Assembly (NCBI RefSeq): GCF_000015565.1
Contig: NC_008786.1
Location: forward strand, 3,410,001 to 3,474,000
Source: Verminephrobacter eiseniae EF01-2
Lineage (GTDB): Bacteria; Pseudomonadota; Gammaproteobacteria; Burkholderiales; Burkholderiaceae_C
Length of the DNA: 64,000 nucleotides
Direction of reading: 5' to 3'
Part shown: positions 1-64,000 of the stretch, piece after piece
How positions within the stretch are numbered: the first letter of the stretch is position 1
Layout: each line of letters opens with the position of its first letter
Made by a program: the position numbers and the translations under genes
Notes under the pieces: model-generated
What the model saw: the letters and a program-made list of their open reading frames with translations, nothing else
Database searches by the model: none
Told to the model about the DNA's origin: nothing

Positions 1-162
1 GTGGCGGACGGATATCGGCGCGCAGTCCGCGCCGGTTCACCGGCCGCCTGCCCGGTGGGCCGCTGCGACTTTTCTGCTGCTGAAAACTGCCAAGAATGGG
101 CTTGAACACTGGCCGGCGACGGCGCATCGTATGGCCATCAAAACAAGCGGACCTGCGCCACC

Positions 163-1035
163 ATGGCCATCGACAGTGCAACCCTGCAGCGTGTGACAGC
201 GCAGCTCTATGAGCGCTCCCTGAAGAAAATCCCCGACGACACGCGCGCTGCACTTGCGCGCGCTGAAACTGCCGAGACCGACGTCACCGGAAAGCGCATG
301 CTCAAGATCATGCTGCAGAGCGCGGACGCGGCGCAGCAGGACAATGAATTGGTCTGCTCGGACGTCGGCATTCCGGTCTACAGCATCAAGATCGGCACAC
401 GGGTGCAGTTCGAGGGGCCGGTGCGCGCAGCGATCACCCGGGGCTTCGCAGAGTTGGTGCAGCGCAGCGATCCGCCGATCCTCAAGATGGTGACCAACCC
501 GCTGACCCATGAACGCAGCCATGCCGGCAAGGACATGCCGCTGCTGAGTTTCGACGTGATCGACGATGCGGACTATGTCGAGATCGTCTGCGCCCCCAAG
601 GCCATGGGCACTGGTCGGTGGGAAGCGATCGATGTCTTCGTCTACCCGACGCTGGAGCAGATCGAGAGGTTCATACTCGATACCGTGCTGCGCGCAGGCT
701 CGCAACCTTGCCTGCCGATCGTGATCGGCGTGGGCATAGGCGGCACTTTCGACCATGCGGCGCGGCTGGCCAAGGAGTCGGTGCTGCGCCCTTTCGGCCG
801 CACCAACCCCGAGCCGATTTTGGCGGCCATGGAGCAGCGCCTGCTCGACGCCGTCAATGCCATGGGCTTCGGCCCGATGGGCACCGGGGGCGACGCCAGT
901 GCGATGGCAGTCCACATCGACTACGCCGCCAGCCACGGTTTCGTGCCGGTCGCCGTGTGCCTGAACTGCTGGATCAACCGCCGCACCGCCGCCCGCATCC
1001 ACAACGACGGCCGCGTCGAGGATCTCCACTGGTAA
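163..1035 (+). CDS. ttdA: Fe-S hydro-lyase alpha subunit (tartrate dehydratase / class I fumarase N-terminal type)
   Basis: This 290-residue protein matches the alpha subunit of two-subunit, oxygen-sensitive [4Fe-4S] hydro-lyases (L-tartrate dehydratase TtdA or the N-terminal half of class I fumarase). Visible signatures are the early QQDNELVCSDVG segment, the central GIGGTFDHAARLAKESVLRP stretch and GFGPMGTGG near the end, with cysteines in the right regions to ligate a cluster. The beta subunit follows after 6 bp, so the two form one enzyme. Neighbouring genes for an aldolase and an organic-acid binding protein suggest hydration or dehydration of a di- or tricarboxylic intermediate. The substrate cannot be read from sequence; tartrate, fumarate and oxalomesaconate-like acids are all possible. 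Confidence 0.85.
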   Translation: MAIDSATLQRVTAQLYERSLKKIPDDTRAALARAETAETDVTGKRMLKIMLQSADAAQQDNELVCSDVGIPVYSIKIGTRVQFEGPVRAAITRGFAELVQRSDPPILKMVTNPLTHERSHAGKDMPLLSFDVIDDADYVEIVCAPKAMGTGRWEAIDVFVYPTLEQIERFILDTVLRAGSQPCLPIVIGVGIGGTFDHAARLAKESVLRPFGRTNPEPILAAMEQRLLDAVNAMGFGPMGTGGDASAMAVHIDYAASHGFVPVAVCLNCWINRRTAARIHNDGRVEDLHW

Positions 1036-1041
1036 GCCGCC

Positions 1042-1659
1042 ATGTTCCATCCGCTGGTACTTCCCCTGTCGCGCGACAAAGTGCGCGCACTCGCCGTCGG
1101 CGACATGGTGACGCTCGATGGTGAAATCACCGTCAGCATCGGCCTGCAAACGCATCAGCGCATGGTGCAGGCAGTGGGCGATGGCCAGGCGCTGCCGGTC
1201 GATCTGCGCGCGGGCGCTTTTTTTCACCTCAGCACCTGTGTTCGGGACACCGGGGACGGGCCGCAGCCGCTGTACACGAACCCGAGTACCAGCACGCGCT
1301 ACAACGCCTGGATGCCGTCGCTGGTGCGCGGCCTCGACCTGCGCTTGACCGGCGGCAAGGGGGGGCTCGACGCGGCCAGCGTGCAGGCGCTGCGCGATAC
1401 CGGCTGCGTCTACCTGTCCTTTCTTGGCGGCGGGGCGCCGTTGTTGTCGCGCGGATTGCGCGGCCTGGTGTCTTCCCACTGGAACGAATACATCTCGCAA
1501 TTTCGCTTGCTGACGTTGCGTGTGGCCGCGTTCGGTCCCGCCACGGTGGCCATCGATGCGCACGGCAACAGCCTCTACGAGCAACTGCGCGGGCAGGCAC
1601 AAGCCCGCATGCCGCAATTGCTGCAGCGCCTGGACGCGGCCCGCAAGGCATCTCGATGA
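1042..1659 (+). CDS. ttdB: Fe-S hydro-lyase beta subunit (tartrate dehydratase / class I fumarase C-terminal type)
   Basis: The 205-residue product corresponds to the beta subunit of the same hydro-lyase. It has the LRVGDMVTLDG-like opening seen in TtdB (here VRALAVGDMVTLDGEITVSI), the phosphate-loop-like GKGGLDAASVQALR segment and the YLSFLGGGAPLLSRG stretch typical of the fumarase C-terminal domain. Length agrees with TtdB (about 200 residues). It starts 6 bp after the alpha subunit, and its end overlaps the region just before the signal peptide of the next gene, so the first four genes look like one transcription unit. The reaction is stereospecific addition or removal of water; the substrate is unresolved. 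Confidence 0.85.
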   Translation: MFHPLVLPLSRDKVRALAVGDMVTLDGEITVSIGLQTHQRMVQAVGDGQALPVDLRAGAFFHLSTCVRDTGDGPQPLYTNPSTSTRYNAWMPSLVRGLDLRLTGGKGGLDAASVQALRDTGCVYLSFLGGGAPLLSRGLRGLVSSHWNEYISQFRLLTLRVAAFGPATVAIDAHGNSLYEQLRGQAQARMPQLLQRLDAARKASR

Positions 1660-1682
1660 CAACACCCGGGAGACTGAAAAAA

Positions 1683-2672
1683 ATGAACAGGCGACATTGG
1701 CTCGGCGCAACCCTGTGCGCCGTCGGCACGGCGGCGAGTCTCGTGCCGGTGACTGCACTGGCCGAAGGCGGCGCATGGCCGAACCGGCCGATCCGGCTGA
1801 TCGTGCCCTTTCCGGCCGGCGGCAGCACCGACATGGTGGCGCGCCATCTCGCGCAAGGTCTCAGTGAGCGCCTTGGCACCTCCGTCATCGTCGACAACCG
1901 TGCCGGCGCGGCCGGCAACATCGGCACCGACGCAGTGGCCAAGGCGGCGCCGGACGGGTACACCATCGGCCTGGTCACTTCCGGGCCGATGGTGAACAAC
2001 AAGTTCCTCTACAAGTCGATGCCCTTCGACCCCGACAAAGACCTGGCCCCGATTGCGTTGGTCTGCGAGATTCCGACGGTCTTCGTCAGCAACCCGGAGC
2101 ATTTGCCGGCGCGCGACCTCCAGGAATTCATTGCCATGGCGCGGGCCGAGCCCTCGGCGTTCACCGTCGCCACGCCGGGCAACGGCACGATCGGCCACCT
2201 GGCGCTTGCCGAGTTGTCGCTGACATCCGGAGTCCGGCTGCAGGACGTGCCCTATCGCGGCGACACCCCTGCGCTGATGGACCTGCTCGGCGGCGTCGTG
2301 CAGGTCATCTCCGCGCCTGTCTCCACTTTCATTCCGGGCATCCTGGCGGGCAAGTTGCGCGGGCTGGCGGTCACTGCGCAAGCGCGCTTGCCCGGGCTGC
2401 CCGATGTCCCGACAGCCAGGGAGCAGGGGCTCGATCTGACGGCAAAGGTCTGGTTTGCGGTGGTCGGACCGGCCGGCATGCCGGCTTTGGCGGTGCAGCA
2501 GTTGAATGAGCAAATCAACGGACTGCTCGATTCCGCACCGAGCCAAAGCAAGCTGCAGCAGTACGGCGCCGTGGTCGCGAGCGGGTCGCCCGAATGGCTG
2601 CGCCAGCGCATCCATGCCGACGGCCAGAAATGGCAGCAGGTGATCCGGGCCGCACAGGTCAAGCTCGACTGA
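1683..2672 (+). CDS. Bug/TctC-family periplasmic solute-binding protein
   Basis: A tripartite tricarboxylate transporter receptor (Bug family) of about 329 residues. The chosen ATG at 1683 gives MNRRHWLGATLCAVGTAASL, a signal peptide with an Ala-rich core ending near TALAEGG, and is preceded by GGGAGA at a good distance; an ATG 27 bp upstream would add nine residues before it. The mature start WPNRPIRLIVPFPAGGSTD and the internal TIGLVTSGPMV, NGTIGHLALAEL and DVPYRGDTPALMDL segments are Bug signatures. No TctA or TctB permease gene is adjacent, as is common for the many orphan Bug proteins of Burkholderiales. It probably binds a carboxylated substrate processed by the flanking enzymes. Confidence 0.9.
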   Translation: MNRRHWLGATLCAVGTAASLVPVTALAEGGAWPNRPIRLIVPFPAGGSTDMVARHLAQGLSERLGTSVIVDNRAGAAGNIGTDAVAKAAPDGYTIGLVTSGPMVNNKFLYKSMPFDPDKDLAPIALVCEIPTVFVSNPEHLPARDLQEFIAMARAEPSAFTVATPGNGTIGHLALAELSLTSGVRLQDVPYRGDTPALMDLLGGVVQVISAPVSTFIPGILAGKLRGLAVTAQARLPGLPDVPTAREQGLDLTAKVWFAVVGPAGMPALAVQQLNEQINGLLDSAPSQSKLQQYGAVVASGSPEWLRQRIHADGQKWQQVIRAAQVKLD

Positions 2673-2684
2673 AAGCACGCTCCC

Positions 2685-3419
2685 ATGAACAGCACGAACC
2701 CTGCGCCGATCGGCATCTTCGTCAAGACCGGTTCGCCCCAACTGATCGAGGTGCTGGGCACCACGGCACTCGACTTCGTCGTGCTCGATGCCGAGCATGC
2801 GCCCTTCGATCGCGGCATGCTCGACCTGATGGTGCTGGGTGGCCGCGCCGCGCGCCTGCCGGTGTTCATCCGCATTCCCGTGATCGATCCGGCGGTGATT
2901 CTCTCCTGCCTGGACATGGGCGCCACCGGACTGCTGGTGCCGCATGTCGACACGGCCGAACAGGCGCGCGAAGTGGTCGCCATGGCGCGCTACCGCGGCG
3001 GCCGGCGCGGCTATTCCGGTGGGCCGCGCAGCGCCGGCTATGCGAGCCTGAGCATGGCGCAAGCCGTGCACCTCGGAGACCAGGCGCAGATCGTCTGCCA
3101 GATAGAGAGCGCCCAGGCGGTCGGGCAAGCCCGGGCCATTGCCGAAGTACCGGGCGTGGCGGGCCTGTTCGTGGGCCGCGCCGATCTGGCGCTGTCGCTG
3201 GGACTGGACGATCCGCGCGCCCCCGAAGTGTTGCAGGCGACGCGCGCGACACTGCAAGCGGCCACACGTGCCGGCAAGCTCGCCGGCATGCATGTGGGCG
3301 GCACGCCCGAGCGCGAGCAGTTCATCGACGAGGGCGCGAACTGGTTCGTCGTTTCTTCCGACCAGAGTTTGCTGCGGCAGGCCGTGCAGGCCATCGCCGG
3401 AGCGCCGAAGCAGCGCTGA
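2685..3419 (+). CDS. HpcH/HpaI-family class II aldolase
   Basis: A 244-residue member of the HpcH/HpaI aldolase/citrate lyase family, which cleaves 4-hydroxy-2-oxo acids to pyruvate plus an aldehyde or oxoacid using a divalent metal. The TIM-barrel motifs are in order: VVLDAEHAPFDRG (acid residue near the metal), VFIRIP, GATGLLVPHVDTAEQAREVV, ICQIESAQAVGQ (metal-binding Glu) and LFVGRADLALSLG. Length matches the 2-dehydro-3-deoxyglucarate and 4-hydroxy-2-oxovalerate-type enzymes. It starts 12 bp after the binding-protein gene, so it is in the same operon. Together with the hydro-lyase it could complete a hydratase-aldolase pair; the substrate is inferred only. Confidence 0.9.
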   Translation: MNSTNPAPIGIFVKTGSPQLIEVLGTTALDFVVLDAEHAPFDRGMLDLMVLGGRAARLPVFIRIPVIDPAVILSCLDMGATGLLVPHVDTAEQAREVVAMARYRGGRRGYSGGPRSAGYASLSMAQAVHLGDQAQIVCQIESAQAVGQARAIAEVPGVAGLFVGRADLALSLGLDDPRAPEVLQATRATLQAATRAGKLAGMHVGGTPEREQFIDEGANWFVVSSDQSLLRQAVQAIAGAPKQR

Positions 3420-3786
3420 AAAAGATCAACCCCGTCGCGCAGTCATCCGTTCAATCTGAATGAGCCAACAAACCCTTGCAATGGCAGCCAATGGCCGCTG
3501 ATCGAGGCGCCGGATTCGAACCGTACCGTCGCCAAACCAGGCGCGATGTATTCCTTCAAACGATGGACGAGACCGCGCCGTAGACGCAACGGTGCGAGGT
3601 GGCCAAGCCGCAGTACCCGAAGGGTCGAGGTGGACGCCCGACAGCGGGTCTGGAGCGCAGCGCAGGCTGCCAGCGAGGAAGCGCCGCTGGACAGCACAGC
3701 GCTGGGGCGGTTCGTTGGGATCGAATTGGGACGCGCGTGCGTTCCTGATGCTTCTGCGCAAGTGGGGGCTTTTCAGCGTAACCCCC
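3420..3786. other. Gene-free stretch between convergent genes
   Basis: No convincing gene is seen between the aldolase stop and the palindromic repeat. Open frames here lack ribosome-binding sites and recognisable motifs. A TTCGAA-containing segment near 3520 looks superficially like a tRNA T-arm but has only three stem pairs. An inverted repeat of five G and five C (about 3764-3786) lies just before the palindromic element; it has no T-tract, so it is not an obvious terminator. Confidence 0.5.
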
Positions 3787-3950
3787 TAGTGTCGTGTCAC
3801 TGATCAGATGTCGTAGGCTGCGCGCAGCCATCGGAGCGCAGCGCAAGGCGCATCGCGCAGCCAATACCGAGCGTATTGGCAAGCGATGCAACGCCGCGAT
3901 GCGCTTCGATGGCCAGCGCGGACCGACAGATGATCGGTGACGCGACACTA
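3787..3950. repeat. Palindromic MITE-like repeat, copy 1
   Basis: A 164-bp non-coding element whose ends are inverted copies: TAGTGTCGTGTCACTGATCA on the left and the complement of TAGTGTCGCGTCACCGATCA on the right. The whole element is one imperfect palindrome folding around a centre near CCAATACC/CGTATTGG. Copies 2 (11290-11453) and 3 (27330-27494) are nearly identical. It carries no transposase, so it behaves like a MITE or a long REPIN mobilised in trans. Its last three bases are the stop codon of the IclR gene read on the minus strand. Confidence 0.85.
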
Positions 3951-4715
3951 AAGCCCGCCCAGCCGTTCCTTGATCTGGCGGGCCATCTCCTGCATGGGGG
4001 GCAGGAATTTTTGCACGGCCTGCTCCTGGCTGAGCACCGAGGCGATCCAGGTCAGCCCGATGCTGGCCACGACCCTGCGGCCTTCGAACACGGGCACGGC
4101 CAAGGTGTTGGAGACCGGCCGGACACCGGGCAGGCGCAAGGCGTAGCCCTGCTGCCGGATCTGCCGCAGCATCGCTTGCACGGTGCGCGGTTGCCCTGCG
4201 AGTGCGTCTTCCGGCTCGTCGGAAAGCGCCAGGATGTCCAGCAGGGCGCGGCACTCTTGCGCCGTGCAGAAGGCCAGATAGGCGCGCCCGAGCGCGCGGC
4301 TGACCAGGCTCAGGCGCATGTGGATGCTCGAATGCAGCAGCGACAGCGGCGAGGTGGGGATCGTGCTGTAGCGGATCACGACCGCGTCATGGTCGGGCAC
4401 GGCAAGGGCGATCGGCCACTTGAGCTTGCGCGTCAGATCGTCCATGGGCTGCATCGCCGCCTCGACCAGGCGGGGCGCGCCATGGTAGCCGCAAGACAAT
4501 TGGCGCACGCCGCAGGTCAGGCTGTAGGCCCCATATTGCGCAGCCCGCGTCACCAGCCCCTTGCCTTGCAGCGTTTCGAGCAGGCGGATCAGCGTCGGCT
4601 TGGGAATGCCGGTTTTGCGGTGCAGCATGTCCAGTGTGCAGACGGGGCAGCGATTGAGTGCGCCGAGCACGTCGATGGCGCGCTCGACGGCGCGAATGGG
4701 GGCAAAGGATGCCAT
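3948..4715 (-). CDS. IclR-family transcriptional regulator
   Basis: A 255-residue IclR regulator. The N-terminal winged helix-turn-helix spans about residues 5-65 (RAVERAIDVLGALNR, then KTGIPKPTLIRLLETLQGKGLV), followed by the effector-binding domain with SRALGRAYLAF, a typical IclR segment. It is convergent with the hydro-lyase operon and upstream-oriented with the cupin and flavin-reductase genes, so it may be the last gene of that minus-strand unit and control the whole cluster. The stop codon TAG is the terminal triplet of a palindromic repeat, so the original C-terminus may have been slightly longer; the length is still within the family range. Confidence 0.9.
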   Translation of the reverse strand: MASFAPIRAVERAIDVLGALNRCPVCTLDMLHRKTGIPKPTLIRLLETLQGKGLVTRAAQYGAYSLTCGVRQLSCGYHGAPRLVEAAMQPMDDLTRKLKWPIALAVPDHDAVVIRYSTIPTSPLSLLHSSIHMRLSLVSRALGRAYLAFCTAQECRALLDILALSDEPEDALAGQPRTVQAMLRQIRQQGYALRLPGVRPVSNTLAVPVFEGRRVVASIGLTWIASVLSQEQAVQKFLPPMQEMARQIKERLGGL

Positions 4716-4766
4716 GGCGGGTGCAGTGCAGGCGGCGCCGGCGCAGCCACGTGGTGGTGGCGCTCC

Positions 4767-5615
4767 TCAGGCGGCCTTGTGGCGCTCGTAGTCGCCCGCG
4801 TTGGCCACCCAGCCATTGTCGATGAAGTCGTGGCGCGGCGGGGAGAATACGTCGATCAGCAGATGGCGGCCCGGGCCGACGCCTTCGCTGGTGTGCACCA
4901 GCAGCACCGGCACCGTGATCATCGAAGGGGAGGGCGCGTGCAGATGTTCATCCGCGCGCCACTGATCGGCATCGCCTTCCCAGTGGACGCGCAGGTGGTG
5001 CACGAAATCGCCCGCCATGGCCAGCGATCCTTGCTCGAAGTCGGCGTGGTGGTGCGGACTGAGTTGTCTGCGGTCGCGCGGGCCTTGGTATTCGACCCAG
5101 TTGATGCTCAGGGTGTCGGTCTGGAACATCTTGAGCCGGGGCTTTTCCGCCGGGGACGCGATCGCGTCGACCTCCATGACCTGGAGCGCCGTCGATGGGG
5201 TGCGGCGCCGGTAGCAGTCGTCTGCGCCGAGTGGGCGAACACGCGCATCGGGCACGGCGTAGTCGGCCCGGTTGCACGCCGCGTCGGGCGGCAGATCGGG
5301 GCGGGAGGCTGCGATCAGCGCGGCACGGCCAGCCCCGGCAAGGCGCACGCTGACAGCGCCGGGCGGCAGCACGCAGACGCTGCGGCCCGGCACTTGGGTC
5401 GCATGCACTTCGATCCCCTCGGCATGGCTGCTGTGCACGGTGGCGCCGCCGTCGGGCAGCAGCAGCAGCATTTCGTTCCCGCTGCTGGCATGGGCCGTGG
5501 CCGAGCCTTCGAGCCATTGCACCCAGAAGTTCTGTCCACGCGCCACCGTGCCCGGCAGGAGTTCGTGGACTGCGGCGCGGCGCACCCCGGTGTCGTGGGT
5601 CTGGTTCGTCATCAC
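4767..5615 (-). CDS. Cupin-like protein of unknown function
   Basis: The 282-residue product has two apparent cupin-type halves. The C-terminal half carries SPHHHADFEQGSLAMAG, where clustered histidines and an acidic residue look like a metal-binding cupin motif, and later HLHAPSPSMITVPVLLVHTS. The N-terminal half (GNEMLLLLPDGGATVHS and PGRSVCVLPPGA) resembles a second, less conserved beta-barrel. No signal peptide or membrane segment is seen. It sits between the flavin reductase and the IclR regulator on the same strand with gaps of 30-51 bp, so co-transcription is likely. A dioxygenase, isomerase or non-enzymatic role cannot be told apart here. Confidence 0.65.
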   Translation of the reverse strand: MMTNQTHDTGVRRAAVHELLPGTVARGQNFWVQWLEGSATAHASSGNEMLLLLPDGGATVHSSHAEGIEVHATQVPGRSVCVLPPGAVSVRLAGAGRAALIAASRPDLPPDAACNRADYAVPDARVRPLGADDCYRRRTPSTALQVMEVDAIASPAEKPRLKMFQTDTLSINWVEYQGPRDRRQLSPHHHADFEQGSLAMAGDFVHHLRVHWEGDADQWRADEHLHAPSPSMITVPVLLVHTSEGVGPGRHLLIDVFSPPRHDFIDNGWVANAGDYERHKAA

Positions 5616-5645
5616 TTTCCTTTGGTTGCGGTTGCCGGGCAGGTT

Positions 5646-6275
5646 TCAGTCGTGTCGCGGACTCGGCCGCGCCAGGTCCACCAGGGGGCCGACCGATGCG
5701 TACTGGTTGCCCCCCAGGCGCGTGAGCGGCATGGTGCGCGCGACATCGAAACGCCCGTCCGGGTCGACGAACGCCGGGTCGAGGTGGATGCCGACCACCA
5801 GGCCGAACACCACGTTGCTGACCGTGTCGCCCGGTCTCTGCGGCTCGATCTGAACGATGCGCAGCAGCTTGCACTCCATGCTGGCCGGAGAACATGCCAC
5901 GCGCGGTGGCCGAACCTTCCGGCTTGGCGCCTTGTCGAGACCGGCAAGCTCGAATTCGTCGATGCCGTAGGGTGCGTCCAGTGAGCTGATGTTCATCGGC
6001 TCGCGCAGTTCCCAGGTCACCAGGTTGGTGACGAATTCGCCGGTCGCGCGCACGTTCGTGATGCTGTCTTTCTCGTGCCGGTCGGCTGGCGCATTGCAAG
6101 AGAAGATCACCACCGGTGGCGCCGTCGAGACCAGGTTGAAGTGCGAGAACGGTGCGAGGTTGACCGAACCTTCGGGGCCCATGGTGCTGATCCAGCCGAT
6201 CGGCCGCGGCGCCACGATGGCATTGAACAGGCTGCGCTTGAAGTCGGGGGTATTTTCGGGGTCGATGAACAACAT
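5646..6275 (-). CDS. Flavin reductase-like (DIM6/NTAB) FMN-binding protein
   Basis: A 209-residue protein of the flavin reductase-like / flavoredoxin family. The pattern FKRSLFNAIVAPRPIGWIST, VNLAPFSHFNLVSTAPP and GEFVTNLVTWELREPMN is characteristic: these segments build the split barrel that binds FMN. Such proteins supply reduced flavin to monooxygenases or act as flavin-dependent redox proteins themselves. No monooxygenase is present nearby, so its partner is unknown. It is followed by the cupin gene after 30 bp and preceded by the SnoaL-like gene, consistent with one minus-strand catabolic operon. Confidence 0.85.
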   Translation of the reverse strand: MLFIDPENTPDFKRSLFNAIVAPRPIGWISTMGPEGSVNLAPFSHFNLVSTAPPVVIFSCNAPADRHEKDSITNVRATGEFVTNLVTWELREPMNISSLDAPYGIDEFELAGLDKAPSRKVRPPRVACSPASMECKLLRIVQIEPQRPGDTVSNVVFGLVVGIHLDPAFVDPDGRFDVARTMPLTRLGGNQYASVGPLVDLARPSPRHD

Positions 6276-6299
6276 GGGGCGGCTCCGGTTTCAGGCTCT

Positions 6300-6746
6300 T
6301 CAGCCGGTTGTCGATGTGTCGTCGCGAAACAGCGGCCGCAGCGTGCGCAGCGCATAGAGCCAGGCGCCGTCGGCTTGCCGGACGACGGTCTCGCGCACGT
6401 CGGCGATCATGATCGCGGGCTTGGAGGGCAGCACGCCCGCGCCGTCTGCGGCGAACAGGCTCATCACGTAATTGCATTGCGCGCAGTCCGGCGCGCTCGG
6501 CTGCACGCGAAAGTTCTGCACCACATGCAGCGAGGTGCGGGCACCGCGCGCTTGCCGCGCGCGGTAGAACTCGGCAATCACGGCGCGGCCGGTGCGCGAC
6601 TTCTGGCTGGTGGTGAACAGCGCATCTTCGGTGTAGTAGGCATGGGCGTTCTGCCCCCAGTTGAAGTCCACCTCGTGCCAATAGTCGATGGCCAGCGCCT
6701 CCAGCCTGTGGCGCAGTGCCAGAAGCTCGTCTTGGGTCATGTTCAT
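6300..6746 (-). CDS. SnoaL/NTF2-like protein (ring-hydroxylating dioxygenase beta-subunit type fold)
   Basis: This 148-residue protein has the cone-shaped NTF2/SnoaL fold pattern: an N-terminal helix (ELLALRHRLEALAIDYWHEVD), an acidic AYYTEDALFTTS segment, then strands ending in RTLRPLFRDD. The start at 6746 is supported by CGAGGAG six bases upstream; a longer frame reaching 6833 would overlap the amidohydrolase gene and has no such site. Relatives include small catabolic isomerases/dehydratases and beta subunits of ring-hydroxylating oxygenases. The start lies 24 bp after the amidohydrolase stop, so it belongs to the same operon. The reaction is unknown. Confidence 0.75.
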   Translation of the reverse strand: MNMTQDELLALRHRLEALAIDYWHEVDFNWGQNAHAYYTEDALFTTSQKSRTGRAVIAEFYRARQARGARTSLHVVQNFRVQPSAPDCAQCNYVMSLFAADGAGVLPSKPAIMIADVRETVVRQADGAWLYALRTLRPLFRDDTSTTG

Positions 6747-6769
6747 CTTCGGCTCCTCGTTCGAGGCCA

Positions 6770-7678
6770 TCAGTCCTGCCAATACAGGCGCGCCGGGTTG
6801 TCCACCAGCAGCAGTCGCTGCAGCGCGGCGCAATCGCCGGTGAACAGGGGCAGCAGGTCGACCAGCTTGCCGTCGTCGGGCATCTCGCGCACGCTCGGGT
6901 GCGGCCAGTCGGTGCCCCAGAGCACACGCTCTGGCGCAGCCTCGATCAGTTGACGCGCAAAGGGCACCGCATCTTCGAAAGGCAGGCCCGCAGCGGAGGA
7001 AAGAAGCTGCGAGGTCCGCTCTGCGCCACTGAGCTTGACCCAGCAGCGCGGGTCTTTCAGCAGTTCGAGCAAGGCATCGAAAGGCTCCTGCCGCAAGCCG
7101 TTTTGCGCCAGCACGCGGCCCATATGGTCAATCACATAGGGCAATGGCAGTGCGTCGAGAAACGGGCGATAGACAGGCAGATCCTGCGGATCGAAATGCA
7201 AGACCAGGTGCCAGCCCAGTGCTTGCACACGACGGGCCAGACTGCGGATCGCCTCCAGGTCTGGCGCCCCGCCCAGCCGGCGCACGAAATTAAAGCGCAC
7301 TGCGCGCACGCCACCCTCATGCAGGGCTTGCAGCCCGGCGTCGCTGATCGAGGCGGGAACCATCGCAACCCCCCGATAGCTTTCGGGCGACTGCGCGATG
7401 GCGTCCAGCATCGCACTGTTGTCATGGCCATGCACGCTGGCCTGCACCAGCACGGCGCGCTCGATGCCGAGCAACGCATGCAGCGCACGCAACTGCGCCG
7501 CCGGAGCGTCTGTCGGTTCGTAACTGCGCTTGGGCGAATAGGGAAAGAGCGCGGCTGGCCCGAACACATGGCAATGCGCGTCGCAGGCACCGGGGGGCAG
7601 CCGAAAAGCCGGCCGGCTCGGATGCGGATGGGGCGGCGGGCTGGTCTTCAGGGGTGCCGGTGTGTGTTTGTCGGTCAT
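6770..7678 (-). CDS. Amidohydrolase-2 family hydrolase (2-pyrone-4,6-dicarboxylate hydrolase-like)
   Basis: A 302-residue TIM-barrel hydrolase of the COG3618 group that includes LigI (2-pyrone-4,6-dicarboxylate lactonase) and sugar-lactone hydrolases. Visible catalytic elements are CDAHCHVFGP (HxH after strand 1), RAVLVQASVHGHDN, HLVLHFDPQDLP, PYVIDHMGR and the strand-8 Asp in VLWGTDWPHP. The first 25 residues are Pro/Lys-rich and may be an extension. It is the first gene of the minus-strand cluster. A lactonase step together with a hydro-lyase and a 4-hydroxy-2-oxoacid aldolase resembles the lower protocatechuate 4,5-cleavage route, but that assignment is inference. Confidence 0.85.
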   Translation of the reverse strand: MTDKHTPAPLKTSPPPHPHPSRPAFRLPPGACDAHCHVFGPAALFPYSPKRSYEPTDAPAAQLRALHALLGIERAVLVQASVHGHDNSAMLDAIAQSPESYRGVAMVPASISDAGLQALHEGGVRAVRFNFVRRLGGAPDLEAIRSLARRVQALGWHLVLHFDPQDLPVYRPFLDALPLPYVIDHMGRVLAQNGLRQEPFDALLELLKDPRCWVKLSGAERTSQLLSSAAGLPFEDAVPFARQLIEAAPERVLWGTDWPHPSVREMPDDGKLVDLLPLFTGDCAALQRLLLVDNPARLYWQD

Positions 7679-7938
7679 GGGCCTGTGGGAATGGAGACGA
7701 AGAACTCATGCAGCGTTGGATTCCGGTGAACCGGCATCTTTTCATCGGGCATGGGCCACTGCAATCGAAGATTTGGCAGTTTTCGCCAGAAGAAAAGTGA
7801 CTCCCTCTGATCGGCCTGATCGGCGCAGCGATGGTCTCGATGGCGATCCGGCACTCGAAGATCGCCCGGATTCCGCGGCCGACAAGGCCCCGGGGAACAC
7901 CGAAAGCCCGGGCCTTGCGGCCCTGAGACAATCCGGGC

Positions 7939-9399
7939 ATGAGCGAACCGAAAGAACCATCCCCCGCATTGGCGTGCGCCGCACAGGATGGCAGCGGCCT
8001 GCCCGAAGGCTGGCTGCAGGTGCAGTCGATGGACCTCGATGCCCAGGGCGTGGCCCGCAGGGCCGACGGCAAGGTGGTGTTCATCGACGGTGCGCTACCG
8101 TCGGAATGGGTCAGCGCCAGCACCTACCGAAAGAAAAACCACTGGGAGCAGGCCAACCTGACGGCGATCCACCGCGAATCCGCGCAGCGCGTGCGCCCTG
8201 GCTGCCCGCATTTTGGCCTGCATGCCGGCGCTTGCGGCGGCTGCAAGATGCAGCATCTGCATATGGGGGGGCAGGTGGCGGTCAAGCAGCGGGTGCTGGA
8301 AGACAACCTCTGGCACCTGGGCCGGGTCAAGCCCGCCATGGTGCTGCGCCCCATCGAGGGCCCGGCCTGGGGCTACCGCTACCGGGCCCGCCTGTCCGTG
8401 CGCCATGTGATCAAGAAGGGCGTGGTGCTGGTGGGTTTCCATGAGCGCAAAAGCCGTTACGTGGCCGACATGGCGCAATGCCCCGTGCTGCCGCCCCATG
8501 CGGCGGCGCTGCTGATGCCGCTGCGCTCGCTGATCGCCGCGCTGGATGCGCATGACAGTTGCCCGCAGATCGAGCTGGCCTGCGGCGACAGCGTGACCGC
8601 GCTGGTGCTGCGCCACCTGCAGCCGCTGAGCGTGGGCGATCACGCCCGGTTGCGCGCCTTTGCGGCCGAGCACGGCGTGCAATGGTGGCTGCAACCCCGG
8701 GGTCCGGACACCGTGCAACCACTGGACGAGGGCGGCGAGCAACTGTCCTACGCCCTGCCGGACTTCGGCATCACGATGCCGTTCAAGCCCACCGACTTCA
8801 CCCAGGTCAACCCCCATATCAACCGTGTGCTGGTTGCGCGCGCGTTGCGGCTGCTGGCGGTGCGCCCCGATGAGCGCGTGATCGACTGGTTCTGCGGTCT
8901 GGGCAACTTTACGCTGCCACTGGCCACACAGGCGCGTGCGGTGCTGGGCGTCGAAGGCAACGCGGCCCTGGTCGCCCGTGCGCGCGCGAACCATGGCCTG
9001 AACCAGGCCCTGGCGCAGAACCATCGCGTGCTGGCTGCCACCGATTTCGTGGCCTGCAACCTGTTCGCGATGACTCCCGGAATGCTGCTGGGCCATGGTG
9101 CGGCCGACAAGTGGCTGGTCGACCCGCCCCGCGAGGGCGCCCTGGCCCTGGTCAAGGCGCTGGCCGACATCGAGCAGTCGCGCCGAGGTGCGCAGGGCGC
9201 TACTGCGCTGCCCGCCGGCGCCGAGGACTGGGTGCCGCCCCGGCGCATTGTCTACGTCAGTTGCAACCCCGCCACGCTGGCGCGGGATGCCGCTTTGCTG
9301 GTGCATCTGGCAGGCTACCAGTGCGCGGCGGCAGGGATGGTGAACATGTTCCCGCACACCGCCCATGTCGAGAGCATCGCGGTGTTCGAGCGGGGCTGA
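7939..9399 (+). CDS. rlmD: 23S rRNA (uracil-1939-C5)-methyltransferase RlmD
   Basis: A 486-residue RlmD/RumA enzyme that methylates U1939 of 23S rRNA using S-adenosylmethionine. The N-terminal part has a TRAM-like RNA-binding region, then an iron-sulfur cysteine set ([14 protein letters not shown] plus the later AQCPVL). The methyltransferase domain shows [16 protein letters not shown] (SAM loop), [10 protein letters not shown] and the catalytic [13 protein letters not shown]. It is somewhat longer than the E. coli protein (433 residues) because of a 20-residue N-terminal lead and an insertion before the catalytic Cys. It stands alone, converging with the lipoprotein gene downstream. Confidence 0.95.
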
Positions 9400-9433
9400 A
9401 GAAGCTCATCCGCGCCCGGCCGGCATCACGGCA

Positions 9434-9835
9434 TCAGCTGTGCTTGCCGCCGGTGGCGCTATCGTCGCGCGGCCCGGGCTCGATGTCCGGGGCTTGCTCG
9501 CTGCGCTCGGGCTGCTGGCCCTTGCCGAGCACCGAAGGCGTGCCCTCGATCTTGTTCTCGCGCATATAGCCATCCATGTCCTTCCAGCCCACAAACACCG
9601 AGGCTTTGGCGGCCTTGGGGTTGAGGGTGAAGCAGTCTTCCAGCCCGCGTAGCGCATGGCGGCAGGCGCCACCGATGGCCCGGGCTTCCTCGTCGCGCTG
9701 GGCTATTCGCGGGTCGGGGCCCAGTCCGGGGATCTTGTCGCAGCCGGCAAGCAGCAAACTGCCGGCAAGAGCCAGCAGGCGCAGCGTGGCGGGCGGGGCA
9801 GGGGGTTGCATCATCGGGCCAGCCGGCGGAGTCAT
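9434..9835 (-). CDS. Putative lipoprotein
   Basis: A small exported protein of about 125-133 residues. Its hydrophobic core ends in a lipobox LLAGC followed by DKIPG, so it should be lipidated at that Cys and anchored in a membrane. The mature part has two further cysteines (GGACRHALRGLEDCF) that could form a disulfide, and an acidic, Ser-rich tail. The start is uncertain: ATG codons at 9835 and 9814 are both in frame and neither has a strong ribosome-binding site. It follows the Bax-inhibitor-type gene on the same strand but is separated from it by a terminator. The function is unknown. Confidence 0.65.
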   Translation of the reverse strand: MTPPAGPMMQPPAPPATLRLLALAGSLLLAGCDKIPGLGPDPRIAQRDEEARAIGGACRHALRGLEDCFTLNPKAAKASVFVGWKDMDGYMRENKIEGTPSVLGKGQQPERSEQAPDIEPGPRDDSATGGKHS

Positions 9836-9880
9836 CGCGGCGTGGAGGCTTCCGGAATGGTCGTGGGGACAGGAGTAATG

Positions 9881-9906
9881 AAAAAGGCTCCCGAAGAAGC
9901 CTTTTT
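9881..9906 (-). terminator. Rho-independent terminator after the YccA/Bax-inhibitor gene
   Basis: A stem formed by AAAAAGGCT (9881-9889) and AGCCTTTTT (9898-9906) with a short loop. Read on the minus strand it lies 15 bp beyond the stop of the membrane-protein gene and ends in a T-run, a standard intrinsic terminator; it could also act on the plus strand. Confidence 0.75.
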
Positions 9907-9920
9907 GGATGGTGGATCGA

Positions 9921-10616
9921 TCAGTCCCGCTCGCCGCCCATGATGCCAAGCAAGGCCAGCAGGCTCTGGAACACGTTGAAGATGTCCAGGTACAGGGCCA
10001 GCGTGGCACTGATGTAGTTGGTCTCGCCGCCGTCCAGCACCCGCTTGAGGTCATACAGCATGAAGGCGCTGAAGATGCCGATGGCCAGCACGGAGATCAC
10101 CATCATGCCCACGCTGGAGCCTACGAACACGTTGATGACGCTACCGACCAAGAGCGCCAGCGCACCCACCATCAGCCACTGGCCCAGGCCCGAGAGGTCG
10201 CGCTTGATCACGCTGGCCAAGCTGGCCATCACGACGAAGACGCCGGCGGTGCCGGCAAACGCCGTCATGATCAGGTCGGTGCCGTTCTTGAAGCCCAGCA
10301 TCACGCCTATCATGCGCGAGAGCATCAGGCCCATGAAGAAGGTGAAGGCCAGCAGCACCGGCACGCCGGCGGCCGAACGCTTGGTCTTCTCGATGGCATA
10401 CATGAAGGCGAACGCGCCGCCCAGGAAAACGATCAGGCCCACGCCGCCGTGCAGCGCCGCCGTGATGCCGGTGGCCACGCCGACCCAGGCGCCGAGCACC
10501 GTGGGGATCATGCTCAGGGCCAGCAGCCAGTACGTGTTGCGCAAGACCTTGTGGCGCTGCTCCTGCGAGACGCCGTAGCCCGCTGAGCGGCTCAGGGAAG
10601 TGACTTGGTCATTCAT
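9921..10616 (-). CDS. Bax inhibitor-1/YccA family membrane protein
   Basis: A 231-residue integral membrane protein with about seven hydrophobic segments, of the UPF0005 (BI-1/YccA/YbhL) family. Typical features are the N-terminal LRNTYWLLALSMIPTVLGAW helix, the AFMYAIEKTKRS loop, the FMLYDLKRVLDGGETNYI segment near the end and an acidic C-terminus (GGERD). The start at 10616 is preceded by AAGGAGAG, ruling out a longer frame. Family members such as YccA interact with the FtsH protease in enterobacteria, and BI-1 relatives are proposed ion leak channels; the role here is inferred only from family membership. It is monocistronic, with a terminator just after the stop. Confidence 0.9.
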   Translation of the reverse strand: MNDQVTSLSRSAGYGVSQEQRHKVLRNTYWLLALSMIPTVLGAWVGVATGITAALHGGVGLIVFLGGAFAFMYAIEKTKRSAAGVPVLLAFTFFMGLMLSRMIGVMLGFKNGTDLIMTAFAGTAGVFVVMASLASVIKRDLSGLGQWLMVGALALLVGSVINVFVGSSVGMMVISVLAIGIFSAFMLYDLKRVLDGGETNYISATLALYLDIFNVFQSLLALLGIMGGERD

Positions 10617-10814
10617 CTCGTTTCTCTCCTTGGTTGGCCTGCATGATGCAGGCGAAATGGATTGCCCATGATAGCGGGTTTTTTTGCCGGGCAATGAAAC
10701 TGTGCCCGGTCACCGGGTAAGGGCAAGAGCCCTTTCACCCGGACTGGCGCACCCCGACTGGCACCGCCCGGATGCCGTTATGCTCGGGCGCTTTCCCGTT
10801 TGCGGATACTGCCA

Positions 10815-11222
10815 ATGAAAACCAGACATGCACTCGAACTGGCCGATATCAAGGCCGTTGCCGCCGCAGCCGAAGCTGCGGCCCTCGACAACCGCTGGGC
10901 CGTGACCATCGCCATCGTCGATGATGGCGGCCATCTGCTGTGGCTGCAGCGGCTCGACGGCGCCGCCGCCTTGTCGGCGCATATCGCCCCCGCCAAGGCC
11001 CGCACGGCCGCCCTGGGCCGCCGCGAGAGCAAGGTGTACGAGGACAGCATCAACGGCGGGCGCTTCTCGTTCCTGAGTGCACCGACCCTGGACGGCATGC
11101 TCGAAGGCGGCGTGCCGATCATCAAGGACGGCCAGTGCCTCGGTGCCGTAGGCGTGAGCGGCGTCAAATCCACCGAGGACGCCCACATTGCCCGTGCCGG
11201 CATTGCGGCGCTCGGCCTGTGA
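10815..11222 (+). CDS. GlcG/HbpS-family (DUF336) protein
   Basis: A 135-residue protein of the GlcG/HbpS family. The pattern WAVTIAIVDDGGHLLWLQRLDGA, KARTAALGRRES and GGVPIIKDGQCLGAVGVSG is diagnostic. HbpS of Streptomyces binds heme, whereas GlcG-type proteins sit in glycolate or aromatic catabolism loci; which applies here is not shown. The gene stands alone and ends shortly before a palindromic repeat. The iron and heme genes that begin a few hundred bases downstream make a heme-linked role conceivable, but the context is weak. Confidence 0.85.
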   Translation: MKTRHALELADIKAVAAAAEAAALDNRWAVTIAIVDDGGHLLWLQRLDGAAALSAHIAPAKARTAALGRRESKVYEDSINGGRFSFLSAPTLDGMLEGGVPIIKDGQCLGAVGVSGVKSTEDAHIARAGIAALGL

Positions 11223-11229
11223 TTCCATT

Positions 11230-11490
11230 TCCCATTTCCCAATCGTTCGTGAACGCGAAGGCGCAGCGCAGACAGTACAGATGTACGGCTAGTGTCGCGT
11301 CACCGATCATCTGTCGGTCTGCACTGGCCATCGGAGCGCATCGCGGCGTTGCATCGCTTGCCAATACGCTCGGTATTGGCTGCGCGATGCGCCTTGCGCT
11401 GCGCTCCGATGGCTGCGCGCAGCCTACGACATCTGATCGGTGACGCGACACTAGCGACGCCGACAAAGTGCACGGATGATTTGGCAATGG
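11230..11490. repeat. Split copy of a second short repeat, interrupted by palindromic repeat copy 2
   Basis: The left part at 11238-11260 contains AATCGTTCGTGAACGCGAAG and the right part at 11469-11481 is TGCACGGATGATT. Both parts occur together, in the opposite orientation and only some 10 bp apart, at 27546-27590. Here they are separated by about 200 bp that include the 164-bp palindrome (11290-11453). Between the palindrome and the hemP gene (11454-11696) nothing else is recognised. Confidence 0.55.
11290..11453. repeat. Palindromic MITE-like repeat, copy 2
   Basis: A 164-bp element bounded by TAGTGTCGCGTCACCGATCA and its exact inverted complement at the other end, in opposite orientation to copy 1. 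The flanking bases make CTAG at both ends, so a CTAG or TA target is possible. The internal dyad is centred on the CCAATACGCTCGGTATTGG segment. It lies in the gene-free DNA between the GlcG/HbpS gene and hemP. Confidence 0.85.
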
Positions 11491-11696
11491 AATGGGCGGT
11501 TGATGCCTTTGTTTCAATGGCTGCCGCAGGCATGAATCTGCCTGCGCATCAGGCGCCAAAGGCTTCGAGGCAATGGGTGAAAAAACGCCTGGCTACGCGG
11601 ATGATGAATCCGTTGGCTGGCGAAAAACGACCCTTGCGGACTCATGACGAGCCCGGGAGTCGCCCCACGATGAAACCTGTCTGGCGGCTCATAGGC

Positions 11697-11924
11697 TCAT
11701 TTGGTCAGGATCAGCTTGCCCAGTTTGGTCGCCTGCAGGCGGTACACCGAGCCGTTGTGGCTGATGGCCACCGCCTTTTGTCCCTGCAGCAGGGCGCGGC
11801 TGTCGACGGCGGCGGCGCGCGCTGTCGCCGCTGCATAGTGGACGCCCGCGTCGGTGCCCAGAGAAGCCGCCGGCTCGGCGGGGGCGCAAAGCACGGGCGA
11901 GGCGCAGGTCATGGAGGCTGGCAT
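11697..11924 (-). CDS. hemP: Hemin uptake protein HemP
   Basis: A 75-residue protein whose C-terminal half, DSRALLQGQKAVAISHNGSV followed by YRLQATKLGKLILTK, is the HemP family signature; the N-terminal half is a variable Ala-rich lead. HemP-type proteins accompany heme uptake loci and in some bacteria are needed for heme-receptor expression. An ATG at 11912 is an alternative start. A Fur-box-like sequence lies 40-60 bp upstream. It is about 10 kb from the hmuR gene rather than directly in front of it, as is often seen in proteobacteria. Confidence 0.85.
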   Translation of the reverse strand: MPASMTCASPVLCAPAEPAASLGTDAGVHYAAATARAAAVDSRALLQGQKAVAISHNGSVYRLQATKLGKLILTK

Positions 11925-11960
11925 GGTGTTGTCCTGTGTTGATCTTCAGCGTTGTTGTGG

Positions 11961-11982
11961 ATGATAACGATTCTCAACTGCA
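11961..11982. promoter_or_regulatory. Fur-box-like operator upstream of hemP
   Basis: The sequence GATAACGATTCTCAACTGC resembles the Fur consensus GATAATGATAATCATTATC over its first half. It sits 40-60 bp upstream of hemP, and its core GATAACGATTC is also found in front of the hmuR region (22230-22248, minus strand). This fits iron-repressed expression. Confidence 0.65.
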
Positions 11983-12158
11983 AGTCAAGCAAGTTGCGCA
12001 ATCTTTTTGTTTGACCGACAGGGTGTCCGCGTTCGTTGAAGCAGGGTGGTCGGCAGGAGAGCATCCATTGCCAGATGGCTTTGTGCAACGCTGTCCGGCA
12101 GGCAAGGCCGGCCGGGCAGGGGGTCAGGCAAAGAATTTCGAATTTGCTTCTTGCGGCA

Positions 12159-13112
12159 TCAGGGCTTCATACGGGTGATGGCTAGACCATACCGATCATC
12201 ATGCGGCTTGGCTCGGTAGAGTTTGAAAGCAGGTTTGCCCAACGCAACCCGTTTGGCAAGAAGTTCTGAGACGATCTTCACTGTCGCTTGGTTTGCGCGC
12301 ACCCCGAAGATGACCCCCGAGATCGTTAATGGCCTCACAGTCACGGATAGGCCGCTATTGCAAAAGATCATTACGCGCCACTCACGCTCGTATGCCCATT
12401 CCGGCGATTTGTATCGATAGTAATCGGGGGGCTTGCCAGGGTCGGAGGGCCCCATCATTGTGGGGAGTTGCGGCGTGTACAGCACCTTCTGGGTCAGAAG
12501 GAACAACTCATCTTCAGTAGTATCGTATTGAATACATATCCCACGATGGTTGTCAGCATAGTGTGCCCACATTGGCCCGTTTCTTGGATCCTGTGAAGCG
12601 CAAAATACGCCGCCCGCCCGTCGCATATCTTCGCGGAGACCTTCAATCATGGGCTTCGTGATTGGTCCGTCGACGATGTTTTTAATAACCCTGAGTCGCT
12701 CGGCAGAACTTAATTTGGGACAGTGCTGGCGCATGCCGTTTTTAGCCCACTCTCTTAATCGCGACGGATCCGGGTTCTTTACCAGATTGAAATTCAACTC
12801 GTGAAGATCATTGAGGGAATCGGGTTTCGCCACCCAAATCCTGTCGCGCACCAGAATATCGCGTGCATGTTCTACCTGTGCACAGTTTTTCGGATCAAGC
12901 TGTCGGTACTTATAGAGATGGATGGGGATGTTTTCCGTTTCCCATTGGCGCCCACGTCCACCTTGATGGCTCCGCCACTGCTTTGTTTGTGACATGTCGT
13001 ACTGGCCTCGGCTGGCCGAGTTGAACGCTGCAAGCACATCCTTGGACTTGCATACGGGGGGCTTATCGGGTCCGTCGGGATACGTCAGAGAAAGTGGGAA
13101 ATCAGGTTGCAT
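12159..13112 (-). CDS. DUF2971 protein
   Basis: A 317-residue soluble protein. The domain begins around residue 63 (IPIHLYKYRQLD) and shows the DUF2971 hallmarks MWAHYADNHRGICIQYD and SPEWAYEREWRVM, with conserved Trp, His and acidic residues. The function of the family is not established, and members are often found in variable genome regions. An internal ATG at 12995 (MSQTKQWRSH) would still include the whole domain. Base composition is visibly less GC-rich than that of the neighbours, and the gene is isolated between hemP and exbD, so horizontal acquisition is likely. Confidence 0.8.
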   Translation of the reverse strand: MQPDFPLSLTYPDGPDKPPVCKSKDVLAAFNSASRGQYDMSQTKQWRSHQGGRGRQWETENIPIHLYKYRQLDPKNCAQVEHARDILVRDRIWVAKPDSLNDLHELNFNLVKNPDPSRLREWAKNGMRQHCPKLSSAERLRVIKNIVDGPITKPMIEGLREDMRRAGGVFCASQDPRNGPMWAHYADNHRGICIQYDTTEDELFLLTQKVLYTPQLPTMMGPSDPGKPPDYYRYKSPEWAYEREWRVMIFCNSGLSVTVRPLTISGVIFGVRANQATVKIVSELLAKRVALGKPAFKLYRAKPHDDRYGLAITRMKP

Positions 13113-13261
13113 CGATGAAAGTGTGTGAAGTGGGGCTGAGCCGAGACATCAATTGGCCGTGCACTGGTTCAATTCCAATACCGGGGGGCATGTCCTTGGC
13201 TATTATAGTTGCGTGCGCAGAATGGCCGCAGGGGATGCAATCCTCGAAAAGGGCAGGCTAC

Positions 13262-13672
13262 TCACTGCTGCGGATCAGTCACAAAACCGATCTTGCGCAG
13301 CCCGGTGCGTTGGGCTGCGGCCAGGGCCTGGGCTACGTACTCGTAGCGCACGGCTTTGTCGCCGCGGATATGCAGGTCGGGCTGGGGCTCTTTGGCGGCC
13401 TCGGTTTGCAGGCGGGACAAGAGTTCTTCGGGCGTGATCTGCGATTCGTTCCAGTAGTAATCGCCATTGGCCGACACCGACAGGCGCACGGTTTCCGGCT
13501 TGAGGTTTTCGGGCTGGTTGATGGCCCGGGGCAGGTCCACGTTCACCGAATGCTTCATCACGGGCACGGTGATGATGAAGATGATCAGCAGCACCAGCAT
13601 CACGTCGACCAGCGGCGTCATGTTGATCTCGTTCATCACCTCGTCGGTATCGTCTTGCGTTCCGAAGGCCAT
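13262..13672 (-). CDS. exbD: Biopolymer transport protein ExbD
   Basis: A 136-residue inner-membrane protein of the TonB-ExbB-ExbD energy-transducing complex. After a short cytoplasmic lead (EVMNEINMTPLVDVMLVLLI) comes the single membrane helix containing the conserved Asp of PLVDV, which carries protons, and then a periplasmic domain (residues 45-136). Length matches the family. It is the last gene of a minus-strand tonB-exbB-exbD unit, starting 4 bp after exbB, which points to coupled translation. It powers the TonB-dependent heme and siderophore receptors encoded nearby. Confidence 0.95.
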   Translation of the reverse strand: MAFGTQDDTDEVMNEINMTPLVDVMLVLLIIFIITVPVMKHSVNVDLPRAINQPENLKPETVRLSVSANGDYYWNESQITPEELLSRLQTEAAKEPQPDLHIRGDKAVRYEYVAQALAAAQRTGLRKIGFVTDPQQ

Positions 13673-13675
13673 GGT

Positions 13676-14395
13676 TCAACTGCCTTTTTTCATCAGCAGC
13701 ACCTTGCCTGGCGCGCCTGCGGCGCTGACGCGGGCGCCGGTGACAAAGTAGGCGTGCAGGTCGTGGGCAAAGCTGTTGAGGCTGCCCAGGATCGACTTGT
13801 TGCCACGCACCAGCGCGTTGTAGCCCAGCACGGCGGGGATGGCCACGGCCAAGCCCAGGGCGGTCATGATCAGGGCCTCGCCGATGGGGCCGGCCACCTT
13901 GTCGATGGTCGATTGGCCCGAGGTGCCGATGGACAGCAGCGCATGGTAGATGCCCCAGACGGTGCCGAACAGGCCAATGAACGGAGCGGTGGAGCCGACC
14001 GAGGCCAGTATCGCCAGGCCCGACTGCAGGCGGGCCGTGAATGCGTCGATGCAGTTGCGCAGGCAGCGGGTGACCCAGTCGCTCATGTCGAGTTGGTCGT
14101 GCAGGTGGGCCTGGGTGTTGCGGTGGTGGGCCGTGGCTTCGCGGCCTTCACGGGCCAGTTGCAGGAAGGGGTTGTGCGGGTCCGTGCCCAGTTGGGTCAG
14201 GCCGGCGGCAAAGTCTTCGCTGTGCCAGAAGTCTTGCGCGGCGCGGGCCTGCTTGTTGAACCTGATGAGGTCCAGGGCCTTGAGCAGGATGACGATCCAC
14301 GAGGCCAGCGACATGGCCAGCAGCATGGTGGCGACGGCGCGGGTGACGAAGTCGCCCTGGATCCAGACGTTGGCGATGCCGAATTGCGATTCCAT
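13676..14395 (-). CDS. exbB: Biopolymer transport protein ExbB
   Basis: A 239-residue MotA/TolQ/ExbB-type proton channel component. It has an N-terminal membrane helix (residues 16-40), a long cytoplasmic loop, and two C-terminal helices containing LASVGSTAPFIGLFGTVWGI and KVAGPIGEALIMTALGLAVA, the diagnostic segments with conserved Thr and Gly-rich packing. ExbB forms the pentamer around the ExbD helices. It lies 25 bp after tonB and 4 bp before exbD, in a single operon. Confidence 0.95.
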   Translation of the reverse strand: MESQFGIANVWIQGDFVTRAVATMLLAMSLASWIVILLKALDLIRFNKQARAAQDFWHSEDFAAGLTQLGTDPHNPFLQLAREGREATAHHRNTQAHLHDQLDMSDWVTRCLRNCIDAFTARLQSGLAILASVGSTAPFIGLFGTVWGIYHALLSIGTSGQSTIDKVAGPIGEALIMTALGLAVAIPAVLGYNALVRGNKSILGSLNSFAHDLHAYFVTGARVSAAGAPGKVLLMKKGS

Positions 14396-14419
14396 AAAAC
14401 TCCTTTGGCGGTGATGGGT

Positions 14420-15124
14420 TCATTCGAGAACGAAGTTGACGGGCACCAGGTTCCACATGGCCTCGGCCACGCCGTTGCGCTTGCCGGGCACGAAGCGCCA
14501 GCGCATGACGGCCTCTTGGGCCTGGCGGTCGAGCCGGTCGAAGCCGCTGGACTGGTTGATTTCCACCTTCTGCGGCAGGCCGTCGCTGCCGATCAGCACG
14601 CGCAGCAGCACCTTGCCTTGTTCGCCCATGCGCCGGCTGATGGCGGGGTAGGCGGGCTTGGGGTTGTTCAGGTAGGCGGCGTCGCTGGACGGTAATTCGA
14701 TCTTCGGCGGTGGTGCGGGCGGCGCTGGCGGCGCTGGCACAACGGGGGGGGCGGGCGCTGCGGCCACCACGGGCGCATCCATCGGCGGCGCCGGGGGTTG
14801 TTCAGTGACCACCCCGATGGGCGCATCGGGCGCCGCCGGTGCCGGGTCGGGCATGGCCACCGGCATTGGCGCCGGGTGCGGCGCCTGCGCCTTGGGCCTG
14901 GGCGCCGGTGGCGCGGGCGGTGGCGGCGGCGGTGCGGCTTTGGGCGCAGGCGGGGCGATGAAGTTGCTGAGCAGCTCTGCGGGCACGATGATCTGCGCGG
15001 CGCGGCGCAGCAGCCCTGACTGCAAGGCCCACAGGCCAGCGATATGCAGTGCCACGACGCACACCACGATCACGGCATTGCGGCTGGCACCCCCGGGAGA
15101 AGGAAAACGATCAGCGTGGAGCAT
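14420..15124 (-). CDS. tonB: TonB energy-transducing protein
   Basis: A 234-residue TonB. One N-terminal membrane helix (residues 18-38, IVVCVVALHIAGLWALQSG) is followed by a long Pro/Ala-rich spacer (about 57-150) that spans the periplasm, and a C-terminal TonB domain (about 155-234) with YPAISRRMGEQGKVLLRVLI and AVMRWRFVPGKRNG. It contacts the TonB boxes of outer-membrane receptors. It opens the tonB-exbB-exbD operon, and the bfd gene lies about 100 bp upstream on the same strand. No second TonB is seen in the window. Confidence 0.95.
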   Translation of the reverse strand: MLHADRFPSPGGASRNAVIVVCVVALHIAGLWALQSGLLRRAAQIIVPAELLSNFIAPPAPKAAPPPPPPAPPAPRPKAQAPHPAPMPVAMPDPAPAAPDAPIGVVTEQPPAPPMDAPVVAAAPAPPVVPAPPAPPAPPPKIELPSSDAAYLNNPKPAYPAISRRMGEQGKVLLRVLIGSDGLPQKVEINQSSGFDRLDRQAQEAVMRWRFVPGKRNGVAEAMWNLVPVNFVLE

Positions 15125-15230
15125 AAAAAGTGCGGGTGGCCAGCGCCATCGGGATCAGCGCCAGCGGCCAGAAATGGCTGGGGAGCGGGCTATTTGCGAA
15201 AGACCCACCAGGCCGAGCCTGCGACAAGGA

Positions 15231-15503
15231 TCAGGCTGCCGGCGAGTGTAGACAGGAGTTCCATGGTTTGCTTTGCGCATCGGTGCTGGCGAGCGGGGTC
15301 GTCTGCACCGTCGCCTGATGGTGCCGGGCGACGATCGGGTGAGAGGCATTGCACTGCGCCAGCACGGCGCGGGCGCAGTTTTCGCAGGCGCCGCATTGGG
15401 TGGCCAGGCCCAATTCGAACTGGATTTCGTCAAAACCCAGGCCGGCACGCGCATGGCGGGCGATCTCATGGTCCGAAATCCGGCGGCATACACAGACGAT
15501 CAT
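15231..15503 (-). CDS. bfd: Bacterioferritin-associated ferredoxin-like protein
   Basis: A 90-residue [2Fe-2S] protein. The ATG at 15503 starts MIVCVCRRISDHEI, giving C4 and C6; the second pair, C37 and C40, is in QCGACENC, exactly the Bfd arrangement. In E. coli and Pseudomonas, Bfd reduces ferric iron stored in bacterioferritin so that it can be released under iron limitation. The C-terminal 35 residues are an unusual Thr/Ser/Ala-rich extension. It lies upstream of tonB on the same strand. An AT-rich region with an imperfect Fur-like dyad (about 15545-15570) is in front of it. Confidence 0.85.
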   Translation of the reverse strand: MIVCVCRRISDHEIARHARAGLGFDEIQFELGLATQCGACENCARAVLAQCNASHPIVARHHQATVQTTPLASTDAQSKPWNSCLHSPAA

Positions 15504-15644
15504 GGTGGCTGGTGCTTGAAGATCTGAACAGGTGGGCCGAATTATAAATACGAATCCATCGCATTTGAAAAATATCTGCTGCCGGCATGGCGTTGCCGTC
15601 AGGGGGCCATCCCCCAGTGTGGCGCTGGGCGGCACCGGCAAGGG

Positions 15645-16484
15645 TCATGCGCAAGCCCATGCCATGACCCCGGCAGGGGCCGGCCGGCGTGCGGGCTTGC
15701 GCAGCGGCGCAATGACCAGGGTGCCTTGAATGTCGGTGGTGCAACCCAGCGCGATGCCATACAGCGACTCCAACGCAGGCACGGCATCGGCAGAGCTGGG
15801 AAGGTCGGCGACGAGCTTTCCACCCTTGAGCAATAACAGACGATCAAAGCCCAGCATGGCCTGGTTGATGTCGTGCAAGATCGCGACCAGGCCATGGTGC
15901 CGGGCGAAAGCATAGGCCTCCAGGCTGTCCAGCAAATCCAGTTGCAGGCCGGGATCGAGCGCAGCCAATGGCTCATCGACCAGGATCAGTCCATCATGGG
16001 CGTTCCACAATTGGGCAAACACCCGCGCCAATTGGATACGCGCCTGCTCGCCGCCGGACAATGTGTCGAAACGCCGCCGCAACAGGCCAGCAGCGTGCGC
16101 CAGCGTTGCGCTGGCTTGAACGATGTCGGCCAGGTGGGGGTCGTGAACGCGAGCAACGCGCCCCAATCCCACCACCAGATCGGCCTGAAGTCCAAAAGCC
16201 ACATCGCCCGATTGCGGAAGCACGGCCCGGCGCCGGCTCAAGTCGGACAGGCTCCAATCGGCCAGCCGCTGCCCATGGAACGAGACCTGTCCGGTGGTTG
16301 GCTTGCATTCGCGGGACATGAGTTTGAGCAAGGTCGACTTGCCGGCGCCACTGGGGCCGAGGATGGCGATGCGCTCGCCCGGTGTGATGTGCAGGGAGAA
16401 CGGGCCAAAAGAATGCGCCCCCAAGCGGAGGCCCACGGAATCGAGCTGCAGCAATGCGGTGTGTGTCGACGTTTTCATCCGCAT
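15645..16484 (-). CDS. hmuV: Heme ABC transporter ATP-binding protein HmuV
   Basis: A 279-residue ABC ATPase. Walker A is GPSGAGKSTLLK (about residues 39-50), the signature is LSGGEQARIQLARVFAQL, Walker B is LILVDEPLAALDPG and the switch His is in VAILHDINQAM. It follows the FecCD-type permease after 4 bp and is the last gene of the heme operon, so it energises import of heme across the inner membrane. The RRAVLPQSGDVAFGLQADLV segment (Q-loop) is typical of HmuV/FecE importers. Confidence 0.95.
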   Translation of the reverse strand: MRMKTSTHTALLQLDSVGLRLGAHSFGPFSLHITPGERIAILGPSGAGKSTLLKLMSRECKPTTGQVSFHGQRLADWSLSDLSRRRAVLPQSGDVAFGLQADLVVGLGRVARVHDPHLADIVQASATLAHAAGLLRRRFDTLSGGEQARIQLARVFAQLWNAHDGLILVDEPLAALDPGLQLDLLDSLEAYAFARHHGLVAILHDINQAMLGFDRLLLLKGGKLVADLPSSADAVPALESLYGIALGCTTDIQGTLVIAPLRKPARRPAPAGVMAWACA

Positions 16485-16488
16485 CGCA

Positions 16489-17550
16489 TCACCCGATCCT
16501 GCCCCGTGCGCCGCGCAGCAACAGCAGGAAGAACGGGCTGCCCAGCAGGGCCGTAAAAATTCCGACCGGAATTTCTGCGGGGATGGCGATCGTGCGGGCC
16601 AAGGTATCGGCCATGAGCAGGAGCAGTCCGCCCATCAGCATGGACAGCGGTACGACCTGCCTCTGGTCTGCACCGACCCAAACACGCACGAGGTGGGGCG
16701 CAATCAGTCCGATGAAGCCGATCATTCCGCACCATGCCACCGAAAACCCGGCCAGCACCGCCACCAGCACGATGACATGGCTGCGCAGGCGCTGAACATC
16801 CACACCCACATGCGCGGCAGCCGATTCGCCCAGGGCCAGCGCGTTCATCGAGCGCATCAGTTGGCGCACCCGGCACCACGCCAGCAGCAGCAAACAGGCC
16901 AAGAGCACAACCAGTGCCCAATTGCCGCCAGCCAGCGAGCCCAAGGTCCAAAACGAGATGCTGCGCAACTGCTCATCGCTGGCAAGGTAGGTGCACAAAC
17001 CAATGACCGCAGCCGCCAACGCATTCAGCGCCACGCCTGTCAACAGCAGGCCGGCGATGGACCCTGGCGTAATCCAGCGGGCCATGCGGTCGAGCGTGAA
17101 GCAGACCGTCAATGCGCCAGCAAAAGCGGCGGCGGGCAAAAGCCATGGGCGCCAGGAGATGGGTATCGGCAGGTTGAACCCGGAAAAGACCACGATGGTG
17201 AGCGCAGCCGCACAAGCCGCCCCCGCGCTCACGCCCAAAAGCCCCGGGTCCGCCAGAGGATTGCGAAACAAGCCCTGTGTCAACGCACCAGCCATGCCCA
17301 TGCCGGCGCCCACCAACACCGAGAAAAATGCCCTGGGCAGACGGATGCTCCACAGCACATGGGCCGCGCCAGGTACGCCCTGCTGCGCGCCAAGTCCAAG
17401 GGCAGAGAGCCAATCGCGGGCTGTCACCGGCACGGCACCGGATTGGAGCGCGACGGCCATGCCCAGCAATAAGGCGCCGAAAAGCCATGCTGCCGGCAGA
17501 GCCCGTTGGGTTGGCAAAAAAAGGCGCCAATCGACGCCGGGCATGTTCAT
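16489..17550 (-). CDS. hmuU: Heme ABC transporter permease HmuU (FecCD family)
   Basis: A 353-residue, very hydrophobic protein with about ten membrane helices, of the FecCD/BtuC permease family. Diagnostic segments include IRLPRAFFSVLVGAGMGMAG, NPLADPGLLGVSAGAACAA and MIGFIGLIAPHLVRVWVGAD (the cytoplasmic coupling helix region). Its start overlaps the end of hmuT by 4 bp and its stop is 4 bp from hmuV, so translation of the three is coupled. Confidence 0.95.
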   Translation of the reverse strand: MNMPGVDWRLFLPTQRALPAAWLFGALLLGMAVALQSGAVPVTARDWLSALGLGAQQGVPGAAHVLWSIRLPRAFFSVLVGAGMGMAGALTQGLFRNPLADPGLLGVSAGAACAAALTIVVFSGFNLPIPISWRPWLLPAAAFAGALTVCFTLDRMARWITPGSIAGLLLTGVALNALAAAVIGLCTYLASDEQLRSISFWTLGSLAGGNWALVVLLACLLLLAWCRVRQLMRSMNALALGESAAAHVGVDVQRLRSHVIVLVAVLAGFSVAWCGMIGFIGLIAPHLVRVWVGADQRQVVPLSMLMGGLLLLMADTLARTIAIPAEIPVGIFTALLGSPFFLLLLRGARGRIG

Positions 17551-18419
17551 GCGCGCATCGCCATTTCAATGGCCGCATGCAAAGCGCTCACCGCCGCAGG
17601 CAAGCGCGGCCCGAATCCCAGCATGAGCATGGCCTCCAGTGCAATCACCCGGCGCTTGTGTCCCGCAGGGGTTTGCCCCAGCCCCGGCAGTTTGAGAATG
17701 CCAGTCACGCCGCCAGCGGCCTTCAGTCCCTGATCCGTCAGCAGAACGATATCGGGCTGCGCGGCGATGACCGCTTCCGGCGTCAACGGCTTGTACCCCG
17801 AAAACCCGTCGATGGCGTTGGCCGAGGCCGCATACTCCAGCATGGCCTGGGCACTGGTGTCCGTTCCTGCCACCAGGATCTGGTTCGGCGCGTGGGCCAG
17901 CACAAACAATACCCGCGCGGCAGGCCCGGCCATGCGCCGGGTGACTTGGGCGCGGGCATGCGCCCACTCTTGCTGCAAGCGCTGTTGCAGCGCCGTGGCC
18001 CGGGCCGCTCGCCCGGTCAATGCGCCGACATGTCTGACCCGCTCGATCAGACCTTCAAAGCGGTGATTGGCCGCCAGCACGGCGACCGGAATCCCCGCTG
18101 CCGACAGTTGCCGAAGCACGGCCGGCGGCCCGGCATCCTCGGTGGCGATGACCTGCGTGGGTGCCAGCGCCAAGACGCCCTCGACAGACAAAGAGCGGGC
18201 ATAGCCAACACTGGGCAGCTTTTGCGCCGACTCGGGGTACAGCGAAGTCGTGTCCACCCCGACCAGATCAGCGTTGGCCTGCAAGGCAAAAACAATCTCC
18301 GTCAGTGCCCCGCCTACGCTGACGATGCGACGCGCATCGGCGGCCCGGGCTGGCAACCCTGTCGGCCATGCGGCCAGAAGTCCCCACTGCAGACATGCCT
18401 TGCGACGTTCCGCATCCAT
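17547..18419 (-). CDS. hmuT: Periplasmic heme-binding protein HmuT
   Basis: A class III periplasmic binding protein of about 290 residues. The chosen ATG at 18419 gives a twin-basic, hydrophobic signal sequence (MDAERRKACLQWGLLAAW) cleaved near ARAADA, followed by RIVSVGGALTEIVFAL. A Tyr in TTSLYPESAQKLPSVGYARS is placed like the heme ligand of HmuT/ShuT. An upstream in-frame ATG at 18455 has a possible GGAG site and would overlap hmuS, so it cannot be excluded. It delivers heme to HmuUV. Confidence 0.9.
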   Translation of the reverse strand: MDAERRKACLQWGLLAAWPTGLPARAADARRIVSVGGALTEIVFALQANADLVGVDTTSLYPESAQKLPSVGYARSLSVEGVLALAPTQVIATEDAGPPAVLRQLSAAGIPVAVLAANHRFEGLIERVRHVGALTGRAARATALQQRLQQEWAHARAQVTRRMAGPAARVLFVLAHAPNQILVAGTDTSAQAMLEYAASANAIDGFSGYKPLTPEAVIAAQPDIVLLTDQGLKAAGGVTGILKLPGLGQTPAGHKRRVIALEAMLMLGFGPRLPAAVSALHAAIEMAMRA

Positions 18420-18442
18420 CGGATCGGCCTTGGCCGAATGGC

Positions 18443-19543
18443 TTATGCGGCGCATTGGCGGGGCTCCGGCTGGAGGTTTTCGATCAGGGCACGCCACTCG
18501 CACAGCTCACGCTGGCCGGGCTTGCGCTCACCAAAGAACAGCGCCATCGTGTCGCCTTGGGCATCGAACAATTCGAGCGATGTCACCAGCCCGTCAACGG
18601 TGGGTTTCTTGACGACCCAGGCGCTGGCAATGTGGTCTTCCCGAAGGTGCAGGCTGAATCCGGGATCGAGCACATTCAGCCAAGGCCCCATGACAGCCAC
18701 CTTTTTGACAGGCCCGGAGTGAATTTGAATCATGCCGGGATTGCCGACAAACACCATGATGGACACGCCATCGGTCGCCGCCGCATGCAGCAGGCTCTGG
18801 CAATCATCCGCCGCCACTTTGTGGACATACCGGGGTTCGGCCAGGCGCAGGGCTTGCGTTCGTGTCAGGCCAAAGGTCTTGAGCAATCCGAAGAACTCAT
18901 GTGTATCGCGCAGCGAGTCCCATGCCCGATGAAAACCTGTCACATCGATGGATGCATCCGCGAGTTCGGCTGGCCGCGCCGCCGGGGTTTGTGCGCAGAT
19001 GCCTGCGCTCTGATCGCTGGCGGCAAAGTGGGCCACCAGGCGCGTATAGGCCGCCACATCGCTGCCTGGTTTCAGGAAGACTTTGTGGATGGCCGTGCCT
19101 TCGGCATCAAAGAATTGAAGGCTGCGCTGCTCTGTTGGCTCTGTTGGCTTTCCTGGCCTCGTTTGCTCGATGACAGCAAAGCCATGCGCCCATTGCCGAT
19201 AGAAGATGCGCAGATCGATCGCGCCGCCCAGCACCAGTCCCACATGGTTTTGGTGGCTTGCGTTGCGATAGACCCCCGTCTTTTCATGCACGCATGAGGC
19301 GTTGCGGGTCAAGGCCATGGCTTCACCCAATGGCTCGAGCGACTCCATGATGCCGGACCAGTCGGGGCGCAAGCGCGTGGCATGCAAAATCACGTTCGGG
19401 TCGTCGCTGGCGCTTCCGGCGTGCGCGGCGATCAGTTCTCCCTCGGAAAGACAAAGCTGCTCGGCAATATCCCGGTGGCGCGCCTTGCTGCTGCGCCGCA
19501 ATGTGCTGAAAGCGTTCCGAATGGTTTGGACTGAATCGTGCAT
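18443..19543 (-). CDS. hmuS: Hemin-degrading / heme-trafficking factor HmuS (HemS/ChuS family)
   Basis: A 366-residue cytoplasmic protein made of two related HemS domains (about residues 1-180 and 190-366). The paired signatures are NASCVHEKTGVY in the first half and FVGNPGMIQIHSGPVKKVAV with NVLDPGFSLHLRED in the second. Family members bind heme and degrade it or hand it on. It lies between the 51-residue ORF and hmuT in the hmu operon, the usual hmuRSTUV order. Confidence 0.93.
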   Translation of the reverse strand: MHDSVQTIRNAFSTLRRSSKARHRDIAEQLCLSEGELIAAHAGSASDDPNVILHATRLRPDWSGIMESLEPLGEAMALTRNASCVHEKTGVYRNASHQNHVGLVLGGAIDLRIFYRQWAHGFAVIEQTRPGKPTEPTEQRSLQFFDAEGTAIHKVFLKPGSDVAAYTRLVAHFAASDQSAGICAQTPAARPAELADASIDVTGFHRAWDSLRDTHEFFGLLKTFGLTRTQALRLAEPRYVHKVAADDCQSLLHAAATDGVSIMVFVGNPGMIQIHSGPVKKVAVMGPWLNVLDPGFSLHLREDHIASAWVVKKPTVDGLVTSLELFDAQGDTMALFFGERKPGQRELCEWRALIENLQPEPRQCAA

Positions 19544-19570
19544 GGAAATCCCCTGTACGCTGGGTGGTGG

Positions 19571-19726
19571 CTACGGCGTCACCGCATCCAGCGCTGCGGC
19601 AGTCGTTTGACCCGGGCTGCGCCGGGCCGGCTCTTTACGGTGTTCGATGGCGCTCATGTGGTGGATGAATTCGGGGCATTTCCGGCACGCATCCATCACG
19701 GCACTCAGGTACGGGGATGGGTCCAT
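19571..19726 (-). CDS. Small CxxC protein in the heme operon
   Basis: A 51-residue frame begins MDPSPYLSAVMDACRKCPEF with an AGGA site five bases before the ATG. It carries a single CxxC (CRKC), two adjacent histidines soon after, and a basic Arg/Lys-rich middle. It fills the 198-bp space between hmuR and hmuS on the same strand, 15 bp after hmuR's upstream neighbour boundary and 28 bp before hmuS, as expected for an operon member. It is not recognised. The Cys/His cluster suggests metal or heme contact, but that is only a guess. Confidence 0.45.
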   Translation of the reverse strand: MDPSPYLSAVMDACRKCPEFIHHMSAIEHRKEPARRSPGQTTAAALDAVTP

Positions 19727-19740
19727 GTCGGTTCCTGGCA

Positions 19741-21933
19741 TCAAAAATCGTATCGAACGGACAGTTGTGCGTTGCGCCCGGGGGCGGTGTAGGCATCTTT
19801 GACGGTACTGCCGGAAGCCAGGCCGCTGACGTCTGACCAGCGCCAGTATTTGGTGTCGAAGACGTTATTCAGATTGGCATTGACCGACAGATTGCGGGCG
19901 GGTTTCCAATGGAACCCAAGATGGAGCACGGTATGGGACGGCGGCGCAAATTGCGCGGTCGTCGTTGAGATTCGACGGCTCTGTTTGCCTGCGCTGTAGA
20001 CCAGATTCGCTCTTGCACCCCAGATGGCATCGTCGTAGCGCACGCCGAAAACCGCTTTGAGGGGTTCAATGGTGTCCAACGGCGCTTTGACACCAGCGAC
20101 TTCACTCTCACCCTTTGAATAGGCAATACCTGCATTGGCTTTCCAAAGCCTGCCCATTGGCCACTGAGTGCGCGCCTCCACGCCCCGGATATGTGCGTTG
20201 GCGAGATTGATGTACTGGAACACGGTCGGATCGGCGGGCGTTCCGGTCCCACCCACTGCTTTCTGGCTGATGAAATTCTTGTAGCGGTTGTCGAATGCCG
20301 CCACGGAGTAACGGACATTTTCCATCCGCCCCCTGAAACCCAGTTCGATACTATCGGCATGCTCGGCAGTGAGATGATCGTTCCCGATACTGGTGTAACC
20401 GGAGGCCAGGTTGGTGAATCCGTTATTGACCTGATCCGGCGTTGGAGCGCGAAAGCCTTTGGCAAACTGCCCATATGGCGCAAAAGAAGGTGCAAGCTGC
20501 CACACTGCGCCCAGACGCGGTGTAACGGCTTGCCCCGACAAAGCCACTGCCGTGCCTCCGGTATATCCGGCAGACGATGGTGACAGGCGGTAGTGGTCGA
20601 AACGCAGACCAGGAATGACGCTGAATTTCCCCGCCTCGATATCGCTTTGGACAAATGCGCCGACCAAGGTATGGCGGGTATCAGGAAATGGCTTGGTGGG
20701 GAAGGTTTCTCCAAACGGGGCCACGGTGCCATCACGCACACCTGTGATCCCGGCCTGGCTCCAGTCCACGCCATAGGTCAGGCGTTGATTCAAAAAACCG
20801 CTCAGATTACTTTCCAGCAAGGTCGAAAATCCGGCGATTTTCGTCCCGTAGGTGTTGTTCCGTGTGCGGTCCGGCGCGGTGTTTCTATCCTCCGTGGCGA
20901 ACTGGTTGACTTTGGCATCCTGCCAATAGACGCGCGTTTGCGCACGCTGAACCCACGGGGAGCCCGGATCGTTGAATTGGTGCTCCAACGAGAAGCGGTC
21001 CCGATGGATCCGGTCGCGCGCATCCAGGTCGAGGGTGCTGGTCGAAGTCAATGGAGGCACCGCCCGCGCCGAATAGACCTCGGTGTTTTGCGTGCGCTTT
21101 TGTGTCTCGAAAGTCAGCCCGATCTGCTGCGTCGGATCGACCGTGAGGAGTGCCTTGCCCAGCAGATACGGGTTGCTGTAGTCCACCGGGTTGGGCGTGG
21201 TTCGATTGACGTTTTGGGCACCGTTTTCCCCCTGATTGCCCACCGCGTGGCCTTGACGATAGCTGCCCAACAGCATCCCTTGCCACCGTCCGTGGGTTCC
21301 CGCGACACCCAGCGTGTTTGACCAAGAACGATCCACGCTGGCGTAACTTGAACGCGCAAACCCACCGATGGACTGCCCCGGTTTGAGAAGGTCGTCCGGG
21401 TCGAGTGTCCGGAAACTGACGGCACCTGCCAAGCCGTCGCTTCCGAACTGGGTCGATGCCGGCCCGCGCAGCACTTCGACGGTCTTGATGCCATTGACGT
21501 CGAGAAAGTCGCCGCGCCCGGTGGCAAAGGAGCCAAACGAGAAACTGTTCGGCACACGGATGCCGTCCACCATCATCAGCACCTGATTGCCTCCAAGGCC
21601 ACGAATGTGGATGCCCTCGTTGCCGGCGCGCCCCGTGGCAGACCCGGCTGCCGTAAAGCGTGCCGGGGCGGCGCGAACGGTCACGTCGAGTTCATCGCGC
21701 AGCGCATCCTTGATGTCACGCGCGCCCGCTTGCTCCATCGTGGCGGCAGGCGTGACCGTGACGGTATTGGGTACCTGGTCCACCCGACGTTCGATGCGCG
21801 TGGAACTGACGGTGACCTCATCGAGCCGCGCCACGCTGCCATCGGTGTCGGCGGCTTGCTGGGCCGATGCCATGGATGGGGCCATTGCCCACACCACGCT
21901 CAGCGCCAGCGCTGTTTTTGTCTTGCTCGGCAT
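19741..21933 (-). CDS. hmuR: TonB-dependent heme/hemoglobin receptor HmuR
   Basis: An outer-membrane receptor of about 730 residues. The signal peptide follows the ATG at 21933 (MPSKTKTALALSVVWAMAPS, cleaved after ASA); an ATG 27 bp upstream is possible. A TonB box-like LDEVTVSSTRIERR precedes the plug, whose NVNGIKTVEVLRGPASTQFG segment is typical. The barrel contains FRAP in AKGFRAPTPDQV, the motif shared by heme/hemoglobin receptors, and ends with an aromatic residue (SVRYDF), as required for barrel assembly. It heads the hmu operon, and a Fur-box-like site lies about 300 bp upstream. Confidence 0.9.
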   Translation of the reverse strand: MPSKTKTALALSVVWAMAPSMASAQQAADTDGSVARLDEVTVSSTRIERRVDQVPNTVTVTPAATMEQAGARDIKDALRDELDVTVRAAPARFTAAGSATGRAGNEGIHIRGLGGNQVLMMVDGIRVPNSFSFGSFATGRGDFLDVNGIKTVEVLRGPASTQFGSDGLAGAVSFRTLDPDDLLKPGQSIGGFARSSYASVDRSWSNTLGVAGTHGRWQGMLLGSYRQGHAVGNQGENGAQNVNRTTPNPVDYSNPYLLGKALLTVDPTQQIGLTFETQKRTQNTEVYSARAVPPLTSTSTLDLDARDRIHRDRFSLEHQFNDPGSPWVQRAQTRVYWQDAKVNQFATEDRNTAPDRTRNNTYGTKIAGFSTLLESNLSGFLNQRLTYGVDWSQAGITGVRDGTVAPFGETFPTKPFPDTRHTLVGAFVQSDIEAGKFSVIPGLRFDHYRLSPSSAGYTGGTAVALSGQAVTPRLGAVWQLAPSFAPYGQFAKGFRAPTPDQVNNGFTNLASGYTSIGNDHLTAEHADSIELGFRGRMENVRYSVAAFDNRYKNFISQKAVGGTGTPADPTVFQYINLANAHIRGVEARTQWPMGRLWKANAGIAYSKGESEVAGVKAPLDTIEPLKAVFGVRYDDAIWGARANLVYSAGKQSRRISTTTAQFAPPSHTVLHLGFHWKPARNLSVNANLNNVFDTKYWRWSDVSGLASGSTVKDAYTAPGRNAQLSVRYDF

Positions 21934-21946
21934 AGTGCTTCCCAAA

Positions 21947-22213
21947 TCAGATGCAGGCACTGGCTGGCGCAGGCTGGCTGGTGCAGGTGGCGGTGGTTTC
22001 CCTGGCTTCGTCGGTGCCCACTTTCCCGGTGGGCGTCACGCGGCGCCACCGATAGCGCTCCAGGCCATGCGCCGTGCCCAACCCGCACAGGCCAGCCAAG
22101 AGCTTGGTCGCTGGATGTCCGTGCCACTCCGCAGCGACCCATCGCCCACGGCCCGCCTCAGCAGCGCAGGGAACTGGCCTGGCCCGAACCATTGGAAGTG
22201 GGACTTTGTCCAT
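21947..22213 (-). CDS. Doubtful 88-residue ORF between the Fur box and hmuR
   Basis: An open frame of 88 codons starts just downstream of the Fur-box-like site and ends 14 bp before hmuR. The middle, GLERYRWRRVTPTGKVGTDE, looks like ordinary protein sequence, but no ribosome-binding site is seen and the frame is high-GC, so it may be a chance ORF. If it is not translated, hmuR has an unusually long 5' leader of about 290 bases. Confidence 0.25.
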   Translation of the reverse strand: MDKVPLPMVRARPVPCAAEAGRGRWVAAEWHGHPATKLLAGLCGLGTAHGLERYRWRRVTPTGKVGTDEARETTATCTSQPAPASACI

Positions 22214-22225
22214 GGGCAGAATAAT

Positions 22226-22248
22226 AAACGCGAATCGTTATCAACTGC
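22226..22248. promoter_or_regulatory. Fur-box-like operator for the hmu operon
   Basis: On the minus strand the sequence reads GCAGTTGATAACGATTCGCG followed by an AT-rich TTTATTATT stretch. It shares GATAACGATTC with the hemP site. It lies about 300 bp upstream of hmuR and is the only such match in the intergenic region. Confidence 0.6.
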
Positions 22249-22367
22249 AAGCGGTGATTTCCCGATGCGCCCGTCGCGCCCGTCGCGTCAGCCCGTCCTG
22301 GTGTTCAACCGTCAACCGAACCGCTGGGTATCGCCGTCATGCCGCAGCGAGGCCGTGCCAGATTCGG

Positions 22368-23555
22368 TCAGGAATCGGACACGGCACCAGAAAAGCCCTG
22401 GCGCTCGCGGCTCTGGGCGGCATCCGCATCCAGCAATGCCGGTGTGGCTTCGGCCAGCGTTGCGCAGCCGGTCAGGGCCATCGCGATTTCCAGTTCGTCG
22501 CGCAACAGGCGCAGCACATGGGCCACGCCGGCGGCGCCCGCGTTGGCCAGGCCATACAGTGCAGGGCGGCCAATCAGCACGGCGCTGGCGCCCAGCGCCA
22601 TGGCCTTGAGCACATCCGTGCCACGGCGTATGCCGCCATCGACCAGCAGCGCCAGGGGGCCTGTGGCGCTGTGGGCCACGGCGTCGGCCACGCGGGGCAG
22701 CACGCTGGCCGTGCCGGGGCTGGTGTCCAGGGTGCGCCCCCCATGGTTGGACACGATCAAGCCGGCCACGCCCAGCGCGGCCGCCTGGCGCGCATCGTCC
22801 GGGTGCATCAGGCCCTTGAGCAGCACGGGCAGCCGGGTGTTCGCTTGCAGCCATTGCACATCGGCCCAGGTGGGCGCGTGCCGCAGCAGGCCGTCGAACA
22901 GGGCGCTCTGGTCGGCCTGCAGTGTCACCCGTGGCGCGGGTCGCAGGCCGTGCAGGTTGACGGCCGATACGCCGCAAGGCAGATGAAAGCCGGCGCGCCG
23001 CTCGCGGTCGCGCGCGCCATGGCAGGGCGCGTCTACCGTCAGCACCAGGGCCTCATAGCCGGCCTGTTCGGCGCGTTCGAGCAACGCACGGGTAAAACCC
23101 CGGTCGTGCTGCAGGTACAACTGGAACCACAGCGGCCCGCGCCCCGGGTCGCTGCGGATGGCCTCGGCCACCACTTCCAGGCGCGTGCTGGCCTGGGTGC
23201 TGAGCACGATGCCGGCGCCCAGGGCCGCCGCAGCGCAAGCGCTGCCAAGCTCGCCGTCGGGGTGGGCCATGCGCTGGTAGGCCACCGGGGCCAGCAAGAT
23301 CGGGTGGGCCCAGGTGCGGCCCAGCAGTTGCACCCTGGTATGGCCGCCCGCGAGCGGGCGCAGCACGCGCGGCAGCAGCCGGATGCGCTCCCAGGCGCTG
23401 CGGTTCGCGGCCAGCGTGATTTCGTCGGCTGCGCCACCGCTGAAGTAGGCCCAGGCCCGGGGGTCCAGATGCGCCCGCGCATGGCTTTCGTGGTCGGCCA
23501 GGTTCACGATGCCTGGCGGCACGGCGTTGAGGGCAGGCGCTGGCGGCAAGCTCAT
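22368..23555 (-). CDS. FMN-dependent alpha-hydroxy-acid dehydrogenase (LldD/glycolate-oxidase family)
   Basis: A 395-residue TIM-barrel flavoenzyme that oxidises 2-hydroxy acids such as L-lactate. It has the family features [19 protein letters not shown] at the start, [15 protein letters not shown] in the middle and the active-site SNHGGRTLD (His and Arg) near residue 290, followed by the phosphate-binding [21 protein letters not shown]. The start at 23555 overlaps the stop of the upstream piuC-like gene by 4 bp (ATGA). The substrate is not defined by the sequence. Coupling to an iron-uptake gene pair is unusual. Confidence 0.9.
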
Positions 23556-24235
23556 GTATCGGCCCACATGCGCAGCAGGTTGTGGTAGCTGCCGGTCAGT
23601 GCCACGGTTTCGGGCGATTCGCCATGCTGCTGGCGCAGGCGCAGCAGGGCCATGTCCATGTCGTAGAGCAGGCGCCGCTGCTCGGCGCTGCGCACCAGGC
23701 TCTCGACCCAGAAGAAGCAGGCCATGCGGTACCCGCGCGTCACGGGGCGCACCTGGTGCACGCTGGTGCCGGGGTAGATCACGGCATGGCCTGCGGGCAG
23801 CTTGACGCGCTGCGGGCCAAAGGTGTCATCGATGCACAGCTCGCCGCCGTCGTACTCGTCGGGCGGGGACAGGAACACCGTGCACGAGATGTCGGTGCGC
23901 AGGCGGTCGTGCCGGTCGGCCAATTGGCGCACGGCACTGTCCACATGATCGCCATAGTGGTTGTGCTCACCGCCATAGCGGTTGACCCGTGGCGGGAACA
24001 CCCGCTTGGGCAAGGTGGCGGTGAGAAACAGCGCGCTGCGCTCCAGTGCCGCCAGCACCATGGCCGCGATGCGCCGGCCGGCCTCGCTGTCGCGCGGCAG
24101 TTGCTGGTTGTTCTTGGCCTGGCGCGCCTGCGTGCCGGCGCTGTCCTTGCCGTCGTCCCAGCGGGCATTGCGCAGCAGCTGGCGGGCGGTCTGCAACTCC
24201 TGGGGCGAGAGCAGGTCGGCAAGGATCAGCAGCAT
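23552..24235 (-). CDS. piuC: PKHD-type Fe(II)/2-oxoglutarate hydroxylase (PiuC/YbiX)
   Basis: A 227-residue protein of the YbiX/PiuC family, matching the usual length (about 225). The jelly-roll metal ligands are visible as H97 and D99 in NHYGDHVDS and H160 in GTSVHQV, with R170 (TRGYR) for 2-oxoglutarate. It begins 2 bp after the siderophore receptor and overlaps the downstream dehydrogenase by 4 bp. Receptor plus piuC pairs are conserved (fiu-ybiX, piuA-piuC) and iron-regulated; the hydroxylation target is unknown. Confidence 0.92.
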
Positions 24236-24237
24236 GG

Positions 24238-26556
24238 TCAGAACTTGACGCTGGCCGTGACCTGGATCGTGCGCCCCGGGCCGGGAATGTAATGGCCGGG
24301 GTAGATCGAATCGGCATAGAGCTTGTTGGTCACATTGCCCAGATGGGTCCTGATCGTGTAGCGCTCGCTGAGCGCGTACTCGGCCATCAGGTCGGCGACC
24401 ATGAAGCCCGGCGCTGTCCAGCCAGGGTTGCGGTTGGGGGTCTGCGAACTGCGCCAGTTGACACCAGCCCCCAGACGCAGTGCGGGGCTGATCTGGTAGC
24501 TGCTCCACACCGTGCCGCTGTGGCGGGGCGTGAGCGACGGGCGGCTGCCCTGGCCTTCGGCACCCTGGGCACCGATGTCGATCTTGGCGCTGGGCATCCA
24601 CATGTAAGAGCCGTAGACCTCCCAGCGGGGTGTCAGGCGGCCGGTGATGTCGATCTCGGCACCCGCGGCATGGCGCTTGCCCGACAGCAGGTCGATGTTC
24701 AGATCGGGGTCGGTATTGCGCTCGCGGTACTTGGTCGAGTGAAACAGCGCCAGGCGCGTGCTCAGGCGCTTGTCCGCCGAGTCCAGCTTGGCGCCGAGTT
24801 CGATGTTGCGGCTGGCCTCCGGCGGGGTGTTCACCGTCTTGGAACTGTACGAATAGGTGTCGCCCGAGGTGTTGAACGAGGTGCCGTATGAGACATGGTA
24901 GGACTGCAGGCCATTGGGTTGGTACAGCAGCCCGGCGCGCTGGCTCCACGCGGAGATCTTCTGCCGGTAACTGGTGGTGGTGACAGGGGCGGGAGCCTCT
25001 CTGGGGATGCTCAAGCTGCGGTAGCTGCCGTTCATGCTGTCGTAGCGCAGGCCGGCGAGCAGTTTCCAGTGCTCGGCGATCTGGACCAGGTCCTGGGCAT
25101 AAAGGCCAAAGGCCCTGGCCTTGAAGTCGCTGGCGCTGCGCAGCACGCGGCGCGATTCATCGATGCCGGCGCCATCGTTGGGCTGGCCCACCGTGGTATC
25201 GGGCTTGGACAGATCCACGCCGCCCTGTGCGGCGCTGCGTGCTGCGGACACGGTTTTCTTCTCATCGGTAAAGTCTGCGCCGGCCAGCAGTTCGTGCTGG
25301 CGGCCCAGGGCCTGGAACTTGTTGCTGAAGTCGCTTTGCAGTTGCACGCTGTTCAGTTCCTGGATCTTCAGGTGCGTGCGGCGCTCGAGCCGCGTGGCGG
25401 GGCCGAAGTTCTCCAGCGTGGCGGCCAGGCCACCGGGTTGCCGACTGGCTTGTGCGAACCGGATGGCGCCGGCCCGCTGGTCGCGCTCGAAGTGGCCGAC
25501 ACGCAGTTGGGTCTTGAGCTCGGCTTGGCCGTCGAAGCGGTGGGTATGGCCCAGCGTCGCCAGGCTGGCGCTGCCGGCGCTGTAATCGCTGGCGGCGCCG
25601 TAGTAGGTCTTCGGGTCCAGTGGCAGCAGCGTGGTGGCGCTTGCCGGTGCGCTGGCATTCGGGCGAATCCAGGGCATGCCGTAGTTCATGCCGTTCTTGT
25701 TGTCCAGGTGGTACAGGCTGAGCGAAAACTCGTCGCGCATGCCCACACCCCAGGCGTAGCTGCCGGCCAGGCCCTTCTTTTCGATGCGGCTGCCGGCGCC
25801 GTCGTTGTCGGCGGTGGTGCTCATCGCATTCAGGCGCAGGGCGGCGTTCTCCCCGGTCAGGAGGTTGAAGTCACCGGTCATGCGCCGGTACTGGTGGCTG
25901 CCCAGCGTCAGGTCCACTTGGTGCGTGTCGATCAGGCGCGGGGACTTGCTCACTTGGTTGACCGCGCCACCCGTGGAGCCACGGCCGAACAGCATGGAGG
26001 CCGAGCCGCGCAGCAGTTCCAGCCGGTCCAGGTTGAAGGTGTCACGGTCGTAGAACGCGGGGTCGCGCATGCCGTCAATGAACATGTCCCCGGTGCTTTG
26101 CAAGGCAAAGCCGCGCAGCCGGATGTCCTCCTCGCCGCCTTCGGCCGCCATGAAACTGATGCCGGCGGTGTTCTTCAGCGCCTCCTTGACGGTGTCGAGG
26201 TTGCGATCGTCAATCAGGCGCTCGGTGACGACCGTGACCGACTGCGGGATATCGCGCAACTGCTGCCGACCCTTGCCGATGCGGGTCTCGCTGGCGCGCA
26301 GGCTGTCCTTGCCTTCGGGGGCATCGCTGCGCTCCTTGACCACCACCGGAGCCAGGGTCTTGTCGGGCGTGGCCGTTTGTGCCATGGCGCCTACGCAGGC
26401 ACCCAGCATCAGGGCGCCCAGGGGCATGAGAGGCAGCAATGCCTTGTCCGCAGCCCTGCCGCGCGCAAGCGCGGGTGGCGCGCAGGTGAAAGAGGGTGCT
26501 CGGGAGTGCAGCATGGGGCTGCGGGTGCGGGATTTTGCCAAGGGAACCTCCGTCAT
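24238..26556 (-). CDS. TonB-dependent siderophore receptor (Fiu/PiuA-like)
   Basis: A ferric-siderophore receptor of about 770 residues. A long basic lead and a hydrophobic segment ([18 protein letters not shown]) form the export signal. A TonB-box-like LAPVVVKE follows, then the plug with [17 protein letters not shown] and [18 protein letters not shown], and a 22-strand barrel ending SVKF. Starts at 26556 and 26514 are both possible; neither has a clear ribosome-binding site. The plug signature and linkage to piuC point to catecholate-type siderophores taken up as xenosiderophores, since no biosynthesis genes are nearby. A Fur-box-like site is about 110 bp upstream. Confidence 0.88.
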
Positions 26557-26662
26557 TGGGGATGTGCAGGTAACGCGCAAATGCGCCAAGAGCAGGCGAG
26601 GGCAGTGGCTGGATCCGGATGGGCATGGCGGCTGTGCTTCGTCGTGCGGTACGATCGTACAC

Positions 26663-26683
26663 CAAATGCAAATCATTCCCGTT
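26663..26683. promoter_or_regulatory. Fur-box-like operator upstream of the siderophore receptor
   Basis: On the minus strand the site reads GGGAATGATTTGCATTT, a common betaproteobacterial Fur-box variant. It lies about 110 bp before the start of the receptor gene, in the gap that also holds the SWIB terminator. Confidence 0.65.
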
Positions 26684-26736
26684 TGTGTCTGCTTCGTTTT
26701 GGCACAGATGCGCCACACTTTGCTGTGCGTGGCCGT

Positions 26737-26766
26737 AAAAAAAGCCGGCAACGCCGGCTTTTTTCG
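26737..26766 (-). terminator. Rho-independent terminator after the SWIB gene
   Basis: A GCCGGC/GCCGGC stem flanked by A-run and T-run. Read on the minus strand it follows the SWIB gene stop by about 22 bp and ends in TTTTTTT. Confidence 0.85.
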
Positions 26767-26788
26767 GGGGCAACGAATGCCGTGCGTG

Positions 26789-27088
26789 TTACTTCACATG
26801 CTTGCCGATCAGGCCGGCGAGTTCAAACATCGACACTTGGGGCTTGCCGAACAGTTCCTTGAGCTTGGCATCGGCGTTGATGTTTTGCTTGTTGGCAGCG
26901 TCTTGCAGGTTGTTGGCCCTGATGTAGATCCACAGCTTGCTGATGATTTGCGTGCGTGGCAGCGGCGCCGAGCCAACCACGGCGGCCAGCGCGGGGCTGG
27001 GTGTGAGAGCCTTCATGAAAGCGGCGTTGGGGCTGCGTTTCTTGGCTGCGGGGGCTGCCGCTGTCGGCGTTTTTTTTGCAGTTGCCAT
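26789..27088 (-). CDS. SWIB/MDM2-domain small basic protein
   Basis: A 99-residue protein. The first 18 residues are a Lys/Ala/Pro histone-like tail (MATAKKTPTAAAPAAKKR). The rest is a SWIB/MDM2 fold: TPSPALAAVVGSAPLPRTQI, SKLWIYIRANNLQDAANKQN, then LKELFGKPQVSMFELAGLI. In eukaryotes SWIB domains belong to chromatin remodelers; free-standing bacterial ones, often next to Lys-rich tails, are thought to associate with DNA, which is not proved here. It is monocistronic, with its own terminator. Confidence 0.92.
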   Translation of the reverse strand: MATAKKTPTAAAPAAKKRSPNAAFMKALTPSPALAAVVGSAPLPRTQIISKLWIYIRANNLQDAANKQNINADAKLKELFGKPQVSMFELAGLIGKHVK

Positions 27089-27329
27089 GTTGGGTTCCTT
27101 GTTGGACGTAGGTTGTCACCAGCGGAAACGACACTTTCCCACTGGATGATGGATGCTAATGGGAAAAAATCATGATTCCAAGGGAGGAACCATCTTTTTT
27201 GCTTCGATTCGTTGCACTGGCGCCCTGGTCTCGACATGACGGTTGTGCGCACCATGTCCAACGAACCCGCCCGCGCTTTATCGGGCCTGCGCAACTGACA
27301 GGCAGGCGCTATCACTTGGGAGGCGATCC

Positions 27330-27494
27330 TAGTGTCGCGTCACCGATCAGATGTCGTAGGCTGCGCGCAGCCATCGGAGCGCAGCGCAAGGCGCATCGCG
27401 CAGCCCATACCGATCTGTATTGGCAAGCGATGCAACGCCGCGATGCGCTTCGATGGCCAGCGCAGACCGACAGATGATCGGTGACGCGACACTA
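27330..27494. repeat. Palindromic MITE-like repeat, copy 3
   Basis: A 165-bp element in the same orientation as copy 1, one base longer because of a change at the hairpin tip (CCGATCTGTATTGG region). The ends are TAGTGTCGCGTCACCGATCA and its perfect inverted complement. It lies between the SWIB and aceA genes. No gene is seen in the rest of 27089-27686 apart from the short repeat at 27546-27600. Confidence 0.85.
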
Positions 27495-27545
27495 GTCTGC
27501 TGTGCGCGATCGAGCCCCGGGGCCTGGTGTCTGATGTCATTCCTG

Positions 27546-27600
27546 AATCATCCGTGCAATTTTTCGGCTTCGCGTTCACGAACGATTGGGAGATGGAATG
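27546..27600. repeat. Short repeat, uninterrupted copy
   Basis: Contains AATCATCCGTGCA (27546-27558) and, in inverse orientation, AATCGTTCGTGAACGCGAAG (27568-27587 region). The same two blocks occur, split by a palindromic repeat, at 11238-11481. Its position 50 bp from palindrome copy 3 repeats the association seen at copy 2. Confidence 0.5.
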
Positions 27601-27686
27601 ACAGGTCGATTGCGCACGGGGACGTTGCCGGGGGAGGGTTGAGCGTTTTGCCATCGATGGCCTGCGCCATGGTTACAAATTTCATC

Positions 27687-27728
27687 TCTTCTATAAGACA
27701 TAAGAGCTTGTGCAACTCTTATAGAAGA
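27687..27728. promoter_or_regulatory. Paired operator-like inverted repeats upstream of aceA
   Basis: TCTTCTATAAGA (27687-27698) and its exact inverted complement TCTTATAGAAGA (27717-27728) are separated by 18 bp, giving a 30-bp centre-to-centre spacing (about three helical turns). Each arm is itself a TCTTnnnnAAGA dyad. They lie 70-110 bp before the aceA start in unusually AT-rich DNA, so they are candidate binding sites for a dimeric regulator of the glyoxylate shunt. Confidence 0.6.
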
Positions 27729-27795
27729 CTTAAAGTCCTCTCCAAGGGCGGCATGCAGCAGCCCGGTGTTTCCAACCTACCTCTGGAGTGATCCC

Positions 27796-29127
<1,332 letters not shown>

Positions 29128-29297
29128 GCCAAAGCCTGGCGCTCGTTGCCGCAATCTGTGGTGAGCAACGCAGCCAAAGGGTGGCCCGACAAGCCCCGGG
29201 CGGATGCCTGGGGCGCGGGAAGTGGCCGTGGGGTTAAGATGCGGGCCATTCCATCGAAACGCTGAAACAAGAAAAGAGCAGGAAAGGCAGTCCGGTT

Positions 29298-29339
29298 ATG
29301 ACACCGCGAACTACGTTGGAGCCGTTCACCGGCCGCTGA
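29298..29339 (+). CDS. Candidate threonine-rich leader peptide of thrS
   Basis: A 13-codon frame encodes MTPRTTLEPFTGR and stops at TGA 29337-29339. Four of the 13 codons are Thr (ACA, ACT, ACG, ACC), two of them adjacent. AGGAAAGG lies about 10 bases upstream. It ends 38 bp before a strong terminator hairpin and 148 bp before thrS, the classical position of an attenuator leader peptide. It is too short for homology evidence. Confidence 0.55.
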   Translation: MTPRTTLEPFTGR

Positions 29340-29350
29340 GCTTGGCCGTC

Positions 29351-29408
29351 CGCGCTTGCACGAGACCCCCATCCTCCGAAAAGCGCGAGCCTGTTTCGCG
29401 CTTTTTCG
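29351..29408 (+). terminator. Attenuator terminator with competing antiterminator upstream of thrS
   Basis: The terminator stem is formed by AAAAGCGCGA (29379-29388) and TCGCGCTTTTT (29396-29406), ending in a T-run. An upstream CGCGCTT (29351-29357) is perfectly complementary to AAGCGCG (29381-29387) in the left arm, so forming that pairing would abolish the terminator. The upstream arm begins 12 bases after the leader-peptide stop codon, where a terminating ribosome would mask it. Confidence 0.6.
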
Positions 29409-29486
29409 TTTCCGGCCCTGGTGCTTGCCCGCACCACCTGTTCCCCACGGCAACCACGGCACTGACTGAAAAGAAAGTCTTCTCCC

Positions 29487-31406
29487 ATGATTCACATCAC
29501 GCTCCCAGACGGCTCGCAGCGCGCATTTCCGGGCCCGGTGACGGTGGCTGAAGTGGCGGCATCGATTGGCCCGGGTCTGGCCAAGGCGGCCTTGGCCGGC
29601 AAGATCGGCGACCAGTTGCTCGACACCAGCCACCGGATCACGGCCGACTGCCGGCTGTCGATCATCACGGACAAGGACGACGCCGGGCTGGAACTGATCC
29701 GCCACTCCACGGCCCATTTGCTGGCCTATGCCGTCAAGGAACTATTCCCCGAGGCACAGGTCACCATCGGCCCCGTGATCGACAACGGGTTTTATTACGA
29801 CTTTGCGTACCAGCGCCCGTTCACGCCAGATGATTTGGTGGCCATGGAAAAACGCATGGCCGAGCTTGCCGCCAAAGACGAGCCGGTGCTGCGCCGGGTG
29901 CTGCCGCGCGATGCGGCGATCGCCTATTTCAAGGGCCTGGGGGAACACTACAAGGCCGAGATCATTGCCGGCATCCCCGGTGACGAAGAGGTCAGCCTGT
30001 ACCGGGAAGGCTCTTTCGAGGACCTGTGCCGTGGCCCCCATGTCCCGAGCACGGGCAAGCTGAAGTTCTTCAAACTGATGAAGGTGGCCGGCGCGTACTG
30101 GCGCGGCGACCATCGCAACCAGATGCTGCAGCGTGTATACGGCACGGCCTGGGCCAGCAAGGAGGCGTTGCAGCAGTACCTGACGATGCTCGAAGAGGCA
30201 GAAAAACGCGATCACCGCAAGCTCGGCCGCGAGCTCGATCTGTTCCACATCGACGAGCATTCGCCCGGCACCGTGTTCTGGCATCCCAAGGGCTGGACGC
30301 TGTGGCAGGAGGTCGAGCAGTACATGCGGCGCGTGTACCGCGACAACGGCTATCAGGAGGTCAAGGGGCCACAGATTCTCGACCAGGGCCTGTGGGAGAA
30401 AACCGGTCACTGGGACAAGTACCGCGAGAACATGTTCGTGACCGAATCGGAAAAGCGCGACTACGCCCTCAAACCGATGAATTGCCCGGGCCACATCATC
30501 ATCTTCAAGCAGGGCATCAAGAGCTATCGGGACCTGCCGCTGCGCTTTGGCGAGTTCGGCCAGTGCCACCGCAATGAACCCTCGGGGGGGCTGCACGGGA
30601 TCATGCGTGTGCGCGCTTTCACGCAGGACGATGGCCATATCTTTTGCACTGCACAGCAGATCCAGTCCGAGATCCTGGCCTTCACGGCGCTGGTACAAAA
30701 GGTCTACCGGGACTTCGGGTTCACGGACATCATCTACAAGCTGGCGACGCGGCCCGAAAAGCACATCGGCACCGAGGAAAGCTGGGATCAGGCCGAGCAT
30801 GCCCTGGCCCAAGGGCTGCGCGCCTCGGGTTGCGAATTCGAGTATCTGCCGGGCGAGGGCGCGTTCTATGGCCCCAAGGTGGAATACACGCTCAAGGATG
30901 CCCTGGGCCGGCAGTGGCAGTGCGGCACGATACAGGTCGACCCGAACATGCCCGAGCGTCTGGATGCCGAATTCGTCGGCGAAGATGGCGCCCGCCATCG
31001 CCCCATCATGTTGCACCGCGCCATTGTCGGCAGCCTGGAGCGCTTCATCGGGATCTTGCTCGAACAGCACGCAGGCGCCTTGCCCGCCTGGCTCGCGCCG
31101 GTGCAACTGGCGCTGCTCAACATCACGGAGGCGCAGTCCGACTACTGTCGCGAAATCGCTGCAAAAATGCAAAAAGCGCTGTCCCACCTGGGCCTCAGGC
31201 TATTGCTCGATCTGCGCAACGAGAAGATCACGTATAAAATACGCGAGCATTCGATGCAAAAGCTGCCTTACATCCTGGTCGCAGGCGACAAGGAGAGGGC
31301 AGCAGGTGCCGTTGCAGTGCGAGCCCGGGGTCATGGCGACCTCGGTGTCATGTCGGTCGACGCGTTCATCGAACGCATCGCTGACGAGATTTCCACCAAA
31401 GCCTGA
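29487..31406 (+). CDS. thrS: Threonyl-tRNA synthetase
   Basis: A 639-residue class II synthetase charging tRNA-Thr. Domains in order: TGS (1-62), editing domain with [17 protein letters not shown] and [12 protein letters not shown] (about 65-230), catalytic core with [20 protein letters not shown] (motif 2) and [19 protein letters not shown] (motif 3), and an anticodon-binding C-terminus. Zinc ligands are visible: Cys in MNCPGH, His in QDDGHIF and His in MLHRAI. It begins the thrS-infC-rpmI-rplT-pheS-pheT-ihfA operon and is preceded by a putative attenuator. Confidence 0.98.
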
Positions 31407-31493
31407 TTTTGAATACCAAAAGCTGCTTTGCCGCTTGTCAACTGTGCGGGATTGGCTACTTTTTTGTAGCGTCTTGATTCAAGGAAGATAACC

Positions 31494-32099
31494 ATCGCTA
31501 CTGAATTTCGTGATCGTCGCCACCGCGAAGAGCGCAAGCACCGCTTGAACCGTGAAATCATGGCCCCGGAGGTACGCCTGTCCGGGCCTGACAACGAACC
31601 GCTGGGCGTTGTGAGCCTGATCGAAGCCTTGCGCATGGCCGGCGAGTTGGATGTGGATCTGGTGGAAATCGCCGCCACGGCGAATCCTCCGGTGTGTCGC
31701 CTGATGGACTATGGCAAGTTCAAGTACCAGGAACAAAAACGGGCCGCCGAAGCCAAGGCCAAGCAGACGGTCATCGAGATCAAGGAAGTCAAGTTTCGTC
31801 CGGGCACGGACGATGGCGACTACCACATCAAGATGCGCAACATCCGCCGTTTTCTGGCCGACGGCGACAAGTGCAAGATCACGCTGCGCTTTCGCGGTCG
31901 TGAGATCACGCACCAGGAGCTCGGTCTGGCATTGCTCAATCGCATTCGCGACGAGTTGGCCGATGTCATCATCGTCGAGCAGTTTCCCAAACTCGAAGGG
32001 CGCCAGATGATCATGATGATCGCCCCGGGCAAGAAAAAGCCCGTGGCCAAACCGGTGCCGGACCAAGCCCCGGTCGCCGGCACTGCGGCGGTGACTTGA
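31494..32099 (+). CDS. infC: Translation initiation factor IF-3 with ATC start codon
   Basis: A 201-residue IF-3. The reading frame extends upstream of any ATG/GTG to ATC at 31494 ([20 protein letters not shown]), preceded by AAGGA; this matches the known use of rare AUU/AUC starts by infC, which lets IF-3 repress its own translation. The N-domain has [18 protein letters not shown], the linker is Lys/Glu-rich and the C-domain has [24 protein letters not shown] at 31545 would remove conserved residues. Confidence 0.95.
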
Positions 32100-32103
32100 A
32101 AAT

Positions 32104-32182
32104 TTGGGCACCGCGCCCGCAAAGGCGCGGTGCCCAATCAAAGTGGCTCGGGGCCAACAAGTTTGCAGATCGGTCTGCAAAC
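32104..32182 (+). promoter_or_regulatory. Two stem-loops in the infC-rpmI leader
   Basis: The first is a perfect 14-bp hairpin: TTGGGCACCGCGCC (32104-32117), loop CGCAAA, complement to 32137. The second is a 9-bp hairpin GTTTGCAGA with loop TCGG (32161-32182). Neither is followed by a T-run, so they are not terminators. In E. coli, L20 represses rpmI-rplT by binding structured RNA in this interval, so a similar translational control is likely. Confidence 0.6.
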
Positions 32183-32213
32183 GCCTCGCGAGCACAACCC
32201 AGGGGAGCATTCA

Positions 32214-32417
32214 ATGCCCAAAATGAAGACCAAGAGCAGCGCGAAAAAGCGCTTTCGTGTTCGTCCCGGTGGCACCGTCAAGCGTGGCCAGGCGTTCAAG
32301 CGTCACATCCTGACCAAGATGACCACCAGAAACAAACGCCATCTGCGGGGTACCGTGGCCGTGCATGAGACCAACATGGGCTCGATGGCACAAATGCTGC
32401 CCGGCGCCGGCCTTTGA
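32214..32417 (+). CDS. rpmI: 50S ribosomal protein L35
   Basis: A 67-residue, highly basic protein beginning [20 protein letters not shown], with [16 protein letters not shown] in the centre, the L35 pattern. The start is supported by AGGGGAG eight bases upstream. It lies between infC and rplT, the near-universal order, and is probably controlled by L20 through the preceding hairpins. Confidence 0.97.
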
Positions 32418-32442
32418 TCACTGACGAACCAGGAGTACACAC

Positions 32443-32802
32443 ATGCCTCGCGTCAAACGTGGTGTAACGGCCCGTGCCCGCCACAAGAAAGTTCTGGCCC
32501 TTGCCAAGGGTTTCCGCGGTCGCCGCGGCAATGTCTTTCGTATCGCCAAACAGGCGGTGATGAAGGCCGGGCAATATGCCTATCGTGACCGCCGCACCAA
32601 AAAGCGCGTGTTCCGCCAACTGTGGATTGCCCGTATCAACGCCGCTGCCCGTGAACTGGGCCTGACCTACAGCCAGTTCGCCAACGGCCTGAAGAAAGCG
32701 GCCATCGAGATCGACCGCAAGATGCTGGCCGACCTGGCTGTGCACGACAAGGCCGCCTTCGGCAGCATCGTCGAGCAAGTCAAGGCCCGCCTGGCGGTTT
32801 GA
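32443..32802 (+). CDS. rplT: 50S ribosomal protein L20
   Basis: A 119-residue L20 with the characteristic [20 protein letters not shown] start, [18 protein letters not shown], and [20 protein letters not shown] in the globular C-domain. It binds 23S rRNA early in 50S assembly and in E. coli also represses its own operon. It lies 25 bp after rpmI. The 287 bp between rplT and pheS carry no gene but include an AT-rich hairpin (GCTAT...ATAGC near 32817) and a fragment of the palindromic repeat. Confidence 0.97.
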
Positions 32803-33023
32803 TCTGACACCGCGGCGCTATATCTTTAATAGCTTCCTGCGCAATGACGCCAATGGCTCATGCGCCGTCCCGTATGAATGACTGCACAAGATGAAATCGA
32901 CGCGCTTCGTGTCAGGGCAAGGCGCAAACCCTTGCGACACCCGCTGGTACCGCGAGTGGGTGGCACCGCCGCTCTGGCGCGAAAGCTGCGGTTTCATGCG
33001 CAGTCGTTTGCGGGACGGCGCAC

Positions 33024-33038
33024 TAGTGTCGTGTCACC
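33024..33038. repeat. Terminal fragment of the palindromic repeat
   Basis: TAGTGTCGTGTCACC is identical to the left end of repeat copy 1 over 13 bases and close to copies 2 and 3; no matching right end follows. As in the full copies it is preceded by C, making CTAG. It probably remains from a deleted copy, inside the thrS-pheT operon between rplT and pheS. Confidence 0.5.
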
Positions 33039-33089
33039 AGGGCTTTGCTTTGGACAGCGCCAGTCCTTGTGCATTTTCAATGAGTCGCC

Positions 33090-34142
33090 ATGAACGAGTT
33101 GGATTCCCTGGTTGAGAGCGCGCGGCAACGCTTTGCCCAAAGCACCAGTCCTGCTGATCTGGAGAATGCCAAAGCGCAGTTTCTGGGCAAGTCGGGCCGC
33201 GTAACCGAGTTGATGAAGGGCATGGCGCAACTGTGTGTCGCGGAAAAGAAAACCCGTGGCGCCGCCATCAACTTGGCCAAACAGGCCATCGAGGCCGCCC
33301 TCAACGCACGCCGCCAGGCCCTGGCCGATGCACAGTTGCAGCAGCAATTGACAGCCGATGCGCTCGACGTGAGCCTGCCGGGCCGCCAGCGCGGGCAGGG
33401 CGGCCTGCACCCTGTGTCACTGACGCTGGAGCGCATCGAGGGCCTGTTCGGCTCCATGGGTTTTGACGTGGCCGATGGCCCCGAGATCGAGACCGACTGG
33501 TTCAACTTCACCGCCCTGAACACACCCGAGGACCACCCGGCGCGTTCCATGCACGACACCTTCTATGTAGAAGGCGGCACTGCCGGCGCCCCCAACCTGC
33601 TGCGCACGCACACCAGCCCGATGCAAATACGCCACGCGGTGCAGCATGTCAAAGCGCATCGCGCGGCGTTGGATGCGGGCCAGCCCATGCCCGAGATCCG
33701 CGTGATCGCCCCTGGCCGCGCCTACCGCATCGACAGCGACGCCACGCACTCGCCGATGTTCCACCAGTGCGAGGGCCTGTGGATCGGCGAGAACGTGGGC
33801 TTCAAGGACCTGAAGGTCATCTTCACGGGCTTTTGCCGCAGGTTTTTTGAAAGCGATGATTTGGTGCTGCGCTTTCGTCCCAGTTTTTTCCCCTTTACGG
33901 AGCCCAGCGCCGAGATCGACATCCGGTTTCAGACCGGCCCGCTGGCTGGCCGCTGGCTGGAAGTGGCCGGCTCGGGCCAGGTGCACCCGAACGTGGTGCG
34001 CAACATGGGACTGGATCCCGAAAAGTACATCGGCTTTGCCTTCGGCATGGGGCTGGACCGACTGACCATGCTGCGCTACGGCGTCAGCGACCTGCGCCTG
34101 TTCTTTGACGGCGACATCCGTTTTCTGTCGCAGTTCCGGTAA
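33090..34142 (+). CDS. pheS: Phenylalanyl-tRNA synthetase alpha subunit
   Basis: A 350-residue catalytic subunit of the (alpha-beta)2 synthetase. An N-terminal coiled-coil (residues 1-90) precedes the class II core: [35 protein letters not shown] (motif 1-2 region), the [13 protein letters not shown] segment and [18 protein letters not shown] (motif 3). Length fits the family. It is followed by pheT after 25 bp. No Phe-rich leader peptide was found before it. Confidence 0.97.
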
Positions 34143-34167
34143 CGCCGATCCGTACAAGAGTCTGACC

Positions 34168-36633
34168 ATGCAATTTCCCGAATCCTGGTTGCGCGAGTTC
34201 TGTAACCCGCCGCTGACCACGGTCGAACTGGCGCAAACGCTGACCATGGCCGGCCTGGAGGTGGAAGCACTGCGCCCCGTGGCGCCCCCTTGCACCCGGG
34301 TCGTGGTGGGCCACATCAAGGCGGTCGCGCAGCATCCCGAGGCCGACCGCCTGCGCGTGTGCCAGGTGGACGTGGGGCAGGGTGGCGCTCTGCTCAACAT
34401 CGTCTGCGGTGCGCCCAATGCCCGGGTGGGCATCAAAGTGCCTTGCGCATTGGTCGGCGCAGAACTGCCAGCCGGAGATGACGGCCAGCCTGTCCGCATC
34501 GAACTGGGTCAACTGCGCGGCGTGCCCAGCCAGGGCATGCTGTGCTCGGCCCGCGAACTCAGGCTGTCCGAGGAGCATGGCGGCGGTTTGCTGGAACTGG
34601 ACGCATCGGCCCCCCTGGGCCAGGACATCCGCGTGCACCTGGATCTCGACGACATGCTGTTCACCCTCAAGCTCACGCCCAATCTGGCGCATTGCCTGAG
34701 CGTCCATGGCATTGCGCGCGAAGTCTCGGCACTGACGGGCGCTGCGCTGCAGCAGCCATCGTTTCCCGCAGTCGCCGCCAGGATTGCCGACAAACTGCCG
34801 GTGCAGGTCAGTGCCACTGACCTGTGCGGGCGCTTTTCCGGCCGCATCGTGCGCCATCTGAACCCGCATGCCACCACGCCGCAGTGGATGCGCGAGCGCC
34901 TGGCCCGCTGCGGCCAGCGCAGCGTAGCGCCACTGGTGGACATCTCCAACTACGTGATGTTCGAGCTCGGCCGGCCATCGCATATTTTTGACCTCGACAA
35001 GATCTGCGGCGGGCTCCATGTGCGCTGGAGCAAACCTGGCGAGCAGCTCACATTGCTCGATGGCAACCGCATCACGCTCGACGACAAGGTGGGCGTGATT
35101 GCCGACGACGAGCAGGTCGAATCGCTGGCCGGCATCATGGGCGGCAACGCCACGGCCGTGTCGGAGCAGACCCGGCATATCTACATCGAGGCCGCCTTCT
35201 GGTGGCCCAAGGCGGTGGCAGGGCGCTCGCGGCGCCTGAACTGCGCAACCGATGCCGGCCACCGCTTCGAGCGCGGCGTCGACCCGAGCCTGACCGTAGA
35301 GCATATCGAACGCATCACCGCGCTGGTCAGCGCCATCTGCGGCACGCCGCAGACAGCCTGCGGCCCCATCGACGACCAGTGCCTGAACCTGCCTGTGCCG
35401 CAGCCTGTCACGCTGCGCGTGGCGCGTGCGGCCAAGGTCATCGGCATGCCGCTGACGCAGCAGCAATGCGCCGACGCACTGCAACGCCTGGCCTTGCCGA
35501 TGGTGCAGGGCGATGGCCAGCTCACGGTCACGCCACCGGCCCACCGCTTTGACCTCACGATAGAGGAAGACCTGATCGAAGAAGTCGCGCGCATGGTGGG
35601 CTACGACAAACTGCCGGCCACGCCCCCGCTGGCACCCATGGCCCCCCAACTCGCCGCCGAGGCCAGGCGCAGCCCATTCGCCGTGCGCCGCGCGCTGGCC
35701 GGCGCTGGTTACCAGGAAACGATCAACTTCAGCTTTGTGCCAGAGCGCTGGGAACTGGAACTGGCGGCCAATCCGCAGCCGATCCGGCTGCTCAACCCGA
35801 TTGCCAGCCAGATGAGCGTCATGCGCTCTACTTTGTTTGGCTCGTTGCTACAGGTTTTGAGGTTCAATCTGGACCGCAAGGCCGCGCGTGTGCGCGTGTT
35901 CGAGTTGGGCCGGGTGTTCCTGCGCGCTGACGACATCAAGAACACCGACACCACGGTGGCGGGCATCCACCAGCCCCTGCGCGTGGCGGGCCTGGCCTAT
36001 GGCCCGGGCGACATCCTGCAATGGGGACGCAAGGAGCAGGCCATCGACTTCTTCGATGTCAAGGGTGATGTGCAGGCCCTGCTGGCGCCACTGTCTGCCG
36101 ACTTTGAAGCGGCAAGCCATCCGGCCCTGCACCCTGGCCGCTGTGCGCGCGTGCTGCTGAACGGGCGCGCCATCGGCTTTGTCGGCGAGTTGCATCCGCA
36201 GTGGCGCCAATCCTGGGAACTGCCCCAGGCCCCGGTGCTGTTCGAGCTCGAACTCGACGCCGTGCTGCAACGCGAGGTGGCCCGCTTCCGGCCCGTGGCC
36301 CGGCATCAGGCCGTCGAGCGCGACCTGGCCGTGGTAGTGGCCGAGCGCGTGACACATGCCGACATCATGGCCGCCGTGCAACGGGCCGCACCCGACACCA
36401 TGCGCTCGGCCGTGCTGTATGACATCTACCGCCCCAAGGCGCCGCGTGCCGGTGAACATGCCGCTGAACCGGCGCCCGCAACCGGATTGGCCCCCGGTGA
36501 GAAAAGCCTGGCCCTGCGCCTGACCCTGGCCAGCGACGAAGCCACACTCACCGAAACCCGGATCGATACCGCCGTGCAGGCCGTGGCCGACCAACTGGCC
36601 CGGTGCACAGGCGCCCGGCTGCGTGCCGGATGA
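34168..36633 (+). CDS. pheT: Phenylalanyl-tRNA synthetase beta subunit
   Basis: An 821-residue beta subunit. The start at 34168 ([20 protein letters not shown]) fits the family; domains are the tRNA-binding OB fold (about 40-150, [21 protein letters not shown]), the B3/B4 editing domain, B5 ([20 protein letters not shown]), the catalytic-like B6/B7 and the C-terminal anticodon-binding domain with [19 protein letters not shown]. It has a short Pro/Glu/Ala-rich insert near residue 770. It ends just before ihfA. Confidence 0.97.
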
Positions 36634-36653
36634 CGCCCGATGGGAGTGATGCC

Positions 36654-36980
36654 ATGATCGAATTTGCAGTAGAAAACCTGGAGACACCGGCGCTGACGAA
36701 AGCACAGTTGGCCGAACTACTGTTTGATCAGATCGGCCTGAACAAGCGCGAGTCCAAAGACATGATCGACGCGGTTTTCGATCTGATTGCGCAAAGTCTG
36801 GTCGACGGCAAAGACGTCAAGTTATCGGGCTTCGGCAATTTTCAGATCCGCACCAAAGCGCCCAGACCCGGGCGCAACCCGCGCACGGGCGAAGCCATCC
36901 CCATCCAGGCACGCCGCGTCGTGATCTTTCATGCCAGCAGCAAGCTCAAGGAACAGATACAGACAGCCGCGATCGGATAA
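36654..36980 (+). CDS. ihfA: Integration host factor alpha subunit
   Basis: A 108-residue DNA-bending protein of the HU/IHF family. The start at 36654 is preceded by GGGAG; an ATG at 36630 overlapping the pheT stop would add eight residues. Key features are [40 protein letters not shown] and the DNA-intercalating Pro in RNPRTGE. It is about nine residues longer than E. coli IhfA at the N-terminus. Placement after pheT is conserved in proteobacteria. Confidence 0.95.
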
Positions 36981-37079
36981 ATTGGAGACCGCCTTTGTCG
37001 CAATCTGGACACCAACTGGCTGGCGGTACCGGCGTGTCTGCGGTAGGCTTGCCAGCTTTCTGGTCTGAACCCGCAATCC

Positions 37080-37502
37080 ATGGGCCACCACCTTCCCGCC
37101 ATCCCTGCCAAGCGCTACTTCACCATTGGTGAGGTCGCCCAACTGTGCGGCGTCAAACCCCATGTGCTGCGTTACTGGGAGCAGGAGTTCTCCCAACTGC
37201 GCCCGATGAAGCGGCGTGGCAACCGGCGCTACTATCAGCACCACGAGGTGCTGATGATTCGCCGCATTCGCGACCTGCTCTACGAGCAGGGCTTTACCAT
37301 CAGCGGTGCCCGCAACCGCCTCCAGGAACTCACCTCCTCGGAGTCTGGTGCGTTGGCGGCAAACGCCACGGCCGAGTCCGGATTCGGCATGCTGCTCGAC
37401 AGCGCGCCAGACCTTGGCATCGATGCGCTGGATTTCGCTTTGGACTCGAACGCCGTGCGCAAAGAATTATTCGAGATCCGCGCGCTGCTGGCGCTGAACT
37501 GA
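37080..37502 (+). CDS. MerR-family transcriptional regulator
   Basis: A 140-residue MerR-type regulator. The N-terminal winged helix is clear: RYFTIGEVAQLCGVKPHVLR, YWEQEFSQLRPMKRRGNRRY, and then IRRIRDLLYEQGFTISGARN. The C-terminal effector part is short and lacks metal-binding Cys residues, so it does not look like a heavy-metal sensor. Its position after ihfA and before tRNA-Pro is conserved in many betaproteobacteria; its targets are not known. Confidence 0.9.
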   Translation: MGHHLPAIPAKRYFTIGEVAQLCGVKPHVLRYWEQEFSQLRPMKRRGNRRYYQHHEVLMIRRIRDLLYEQGFTISGARNRLQELTSSESGALAANATAESGFGMLLDSAPDLGIDALDFALDSNAVRKELFEIRALLALN

Positions 37503-37532
37503 AGTGTTTCCCGCATATACTCCACCCCTTGT

Positions 37533-37609
37533 CGGCGTGTAGCGCAGCCTGGTAGCGCACTTGCATGGGGTGCAAGGGGTCGCGAGTTCGAATCCCGCCA
37601 CGCCGACCA
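37533..37609 (+). tRNA. tRNA-Pro (anticodon GGG)
   Basis: A 77-nt gene with encoded CCA. The acceptor stem CGGCGTG pairs with CACGCCG (37599-37605). The anticodon arm is CTTGC-ATGGGGT-GCAAG, giving anticodon GGG, and the T-arm has GTTCGAATC. The downstream side holds integrase debris, so this tRNA probably served as an integration site. Confidence 0.97.
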
Positions 37610-37627
37610 TTTTTTCTCAATGAAATC

Positions 37628-37662
37628 AACGGGTTACAGCAGAAATGTCGTAACCCGTTTTT
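37628..37662 (+). terminator. Rho-independent terminator after tRNA-Pro
   Basis: A 10-bp perfect stem, AACGGGTTAC (37628-37637) with GTAACCCGTT (37650-37659), followed by a T-rich tail. It lies 19 bp after the tRNA. Confidence 0.85.
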
Positions 37663-37868
37663 CTTTGGCTGAAGCCGTTTTGGTCTGAGGGGTAAACCGG
37701 ATTTGACATCCGTTGACCACAAAGTCTGTGGGGTGCTTGAGACGCCTGGAATAAAAGAACGAGCGTGGAGTTCTGCGCAAACTCCTCGCCTTCCTGAGCG
37801 CTCTGCGCAGCTCAGCTACGAGGGGGAGGAGAAGACGCAACTGGGTCTTTGCTGTTGTCGCTCACCGA

Positions 37869-38012
37869 GTGCGCATGCGCACCAGCGAGTTGTGCCTGCC
37901 GACACTGGAGCAACTCGATCTGGACCGCAGCCTCTGGCGCATTCCCCGGAAAGCGTCAAGCAGCTATACCACGCTGAGTATGTCGAGCAGCGCTGGGCAA
38001 TGATGCAGGGCT
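37869..38012 (+). pseudogene. Remnant of a tyrosine-type phage integrase
   Basis: Two pieces in different frames resemble integrases of tRNA-borne islands. The first reads MRTSELCLPTLEQLDLDRSL and continues WRIPRK, matching the region after the first catalytic Arg. The second, shifted by one base and missing everything between, reads KQLYHAEYVEQRWAMMQ, matching the extreme C-terminus. The catalytic His-x-x-Arg and Tyr are lost. The upstream stretch 37663-37868 shows nothing else recognisable. Confidence 0.6.
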
Positions 38013-38024
38013 GCCGAAGCCAAC

Positions 38025-38426
38025 TCAGCCGATATCCAGAGTCCGGTGGTGCTCCCACAGGATTGTCAGCGCGTCATGGGGCGCCCTGGAGATCATCTGA
38101 TCGATGATGGCGTCGCCGTCGACGTCGGAGAAAGCCATGGACCAGTTGGAGTACCGCCGTCCCGCGGCGAGAGGCTCATGGAACAAGGTCGTGACACCCT
38201 TATGCCGGGGATTTTGGCGGATGCGGTCCACCAGCGCATTGACCGCTACAGGATTTCCTTCGATGTATTGGCAAAAGCGCTCGCCGTCGAACAGGAGCAC
38301 GCCGGTGATTCCGTTCGATGCATTGAATGCCCTGGCGGTCTTGATGATGGCCCCCACGCAAGTGGCGTCATAGCCATCTGCCAGGGTGCTGTAGTAAACG
38401 AACTGGCTCAACGCTTCATTGCTCAT
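38025..38426 (-). CDS. BLUF-domain blue-light sensor protein
   Basis: A 133-residue stand-alone BLUF protein that should bind FAD and respond to blue light. The key residues are present: Tyr in LSQFVYYSTLADGYD, Asn in ARAFNASNGITG, Gln in ERFCQYIEGNP and Trp in YSNWSMAFSD. AGGATATCC before the ATG at 38426 supports the start. Short BLUF proteins act through a partner protein; none is adjacent, and the neighbours on both sides are pseudogenes. The intact frame suggests it is still under selection or a recent arrival. Confidence 0.9.
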   Translation of the reverse strand: MSNEALSQFVYYSTLADGYDATCVGAIIKTARAFNASNGITGVLLFDGERFCQYIEGNPVAVNALVDRIRQNPRHKGVTTLFHEPLAAGRRYSNWSMAFSDVDGDAIIDQMISRAPHDALTILWEHHRTLDIG

Positions 38427-38496
38427 GGATATCCTGTCGGTCGGCTGCGGTATATGGCCAACGAAAAGGCAACGCTCTTTAGGTATCTGGCAACTA

Positions 38497-38895
38497 TCAC
38501 CGCGCCTGCCAAGGCCATGTCGCATGGTCACGGAGCCGGACGATGGCCAGAAGCGCGAAAAGCGGAACGAACACCAAGAACAATGATTGTGGCGCAATCC
38601 AGTTCTCGAGCAAGCCACCCAGCAGCCCGCCGAATACCCCCCTGCTGGGGCCAGACAGCGCGTTGATCGATGCGGCCTGGCTAAAGCCGATCGTCTCACC
38701 CAACTGCGCGAACTCCGTGAGGTTGATGATCTGCAGCAAACCCAGACCACACCCCCCCAGGCCGAGCCCAGGATGAAGACCGGGCGCGGGCCATGCGTGC
38801 TGACCCAGCGGCCTGCCGAGGCCGCCAGAATCAGCATGCCAATGCTCTGCGACAGAGCCACTGCCGCGAGCACCTGCGCGGCATATTGCCGACGG
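38497..38895 (-). pseudogene. Remnant of an MFS transporter
   Basis: Pieces in two frames look like an MFS permease. One has LSQSIGMLILAASAGRWVST and GPRPVFILGSAWGG; after a frameshift near 38740 the other reads LGETIGFSQAASINALSGPS and then GGLLGGLLENWIAPQSLFLV with a terminal hydrophobic helix. Only about 130 codons remain of a normal 400. It is fused directly to the TauD remnant upstream, so a deletion removed the intervening DNA. Confidence 0.6.
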
Positions 38896-39436
38896 TATTT
38901 CCTGGAAGTATCGTCATGCAGCAGCTCCACCCGGCTGGCGGCGTAGTCGAAATCGTTGCCATGTACGGCCCACAGCTTGTCGGCCAGCGTTTTGAGGTTG
39001 TCTGGCAGGTGATCGTAGACAGCCACCGTGTTGGCCCACCCGTGTCTCCATCCAGTTCGGGCAACGTGACGGCGCGAAGAATGGACAACTTGGGCGGACG
39101 CACATCGAAGGTGACATCGGTGTGCCAAGAATTGGCGCGCCCGCCCCGGTGCGAGTGGAGTTCAAGTATCGAGGGATCCTCCTGGGCAGCGACAGTCGGG
39201 TGACTGACGATGTCACCAAAGTTCCGCGCGAAATCCCGGTGCGTCTGGTCGGTGATCTGGTGCTAATTCCGAAAGAACACCACCCAATGCTTGAGCAACA
39301 TCTGGTAGATAAAGTCGATTGCCTCTTGAGGCATATTGTTTTGAATGACGATACCGCGCAATTCGGCGCCAAGCCCGCCCGATAATGGAATGGCCTGATA
39401 CGCTTGGCCTTGCTCGGCAATGGCGGCACATGACAT
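38896..39436 (-). pseudogene. Disrupted TauD/TfdA-family 2-oxoglutarate dioxygenase
   Basis: Translation from the ATG at 39436 (AGAGAGGATG upstream) gives AIPLSGGLGAELRGIVIQNN and LLKHWVVFFRN, the TauD N-terminus, then an in-frame TAG at 39263-39265. The same frame continues as HQITDQTHRDFARNFGDIVS with NSWHTDVTF (HxD iron ligands), shifts frame near 39040, and goes on as NTVAVYDHLPDNLKTLADKL before being cut off. The second His ligand and the Arg are missing, so it is non-functional. Confidence 0.75.
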
Positions 39437-39478
39437 GCTTCATCCTCTCTAAAGTTCTTGAAAAATAAATAATTCAAT

Positions 39479-39775
39479 TCACTGCAACCCTAATGCGGAA
39501 TCGCACTTGGACCTGATGAGAAATATCGCCTGGGTTTCCGAAATTTCTGGAGCACTCTTGCGCACAAATAGAATGATCGACTCCATTGCGGTTTGATGAC
39601 GGACCAGCAATTCCCTGGTTTCCCCATCGGGGGAGAAAACCATATAGGCACAAAATTCCTCATCCTCCGTGAATCGGTCCAAGGGGGATGTGACCTGACC
39701 GGAAGCAGTGGTGGCAACCCTGAGCGCCCACAATGAGATCAGTAATTTCTTGAGCATTTTTCGCAGAAAAGCCAT
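39479..39775 (-). CDS. Small exported protein of unknown function
   Basis: A 98-residue product starting MAFLRKMLKKLLISLWALRV, a signal peptide probably cleaved near TASGQ. The mature part (about 70 residues) is acidic with several Glu/Asp, contains two Cys (EEFCAY and SKCDSA) and no known motif. A longer frame reaches 39940 but has no ribosome-binding site and would bury the signal peptide. Base composition is AT-rich relative to the core genes, consistent with foreign origin. It is divergent from the LysR gene. Confidence 0.5.
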   Translation of the reverse strand: MAFLRKMLKKLLISLWALRVATTASGQVTSPLDRFTEDEEFCAYMVFSPDGETRELLVRHQTAMESIILFVRKSAPEISETQAIFLIRSKCDSALGLQ

Positions 39776-40120
39776 TTTTATAATCGCCTTGTTTCCCGCG
39801 AATCGTATTGGAGGCAAGCGATATACGGCAAACAAATAATCGTTATGCAGTTCATAACGATTCGTGAACGAGCCATTTCGAGACAGGATACCCAGAAATC
39901 GAACAGCCTGACGGTGGAGGCAGGTCCGATATTTCTTCACACCTGAACCAGCTTCGCCACATTTAAAACTGGCAGTACACGTCCCTGCTCAGCATGTGCA
40001 TCGATTTCACTTAAACTGATTGCGCGACACAACAATTGGGAAGCGCGGGCGGCAATGGAACGAGACGTCGAATCGCAAGCGGCATCGCGGGAATATGACG
40101 ATCTCGAGGGCCGCAAGGAC

Positions 40121-41041
40121 ATGCTCCGTGGACGCCTGCTCGCACCCGAATTGCTGCGTGCTTTTGTTGCGGTGGTGGAGTGCAATGGCTACACACCCGC
40201 CGCCCACTACCTGCATCGCACCCAGGCCGCGGTCAGCCAGCAGATCTCGCGGCTGGAAGATTGCATTGGCGCCGATCTGTTCGAAAAGCCCACGAGGCAG
40301 CTGAAGCTGAGCGGGCAGGGCAAAGTGCTGCTCGGCTATGCCCGCCGCCTGCTGGCCTTGAACAATGAGGCGATGGAAAAACTGCGTCCTGGAATCGTGA
40401 GTGGAGCAGTACGCATGGGAGCGACGAACTGCTACGCCACCACGGTGCTCCCGTTGCTGCTGGCCGAGTTCTCCGAGCTTTATCCCGCCATCCATATCGA
40501 CCTGGAGGTCGGCGTCGCCGAGGAGATGCAGAGGAAGCTGGGGCCTGCCTTCGATCTCACGATCAATGCCTTCCAGGGCGGCGAAGGCAATGGCGTCCTG
40601 CTGCGCAAGGACCCCGTGGTCTGGGCGATGTCCCATCGGGCCAGGCCGCATCTCAAGACACCCATTCCCCTGGCAGTACTTCCGCAGGGATCGCTGCTCA
40701 GGCGGTGGGCCCAAGAAGCGTTGACGGCGGCCGGACGGCGCTGGGTGGTGGTGCAAGAGAGTTCCAGCGTGGAAGTCCTGAAGGCCTGCGTTCTGGCGGG
40801 ACTGGCGGTCGGGGGTTTTCAGGACTCGACCGTTCGGGCGGCCCCGGGGCTGCGCCTCCTCCTGCCAGAAGAAGGGTTCCCCACCCTGCCGTCGACCGAG
40901 ATGTGGCTGGAGCGGGCAGACCGCGAATTGCCTCGGGCGGCCAAGTGCCTTTATGAGTTCTTGCTGGAGCAGTTGCCTCCATGGGAGGTCCAAGAATCCG
41001 CTCTTGCGTCGGATAGTGCAGGCGAGATTGCGCAAGGGTGA
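40121..41041 (+). CDS. LysR-family transcriptional regulator
   Basis: A 306-residue LysR regulator. The start at 40121 (MLRGRLLAPELLRAFVAVVE) puts the helix-turn-helix at the expected place (GYTPAAHYLHRTQAAVSQQI, SRLEDCIGADLFEKPTRQLK); an in-frame ATG at 40055 would add 22 residues. The effector domain follows from about residue 95 (RMGATNCYATTVLPLLLAEF). It is divergent from the exported protein and the TauD remnant, which may have been its targets. Confidence 0.88.
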   Translation: MLRGRLLAPELLRAFVAVVECNGYTPAAHYLHRTQAAVSQQISRLEDCIGADLFEKPTRQLKLSGQGKVLLGYARRLLALNNEAMEKLRPGIVSGAVRMGATNCYATTVLPLLLAEFSELYPAIHIDLEVGVAEEMQRKLGPAFDLTINAFQGGEGNGVLLRKDPVVWAMSHRARPHLKTPIPLAVLPQGSLLRRWAQEALTAAGRRWVVVQESSSVEVLKACVLAGLAVGGFQDSTVRAAPGLRLLLPEEGFPTLPSTEMWLERADRELPRAAKCLYEFLLEQLPPWEVQESALASDSAGEIAQG

Positions 41042-41376
41042 ACGGATCACCGGTTTCAACTGAATGGCGAGCCGATGCTCAGGACCGGGGGGATCGGCGG
41101 CGTAGACTTGCCCGATGCGGCGATGCGGTGCGTTGAGCGACCGGAATGCCAGTGACTGCAGTCCTTAACAGGCCTTTGAAGTACCGACGATGAACGCGAT
41201 TTTTCCGTCGAAGATCCGCTTTCCCCCTTTACGAAGGACTCGACTTCCAGCCCTGTGGTTGCTACGTTTGCAAACAATGCGTGTGCGGTAACCATTGAGA
41301 CTTTGGGTTTGAATATTTGTGTCTCTTGAGCTACATTATTCGCCTTATAGACAGTTTTTGATGCTCCGGGGCTACA
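41042..41376. other. Gene-free stretch before hipB
   Basis: No reliable gene is seen between the LysR and hipB genes. The last 120 bp are AT-rich (TTGAGCTACATTATTCGCC and TTATAGACAG) and probably hold the hipBA promoter and HipB operators, but no clear inverted repeat could be fixed by eye. Confidence 0.4.
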
Positions 41377-41640
41377 GTGACGACGCTTTCTGATATTGCC
41401 GAGATGCTCAAGGGGGCCCGCCGCGACGCGCGGCTGAGCCAGGACGAACTCGCACAGCGAGCAGGTGTTTCGCGCACGACCGTGGCGCGCATGGAGAACC
41501 TCTCCAAGGGCGACATGAGCGTGTCGGCGCTGGTGCGTCTGCTCGAAGCCTCCGGCTACGACCTGAAGCTGGTCAAGCCTGGGCACGTGCGCACGGTCGA
41601 GGACATCCTGGCCGAGCAGCGCCAAGGTGACTTGCCGTGA
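41377..41640 (+). CDS. hipB: HipB-type Xre antitoxin
   Basis: An 87-residue DNA-binding protein starting at GTG. The helix-turn-helix is RRDARLSQDELAQRAGVSRT followed by TVARMENLSKGDMSVSALVR, of the Xre/Cro type. Its stop overlaps the GTG start of hipA (GTGA), so the two are translationally coupled. HipB normally neutralises HipA and represses the operon. Confidence 0.88.
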   Translation: MTTLSDIAEMLKGARRDARLSQDELAQRAGVSRTTVARMENLSKGDMSVSALVRLLEASGYDLKLVKPGHVRTVEDILAEQRQGDLP

Positions 41641-42986
41641 GGCTCGACGTCCAGGTCAGCGGAAGGACCGTTGCCCAACTCTATCGTGAGCGCGACGAGT
41701 ATGTGCTGAAGTACCTGCGTGACACCGACGTGGCCGATTTCGTCAGCCTGACCATGCCGGTGCGTGACGAGGCTTGGCGCTGGCCGCGTGATCTGCATCC
41801 GTTCTTTCGCCAGAACCTGCCTGAGGGCTACCTGCTGAACATCATCCGCGAGGAGTTCGGGCCCCTGCTCGACGGCACAGACCTGTCTCTGTTGGCGGTG
41901 GTGGGCGGCACGGGCATCGGCCGCGTCACGGTCACGCCCGAAGGCGGCAAGCCCGGCCTGGAGATGGCGCCCCTGCAGATCGACAGCCTGCTGAAGGCGG
42001 ACAACACCACTGAGCATTTCGCGTCGCTGGTGCGCCGCTATGCCCGGGCGTCGATCTCGGGCATGGTGCCCAAGTTCATTGCGCCCGAAGAGGCGTCCGA
42101 CGAGGCCCTGGGACCGCTGGGCAAGCCCACGTTGCGAACCAGCCGTCACATCATCAAGGGTTCGGATGACAGCACGCCCTACCTGGGCTTCAACGAGTTT
42201 CACAGCATGCGCGTGTTGGAACGCCTGAACGTGGTGCCGGTGGCTCGCACCCGCATGTCCGACGATGGCCGGGTGCTGTTGGTCGAACGCTTCGACGTGG
42301 ACGAGCAAGGCGCACCCACGCATGGGCTTGAGGATGCCTGTGGTCTGCTGGGTCTGCCCCCTCATGAGAAATACGCCACCACCACCGAGAAGGTACTCAA
42401 CGCCACGCGCGCCTACCTGCCGCCGGCACAGGTGCGCGTCCAACTGGAGCGGTTCGGGTGGCACGTGCTGACCAACTACGTGGTGCGCAACGCCGACTGC
42501 CATGCCAAGAACATCGCGCTGTACTACACCGGGCTCGGCGACGTGGGCTTCACGCCGGTCTATGACATCGTGACCACGCAGGCCTACCCACGCTACGCGA
42601 ACAACCCGCCGGGGCTGTCGATCGATGGCCGACAGACCTGGGCCGCCGGCAAGGCGCTGCAGCGTTTTTTCAGTGCGTGGCTTGGCATTTCGCCGCGGCA
42701 TTGCGCCGACATGGTCGAGCGCCTGTGCGAATCGGCGGTGGAGGTCGGCAAGGAAGTGATCGAGGCGGCCAAGAACGAGCCATGCTGGCGCCCGGTCGCC
42801 AAGCAGATGGTGCATGCCTGGAATGAAGGCATGGCGTCGTTGCGTGACCCGAAGGCGAACGTGGCCGTGCGGGGCCTGGATGCTGCGATTGCCGCTGCCG
42901 GTTTCTCCGACCCCGAGCCTGCGGAGCAGACCTGCGTGACGATCGGCCGATCCGAACTGCTGGCCCCGCCCCGGCGCAAACGCTAG
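41637..42986 (+). CDS. hipA: HipA-family serine/threonine kinase toxin
   Basis: A 449-residue HipA kinase. Segments in order: the N-terminal subdomain with FRQNLPEGYLLNIIREEF, SGMVPKFI (activation-loop-like region), HIIKGSD with the ATP-contacting Lys, NEFHSMRVLERL, LLVERFDVDEQG, the catalytic NADCHAKNIALYY (Asp and Asn) and VYDIVTTQ (metal-binding Asp). E. coli HipA phosphorylates GltX and causes growth arrest and persistence. All catalytic residues are intact. Its stop codon lies right at the edge of an IS5-family fragment. Confidence 0.92.
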   Translation: MRLDVQVSGRTVAQLYRERDEYVLKYLRDTDVADFVSLTMPVRDEAWRWPRDLHPFFRQNLPEGYLLNIIREEFGPLLDGTDLSLLAVVGGTGIGRVTVTPEGGKPGLEMAPLQIDSLLKADNTTEHFASLVRRYARASISGMVPKFIAPEEASDEALGPLGKPTLRTSRHIIKGSDDSTPYLGFNEFHSMRVLERLNVVPVARTRMSDDGRVLLVERFDVDEQGAPTHGLEDACGLLGLPPHEKYATTTEKVLNATRAYLPPAQVRVQLERFGWHVLTNYVVRNADCHAKNIALYYTGLGDVGFTPVYDIVTTQAYPRYANNPPGLSIDGRQTWAAGKALQRFFSAWLGISPRHCADMVERLCESAVEVGKEVIEAAKNEPCWRPVAKQMVHAWNEGMASLRDPKANVAVRGLDAAIAAAGFSDPEPAEQTCVTIGRSELLAPPRRKR

Positions 42987-43277
42987 GGCGTGTTAACAAT
43001 CAAGTAATCCAAATATAAGTACAAACCAGACTGAGAAACGACAGGTAGTTACGCGCCAGCTTTTCATAACGAGTTGCGATTCTTCGGAATTGCTTGATCC
43101 GATTAAAAAAACGCTCGACCAAATTGCGCTCCTTATACAGATGTCGATCATAACTTCGCTGCACCACACGATTGCGCCTGGGTGGAATGACCGCCGTCGC
43201 ACCAGCGACCTGAATGCTGTCAATCAGGGCATCGGCATCGTAGCCCTTGTCAGCCAGTACCGCATCGGCTTTCAAGC
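42987..43277 (-). mobile_element. IS5-family element, 3' fragment
   Basis: A partial IS5-family (IS427-type) element begins GGGCGTGTTAACA immediately after the hipA stop codon. On the minus strand it encodes the C-terminal transposase part: LADKGYDADALIDSIQVAGA and the Tyr/Glu region RNLVERFFNRIKQFRRIATR. The element is cut at 43277 by the IS4-family copy and resumes at 44684. Confidence 0.85.
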
Positions 43278-44674
43278 CATCCGATTGCACACATCTTGAA
43301 GATTCGGCGGTAAGCTGTTGATTTTTCGAAGAGAAGATGGAACGGATGAGCTGGGCACAAGAGGAGTTCGCGGACCTGGACCTGGGCGACAAGCGCCTGA
43401 ACCGGCGGCAGGTGAAACTGGCCGAGACCTTCAGCCGGCAGCCCACACCCAGCATCCCGGCTGCCTGCGGGGGCTGGGGCGACACCCGCGGTGCCTACCG
43501 CTTCTTTGCGCACGAGGACATTGACTGGCAGGACATCCTCAAGCCGCACTGGCAGGCCAGCGCCCAGCGCATGGCCGAGCACCCGGTGGTGCTGTGCCTG
43601 CAGGACACGACGGAGCTGGACTTCAACGGCCAGGGCATTGCCGGGCTGGGCCGGCTGAGCTACGACGCGCAGCGCGGGATGTACCTGCATCCGACCTACG
43701 CGATCACGCCCGATCGCGAACCGCTGGGCGTGATCGATGCGTGGATGTGGGCGCGTTCGGCCAAGAAGGGGCAGGCTGCGAGCGATGAGGTGCTGGAGAG
43801 CACGCGCTGGATCGAAGGCTACGAGCGCATCGCCGAGCAGGCGGCCAGCCTGCCTGGAACCCGGCTGGTCTATGTGGCCGACCGCGAAAGCGACCTGCTG
43901 GCGCTGATGCGCCGCGCTGCCGAATTGGGCCATCCGGCCGACTGGCTGGTGCGCGCCAAGCACAACCGGGTTCTGCCCGAAGACGGCAAGCTGTGGGCCA
44001 CAGTGACAAGCGGCCACCCTCTGGGCCAGATCGTCTTCACCCACGCGCCGCGCGGCCAGCGCGCCCGGCGGGTGCACCAGACGGTGTGGGCCAAGTCGGT
44101 GCGGCTGGCCCAGGGCGTCACCGTGACCTGTGTGATCGCTCGCGAAGAACACCCGCCGAGCGGCGTCAAACCCATCGAATGGCGCTTGCTGAGCAACCGC
44201 CCAGCCGGCGACTTGCAGGCAGCCACGCAGTTGATCGAGTGGTACCGCGCCCGCTGGGAGATCGAACTGTTCTTTCACGTCGTCAAGAACGGCTGCCGGA
44301 TCGAGGCACTGCAATTGAGCCGCATCGAGCGGCTCGAGCGCGCCATCGCCCTGTACCTGGTGATAGCCTGGCGCCTCGCGCGCTTGATGCGCCTGGGGCG
44401 CAATGGCCCGGATCTACCCGCCGAACTGTTCTTCGAGCCCGACGAATGGCGCGGCGTGCACTTCCTGCTCAAAAAGCCCATCCCCAAGCAGGCGCCGCGC
44501 CTGAACACCGTCATCCGGATGGTTGCCACGCTGGGCGGCTTTCTGGGGCGCAAGTGCGATGGCGAGCCCGGCGTGAAGACGTTATGGATCGGCATGCAGC
44601 GCGTGGCCGACTTCGCTGCCGGACTGGACTACGCCAGGGAAATCCAGGCGCTGTGAGATGTGTGCAATCGGATG
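43278..44674 (+). mobile_element. IS4-family (IS50/Tn5-like) insertion sequence, copy A
   Basis: A complete 1397-bp element with perfect 18-bp terminal inverted repeats CATCCGATTGCACACATC. It is flanked by a 9-bp direct repeat CTTTCAAGC (43269-43277 and 44675-44683), the target duplication expected for IS50-type IS4 elements. It sits inside the IS5-family transposase gene. Copy B (44964-47381) is almost identical. Confidence 0.95.
43337..44656 (+). CDS. IS4-family transposase (Tn5 type), copy A
   Basis: A 439-residue transposase. The N-terminal DNA-binding domain reads LGDKRLNRRQVKLAETFSRQ and TRGAYRFFAHEDID. The RNase H-like core has QDTTELDF (first Asp), VADRESDLLALM (second Asp) and the Y-R-E-K signature YRARWEIELFFHVVK (Glu). 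The C-terminal part resembles the Tn5 dimerisation region. All catalytic residues are present, so it should be active. Confidence 0.95.
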   Translation: MERMSWAQEEFADLDLGDKRLNRRQVKLAETFSRQPTPSIPAACGGWGDTRGAYRFFAHEDIDWQDILKPHWQASAQRMAEHPVVLCLQDTTELDFNGQGIAGLGRLSYDAQRGMYLHPTYAITPDREPLGVIDAWMWARSAKKGQAASDEVLESTRWIEGYERIAEQAASLPGTRLVYVADRESDLLALMRRAAELGHPADWLVRAKHNRVLPEDGKLWATVTSGHPLGQIVFTHAPRGQRARRVHQTVWAKSVRLAQGVTVTCVIAREEHPPSGVKPIEWRLLSNRPAGDLQAATQLIEWYRARWEIELFFHVVKNGCRIEALQLSRIERLERAIALYLVIAWRLARLMRLGRNGPDLPAELFFEPDEWRGVHFLLKKPIPKQAPRLNTVIRMVATLGGFLGRKCDGEPGVKTLWIGMQRVADFAAGLDYAREIQAL

Positions 44675-44683
44675 CTTTCAAGC

Positions 44684-44963
44684 CTTCCAACAGCGACTTG
44701 GCTTGTGTAATATCGGCTACCTCGCCACCCGTGAGCAGCCAACGCACTGGGCTACCGAGCGCATCGACAACGACGTGAATCTTGCTCGTCCATCCACCAC
44801 GCGAACGGCCTATTGCCTGTGGCCCCTCTTTTTTTTGGCACCAGCAGCGTGTTGATGTGCACGCACCACCGTAGTATCGATCATCAGCATTTTCAAATCT
44901 CTGTCGCCACTGACAATTTCGCAGACCCGCTGCCATACGCCCGACTCGCCCCAGCGCTTGAAC
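44684..44963 (-). mobile_element. IS5-family element, middle fragment
   Basis: Continuation of the interrupted IS5-family transposase on the minus strand: LKMLMIDTTVVRAHQHAAGA (first catalytic Asp), then KKRGHRQ in one frame and GPQAIGRSRGGWTSKIHVVV with GGEVADITQAKSLLEGLKA in the next, the usual two-frame layout of this IS group. It is truncated on its other side at 44963 by IS4-family copy B; the first 65 or so codons of the transposase are missing. Confidence 0.85.
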
Positions 44964-45022
44964 CATCCGATTGCACACATCTTGAAGATTCGGCGGTAAG
45001 CTGTTGATTTTTCGAAGAGAAG

Positions 45023-46270
45023 ATGGAACGGATGAGCTGGGCACAAGAGGAGTTCGCGGACCTGGACCTGGGCGACAAGCGCCTGAACCGGCGGCAGGTG
45101 AAACTGGCCGAGACCTTCAGCCGGCAGCCCACACCCAGCATCCCGGCTGCCTGCGGGGGCTGGGGCGACACCCGCGGTGCCTACCGCTTCTTTGCGCACG
45201 AGGACATTGACTGGCAGGACATCCTCAAGCCGCACTGGCAGGCCAGCGCCCAGCGCATGGCCGAGCACCCGGTGGTGCTGTGCCTGCAGGACACGACGGA
45301 GCTGGACTTCAACGGCCAGGGCATTGCCGGGCTGGGCCGGCTGAGCTACGACGCGCAGCGCGGGATGTACCTGCATCCGACCTACGCGATCACGCCCGAT
45401 CGCGAACCGCTGGGCGTGATCGATGCGTGGATGTGGGCGCGTTCGGCCAAGAAGGGGCAGGCTGCGAGCGATGAGGTGCTGGAGAGCACGCGCTGGATCG
45501 AAGGCTACGAGCGCATCGCCGAGCAGGCGGCCAGCCTGCCTGGAACCCGGCTGGTCTATGTGGCCGACCGCGAAAGCGACCTGCTGGCGCTGATGCGCCG
45601 CGCTGCCGAATTGGGCCATCCGGCCGACTGGCTGGTGCGCGCCAAGCACAACCGGGTTCTGCCCGAAGACGGCAAGCTGTGGGCCACAGTGACAAGCGGC
45701 CACCCTCTGGGCCAGATCGTCTTCACCCACGCGCCGCGCGGCCAGCGCGCCCGGCGGGTGCACCAGACGGTGTGGGCCAAGTCGGTGCGGCTGGCCCAGG
45801 GCGTCACCGTGACCTGTGTGATCGCTCGCGAAGAACACCCGCCGAGCGGCGTCAAACCCATCGAATGGCGCTTGCTGAGCAACCGCCCAGCCGGCGACTT
45901 GCAGGCAGCCACGCAGTTGATCGAGTGGTACCGCGCCCGCTGGGAGATCGAACTGTTCTTTCACGTCGTCAAGAACGGCTGCCGGATCGAGGCACTGCAA
46001 TTGAGCCGCATCGAGCGGCTCGAGCGCGCCATCGCCCTGTACCTGGTGATAGCCTGGCGCATCGCGCGCTTGATGCGCCTGGGGCGCAATGGCCCGGATC
46101 TACCCGCCGAACTGTTCTTCGAGCCCGACGAATGGCGCGGCGTGCACTTCCTGCTCAAAAAGCCCATCCCCAAGCAGGCGCCGCGCCTGAACACCGTCAT
46201 CCGGATGGTTGCCACGCTGGGCGGCTTTCTGGGGCGCAAGTGCGATGGCGAGCCCGGCGTGAAGACGTTA
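45023..46270 (+). pseudogene. IS4-family transposase, copy B, interrupted
   Basis: Identical to copy A through residue 416 apart from a Leu-to-Ile change (WRIARLMR instead of WRLARLMR). The frame is then broken by the IS630-family insert at codon GTTA. The missing 23 C-terminal codons (starting WIGMQRVADF) are found intact at 47292-47361 beyond the insert. A read-through product ends shortly inside the insert, so the catalytic core is retained but the dimerisation tail is lost. Confidence 0.9.
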
Positions 46271-46339
46271 GAGCATATTTGACTTAAAACCAAACAATTC
46301 ATGATATGATGCGGCGTCTTTTTTCTGAAGGAGTATGCA

Positions 46340-46705
46340 ATGCAAGCGTATTCGCAGGATTTGCGAGATAGGGTGCTGAAGGCGATAGAACAAGGAGATC
46401 GTCCTACCGATATTGCCAAGCGTTTTGAAGTCAGTCGAGTATGGGTGTACCAAGTCAAGACGCGTCTTGAAGAAGGTATTCGACATAGTTTCCAGATTGG
46501 CGGGCATCGGAAATCTTGCCTTGCTCCAGTGGAGCCTATGTTGCGGGAATGGATTAAAGACAGAGCGGATTTGACACTGCGCGAGATGTGCGAACGGCTG
46601 GCCGAGCATGGGATAACGATCAAAGCCCCAGCCCTATGGCACCAACTGAATAAATGGGGTTTGAGCTTTAAAAAAAACTCTGCACGCCAGCGAGCAAGAG
46701 CGTAA
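46340..46705 (+). CDS. IS630-family transposase, OrfA (N-terminal part)
   Basis: A 121-residue product with the helix-turn-helix DNA-binding domain: [20 protein letters not shown] and [19 protein letters not shown]. The last residues after KKN are out of frame with the continuing transposase. The frame change falls at an A8 run (46670-46677). Dropping one A, or a +1 shift, joins it to OrfB through [13 protein letters not shown]. Confidence 0.9.
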
Positions 46706-46709
46706 GGAT

Positions 46710-47276
46710 GTGCAAGCGGATCGGGTTGCATGGAAGGAAAGCCAGCCAGCACTTGACGCAACAAAGCTTGTGTTCCTTGATGAGACGGGCACATCCACCA
46801 ACATGACCCGCACACGAGGCCGTTCGCCGAAGGGACAGCGTTGCATAGCCAGTGTTCCACATGGTCACCGGAAAATCACCACCTTCATTGCCGGCTTGCG
46901 GGTAAACGCCGTGACCGCCCCAATGGTCTTGGATGGCCCTATGGATGGCGAAGCATTCCTGGCCTATATACAGCAATTTCTGTGTCCTACGCTGCACCCT
47001 GGTGATATCGTGATCGCTGATAATTTGTCCAGCCATAAAGTCTCTGGTGTGCGTGAGGCCATTGAGGGGGTTGGTGCAACATTGCGTTATCTTCCGCCTT
47101 ACTCACCAGATTTGAACCCTATCGAAAAATTCTTTTCCAAACTGAAAGCCCTGCTCAGGCAAGCTGAACAGCGTACTGTCGATGGACTTTGGAATACCAT
47201 CGGGCACCTGCTTGATTGTTTTACACCACAGGAATTGTCCAACTACTTTTCATCTTCTGGATATGTTTCTACTTAA
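46710..47276 (+). CDS. IS630-family transposase, OrfB (DDE catalytic part)
   Basis: A 188-residue product carrying the DDE core: [15 protein letters not shown] (first Asp), [15 protein letters not shown] (second Asp) and [20 protein letters not shown] (Glu), the standard IS630 spacing. It lacks the DNA-binding domain, which is in OrfA one frame away. The translated homology starts before the first ATG, supporting synthesis as a frameshift fusion. Confidence 0.9.
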
Positions 47277-47381
47277 ATCAAAAATGCTCTATGGATCGGC
47301 ATGCAGCGCGTGGCCGACTTCGCTGCCGGACTGGACTACGCCAGGGAAATCCAGGCGCTGTGAGATGTGTGCAATCGGATG

Positions 47382-47572
47382 GGTTTAGCCCCATCATCCA
47401 ACCGCTCCAGGATTACACCCGTGAGCGTTTCTGCAGTCTCCGAAATCTTCACGACAGATCGAGGCTTTTGAGAGCGATCGTCGACGGTCTTCCAATTGCC
47501 GACTGGGGTCATTTGCGCATGCATAGGCATCGCCAGCGTCAAAGTGATTGCAGCGACCAAAATCTTGTTCAT
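47382..47572 (-). pseudogene. DUF2147 protein, truncated by IS4-family copy B
   Basis: On the minus strand a frame starts MNKILVAAITLTLAMPMHAQ, a clear signal peptide, and continues TPVGNWKTVDDRSQKPRSVV KISE-like sequence, the DUF2147 N-terminus. Homology stops at 47382 where the IS right end begins; the remaining two thirds of the gene are not on the other side of the IS. DUF2147 proteins are exported beta-rich proteins of unknown role. Confidence 0.75.
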
Positions 47573-47817
47573 AAACTACTTCCATATACGCTCAGATCAA
47601 ACCGCTCGCCCAAATGGCAACGACTACAGGCCCAAAACCGACGCAGTCATGAGCGCGCACGCTCGGCTAATGGTGAGGGCTCGCGAATACTGGCTCCCCA
47701 TCTCCACCAATTTTGATCCTGGCTGCAAACCGAACAGGCTACAATGTAACACCTCGCAAAGTAAGCATTGGAATTCGCACAAGACACCTCACGTGAACAA
47801 CATGCCGGAGAACAGTA

Positions 47818-48642
47818 GTGTCAGATTCAAGGACTTCGTCGCTGCTGCGACAGGCATTAGTGCCGCCCAATGCCGTTACCCTGACATCACTAGCGATTGC
47901 ACTTGTGGCGATGTGGAAGCTGCCCTCGGCGGTGTGGCCGACCTGGTCCGTCATTGGTTGCATTGTGCTTGATGTTATGGATGGGCGGATCGCCCGCATG
48001 TCCAATCGCCCGAATGCGCTCGGCGCCCAGCTAGACAGTCTGGTCGACGTAGTGGCCTTTGGTGCGCTCCCTGCGCTACTGGTGCTGCACCACGCTGCTT
48101 CGACTGCATGGATGCTGCATGTCCCGACAGCAATACTTTTCATCGCTTGCGCAGCACTTCGACTTGCACGCTTCAACGCCAAGACCACTCAGGCACCTCA
48201 ACGGTTTTTCACCGGCTTGCCCACTCCTGTAGCGGCCGGGCTTGTGGCCTCGGTGATCCTGGTGCTTCAGCGCAGCGACCAGGCTGGGCATGCGTCTGGG
48301 CCGTTGTCCGGTGGGGTCATCTGCCTGATAGCGGGCTTAGCGGCATGGCTAATGGTGACGAAGCTGCCGTTCCCAAGCTTTAAGACGAACGGTGGTGGTG
48401 CCGCTTCAACGACGCCGAAGCGACGAACGCTGATCGCCATCGTGGCGCTGATGTTCATCGGATTGTTCTTCCATCCCTCACTGACCCTCCTATTGACGTT
48501 TGCCGTCTATGCCGCCAGCGGCTGGGTGATACGGCGGAAGATGAACCAATTCATGGACCGGCTGGCCTATGCAAAGGCGGCGGCTTCCGGTACCGGGCGC
48601 ATCGGGTGCCCGGCCGCCACCGAACACCTGGACCGCCCATGA
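47818..48642 (+). CDS. CDP-alcohol phosphatidyltransferase (PssA-like)
   Basis: A 274-residue membrane protein starting at GTG with CCGGAG upstream. It has the complete CDP-alcohol phosphotransferase motif D-x2-D-G-x2-A-R-x8-G-x3-D-x3-D, seen as DVMDGRIAR then GAQLDSLVD, and about eight hydrophobic segments. The region after the motif (VVAFGALPALLVLHH) resembles phosphatidylserine synthase II. It transfers a phospho-alcohol between a CDP-activated partner and an acceptor. Its stop overlaps the ATG of the next gene, and the neighbours are a nucleotidyltransferase and a kinase-like protein, suggesting a dedicated lipid head-group pathway rather than housekeeping PssA. Confidence 0.88.
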   Translation: MSDSRTSSLLRQALVPPNAVTLTSLAIALVAMWKLPSAVWPTWSVIGCIVLDVMDGRIARMSNRPNALGAQLDSLVDVVAFGALPALLVLHHAASTAWMLHVPTAILFIACAALRLARFNAKTTQAPQRFFTGLPTPVAAGLVASVILVLQRSDQAGHASGPLSGGVICLIAGLAAWLMVTKLPFPSFKTNGGGAASTTPKRRTLIAIVALMFIGLFFHPSLTLLLTFAVYAASGWVIRRKMNQFMDRLAYAKAAASGTGRIGCPAATEHLDRP

Positions 48643-49321
48643 ACGAGCAAGCACTCGGCGCGGGCCCCGTCGTCTATTGCTCGGTGCCGGTAAGGGCACA
48701 CGCTTCAATGCCGCGGGGACGAAGTTACTCGCACCGTTGCGGGGCCGTCCGCTTCTGGCCCATGTCGTCACCCACGTACGGGTCACTGGCCTGCCGATGC
48801 GGCTGGTACTCGACAGCACCGCGCCGCAGCCGCTGGTCGATCTGGCAGACCAGCTCACGCGCGAAGGCGAGATTGTCCAGAATCCCCTCGCCGCCAGAGG
48901 CATCGGCACTTCCATCGCTGCGGGCATGCATGCAACGAAGCAAGCCACGGGCTGGCTGGTGCTGCCAGCGGATATGCCCAACATCGGCTCGGACGTGATC
49001 ACCCTTGTGGCGCAGGCCCTGGAAGACCCTCGCATCATGTCGGCCAGGCCGGTCTACCGTGGAACACCTGGGTACCCGTTGGGTTTCAGCCGGCGGTGCA
49101 ACATTGACTGGAACACCTCCCTGATTGCCATGGGTCTAACACTGCTGAAAGCCAAGGCAGCCGGACGAGCACTTTTCGTCGAGACGCCTGGTGTGGTGCA
49201 AGACGTCGACCAGCCGTCGGACCTGGCCGCTCTCGAAGGGCCCGACGACACCACGCGCAATTCGTACCCCGAGGAGTCAACATGGCACACAGGCTCTCCC
49301 TCGTTGCCTGGCGCGCGCTGA
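48639..49321 (+). pseudogene. MobA-like nucleotidyltransferase, apparently frameshifted near its start
   Basis: The expected start ATG at 48639 overlaps the previous stop (ATGA) and reads MNEQALGAGPVV, but the nucleotide-binding loop LLLGAGKGTRFNAAGTKLLA continues in a different frame from about 48675 on. One missing base near 48672-48680 explains this. The remainder is a normal MobA/GlmU-type fold: GRPLLAHVVTHV, GWLVLPADMPNIGSDVITLV (metal Asp) and QDVDQPSDLAAL. It could be translated from an internal start in the upstream gene (48569), or the base may be a sequencing error; otherwise it is broken. Substrate unknown; CTP or GTP transferases of this type make NDP-alcohols or cofactors. Confidence 0.7.
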
Positions 49322-50178
49322 AGCCTCATGCAGCCACCGCGGCGCGCTTGCTCGGTGCAGCCTTGATCGCTATGGCCGGCGGGCTGATCCTGCTGCCCGA
49401 ATCAGCCGTCTTGCGCGCGACTTGGGTCGTGCTCTGTGGCGCCGTGGCGCTATACGGGGCCCACGTGCTGTTCGCGCTGGCAGGCATCCTTTTTGGTTTG
49501 CCGCCCGAGCTCCGGCGCAAACTCCAGCATCTGCTGGCCGGTGGTGCCATCACGGCTATCGGCTGGAGCATCGGCTCGAGCCTGGCCGTCACGATGATGT
49601 GCAGCGCGATGGTGGCGTGGCTCGTCTTCAGCAAGAGGCTGAAAGACGCACAGACTCTGAGGCATCTCACGATGAGCCGCCGCGACAGCCGGCAGACCCA
49701 CGGCGAGATGCTGCTGCCGCTGGGCCTATTGCTGTCGCTGTGGGTCGCGGGTGGCACGACACCGGCCTGGTTCTTCGGCGCGCTGACCCTCACGCTCGCT
49801 GATGCGGCGGCGGCGTTGGTCGGCGTGCACATGGGGCGCATGCAGTATGGCGTGCACAGGGGGGCCGGGCAGAAGTCGGTCGAAGGCAACCTCGCCTTCT
49901 TCGCCGTGACGCTCATCCTCGGCTGGATAATCCTGCCCGATGCCGGCCTGGAAGCGCCCGCCACTGCGGTTCTGGCCTTGATGTCGGGAGCCGTGGTGCT
50001 CACGGTGCTGGAGTCGCTGTGCACCCATGGCCTCGACAATCTCCTGCTGCCGATGGCCGCGGTGCTGCTGGTCCAGCTGCCAGGGCTGCTGTCGTCGCAG
50101 GCCTTGCTCGGTGTCGCGATCGCCTCCCTGGCGCTGCTGGTGTGGATCGCCAAGCGTTCAAGCCGCCTGACACTATGA
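49282..50178 (+). CDS. Phytol/dolichol kinase-like membrane protein
   Basis: A 298-residue protein with about eight membrane segments. ELRRKLQHLLAGG and ALTLTLADAAAALVGVHMGR followed by KSVEGNLAFFAVTLILG are the signature of the CTP-dependent polyprenol/phytol kinase (SEC59/VTE5) and CdsA-related family. Such enzymes phosphorylate a lipid alcohol with CTP. Its start lies 40 bp inside the end of the nucleotidyltransferase gene, and its stop overlaps the next start by 4 bp, so the operon is tightly coupled. Confidence 0.8.
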   Translation: MAHRLSLVAWRALKPHAATAARLLGAALIAMAGGLILLPESAVLRATWVVLCGAVALYGAHVLFALAGILFGLPPELRRKLQHLLAGGAITAIGWSIGSSLAVTMMCSAMVAWLVFSKRLKDAQTLRHLTMSRRDSRQTHGEMLLPLGLLLSLWVAGGTTPAWFFGALTLTLADAAAALVGVHMGRMQYGVHRGAGQKSVEGNLAFFAVTLILGWIILPDAGLEAPATAVLALMSGAVVLTVLESLCTHGLDNLLLPMAAVLLVQLPGLLSSQALLGVAIASLALLVWIAKRSSRLTL

Positions 50179-50948
50179 CGACATCACTGTGCCGCACAAC
50201 CTCCAATTCCATCATCAAATGGGCATTGCTCGGCGCGGCCAGCTATGCGCTAGCTGCGCTGCTTCACGAAGGTGTCGGACATGGGTTAGGCTGCTTGCTG
50301 GCAGGCGGCGACATCGAGCTGGTGACGTCGAGCTACCTTTCTTGCTCGCGGCGCGGTGCGCTGATCGATGTTGCCGGGCCAGTAGCCAATGCCATCGCCT
50401 TCGTCGCTTTCGCCGCCCTGGCATCGTGGGCCAAGTCTTATCGCAGGCCGGTGTCCCGCTTCGCGTCGGGGTTTTGCTGGCTTGAGGCCGCGTGGAACCT
50501 CTACTGGTTCACTGGCTACCTCCTTTACTCAGGCCTCACCGATCACGGAGACTGGAGTCTCATCGCGCAGAGCCTACCGATGGGCCCGTACCTCCTCATG
50601 GCCGCAGGGCTGCTTGCCACGATCCAGGGTATCCGATGGTTCCGCCGCAGCAATCCCTTCGGGCAGGCGAATACGCTGTTCGCCGCCTATGCCGGCGGCA
50701 GTGCCGCGGCCCTCTTTGCGGCGGCGTTCGACCCCGCAGGGTTCGTCGGCCTGTTACTCAGGGCCCCTCCAGCTGCGCCCCTGGCAGGGATCTGCCTGCT
50801 GCTCTCGGTGGACCGACACCATCGGTCGCCGATTGAGGATGGCGTGTCACGCCACGAAGCCGGCTTTCGCGACGTGGTGTGGCTCGGAGGGCTCGTCATC
50901 GGCACGCTGTTTTTCATCGGAGTCCTGGGACCTGGCTGGAGACCTTGA
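50175..50948 (+). CDS. Integral membrane protein with HExxH motif (M50-like)
   Basis: A 257-residue protein with six or seven hydrophobic segments. ALAALLHEGVGHGLGCLLAG in the first third contains HEGVGH (HExxH), and IDVAGPVANAIAFVAF lies about 45 residues on, an arrangement seen in M50 site-2 proteases, although the second Asp motif is not evident. It starts within the stop of the kinase-like gene. It could be an intramembrane protease or a membrane enzyme using the same metal site. It ends the four-gene unit, 10 bp from a convergent gene. Confidence 0.65.
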   Translation: MTTSLCRTTSNSIIKWALLGAASYALAALLHEGVGHGLGCLLAGGDIELVTSSYLSCSRRGALIDVAGPVANAIAFVAFAALASWAKSYRRPVSRFASGFCWLEAAWNLYWFTGYLLYSGLTDHGDWSLIAQSLPMGPYLLMAAGLLATIQGIRWFRRSNPFGQANTLFAAYAGGSAAALFAAAFDPAGFVGLLLRAPPAAPLAGICLLLSVDRHHRSPIEDGVSRHEAGFRDVVWLGGLVIGTLFFIGVLGPGWRP

Positions 50949-50957
50949 GGTGCGATT

Positions 50958-51540
50958 TCATGCGGCCCGCAACTCGGTGGCAGACCAGGCCCACGCCACC
51001 GAATTGATCATTACCACCGACTGGCCCTGATGCAGCAACCCCTGCCCGCTCATGGCTTCGAGCGTCAGCAGTGGATCGGCCGCCCCAGCATGTCCGAACG
51101 CGGACCTCGCATCGCGGCGCAGCCGCGCGGGATCGATGCCCAGCTCGTCCGCCATCAAGGCAAACGCCTTCGGGCGAAAGCTCTCCACGACGACGTGGTC
51201 GGCCTCGTGGAGGGCGAAGCCGGCCCGTTCACGAAATTGCTCGCCGAGACGCCGGAGGCAGCGCCGGGTTTCCTGCACGTACAGCACCGGGTGCTGCTCG
51301 ACGGCGAACGCCACCGCGGCAAGCCGGTGGCTGGACAGCGACACGACGGTGCCGACTTCGAGGCCTCGCGCCGATGACGCGTCCACCAGAAAAGCCACCG
51401 CCAGATCACTGAGAACGGAGCTTCCGTTGCGCATCAGTCGAGGCACATGCGGCGGGTGGCGGTCGAACAGAGAGAGAAAAACGGCGGAAAGCGCGCCTGG
51501 AACGGCGACTTCCGGAGGGGCGTGCTCAAGAGGCCGAGGC
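50958..51540 (-). pseudogene. Truncated 3-oxoacyl-ACP synthase III (FabH)-like gene
   Basis: On the minus strand the frame contains GSSVLSDLAVAFLVDASSAR, LHEADHVVVESFRPKAFALM, RSAFGHAGAADPLLTLEAMS and VVMINSVAWAWSATEL, which follow the C-terminal half of KAS III enzymes. The N-terminal half with the active-site Cys is absent; the frame runs into the tmRNA terminator instead. The catalytic Asn/His positions are also altered. It is probably a remnant left when foreign DNA inserted beside ssrA was partly deleted. Assignment is by pattern only. Confidence 0.5.
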
Positions 51541-51571
51541 GCGAAACCGCGCCAACACAGGGGGAACGGGC

Positions 51572-51607
51572 AAAAAAAATCCCAACCGGATAAGGGTTGG
51601 GATTTCA
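51572..51607 (-). terminator. Rho-independent terminator of ssrA
   Basis: Stem AAATCCCAACC with GGTTGGGATTT and a loop of seven, ending in a run of eight T on the minus strand, beginning five bases beyond the 3' CCA of tmRNA. Confidence 0.9.
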
Positions 51608-51612
51608 CATTA

Positions 51613-51999
51613 TGGTGGAGCTGGCGGGAATTGAACCCGCGTCCGTAAGCCTTTACCGGGCAGATCTACATGTTTAGCGGTCTGATTTGAGTCTCGCCAC
51701 CATTGTCGCGCAGTCGCACGCTACACTGGCCGCCAGCACCCTATTTTCTTGCCCTGACCCAAGGTACCCGGATCAGGACCAGCCCATGTCATTATCCTTG
51801 CAGCCGGGAGGCGCTGATTGCTCAGAACCCCCTTGCCCAGCCCATCGGCCGACTGTTGCAAGGCTCGCTGGCAATTAAGCAGCGAGTGCGAAACGTTCGT
51901 CGTTTGCAGTTAGTTTTTCGAATCGAGATTTACGAGCGTGACCCAAGCTCGACATGCACCACGCCGGTTCCGAACCCACGTCGAAACCAGGGCAGCCCC
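51613..51999 (-). ncRNA. ssrA: Transfer-messenger RNA (tmRNA)
   Basis: A 387-nt tmRNA that rescues stalled ribosomes. The 5' GGGGCTG pairs with CAGCTCC before the 3' ACCA, forming the tRNA-like acceptor; the T-arm GGTTCAATTCC lies near the 3' end. The reading frame in the middle encodes the tag ANDERFALAA followed by TAA (minus strand, about 51876-51908). The 3' end is a common island integration site; the truncated KAS III gene right beyond the terminator fits that. Confidence 0.97.
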
Positions 52000-52008
52000 A
52001 AGAGCCGT

Positions 52009-52036
52009 ATTCTACACTGACGCGAGCAATTGCAAG
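52009..52036 (-). promoter_or_regulatory. ssrA promoter inside the 3' end of gph
   Basis: Minus-strand -35-like CTTGCA (52031-52036) and -10-like TAGAAT (52009-52014) are separated by 16 bp and lie nine bases before the tmRNA 5' end. The -10 element overlaps the stop codon of gph. Confidence 0.65.
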
Positions 52037-52677
52037 AGCTCGGAGGGAAATTTAATTGCGGCATGTGCTCCCCAGTTCTGCACGGCGGTGTTGGCGCCCA
52101 GGTAGCCGTAAGTCGCCGCGACCGTGCCCATCCCGGCCGCGAGGCCGGCAGCGATGTCGCGCTCATCGTCACCCACGTAAATGCATTGTTCGGGCGACAG
52201 CTTCAAGCGCGCTGCCGCTTCCAGCAAGGGCGCGGGGTGTGGCTTGGCATGGGGCGTGGTGTCGCCACTGATGATCGCCGCCGCCGTGACGAACAGCGGG
52301 ATGGTCCGGGTCAACGGTTCGGTGAAGCGGGCCATTTTGTTGGTGACGACACCCCAGGCCATGTTGCGGCACAACAACTGGTCGATCAGTTCCGGCACTT
52401 GCGCAAAGATGGTTGTGCGCTGCGTCAAGCATGCGCCGTAGTTCACGAAAAACTCTTCACGCAAGGCGGCAAACCCGGGATGGTCGGGGTTGATGCCAAA
52501 GGCTTCGCCCAACATGCCACGGGCGCCTGCCCCGGCCATGGGCCGATATTGCGCCAACGGCAAGGGGGGCAGGCCGCGATCGGTGCGCATTTTGTCGGCA
52601 GCAGCGCCCAGATCAGGGGCGCTGTCGATCAGCGTTCCATCCAGATCAAACAGGACTGCGCGGATGTGGTGAAACAT
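52012..52677 (-). CDS. gph: Phosphoglycolate phosphatase
   Basis: A 221-residue HAD-superfamily phosphatase. Motif I is LFDLDGTLIDSAPDL (nucleophile Asp), motif II lies in WGVVTNKMARFTEPL, motif III Lys follows in the PHAKPHPAPL segment and motif IV is YVGDDERDIAAGLAAGM. The cap domain is of the Gph type. It hydrolyses 2-phosphoglycolate formed by DNA repair or oxygenase activity. It is 9 bp downstream of ubiG on the same strand, a conserved pair in betaproteobacteria. Confidence 0.93.
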   Translation of the reverse strand: MFHHIRAVLFDLDGTLIDSAPDLGAAADKMRTDRGLPPLPLAQYRPMAGAGARGMLGEAFGINPDHPGFAALREEFFVNYGACLTQRTTIFAQVPELIDQLLCRNMAWGVVTNKMARFTEPLTRTIPLFVTAAAIISGDTTPHAKPHPAPLLEAAARLKLSPEQCIYVGDDERDIAAGLAAGMGTVAATYGYLGANTAVQNWGAHAAIKFPSELLQLLASV

Positions 52678-52686
52678 GGGGCGCTT

Positions 52687-53397
52687 TCAGGCGATGCGCC
52701 GCGTTGCCAACAGGTAGTTCACGCCGGTATCCGCGCTGAGCCGGTAACGCTGTGTCAGCGGGTTGTATGCAAGCCCTTTGGCATGCTGTACATGCAGTCC
52801 TGCGCTGCGGCAACTGGCGGCCAGTTCACTGGGGCGGATCATCTTGGCGTATTCGTGCGTCCCGCGAGGCAGCAGGTTGAGTACATACTCTGCGGCCACG
52901 ATGGCCTGCATGAATGCCTTGGCATTGCGGTTGAGGGTGGAGAAGAAGACCCAGCCGCCCGGTTTGACCAACGCGGAGCAGGCGTGCACTACGGATGCAG
53001 GCTCCGGCACATGTTCCAGCATTTCCATGCAGGTCACTGCGTCAAAACTTGCTGGCTGCTCTTGGGCCAGCGCTTCGGCACTGAGTTCCCGGTACTGGAC
53101 ATTTTTTGTCCCGGCATCCAGTGCGTGTAGTTGCGCCACACACAAGGACTTGGATGCCAAGTCGATGCCCAGCACATCCGCTCCCTTGCGGGCCATCGCG
53201 TCTGTCAATATCCCGCCACCGCAGCCTACATCGAGCACCCGCTTGCCGGACAGTTCGCACAAGCCATCGATCCAGTCGAGCCGCAGGGGGTTGATTTGGT
53301 GCAGTGGACGAAATTCGCCGTCCGGGTCCCACCAGCGATGGGCAAGTTCCGAGAATTTGGCCAACTCGGCCGGGTCTGCATTGACGGGTTCACTCAT
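52687..53397 (-). CDS. ubiG: Ubiquinone biosynthesis O-methyltransferase UbiG
   Basis: A 236-residue SAM-dependent methyltransferase that performs both O-methylations of ubiquinone synthesis. The N-terminal ELAKFSELAHRWWDPDGEFR and PLHQINPLRLDWI are UbiG-specific; the SAM loop is VLDVGCGGGILTDAMARKGA; EMLEHVPEP and GWVFFSTLNRN follow. Length agrees with E. coli UbiG (240). It sits between the OmpA-family gene and gph. Confidence 0.95.
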   Translation of the reverse strand: MSEPVNADPAELAKFSELAHRWWDPDGEFRPLHQINPLRLDWIDGLCELSGKRVLDVGCGGGILTDAMARKGADVLGIDLASKSLCVAQLHALDAGTKNVQYRELSAEALAQEQPASFDAVTCMEMLEHVPEPASVVHACSALVKPGGWVFFSTLNRNAKAFMQAIVAAEYVLNLLPRGTHEYAKMIRPSELAASCRSAGLHVQHAKGLAYNPLTQRYRLSADTGVNYLLATRRIA

Positions 53398-53411
53398 GCC
53401 GGTGATTGTCC

Positions 53412-53442
53412 ATAAAAAAAGCCCCGTCGCCAGGGCTTTTTA
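53412..53442 (-). terminator. Rho-independent terminator after the OmpA-family gene
   Basis: AAAAAAAGCCC and GGGCTTTTTA form a stem with an eight-base loop; read on the minus strand it follows the OmpA-family stop by about 25 bp and precedes the ubiG start. Confidence 0.8.
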
Positions 53443-53466
53443 GCCATTCAAGGATCGTTGAGGGGA

Positions 53467-54195
53467 TTACTTGGAGGCGCGGGTGCCGACGACTTCGATT
53501 TCCACGCGGCGGTTTTTCGCACGGCCTTCGGACGTCTTGTTGTCGGCCACGGGTTGCTTTTCACCCTTGCCTTCGGTGTACACGCGGTTCTTTTCGATGC
53601 CTTTGGACACCAGGTAAGCCTTCACGGCTTCGGCCCGGCGTACCGACAGCCTCTGGTTGTAGGCGTCAGTGCCCACGGAGTCGGTATGGCCGACCGCAAT
53701 GATCACTTCCAGGTTGATGTCCTTGACTTTGGAAACCAAGTCGTCGAGCTTGGCCTTGCCTTCCGGCTTGATCACTGATTTGTCGAAGTCGAAGAATGCG
53801 TCGGTGGCGTAGGTGACCTTGGTCGCCACAGCAGGGGCAGGGGTCGAGGCGGAAGCTGTCGCGGGGGTTTGGCCGGCAGCAGCAGGAGACGAGGAGGAAG
53901 AAGCCGCAGACGCCGGCGCGGCTTTTTGCGCGGCTGCAGCCGCCGCTGCCGCAGCAGTCGTAGCGGGGGTCGCTGCGGCAGCAGCAGCAGCGGCAGTGGT
54001 GGCGATCGCACTGTCGCAGCCGGCAGAGGCGGTTGCAGGTGTCCAGTTGGCGTTGCGCCAGCAGTGTTCGTTGCTGCCGTTCTTCCAAGCCAGTTGGCCG
54101 GAAGCGTCTCTCCAGTTGTCGGCGGATTGGGCGCCAGCGGCGGCGGCAAGCGTAGCGGAGGCAAACAACATTGCCACTTTGTTCAGCTTCTTCAT
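53467..54195 (-). CDS. OmpA-family outer-membrane/peptidoglycan-binding protein
   Basis: A 242-residue exported protein. The signal peptide is MKKLNKVAMLFASATLAAAA. It is followed by a short conserved segment (NWRDASGQLAWKNGSNEHCW), a very Ala/Ser-rich linker of about 70 residues, and a C-terminal OmpA domain (about 130-240) with FFDFDKSVIKPEGKAKLDD, VGHTDSVGTDAYNQRLSVRR and NRRVEIEV. There is no N-terminal barrel, so it is probably a periplasmic, peptidoglycan-linked protein. This architecture is abundant in Comamonadaceae. It is divergent from gyrA. Confidence 0.92.
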   Translation of the reverse strand: MKKLNKVAMLFASATLAAAAGAQSADNWRDASGQLAWKNGSNEHCWRNANWTPATASAGCDSAIATTAAAAAAAATPATTAAAAAAAAAQKAAPASAASSSSSPAAAGQTPATASASTPAPAVATKVTYATDAFFDFDKSVIKPEGKAKLDDLVSKVKDINLEVIIAVGHTDSVGTDAYNQRLSVRRAEAVKAYLVSKGIEKNRVYTEGKGEKQPVADNKTSEGRAKNRRVEIEVVGTRASK

Positions 54196-54432
54196 GGTTC
54201 TCCTCTTGGGGGATAAAAGCCGCAGCCTGTGCTGCGAATAAAGTCGCCCGGGGTGACCACCACTCCAAGCGTTTGAGCGATTGTGCCATAAGGCCGCAGA
54301 GCACAGTTGTGACGCCGGCGCAGGGCAGGGAGGACGAAACCTGGATTGCTTCCATTTGTTGCATGGCCGCTACATGGTCTTGCCCCTAGAATGGCTCTCT
54401 TTTGCCGCCCCCACCGTCCCGATGACGTGCCC

Positions 54433-57090
<2,658 letters not shown>

Positions 57091-57194
57091 CCCTCCGGGA
57101 TGCCATCGATGCCATCTTCGCGCCGTATACGCTATCAAATGTGAAGCGCAACGAGCTCATGAAACAAGCGCCCGCCGCCTTTTATGCACCATCC

Positions 57195-58304
57195 ATGAAA
57201 CGCCCTTACAACTTTTCTGCCGGCCCGGCTGCGATTCCCGCCGAAGTTCTGGAGCAAGCTGCTGCCGAGATGCTCGACTGGCATGGCTGTGGCATGGGCG
57301 TGATGGAGATGAGCCACCGCGGCAAGGAGTTCCGCTCGATCTGCGAGCAGGCGCAGGCCAAGCTGCGCGAGTTGCTGGCGGTGCCGGCGCAGTTCAAGAT
57401 CTTGTTCATGCAGGGCGGTGGTCTGGCGGAAAACGCCATCGTGCCGCTGAACCTGTCGCGTGCCGGGACGGTCGATTTCGTGGTCACGGGCAGTTGGAGC
57501 CAGAAGTCGCAGCAAGAGGCGCGCAAATACGCAGCGCAAGTCAACGTCGTGGCCTCCAGTGAAGACACCGGCTTTACCAGCCTGCCCGACCCCGCGACCT
57601 GGACCCTGAGCCGGGGGGCGAGCTACCTGCATCTTTGCAGCAACGAGACCATCAACGGCGTCGAGTTCCAGCAATTGCCGGATCTGCAGGCGCTGGGCAG
57701 CGATGCCCCGTTGGTGATCGACTTCTCCTCGCATGTCGCCTCGCGCCCTGTCGACTGGTCGCGCGTTGGCCTGGCCTTTGGCGGCGCGCAAAAGAACCTG
57801 GGCCCTGCGGGCCTGACGCTGGTGGTCGTGCGCGAAGACCTGCTCGGCCACGCCCTGCCGGCCTGTCCCAGCGCCTTCGACTACCGGACGGTGGCCGAGC
57901 ATCAGTCGATGTACAACACCCCCCCGACCTGGGGGATCTACATCGCGGGTCTGACCTTCGAGTGGCTGGGGCGCCAGCGGGAAGGGCCGTTCAGCGGCAT
58001 CGCCGCGATGGAGCAACGCCATATCGCCAAAGCCCAACTGCTCTACGACGCGATCGACAACTCCGGGCTGTACCTGAACAAAGTGGTGCCCCACTGCCGC
58101 TCGCGGATGAATGTGCCGTTCTTCCTGCGCGACGAGAGTCGCAACGACGATTTTCTGGCCGGGGCCCGCGAACGGGGTCTGTTGCAGCTCAAGGGCCACA
58201 AGTCGGTGGGAGGCATGCGCGCGAGCATCTACAACGCCATGCCGCTGGCTGGCGTGCAGGCGCTGGTGGACTACATGCGAGAATTTGAGCAAAAGCGGGC
58301 CTGA
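57195..58304 (+). CDS. serC: Phosphoserine aminotransferase
   Basis: A 369-residue PLP enzyme of serine and pyridoxal-phosphate synthesis. The start at 57195 ([20 protein letters not shown]) matches the family; an ATG 54 bp upstream gives a non-conserved lead. The PLP-lysine is in [19 protein letters not shown], the N-terminal [13 protein letters not shown] and [22 protein letters not shown] ([15 protein letters not shown]) segments are typical. It precedes pheA after 75 bp. Confidence 0.97.
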
Positions 58305-58379
58305 GAGCTCGTTGCCAGTGGTTGCAAGCGCCCGCGCAGCCTCCCTTGCCACGCACAGCCTCCATTGCCGCCACCATCC

Positions 58380-59477
58380 ATGAACCATCCGCAAGCCTCA
58401 CCCGACCTGTCCAGCCTGCGCGTGCAGATCGACCATATCGACCAGCAACTGCTCGCGCTGCTGAACCAAAGGGCCTTGGTGGCCGAGCGGGTGGGCGAGG
58501 TCAAAAAGCGCGAAGGCACGCCCTTTTTTCGCCCCGACCGTGTGGCGCAGGTGATAGAAAAAATACAGACCACCAACCCCGGTCCGCTCAAAAGCCCGCA
58601 TGTGGCCGCCATCTGGCGCGAAATCATGTCGGCCTGCCTGGCGCTGGAATCGCCGCAGCGCGTGGCCGTGCTGGGGCCGCAAGGCACCTTCTGCGAGCAG
58701 GCGGCGATCGGTTTTTTTGGCGGCGCCGCCGACCTGATGTACTGCGCCAACTTCGATGAAGTCTTCCACGCCACGGCCGCCGGCAGCGCCCAATACGGCG
58801 TGGTGGGGGTGGAGAACTCCACCGAAGGCGTGGTCACACGCTCGCTCGATCTGTTCCTGCACACCCCCACGCATGTGGTGGGCGAAGTCAGCCTGCTGGT
58901 GCGCCACAACCTGCTGCGCACCAGCCATTCGCTCGATGGCATCCATGCCGTGCTGGCCCACCCGCAGGCGCTGGCGCAATGCCAGGCCTGGCTGTCCAGG
59001 CACCTGCCGCATGCCGAGCGCCGCCCGGTATCGAGCAATGCCGAAGGTGCCCGCCTGGCCACCACCGACCCGGCCTGGGCCGCCTTGTCGAGCGAGCGGG
59101 CGGCGACGCAATTTGGCCTGCACATCGTGGCCCACGCGATTCAGGACGATGCCTACAACCGCACGCGCTTTGCCATCATCTGCCTGCCGCACACGCTGCC
59201 GACGCCGCCGCCCTCGGGCAAGGATTGCACCAGCCTGGTGGTGTCGGTGCCGAACCGGCCCGGCGCGGTGCATGATCTGCTGGTGCCGCTCAAGACCCAT
59301 GGCGTGTCGATGACGCGCTTCGAATCCCGCCCGGCCCGCACCGGCCAGTGGGAGTATTACTTCTACATCGACCTCGACGGCCATCCCGCACAGCCCCCTG
59401 TGGCGCGGGCGCTGGAAGAACTGCGCAGCCTGTGCGCGTTCTACAAGGTTCTGGGTGCCTACCCGGTGTCCACCTGA
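58380..59477 (+). CDS. pheA: Chorismate mutase / prephenate dehydratase (P-protein)
   Basis: A 365-residue bifunctional enzyme for phenylalanine synthesis. Residues 1-90 are an AroQ-type chorismate mutase (LRVQIDHIDQQLLALLNQRA, VGEVKKRE, AAIWREIMSACLALE). From about residue 95 comes the dehydratase (VAVLGPQGTFCEQAA, GVVGVENSTEGVVTRSLDL, NRTRFAIICL), and an ACT regulatory domain follows (TSLVVSVPNRPGAVHDLLVP, ESRPARTGQWEYYFYIDL), so feedback inhibition by Phe is expected. Confidence 0.97.
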   Translation: MNHPQASPDLSSLRVQIDHIDQQLLALLNQRALVAERVGEVKKREGTPFFRPDRVAQVIEKIQTTNPGPLKSPHVAAIWREIMSACLALESPQRVAVLGPQGTFCEQAAIGFFGGAADLMYCANFDEVFHATAAGSAQYGVVGVENSTEGVVTRSLDLFLHTPTHVVGEVSLLVRHNLLRTSHSLDGIHAVLAHPQALAQCQAWLSRHLPHAERRPVSSNAEGARLATTDPAWAALSSERAATQFGLHIVAHAIQDDAYNRTRFAIICLPHTLPTPPPSGKDCTSLVVSVPNRPGAVHDLLVPLKTHGVSMTRFESRPARTGQWEYYFYIDLDGHPAQPPVARALEELRSLCAFYKVLGAYPVST

Positions 59478-59489
59478 GGAGCCGTCGCC

Positions 59490-60392
59490 ATGTTCGAACA
59501 ATTGGGACTGATAGGCTGCGGGCTCATGGGCGGCTCGTTCGCGCTGGCCATGAAAAAGACCGGCCTGGTCAAGCGCGTGGTGGGCTACAGCAAGTCGCCC
59601 TCGACCACCGACCGCGCCCGCCGGCTGGGGGTCATCGATGTCGAGGCGCCGTCGGCCTTGATGGCGGTCTCGGGCGCCGACATCGTGCTGGTGGCCGTGC
59701 CGGTGGCCGCTACCGAGGCCACGCTCAAAGCCATCAAGCATCTGGTCACGCCGCAGATGCTGATCATGGATGTCGGCTCGACCAAGGCCGACGTGGTGCA
59801 GTCTGCGCAACGCGCGCTGCGCGACCAGGTCGGCTCGTTCGTGCCGGCGCATCCGATCGCGGGCAGCGAGGTCTCGGGCGTCGAGCATGCCGATGCCGAT
59901 CTCTACAACGGACGCCAGATCATATTGACCCCGACCGAACTCACCCACACTGACCAAGTGGAACGCGCCACCCACCTCTGGCAGGCGCTCGGCTGCCGTG
60001 TGACCCGACTGTCGCCGCAGGCGCATGATGGCGCCTTCGCCGCTGTCAGCCACCTGCCCCATGTGCTGGCTTTTGCCATGATGAACAGCATCATCGGGCA
60101 AGACCATGGCGACGATTTCCTGTCGCTCGCCGGCCCCGGCTTTCGCGACTTCACCCGCATCGCGGCCAGCGACCCCAAGATGTGGCGCGACATATTGCTG
60201 TCCAACCGGCATGAACTGATCGTCCAGTCGAGACGGTTCCGGCAGGCGCTGCACGATATCGAGCAGGCCATGGAAAAAGGCCATGCCCAGTCTCTGGAAG
60301 ACCTGCTGACCCTGGCCAGCGAAGCCCGCGCCCACTGGCGCATGGGCGCACAGAAAACGGCCAAGCTGCGCTCCTCCCCCGTAGACCCGTAG
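59490..60392 (+). CDS. tyrA: Prephenate dehydrogenase
   Basis: A 300-residue NAD(P)-dependent TyrA/AroD enzyme for tyrosine synthesis. The Rossmann loop is LIGCGLMGGSFALAMKKTG; substrate-binding residues lie in HPIAGSEVSGVEHADADLYN and FAAVSHLPHVLAFAM; the helical C-domain ends with EARAHWRMGA. There is no ACT domain. It starts 12 bp after pheA and 28 bp before aroA-cmk, so the aromatic genes form an operon. Confidence 0.96.
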   Translation: MFEQLGLIGCGLMGGSFALAMKKTGLVKRVVGYSKSPSTTDRARRLGVIDVEAPSALMAVSGADIVLVAVPVAATEATLKAIKHLVTPQMLIMDVGSTKADVVQSAQRALRDQVGSFVPAHPIAGSEVSGVEHADADLYNGRQIILTPTELTHTDQVERATHLWQALGCRVTRLSPQAHDGAFAAVSHLPHVLAFAMMNSIIGQDHGDDFLSLAGPGFRDFTRIAASDPKMWRDILLSNRHELIVQSRRFRQALHDIEQAMEKGHAQSLEDLLTLASEARAHWRMGAQKTAKLRSSPVDP

Positions 60393-60420
60393 CCCCCCGT
60401 AGCCCGCAGACCACCGCGCC

Positions 60421-62538
60421 ATGTACAGCACCGCCTTCATTGACCTTCCCGCATTGGATGCGGCAGCCGGCGAGGTCCGGTTGCCCGGCTCCAAGAGCAT
60501 TTCCAACCGGGTGCTGCTGCTGGCCGCGCTCAGCAACGGCACCACCACCGTGCATCAACTGCTGGCGTCCGACGACACCCGCGTGATGCTCGACGCATTG
60601 CGCCAGATCGGCTGCGCCGTCGATGAAGCGGGCAGCAGCGTGCACATCACGGGCCTGGGCGGCCGCGCCCCGCGCGCACCGGCCAAACTCTTTCTGGGCA
60701 ATGCCGGCACCGCGATGCGCCCGCTGACGGCAGCGCTGGCTCTGCTCGGCGGCGAGTTCGAGCTCTCGGGCGTGGCGCGCATGCACCAGCGCCCGATCGG
60801 TGATCTGGTCGATGCGCTGCGCCAACTCGGTTGCCGGATCGACTACCTCGGCAACGACGGCTACCCGCCGCTGCGCATCGCACATGCCGCATGTGCCCCG
60901 GCCCCGGATGTTCCGGCCCTGGTCCCGGGCGTCCCGCCCCTGGCGTTGGCCGAACCGATCCGCGTTCGTGGCGATGTCTCCAGCCAGTTTTTGACCGCCT
61001 TGCTGATGGCGTTGCCGCTGGCGGCCGGCAGACAAAGCATCGTGATCGAAGTCTTGGGCGAGTTGATCTCCAAGCCCTATATCGCAATCACCCTGGAACT
61101 GCTGGCCCGCTTCGGCATCGTGGTCGAGCGCCAGGGCTGGCAGCGGTTCACGATTGCCGCAGGCAGCCGCTACCAGTCGCCGGGCAGCATCCATGTCGAG
61201 GCAGACGCCTCATCGGCCAGCTATTTCATCGCGCTGGGCGCCATTGCCTCTGGCGCCGGTGGCCCGAACGGCGCCCAGGGCATCAGGATTGCCGGTCTGG
61301 GCCTGGATTCGATACAGGGCGACATCCGCTTCGTCGAAGCCGCCCGGGCGATGGGCGCCGTGGTGACCGGCGGCCCCCATTGGCTGCATGTCCAGCGCGG
61401 AGCGCCCGGACAGGGATGGCCGCTCAAGGCCATCGACATCGACTGCAACCACATCCCGGACGCCGCGATGACCCTGGCCGTGATGGCGCTGTACGCCCAG
61501 GGCAGCAGCCGCTTGCGCAACATCGCCAGTTGGCGCGTGAAGGAGACCGACCGCATCGCCGCCATGGCCGCCGGGCTGCGCCAACTCGGCGCCAGCGTCG
61601 AGGAAGGCGCAGACTTCATCCGCATCACCCCACCGCCACGGACCGAGGACTGGAAAGCCGCCAGCATCGACACCCATGACGACCACCGCGTGGCCATGTG
61701 CTTCGCACTGGCGGCCTTCAACCCCGCCGGCTTGCCGATCCGCATTCAGGATCCGAAATGCGTGGCCAAGACCTTCCCGGACTACTTCGAGGCCCTGTTC
61801 TCGGTCGCGCAACTGGCGGCCGAGCGCATTCCGGTGATCTGCATCGACGGCCCCACGGCCTCGGGCAAAGGAACGCTGGCCGCCGCGCTGGCCCGGCAAC
61901 TGGGCTACCGCTTCCTGGACTCGGGCGCGCTCTACCGCATCACCGCGCTGGTCGCGCTGCGGTCGGGTCTGCGGATCGACGCCGGGCACGAAGAGCGCAT
62001 CGCCGCGCTGGCCCGAACGCTGCCCGTGCGCTTCGAAAGCGACCGGGTGTTGCTGGGCAGCGATGACTTGACCGAGGCCATCCGCAGCGAAGAGGTCGGC
62101 ATGAACGCCTCCCGCGTATCGGCCCTGCCCGCCGTGCGCGCGGCCCTGGTCGCGCTGCAACACAGCTTTCGGCGCCTGCCCGGGCTGGTGGCCGATGGCC
62201 GCGACATGGGCACGGTGATCTTCCCGGCCGCAGCGCTGAAGGTCTACCTGACGGCAAGCCTCGCCTGCCGTGCGGAGCGCCGTTATAAGCAGTTGATTTC
62301 AAAGGGTTTTTCAGCTAACATCGCGGATCTTTGCGCAGACTTGCAAGAGCGCGATGCGCGCGATGGCACGCGCAGCGTCGCGCCGCTCAAGCCCGCGCAG
62401 GACGCTCTGCTGCTGGACAACTCCTGCCAGACGATGGATCAAACCGTCGCCTTGGTGTTGGCTTGGTGGCAAGAGAAGCAGTTTGGTGCCGTTTCTGCGC
62501 CAGGGCGACAGCCCGGCGCCGTGACCGCGCCGGGCTGA
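60421..62538 (+). CDS. aroA-cmk: Bifunctional EPSP synthase / cytidylate kinase
   Basis: A 705-residue fusion. Residues 1 to about 455 are 5-enolpyruvylshikimate-3-phosphate synthase: [56 protein letters not shown] and [16 protein letters not shown]. From about residue 470 begins a full cytidylate kinase: [20 protein letters not shown] (P-loop), [33 protein letters not shown] and [16 protein letters not shown]. Elsewhere aroA and cmk are separate neighbouring genes; the fusion joins aromatic and pyrimidine metabolism in one chain and is known from comamonads. Confidence 0.96.
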
Positions 62539-62544
62539 AACCAT

Positions 62545-62564
62545 GCGGGGCCGCAAGGCCCCGC
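62545..62564 (+). other. GC-rich stem-loop with GCAA tetraloop between aroA-cmk and rpsA
   Basis: GCGGGGCC and GGCCCCGC form a perfect 8-bp stem closed by the stable GCAA tetraloop. There is no T-run after it. It could stabilise the upstream mRNA 3' end or form part of the rpsA leader. The following 140 bp contain a short comamonad-type motif (62642-62654) and the rpsA ribosome-binding site. Confidence 0.55.
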
Positions 62565-62705
62565 GCAACAGTCCCACGCAGTCGCGCATAGCGCTGTGTG
62601 GATCATTCACCCGACCTGCGGTCGATCCGCAAAAAAACCACCGCAAGCAGCTATAAAAACAGTCGCAATGGTGTGGCTGGAATCCTGTTTGTGGCAAGGA
62701 AACAC

Positions 62706-64000
62706 ATGTCCGAATCTTTTGCCGCCCTGTTTGAAGAATCCCTGCAACGCACGGAAATGCGTCCGGGCGAAGTCATCACCGCCGAAGTCATGCGCGTGGA
62801 ACACAACTTCGTCGTGGTCAACGCCGGCCTCAAGTCCGAAGCCTACGTGCCGCTGGACGAGTTCAAGAACGACAAGGGCGAGGTCGAAGTCCAAGTGGGC
62901 GACTTCGTGTCGGTGGCCATTGGCTCGATCGAAAACGGCTACGGCGACACCATCCTGTCGCGCGACACCGCCAAGCGCCTGGCCTCCTGGATGAGCCTGG
63001 AAAAGGCACTGGAATCGGGCGAATTCGTCACTGGCACGACCAGTGGCAAGGTCAAGGGCGGCCTGACCGTGCTGGTCAACGGCATCCGCGCCTTCCTGCC
63101 CGGCTCGCTGATCGATACCCGTCCGATCAAGGATCTGACGCCGTATGAAAACAAGACCATGGAATTCAAGGTCATCAAGCTCGACCGCAAGCGCAACAAC
63201 GTGGTGCTCAGCCGCCGCGCGGTGGTCGAAGCCTCGATGGGCGAAGAGCGCGCCAAGCTGATGGAAACCCTCAAGGAAGGCTCCATCGTCCAGGGCGTGG
63301 TCAAGAACATCACCGAATACGGCGCGTTCGTCGACTTGGGCGGCATCGACGGTCTGCTGCACATCACCGACATGGCCTGGCGCCGCGTGCGTCACCCCTC
63401 CGAAGTGGTGACGGCCGGTCAGGACATCACGGCCAAAATCCTCAAGTTCGACACCGAAAAGAACCGCGTCTCGCTGGGCCTCAAGCAAATGGGCGACGAC
63501 CCCTGGCTGGGCGTGAGCCGCCGCTACCCCCAAGGCACGCGCCTGTTCGGCAAGGTCACGAACATTGCCGACTACGGCGCCTTCGTCGAGCTCGAACCCG
63601 GCATCGAAGGCTTGGTGCATGTCTCCGAAATGGACTGGACCAACAAGAACATCGCTCCGGCCAAACTGGTGACGCTGGGCGACGAAGCCGAAGTCATGGT
63701 CCTGGAAATCGACGAAGACAAGCGCCGCATCAGCCTGGGCATGAAGCAGTGCAAGGCCAACCCATGGCAGGAATTCGCCCAAAACACCAAGCGCGGCGAC
63801 CGCGTCAAGGGCCCCGTCAAATCGATCACCGACTTTGGCGTGTTCGTGGGCCTGGCCGCCGGCATCGACGGCCTGGTGCACCTGTCCGACCTGTCGTGGA
63901 GCGAACCCGGTGAAGCCGCAGTCCGCAACTACAAGAAGGGCCAGGAAGTGCAGGCCATCGTGCTGGCCGTGGATGTAGACCGTGAGCGCATCTCGCTGGG
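62706..64000 (+). CDS. rpsA: 30S ribosomal protein S1 (5' part, runs off the window)
   Basis: The first 431 codons of S1; family members have about 560. The ATG at 62706 is preceded by AAGGA. It begins [20 protein letters not shown] and shows successive S1 RNA-binding repeats, each with a pattern like [56 protein letters not shown] and [21 protein letters not shown]1 unwinds and recruits mRNA on the 30S subunit. Placement after cmk is conserved in proteobacteria, where ihfB usually follows. Confidence 0.97.

Follow-up and report, generated by a model that had tools for sequence, protein, structure and literature searches.

Four overlapping genes between an IS cluster and ssrA

Open-reading-frame analysis of the window, i.e., the whole 64,000-nucleotide stretch of Verminephrobacter eiseniae DNA that was analysed, places four overlapping frames on the + strand at 47818-50948. 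These and the features that flank them are:

44956..47389, no strand assigned: second copy of a Tn5/IS4-type IS, with an IS630-type IS interrupting it; borders the gene set on the left
47818..48642, + strand: gene 1, phosphatidylserine-synthase (PSS)-like CDP-alcohol phosphatidyltransferase, 274 aa, GTG start
48569..49321, + strand: gene 2 frame, MocA/MobA-like nucleotidyltransferase, 250-aa ORF, start uncertain, probably frameshifted
49282..50178, + strand: gene 3, membrane protein of 298 aa resembling phytol/polyprenol kinases, ATG start
50175..50948, + strand: gene 4, member of a membrane-protein family without a name, 257 aa, ATG start, ATGA overlap with gene 3
50958..51500, - strand: KAS III-like C-terminal fragment (PF08541, 29.2 bits, cut-off 26.6), upper end approximate
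51613..51999, - strand: ssrA (tmRNA), its 3' end resembling an island site in this genus

Genes 1, 3 and 4 are uninterrupted open frames, and four long overlapping frames on the same strand, two of them with matches to curated domains, exclude chance as the cause of the arrangement. Genes 3 and 4 share an ATGA overlap and the gene 2 frame runs 40 bases into gene 3; the overlaps of 4 bp or more in the original prediction are confirmed for these two junctions, but a clean overlap of genes 1 and 2 is not, the ATG at 48639 being out of the homology frame. An open-access full-text search found no publication describing the four-gene set, in agreement with the earlier statement that it corresponds to no described pathway, and none of the four proteins matched the defence library at E <= 0.01. 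The set is rare and suggestive, and its genes may act in a joint pathway, a reading taken from their overlap alone.

The genomic setting and a likely insertion at ssrA

The IS cluster at 43271-47389 comprises two Tn5/IS4-type copies whose ends are identical, of which the second is interrupted by the IS630-type element; the gene set begins approximately 430 bases past the end of this cluster (47389). A HipA-like protein with both HipA domains is encoded at 41637-42986 (+ strand), between tRNA-Pro (37533) and this cluster. A DUF2147-like piece (47336-47572, - strand; E 0.076, under the cut-off) runs into the IS end and is divergent from gene 1. On the other side, the gene set ends about 10 bases short of the stop of the KAS III-like fragment, which is convergent with gene 4 and scores 27.1 bits against NF005308 (cut-off 315). 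Its open frame continues to 51608 through the ssrA terminator, and before that terminator it matches just the C-terminal part of its family. Separately, the KAS III relatives in genome G466 lie in a cluster that looks peptide-synthetase-like by eye, and tblastn gave no match to genes 1-4 at these loci.

Use of ssrA as an island site is known from other bacteria (PMC11915505). In the eight sister genomes read beside ssrA, DNA similarity (E <= 1e-8) ends at the ssrA 3' end in six and at its terminator in two. Of the 30 genus genomes searched, a set that includes the own genome and gave a match in 27, two carry part of the ssrA end a second time, over 33 or 26 bases, namely G001 (G001:C23:5326-5358, 69 kb from ssrA) and G010 (G010:C1:2357528-2357553, about 23 kb from ssrA), which suggests islands at ssrA in sister species. 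As the search of the own genome found no second copy of this repeat, insertion of the gene set at ssrA is likely, short of proof. Both the location between an IS cluster (to 47389) and ssrA (51613-51999, - strand) and the assignment to accessory DNA, as originally proposed, are borne out.

Such a setting also accommodates a decaying island remnant, i.e., orphan genes acquired individually beside an insertion site, with no working pathway left here. The reduction of the KAS III-like neighbour to the C-terminal part of its family and the running of the DUF2147-like piece into the IS favour a remnant, whereas the G+C of the set (0.642), equal to that of the window flanks (0.642 and 0.64), and the uninterrupted, overlapping state of genes 1, 3 and 4 argue against it.

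Gene 1 as a PSS-like enzyme of a separate clade

In the Pfam scan, gene 1 matches PF01066 at 54.9 bits (E 1.8e-14, cut-off 22), which places it among proteins with the CDP-alcohol phosphatidyltransferase domain, and alignment to 7b1k/7pow together with the homologue columns shows it to possess the complete motif DxxDGxxAR...GxxxDxxxD of these enzymes (PMC8633023); the perfect motif ascribed to it earlier is therefore confirmed. Its best NCBIfam model is TIGR00473 pssA, at 95.5 bits and under the curated cut-off of 107 for a PssA equivalog, followed by weaker matches to the archaetidylinositol-phosphate and PI-phosphate synthases (42.9 and 40.3 bits). Gene 1 also aligns to the Methanocaldococcus jannaschii PSS (MjPSS; PDB 7b1k, 7pow) with E < 1e-12. 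According to the MjPSS study, D41, D44, D62 and D66 are metal and CDP-DAG ligands, D62, S63, D66 and F105 hold the catalytic serine, and R101 and R104 are conserved arginines (PMC8633023). When these residues were transferred by hand from the alignment with 7b1k/7pow, all checked MjPSS substrate residues were found in gene 1, including the serine-site equivalents of D62, S63, D66 and F105. This retention of every checked catalytic residue speaks against a mere remnant.

A column check across 120 rows, comprising gene 1 and 119 homologues (P0041-P0159, the best listed of 5533 found), showed the checked residues to be common to all of these best 120, except for R49 and R104 (119/120 each). The exceptions, namely H at R49 in P0042 and Q at R104 in P0041, fall in the two closest gene 1 relatives among the matches listed, both metagenome proteins, which argues against a simple PSS label for the gene 1 clade. 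A tree was built from 62 rows, taking every second of the 120 and adding P0041 and the PssA-like protein of this genome. In it, P0041 and P0042 group with gene 1 apart from the remaining 59 with support of 100/100, the join of P0042 being possibly false by the tree tool's own warning on its long branch.

Thus, gene 1 shares with PssA and MjPSS (7b1k, 7pow) the full CDP-alcohol motif, the serine-site residues, R101/R104, and the RLARFN and GLPxP segments; unlike PssA, it falls under the curated cut-off, belongs to a separate clade and is 36% identical to the PssA-like protein encoded elsewhere in the genome (C2:1953977; 35.8% over 204 residues). On the strength of this homology, we regard as fairly strong the case that gene 1, a PSS-type CDP-alcohol phosphatidyltransferase, would join serine to a CDP-lipid to give PS or a PS-like lipid. 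For such a PSS-like enzyme the expected donor is a CDP-lipid and the expected acceptor serine, and no CDP-head group is required.

Gene 2, a nucleotidyltransferase with a probable frame change

The identification of gene 2 as a MobA-like nucleotidyltransferase is sustained by a match to PF12804 (83 bits, E 3.6e-23, residues 36-178 of the 250-aa ORF) and by a LLLGAGKGTRF loop, both shared with MocA/MobA-like enzymes. Unlike MocA itself, whose model is its best NCBIfam match, gene 2 scores far under the threshold (TIGR03310, 68.8 bits, cut-off 186.45) and has its coupled start in another frame. The ATG of the ATGA at 48639, over the gene 1 stop, lies in frame 0, which closes at 48998, whereas the nucleotidyltransferase homology lies in frame 2, from approximately 48674; the sole upstream ATG in the homology frame is at 48569, 74 bases inside gene 1, and a TTG is found at 48677. 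We read this difference between the two frames as a probable shift of frame close to the N-terminus: gene 2 appears to be frameshifted here and probably has no in-frame coupled start, a sequencing error being a possible source. A codon-use scan gave a weak signal, slightly in favour of frame 0 immediately upstream of 48674 and compatible with a frame change or with none, and the 215-aa stretch from 48674 served as the query in searches. The mismatch between homology and coupled start counts in favour of a decaying remnant.

These observations bear on the pathway put forward in the original prediction, in which a small phosphorylated alcohol is converted by gene 2 to its CDP (or another NDP) derivative and then passed by gene 1 to a lipid alcohol, comparable to Lic/Pnt-type tailoring or to inositol-phosphate lipids. 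Precedent exists in the PF12804 enzymes LicC and PntC, which activate head groups as CMP conjugates (PMC6697681), and the weak inositol-phosphate-type NCBIfam matches of gene 1 would fit as well. Nevertheless, gene 1 has a much better score as a PSS and carries the PSS serine site, and gene 2 is closest to MocA, albeit under its cut-off, and probably frameshifted. Moreover, the genome has no PEP mutase over the cut-off, its two TIGR02320 matches reaching 137 and 127.6 bits against 319.55, so that the known route to a phosphonate head group is not available. With gene 1 PSS-like and gene 2 probably deprived of an in-frame coupled start, we consider it unlikely that a small alcohol is activated by the one and attached to a lipid by the other, and that part of the prediction finds no support.

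Gene 3, a predicted CTP-dependent lipid kinase

Some of the gene 3 homologues recovered in the protein-database search are annotated as 'phytol kinase' or 'diacylglycerol/polyprenol kinase family protein', the top-scoring relative being 35% identical over 74%, and no Pfam or NCBIfam model matches gene 3 at its cut-off. The phytol/dolichol-kinase-like label earlier attached to it hence stands by way of named homologues and not by way of a domain model. Residues 85-270 may have a CdsA-like fold, with weak resemblance to the CDP-DAG synthetase 4q2g, and gene 3 shares the LTLADAAAALVG, KSxEG and GxDN segments with this synthetase and with the phytol/diacylglycerol/polyprenol kinase-like family. 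It differs from its phytol/polyprenol-kinase-like relatives in context, those fetched occupying neighbourhoods other than that of gene 3. With moderate confidence, we predict from these similarities that gene 3 catalyses the CTP-dependent phosphorylation of a lipid alcohol. Yeast Dgk1, of the same superfamily, phosphorylates diacylglycerol with CTP, which makes diacylglycerol a possible gene 3 substrate. The membrane-lipid theme originally proposed for the locus is thereby retained for genes 1 and 3.

Gene 4, an HExxxH membrane family

Gene 4, for which we take the start at 50175 in the ATGA overlap with gene 3 and not the longer ORF from 50019, belongs to a family seen mostly in Acidobacteriota records. 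It had been described as an HExxH membrane protein, a candidate assignment that the motif count rules out: the motif is HEGVGH, i.e., HExxxH with three residues between E and H, and HExxxH is found in 14/14 aligned family sequences and HExxH in 0/14; the longer ORF likewise contains no HExxH. Invariant across the family are HExxGH, GxxxN and Asp126. Site-2 proteases of peptidase family M50 combine an HExxH zinc motif with a zinc-coordinating LDG on another transmembrane segment (PMC10202637). In contrast, the gene 4 family replaces HExxH with HExxxH and lacks LDG in all 14 sequences, its invariant Asp standing in GDW or SDF. The predicted fold of gene 4 bears a weak site-2-protease-like resemblance (mjS2P 3b4r, SpoIVFB 8vjl); Foldseek by itself placed no site-2 protease among its top 50 rows, and Pfam M50 gave no match for gene 4 itself and a single weak one (E 0.23) among the 14 family members. 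Gene 4 may, on weak grounds, be a metal-binding membrane protein. More generally, it marks a small membrane family without a name, with a site-2-protease-like predicted fold and altered motif spacing. One distant relative, in G1002 (L033:67-858, - strand), is divergent from an adjoining integron integrase (951-1970, + strand; NF011946, 459 bits) and lies where a first cassette would be expected.

Spread and linkage in other genomes

The gene 4 profile matched one of 47 genus genomes, that one being the own genome (0/46 others), three of 399 family genomes (own included, the other two at E 1.2e-23 and, probably by chance, 9.6e-4) and two of 399 order genomes (own included). Gene 3 matches were found in 1/60 relatives, 7/369 genomes of the class and 4/399 of the order, these genome samples overlapping. 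On plasmids, gene 1 and gene 2 had only matches of < 60% identity (76 and 71 records, respectively), and gene 3, gene 4 and the KAS III piece had none; viral contigs searched with P0041 (a gene 1 relative), with gene 2 and, for gene 3, with P0037 yielded no relative.

The same four-gene neighbourhood, which the original prediction suggested looking for in other genomes, did not recur: linkage was seen in no other genome of the genus, family, order and class samples. At 22 loci known to carry a distant relative of gene 3, gene 4 or the KAS III piece, tblastn (E <= 0.01) picked up no further gene of the set, in a search of limited reach that re-found the known relative in 19 of the 22 (not in L027, L068 and L069), with several loci cut by contig ends. 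The gene 4 relative P0038 lies on a contig of 10,685 bases, a length that the longest contig matches for no gene 1 or gene 3 relative among the matches listed (for gene 1, the best 120). Both results favour the decaying remnant; against this, P0038 could sit at a contig edge, which could explain its missing neighbours. On balance, and short of a firm answer, these results speak against a conserved neighbourhood.

A proposed acquired set with a possible role in PS-like lipid synthesis

The explanation we prefer, at a probability of a little under 0.4, is that of a horizontally acquired, partly decayed set beside the ssrA island site, which would pair a CTP-dependent lipid kinase with an enzyme that builds a PS-like lipid out of serine and a CDP-lipid. 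Judging by homology and conserved residues, gene 1 would catalyse the committed step, converting a CDP-lipid and serine to phosphatidylserine or a PS-like lipid and CMP. Gene 3 would act as a CTP-dependent kinase on a lipid alcohol (e.g., diacylglycerol or polyprenol), supplying the pool for the CDP-lipid. Gene 4 might be a membrane protein with a site-2-protease-like scaffold and a non-canonical HExxxH site, in a regulatory or accessory role and not a lipid-making one. For gene 2, the MocA-like nucleotidyltransferase, translation from the coupled start probably gives no in-frame product here.

That the locus is instead the decaying remnant of individually acquired genes, as weighed above, strikes us as almost equally probable. 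A quite different proposal would have genes 3, 2 and 1 act in succession as a self-contained route on a non-diacylglycerol lipid alcohol R, through R-phosphate and CDP-R to R-phosphoserine; gene 4 would be their partner in the membrane and represent a new HExxxH type. In the study of the MjPSS structures, the enzyme is not expected to discriminate between hydrophobic tails (PMC8633023). We hold this route to be very improbable; if true, it would represent a Kennedy pathway on the lipid side, leading to an undescribed phosphoserine lipid.

Returning to the acquired and partly decayed set, if it is working, a second, diverged PS-synthase-like enzyme and a CTP-dependent lipid-kinase-like protein would have been gained as one transferable block, and membrane head-group chemistry could thereby pass between species.
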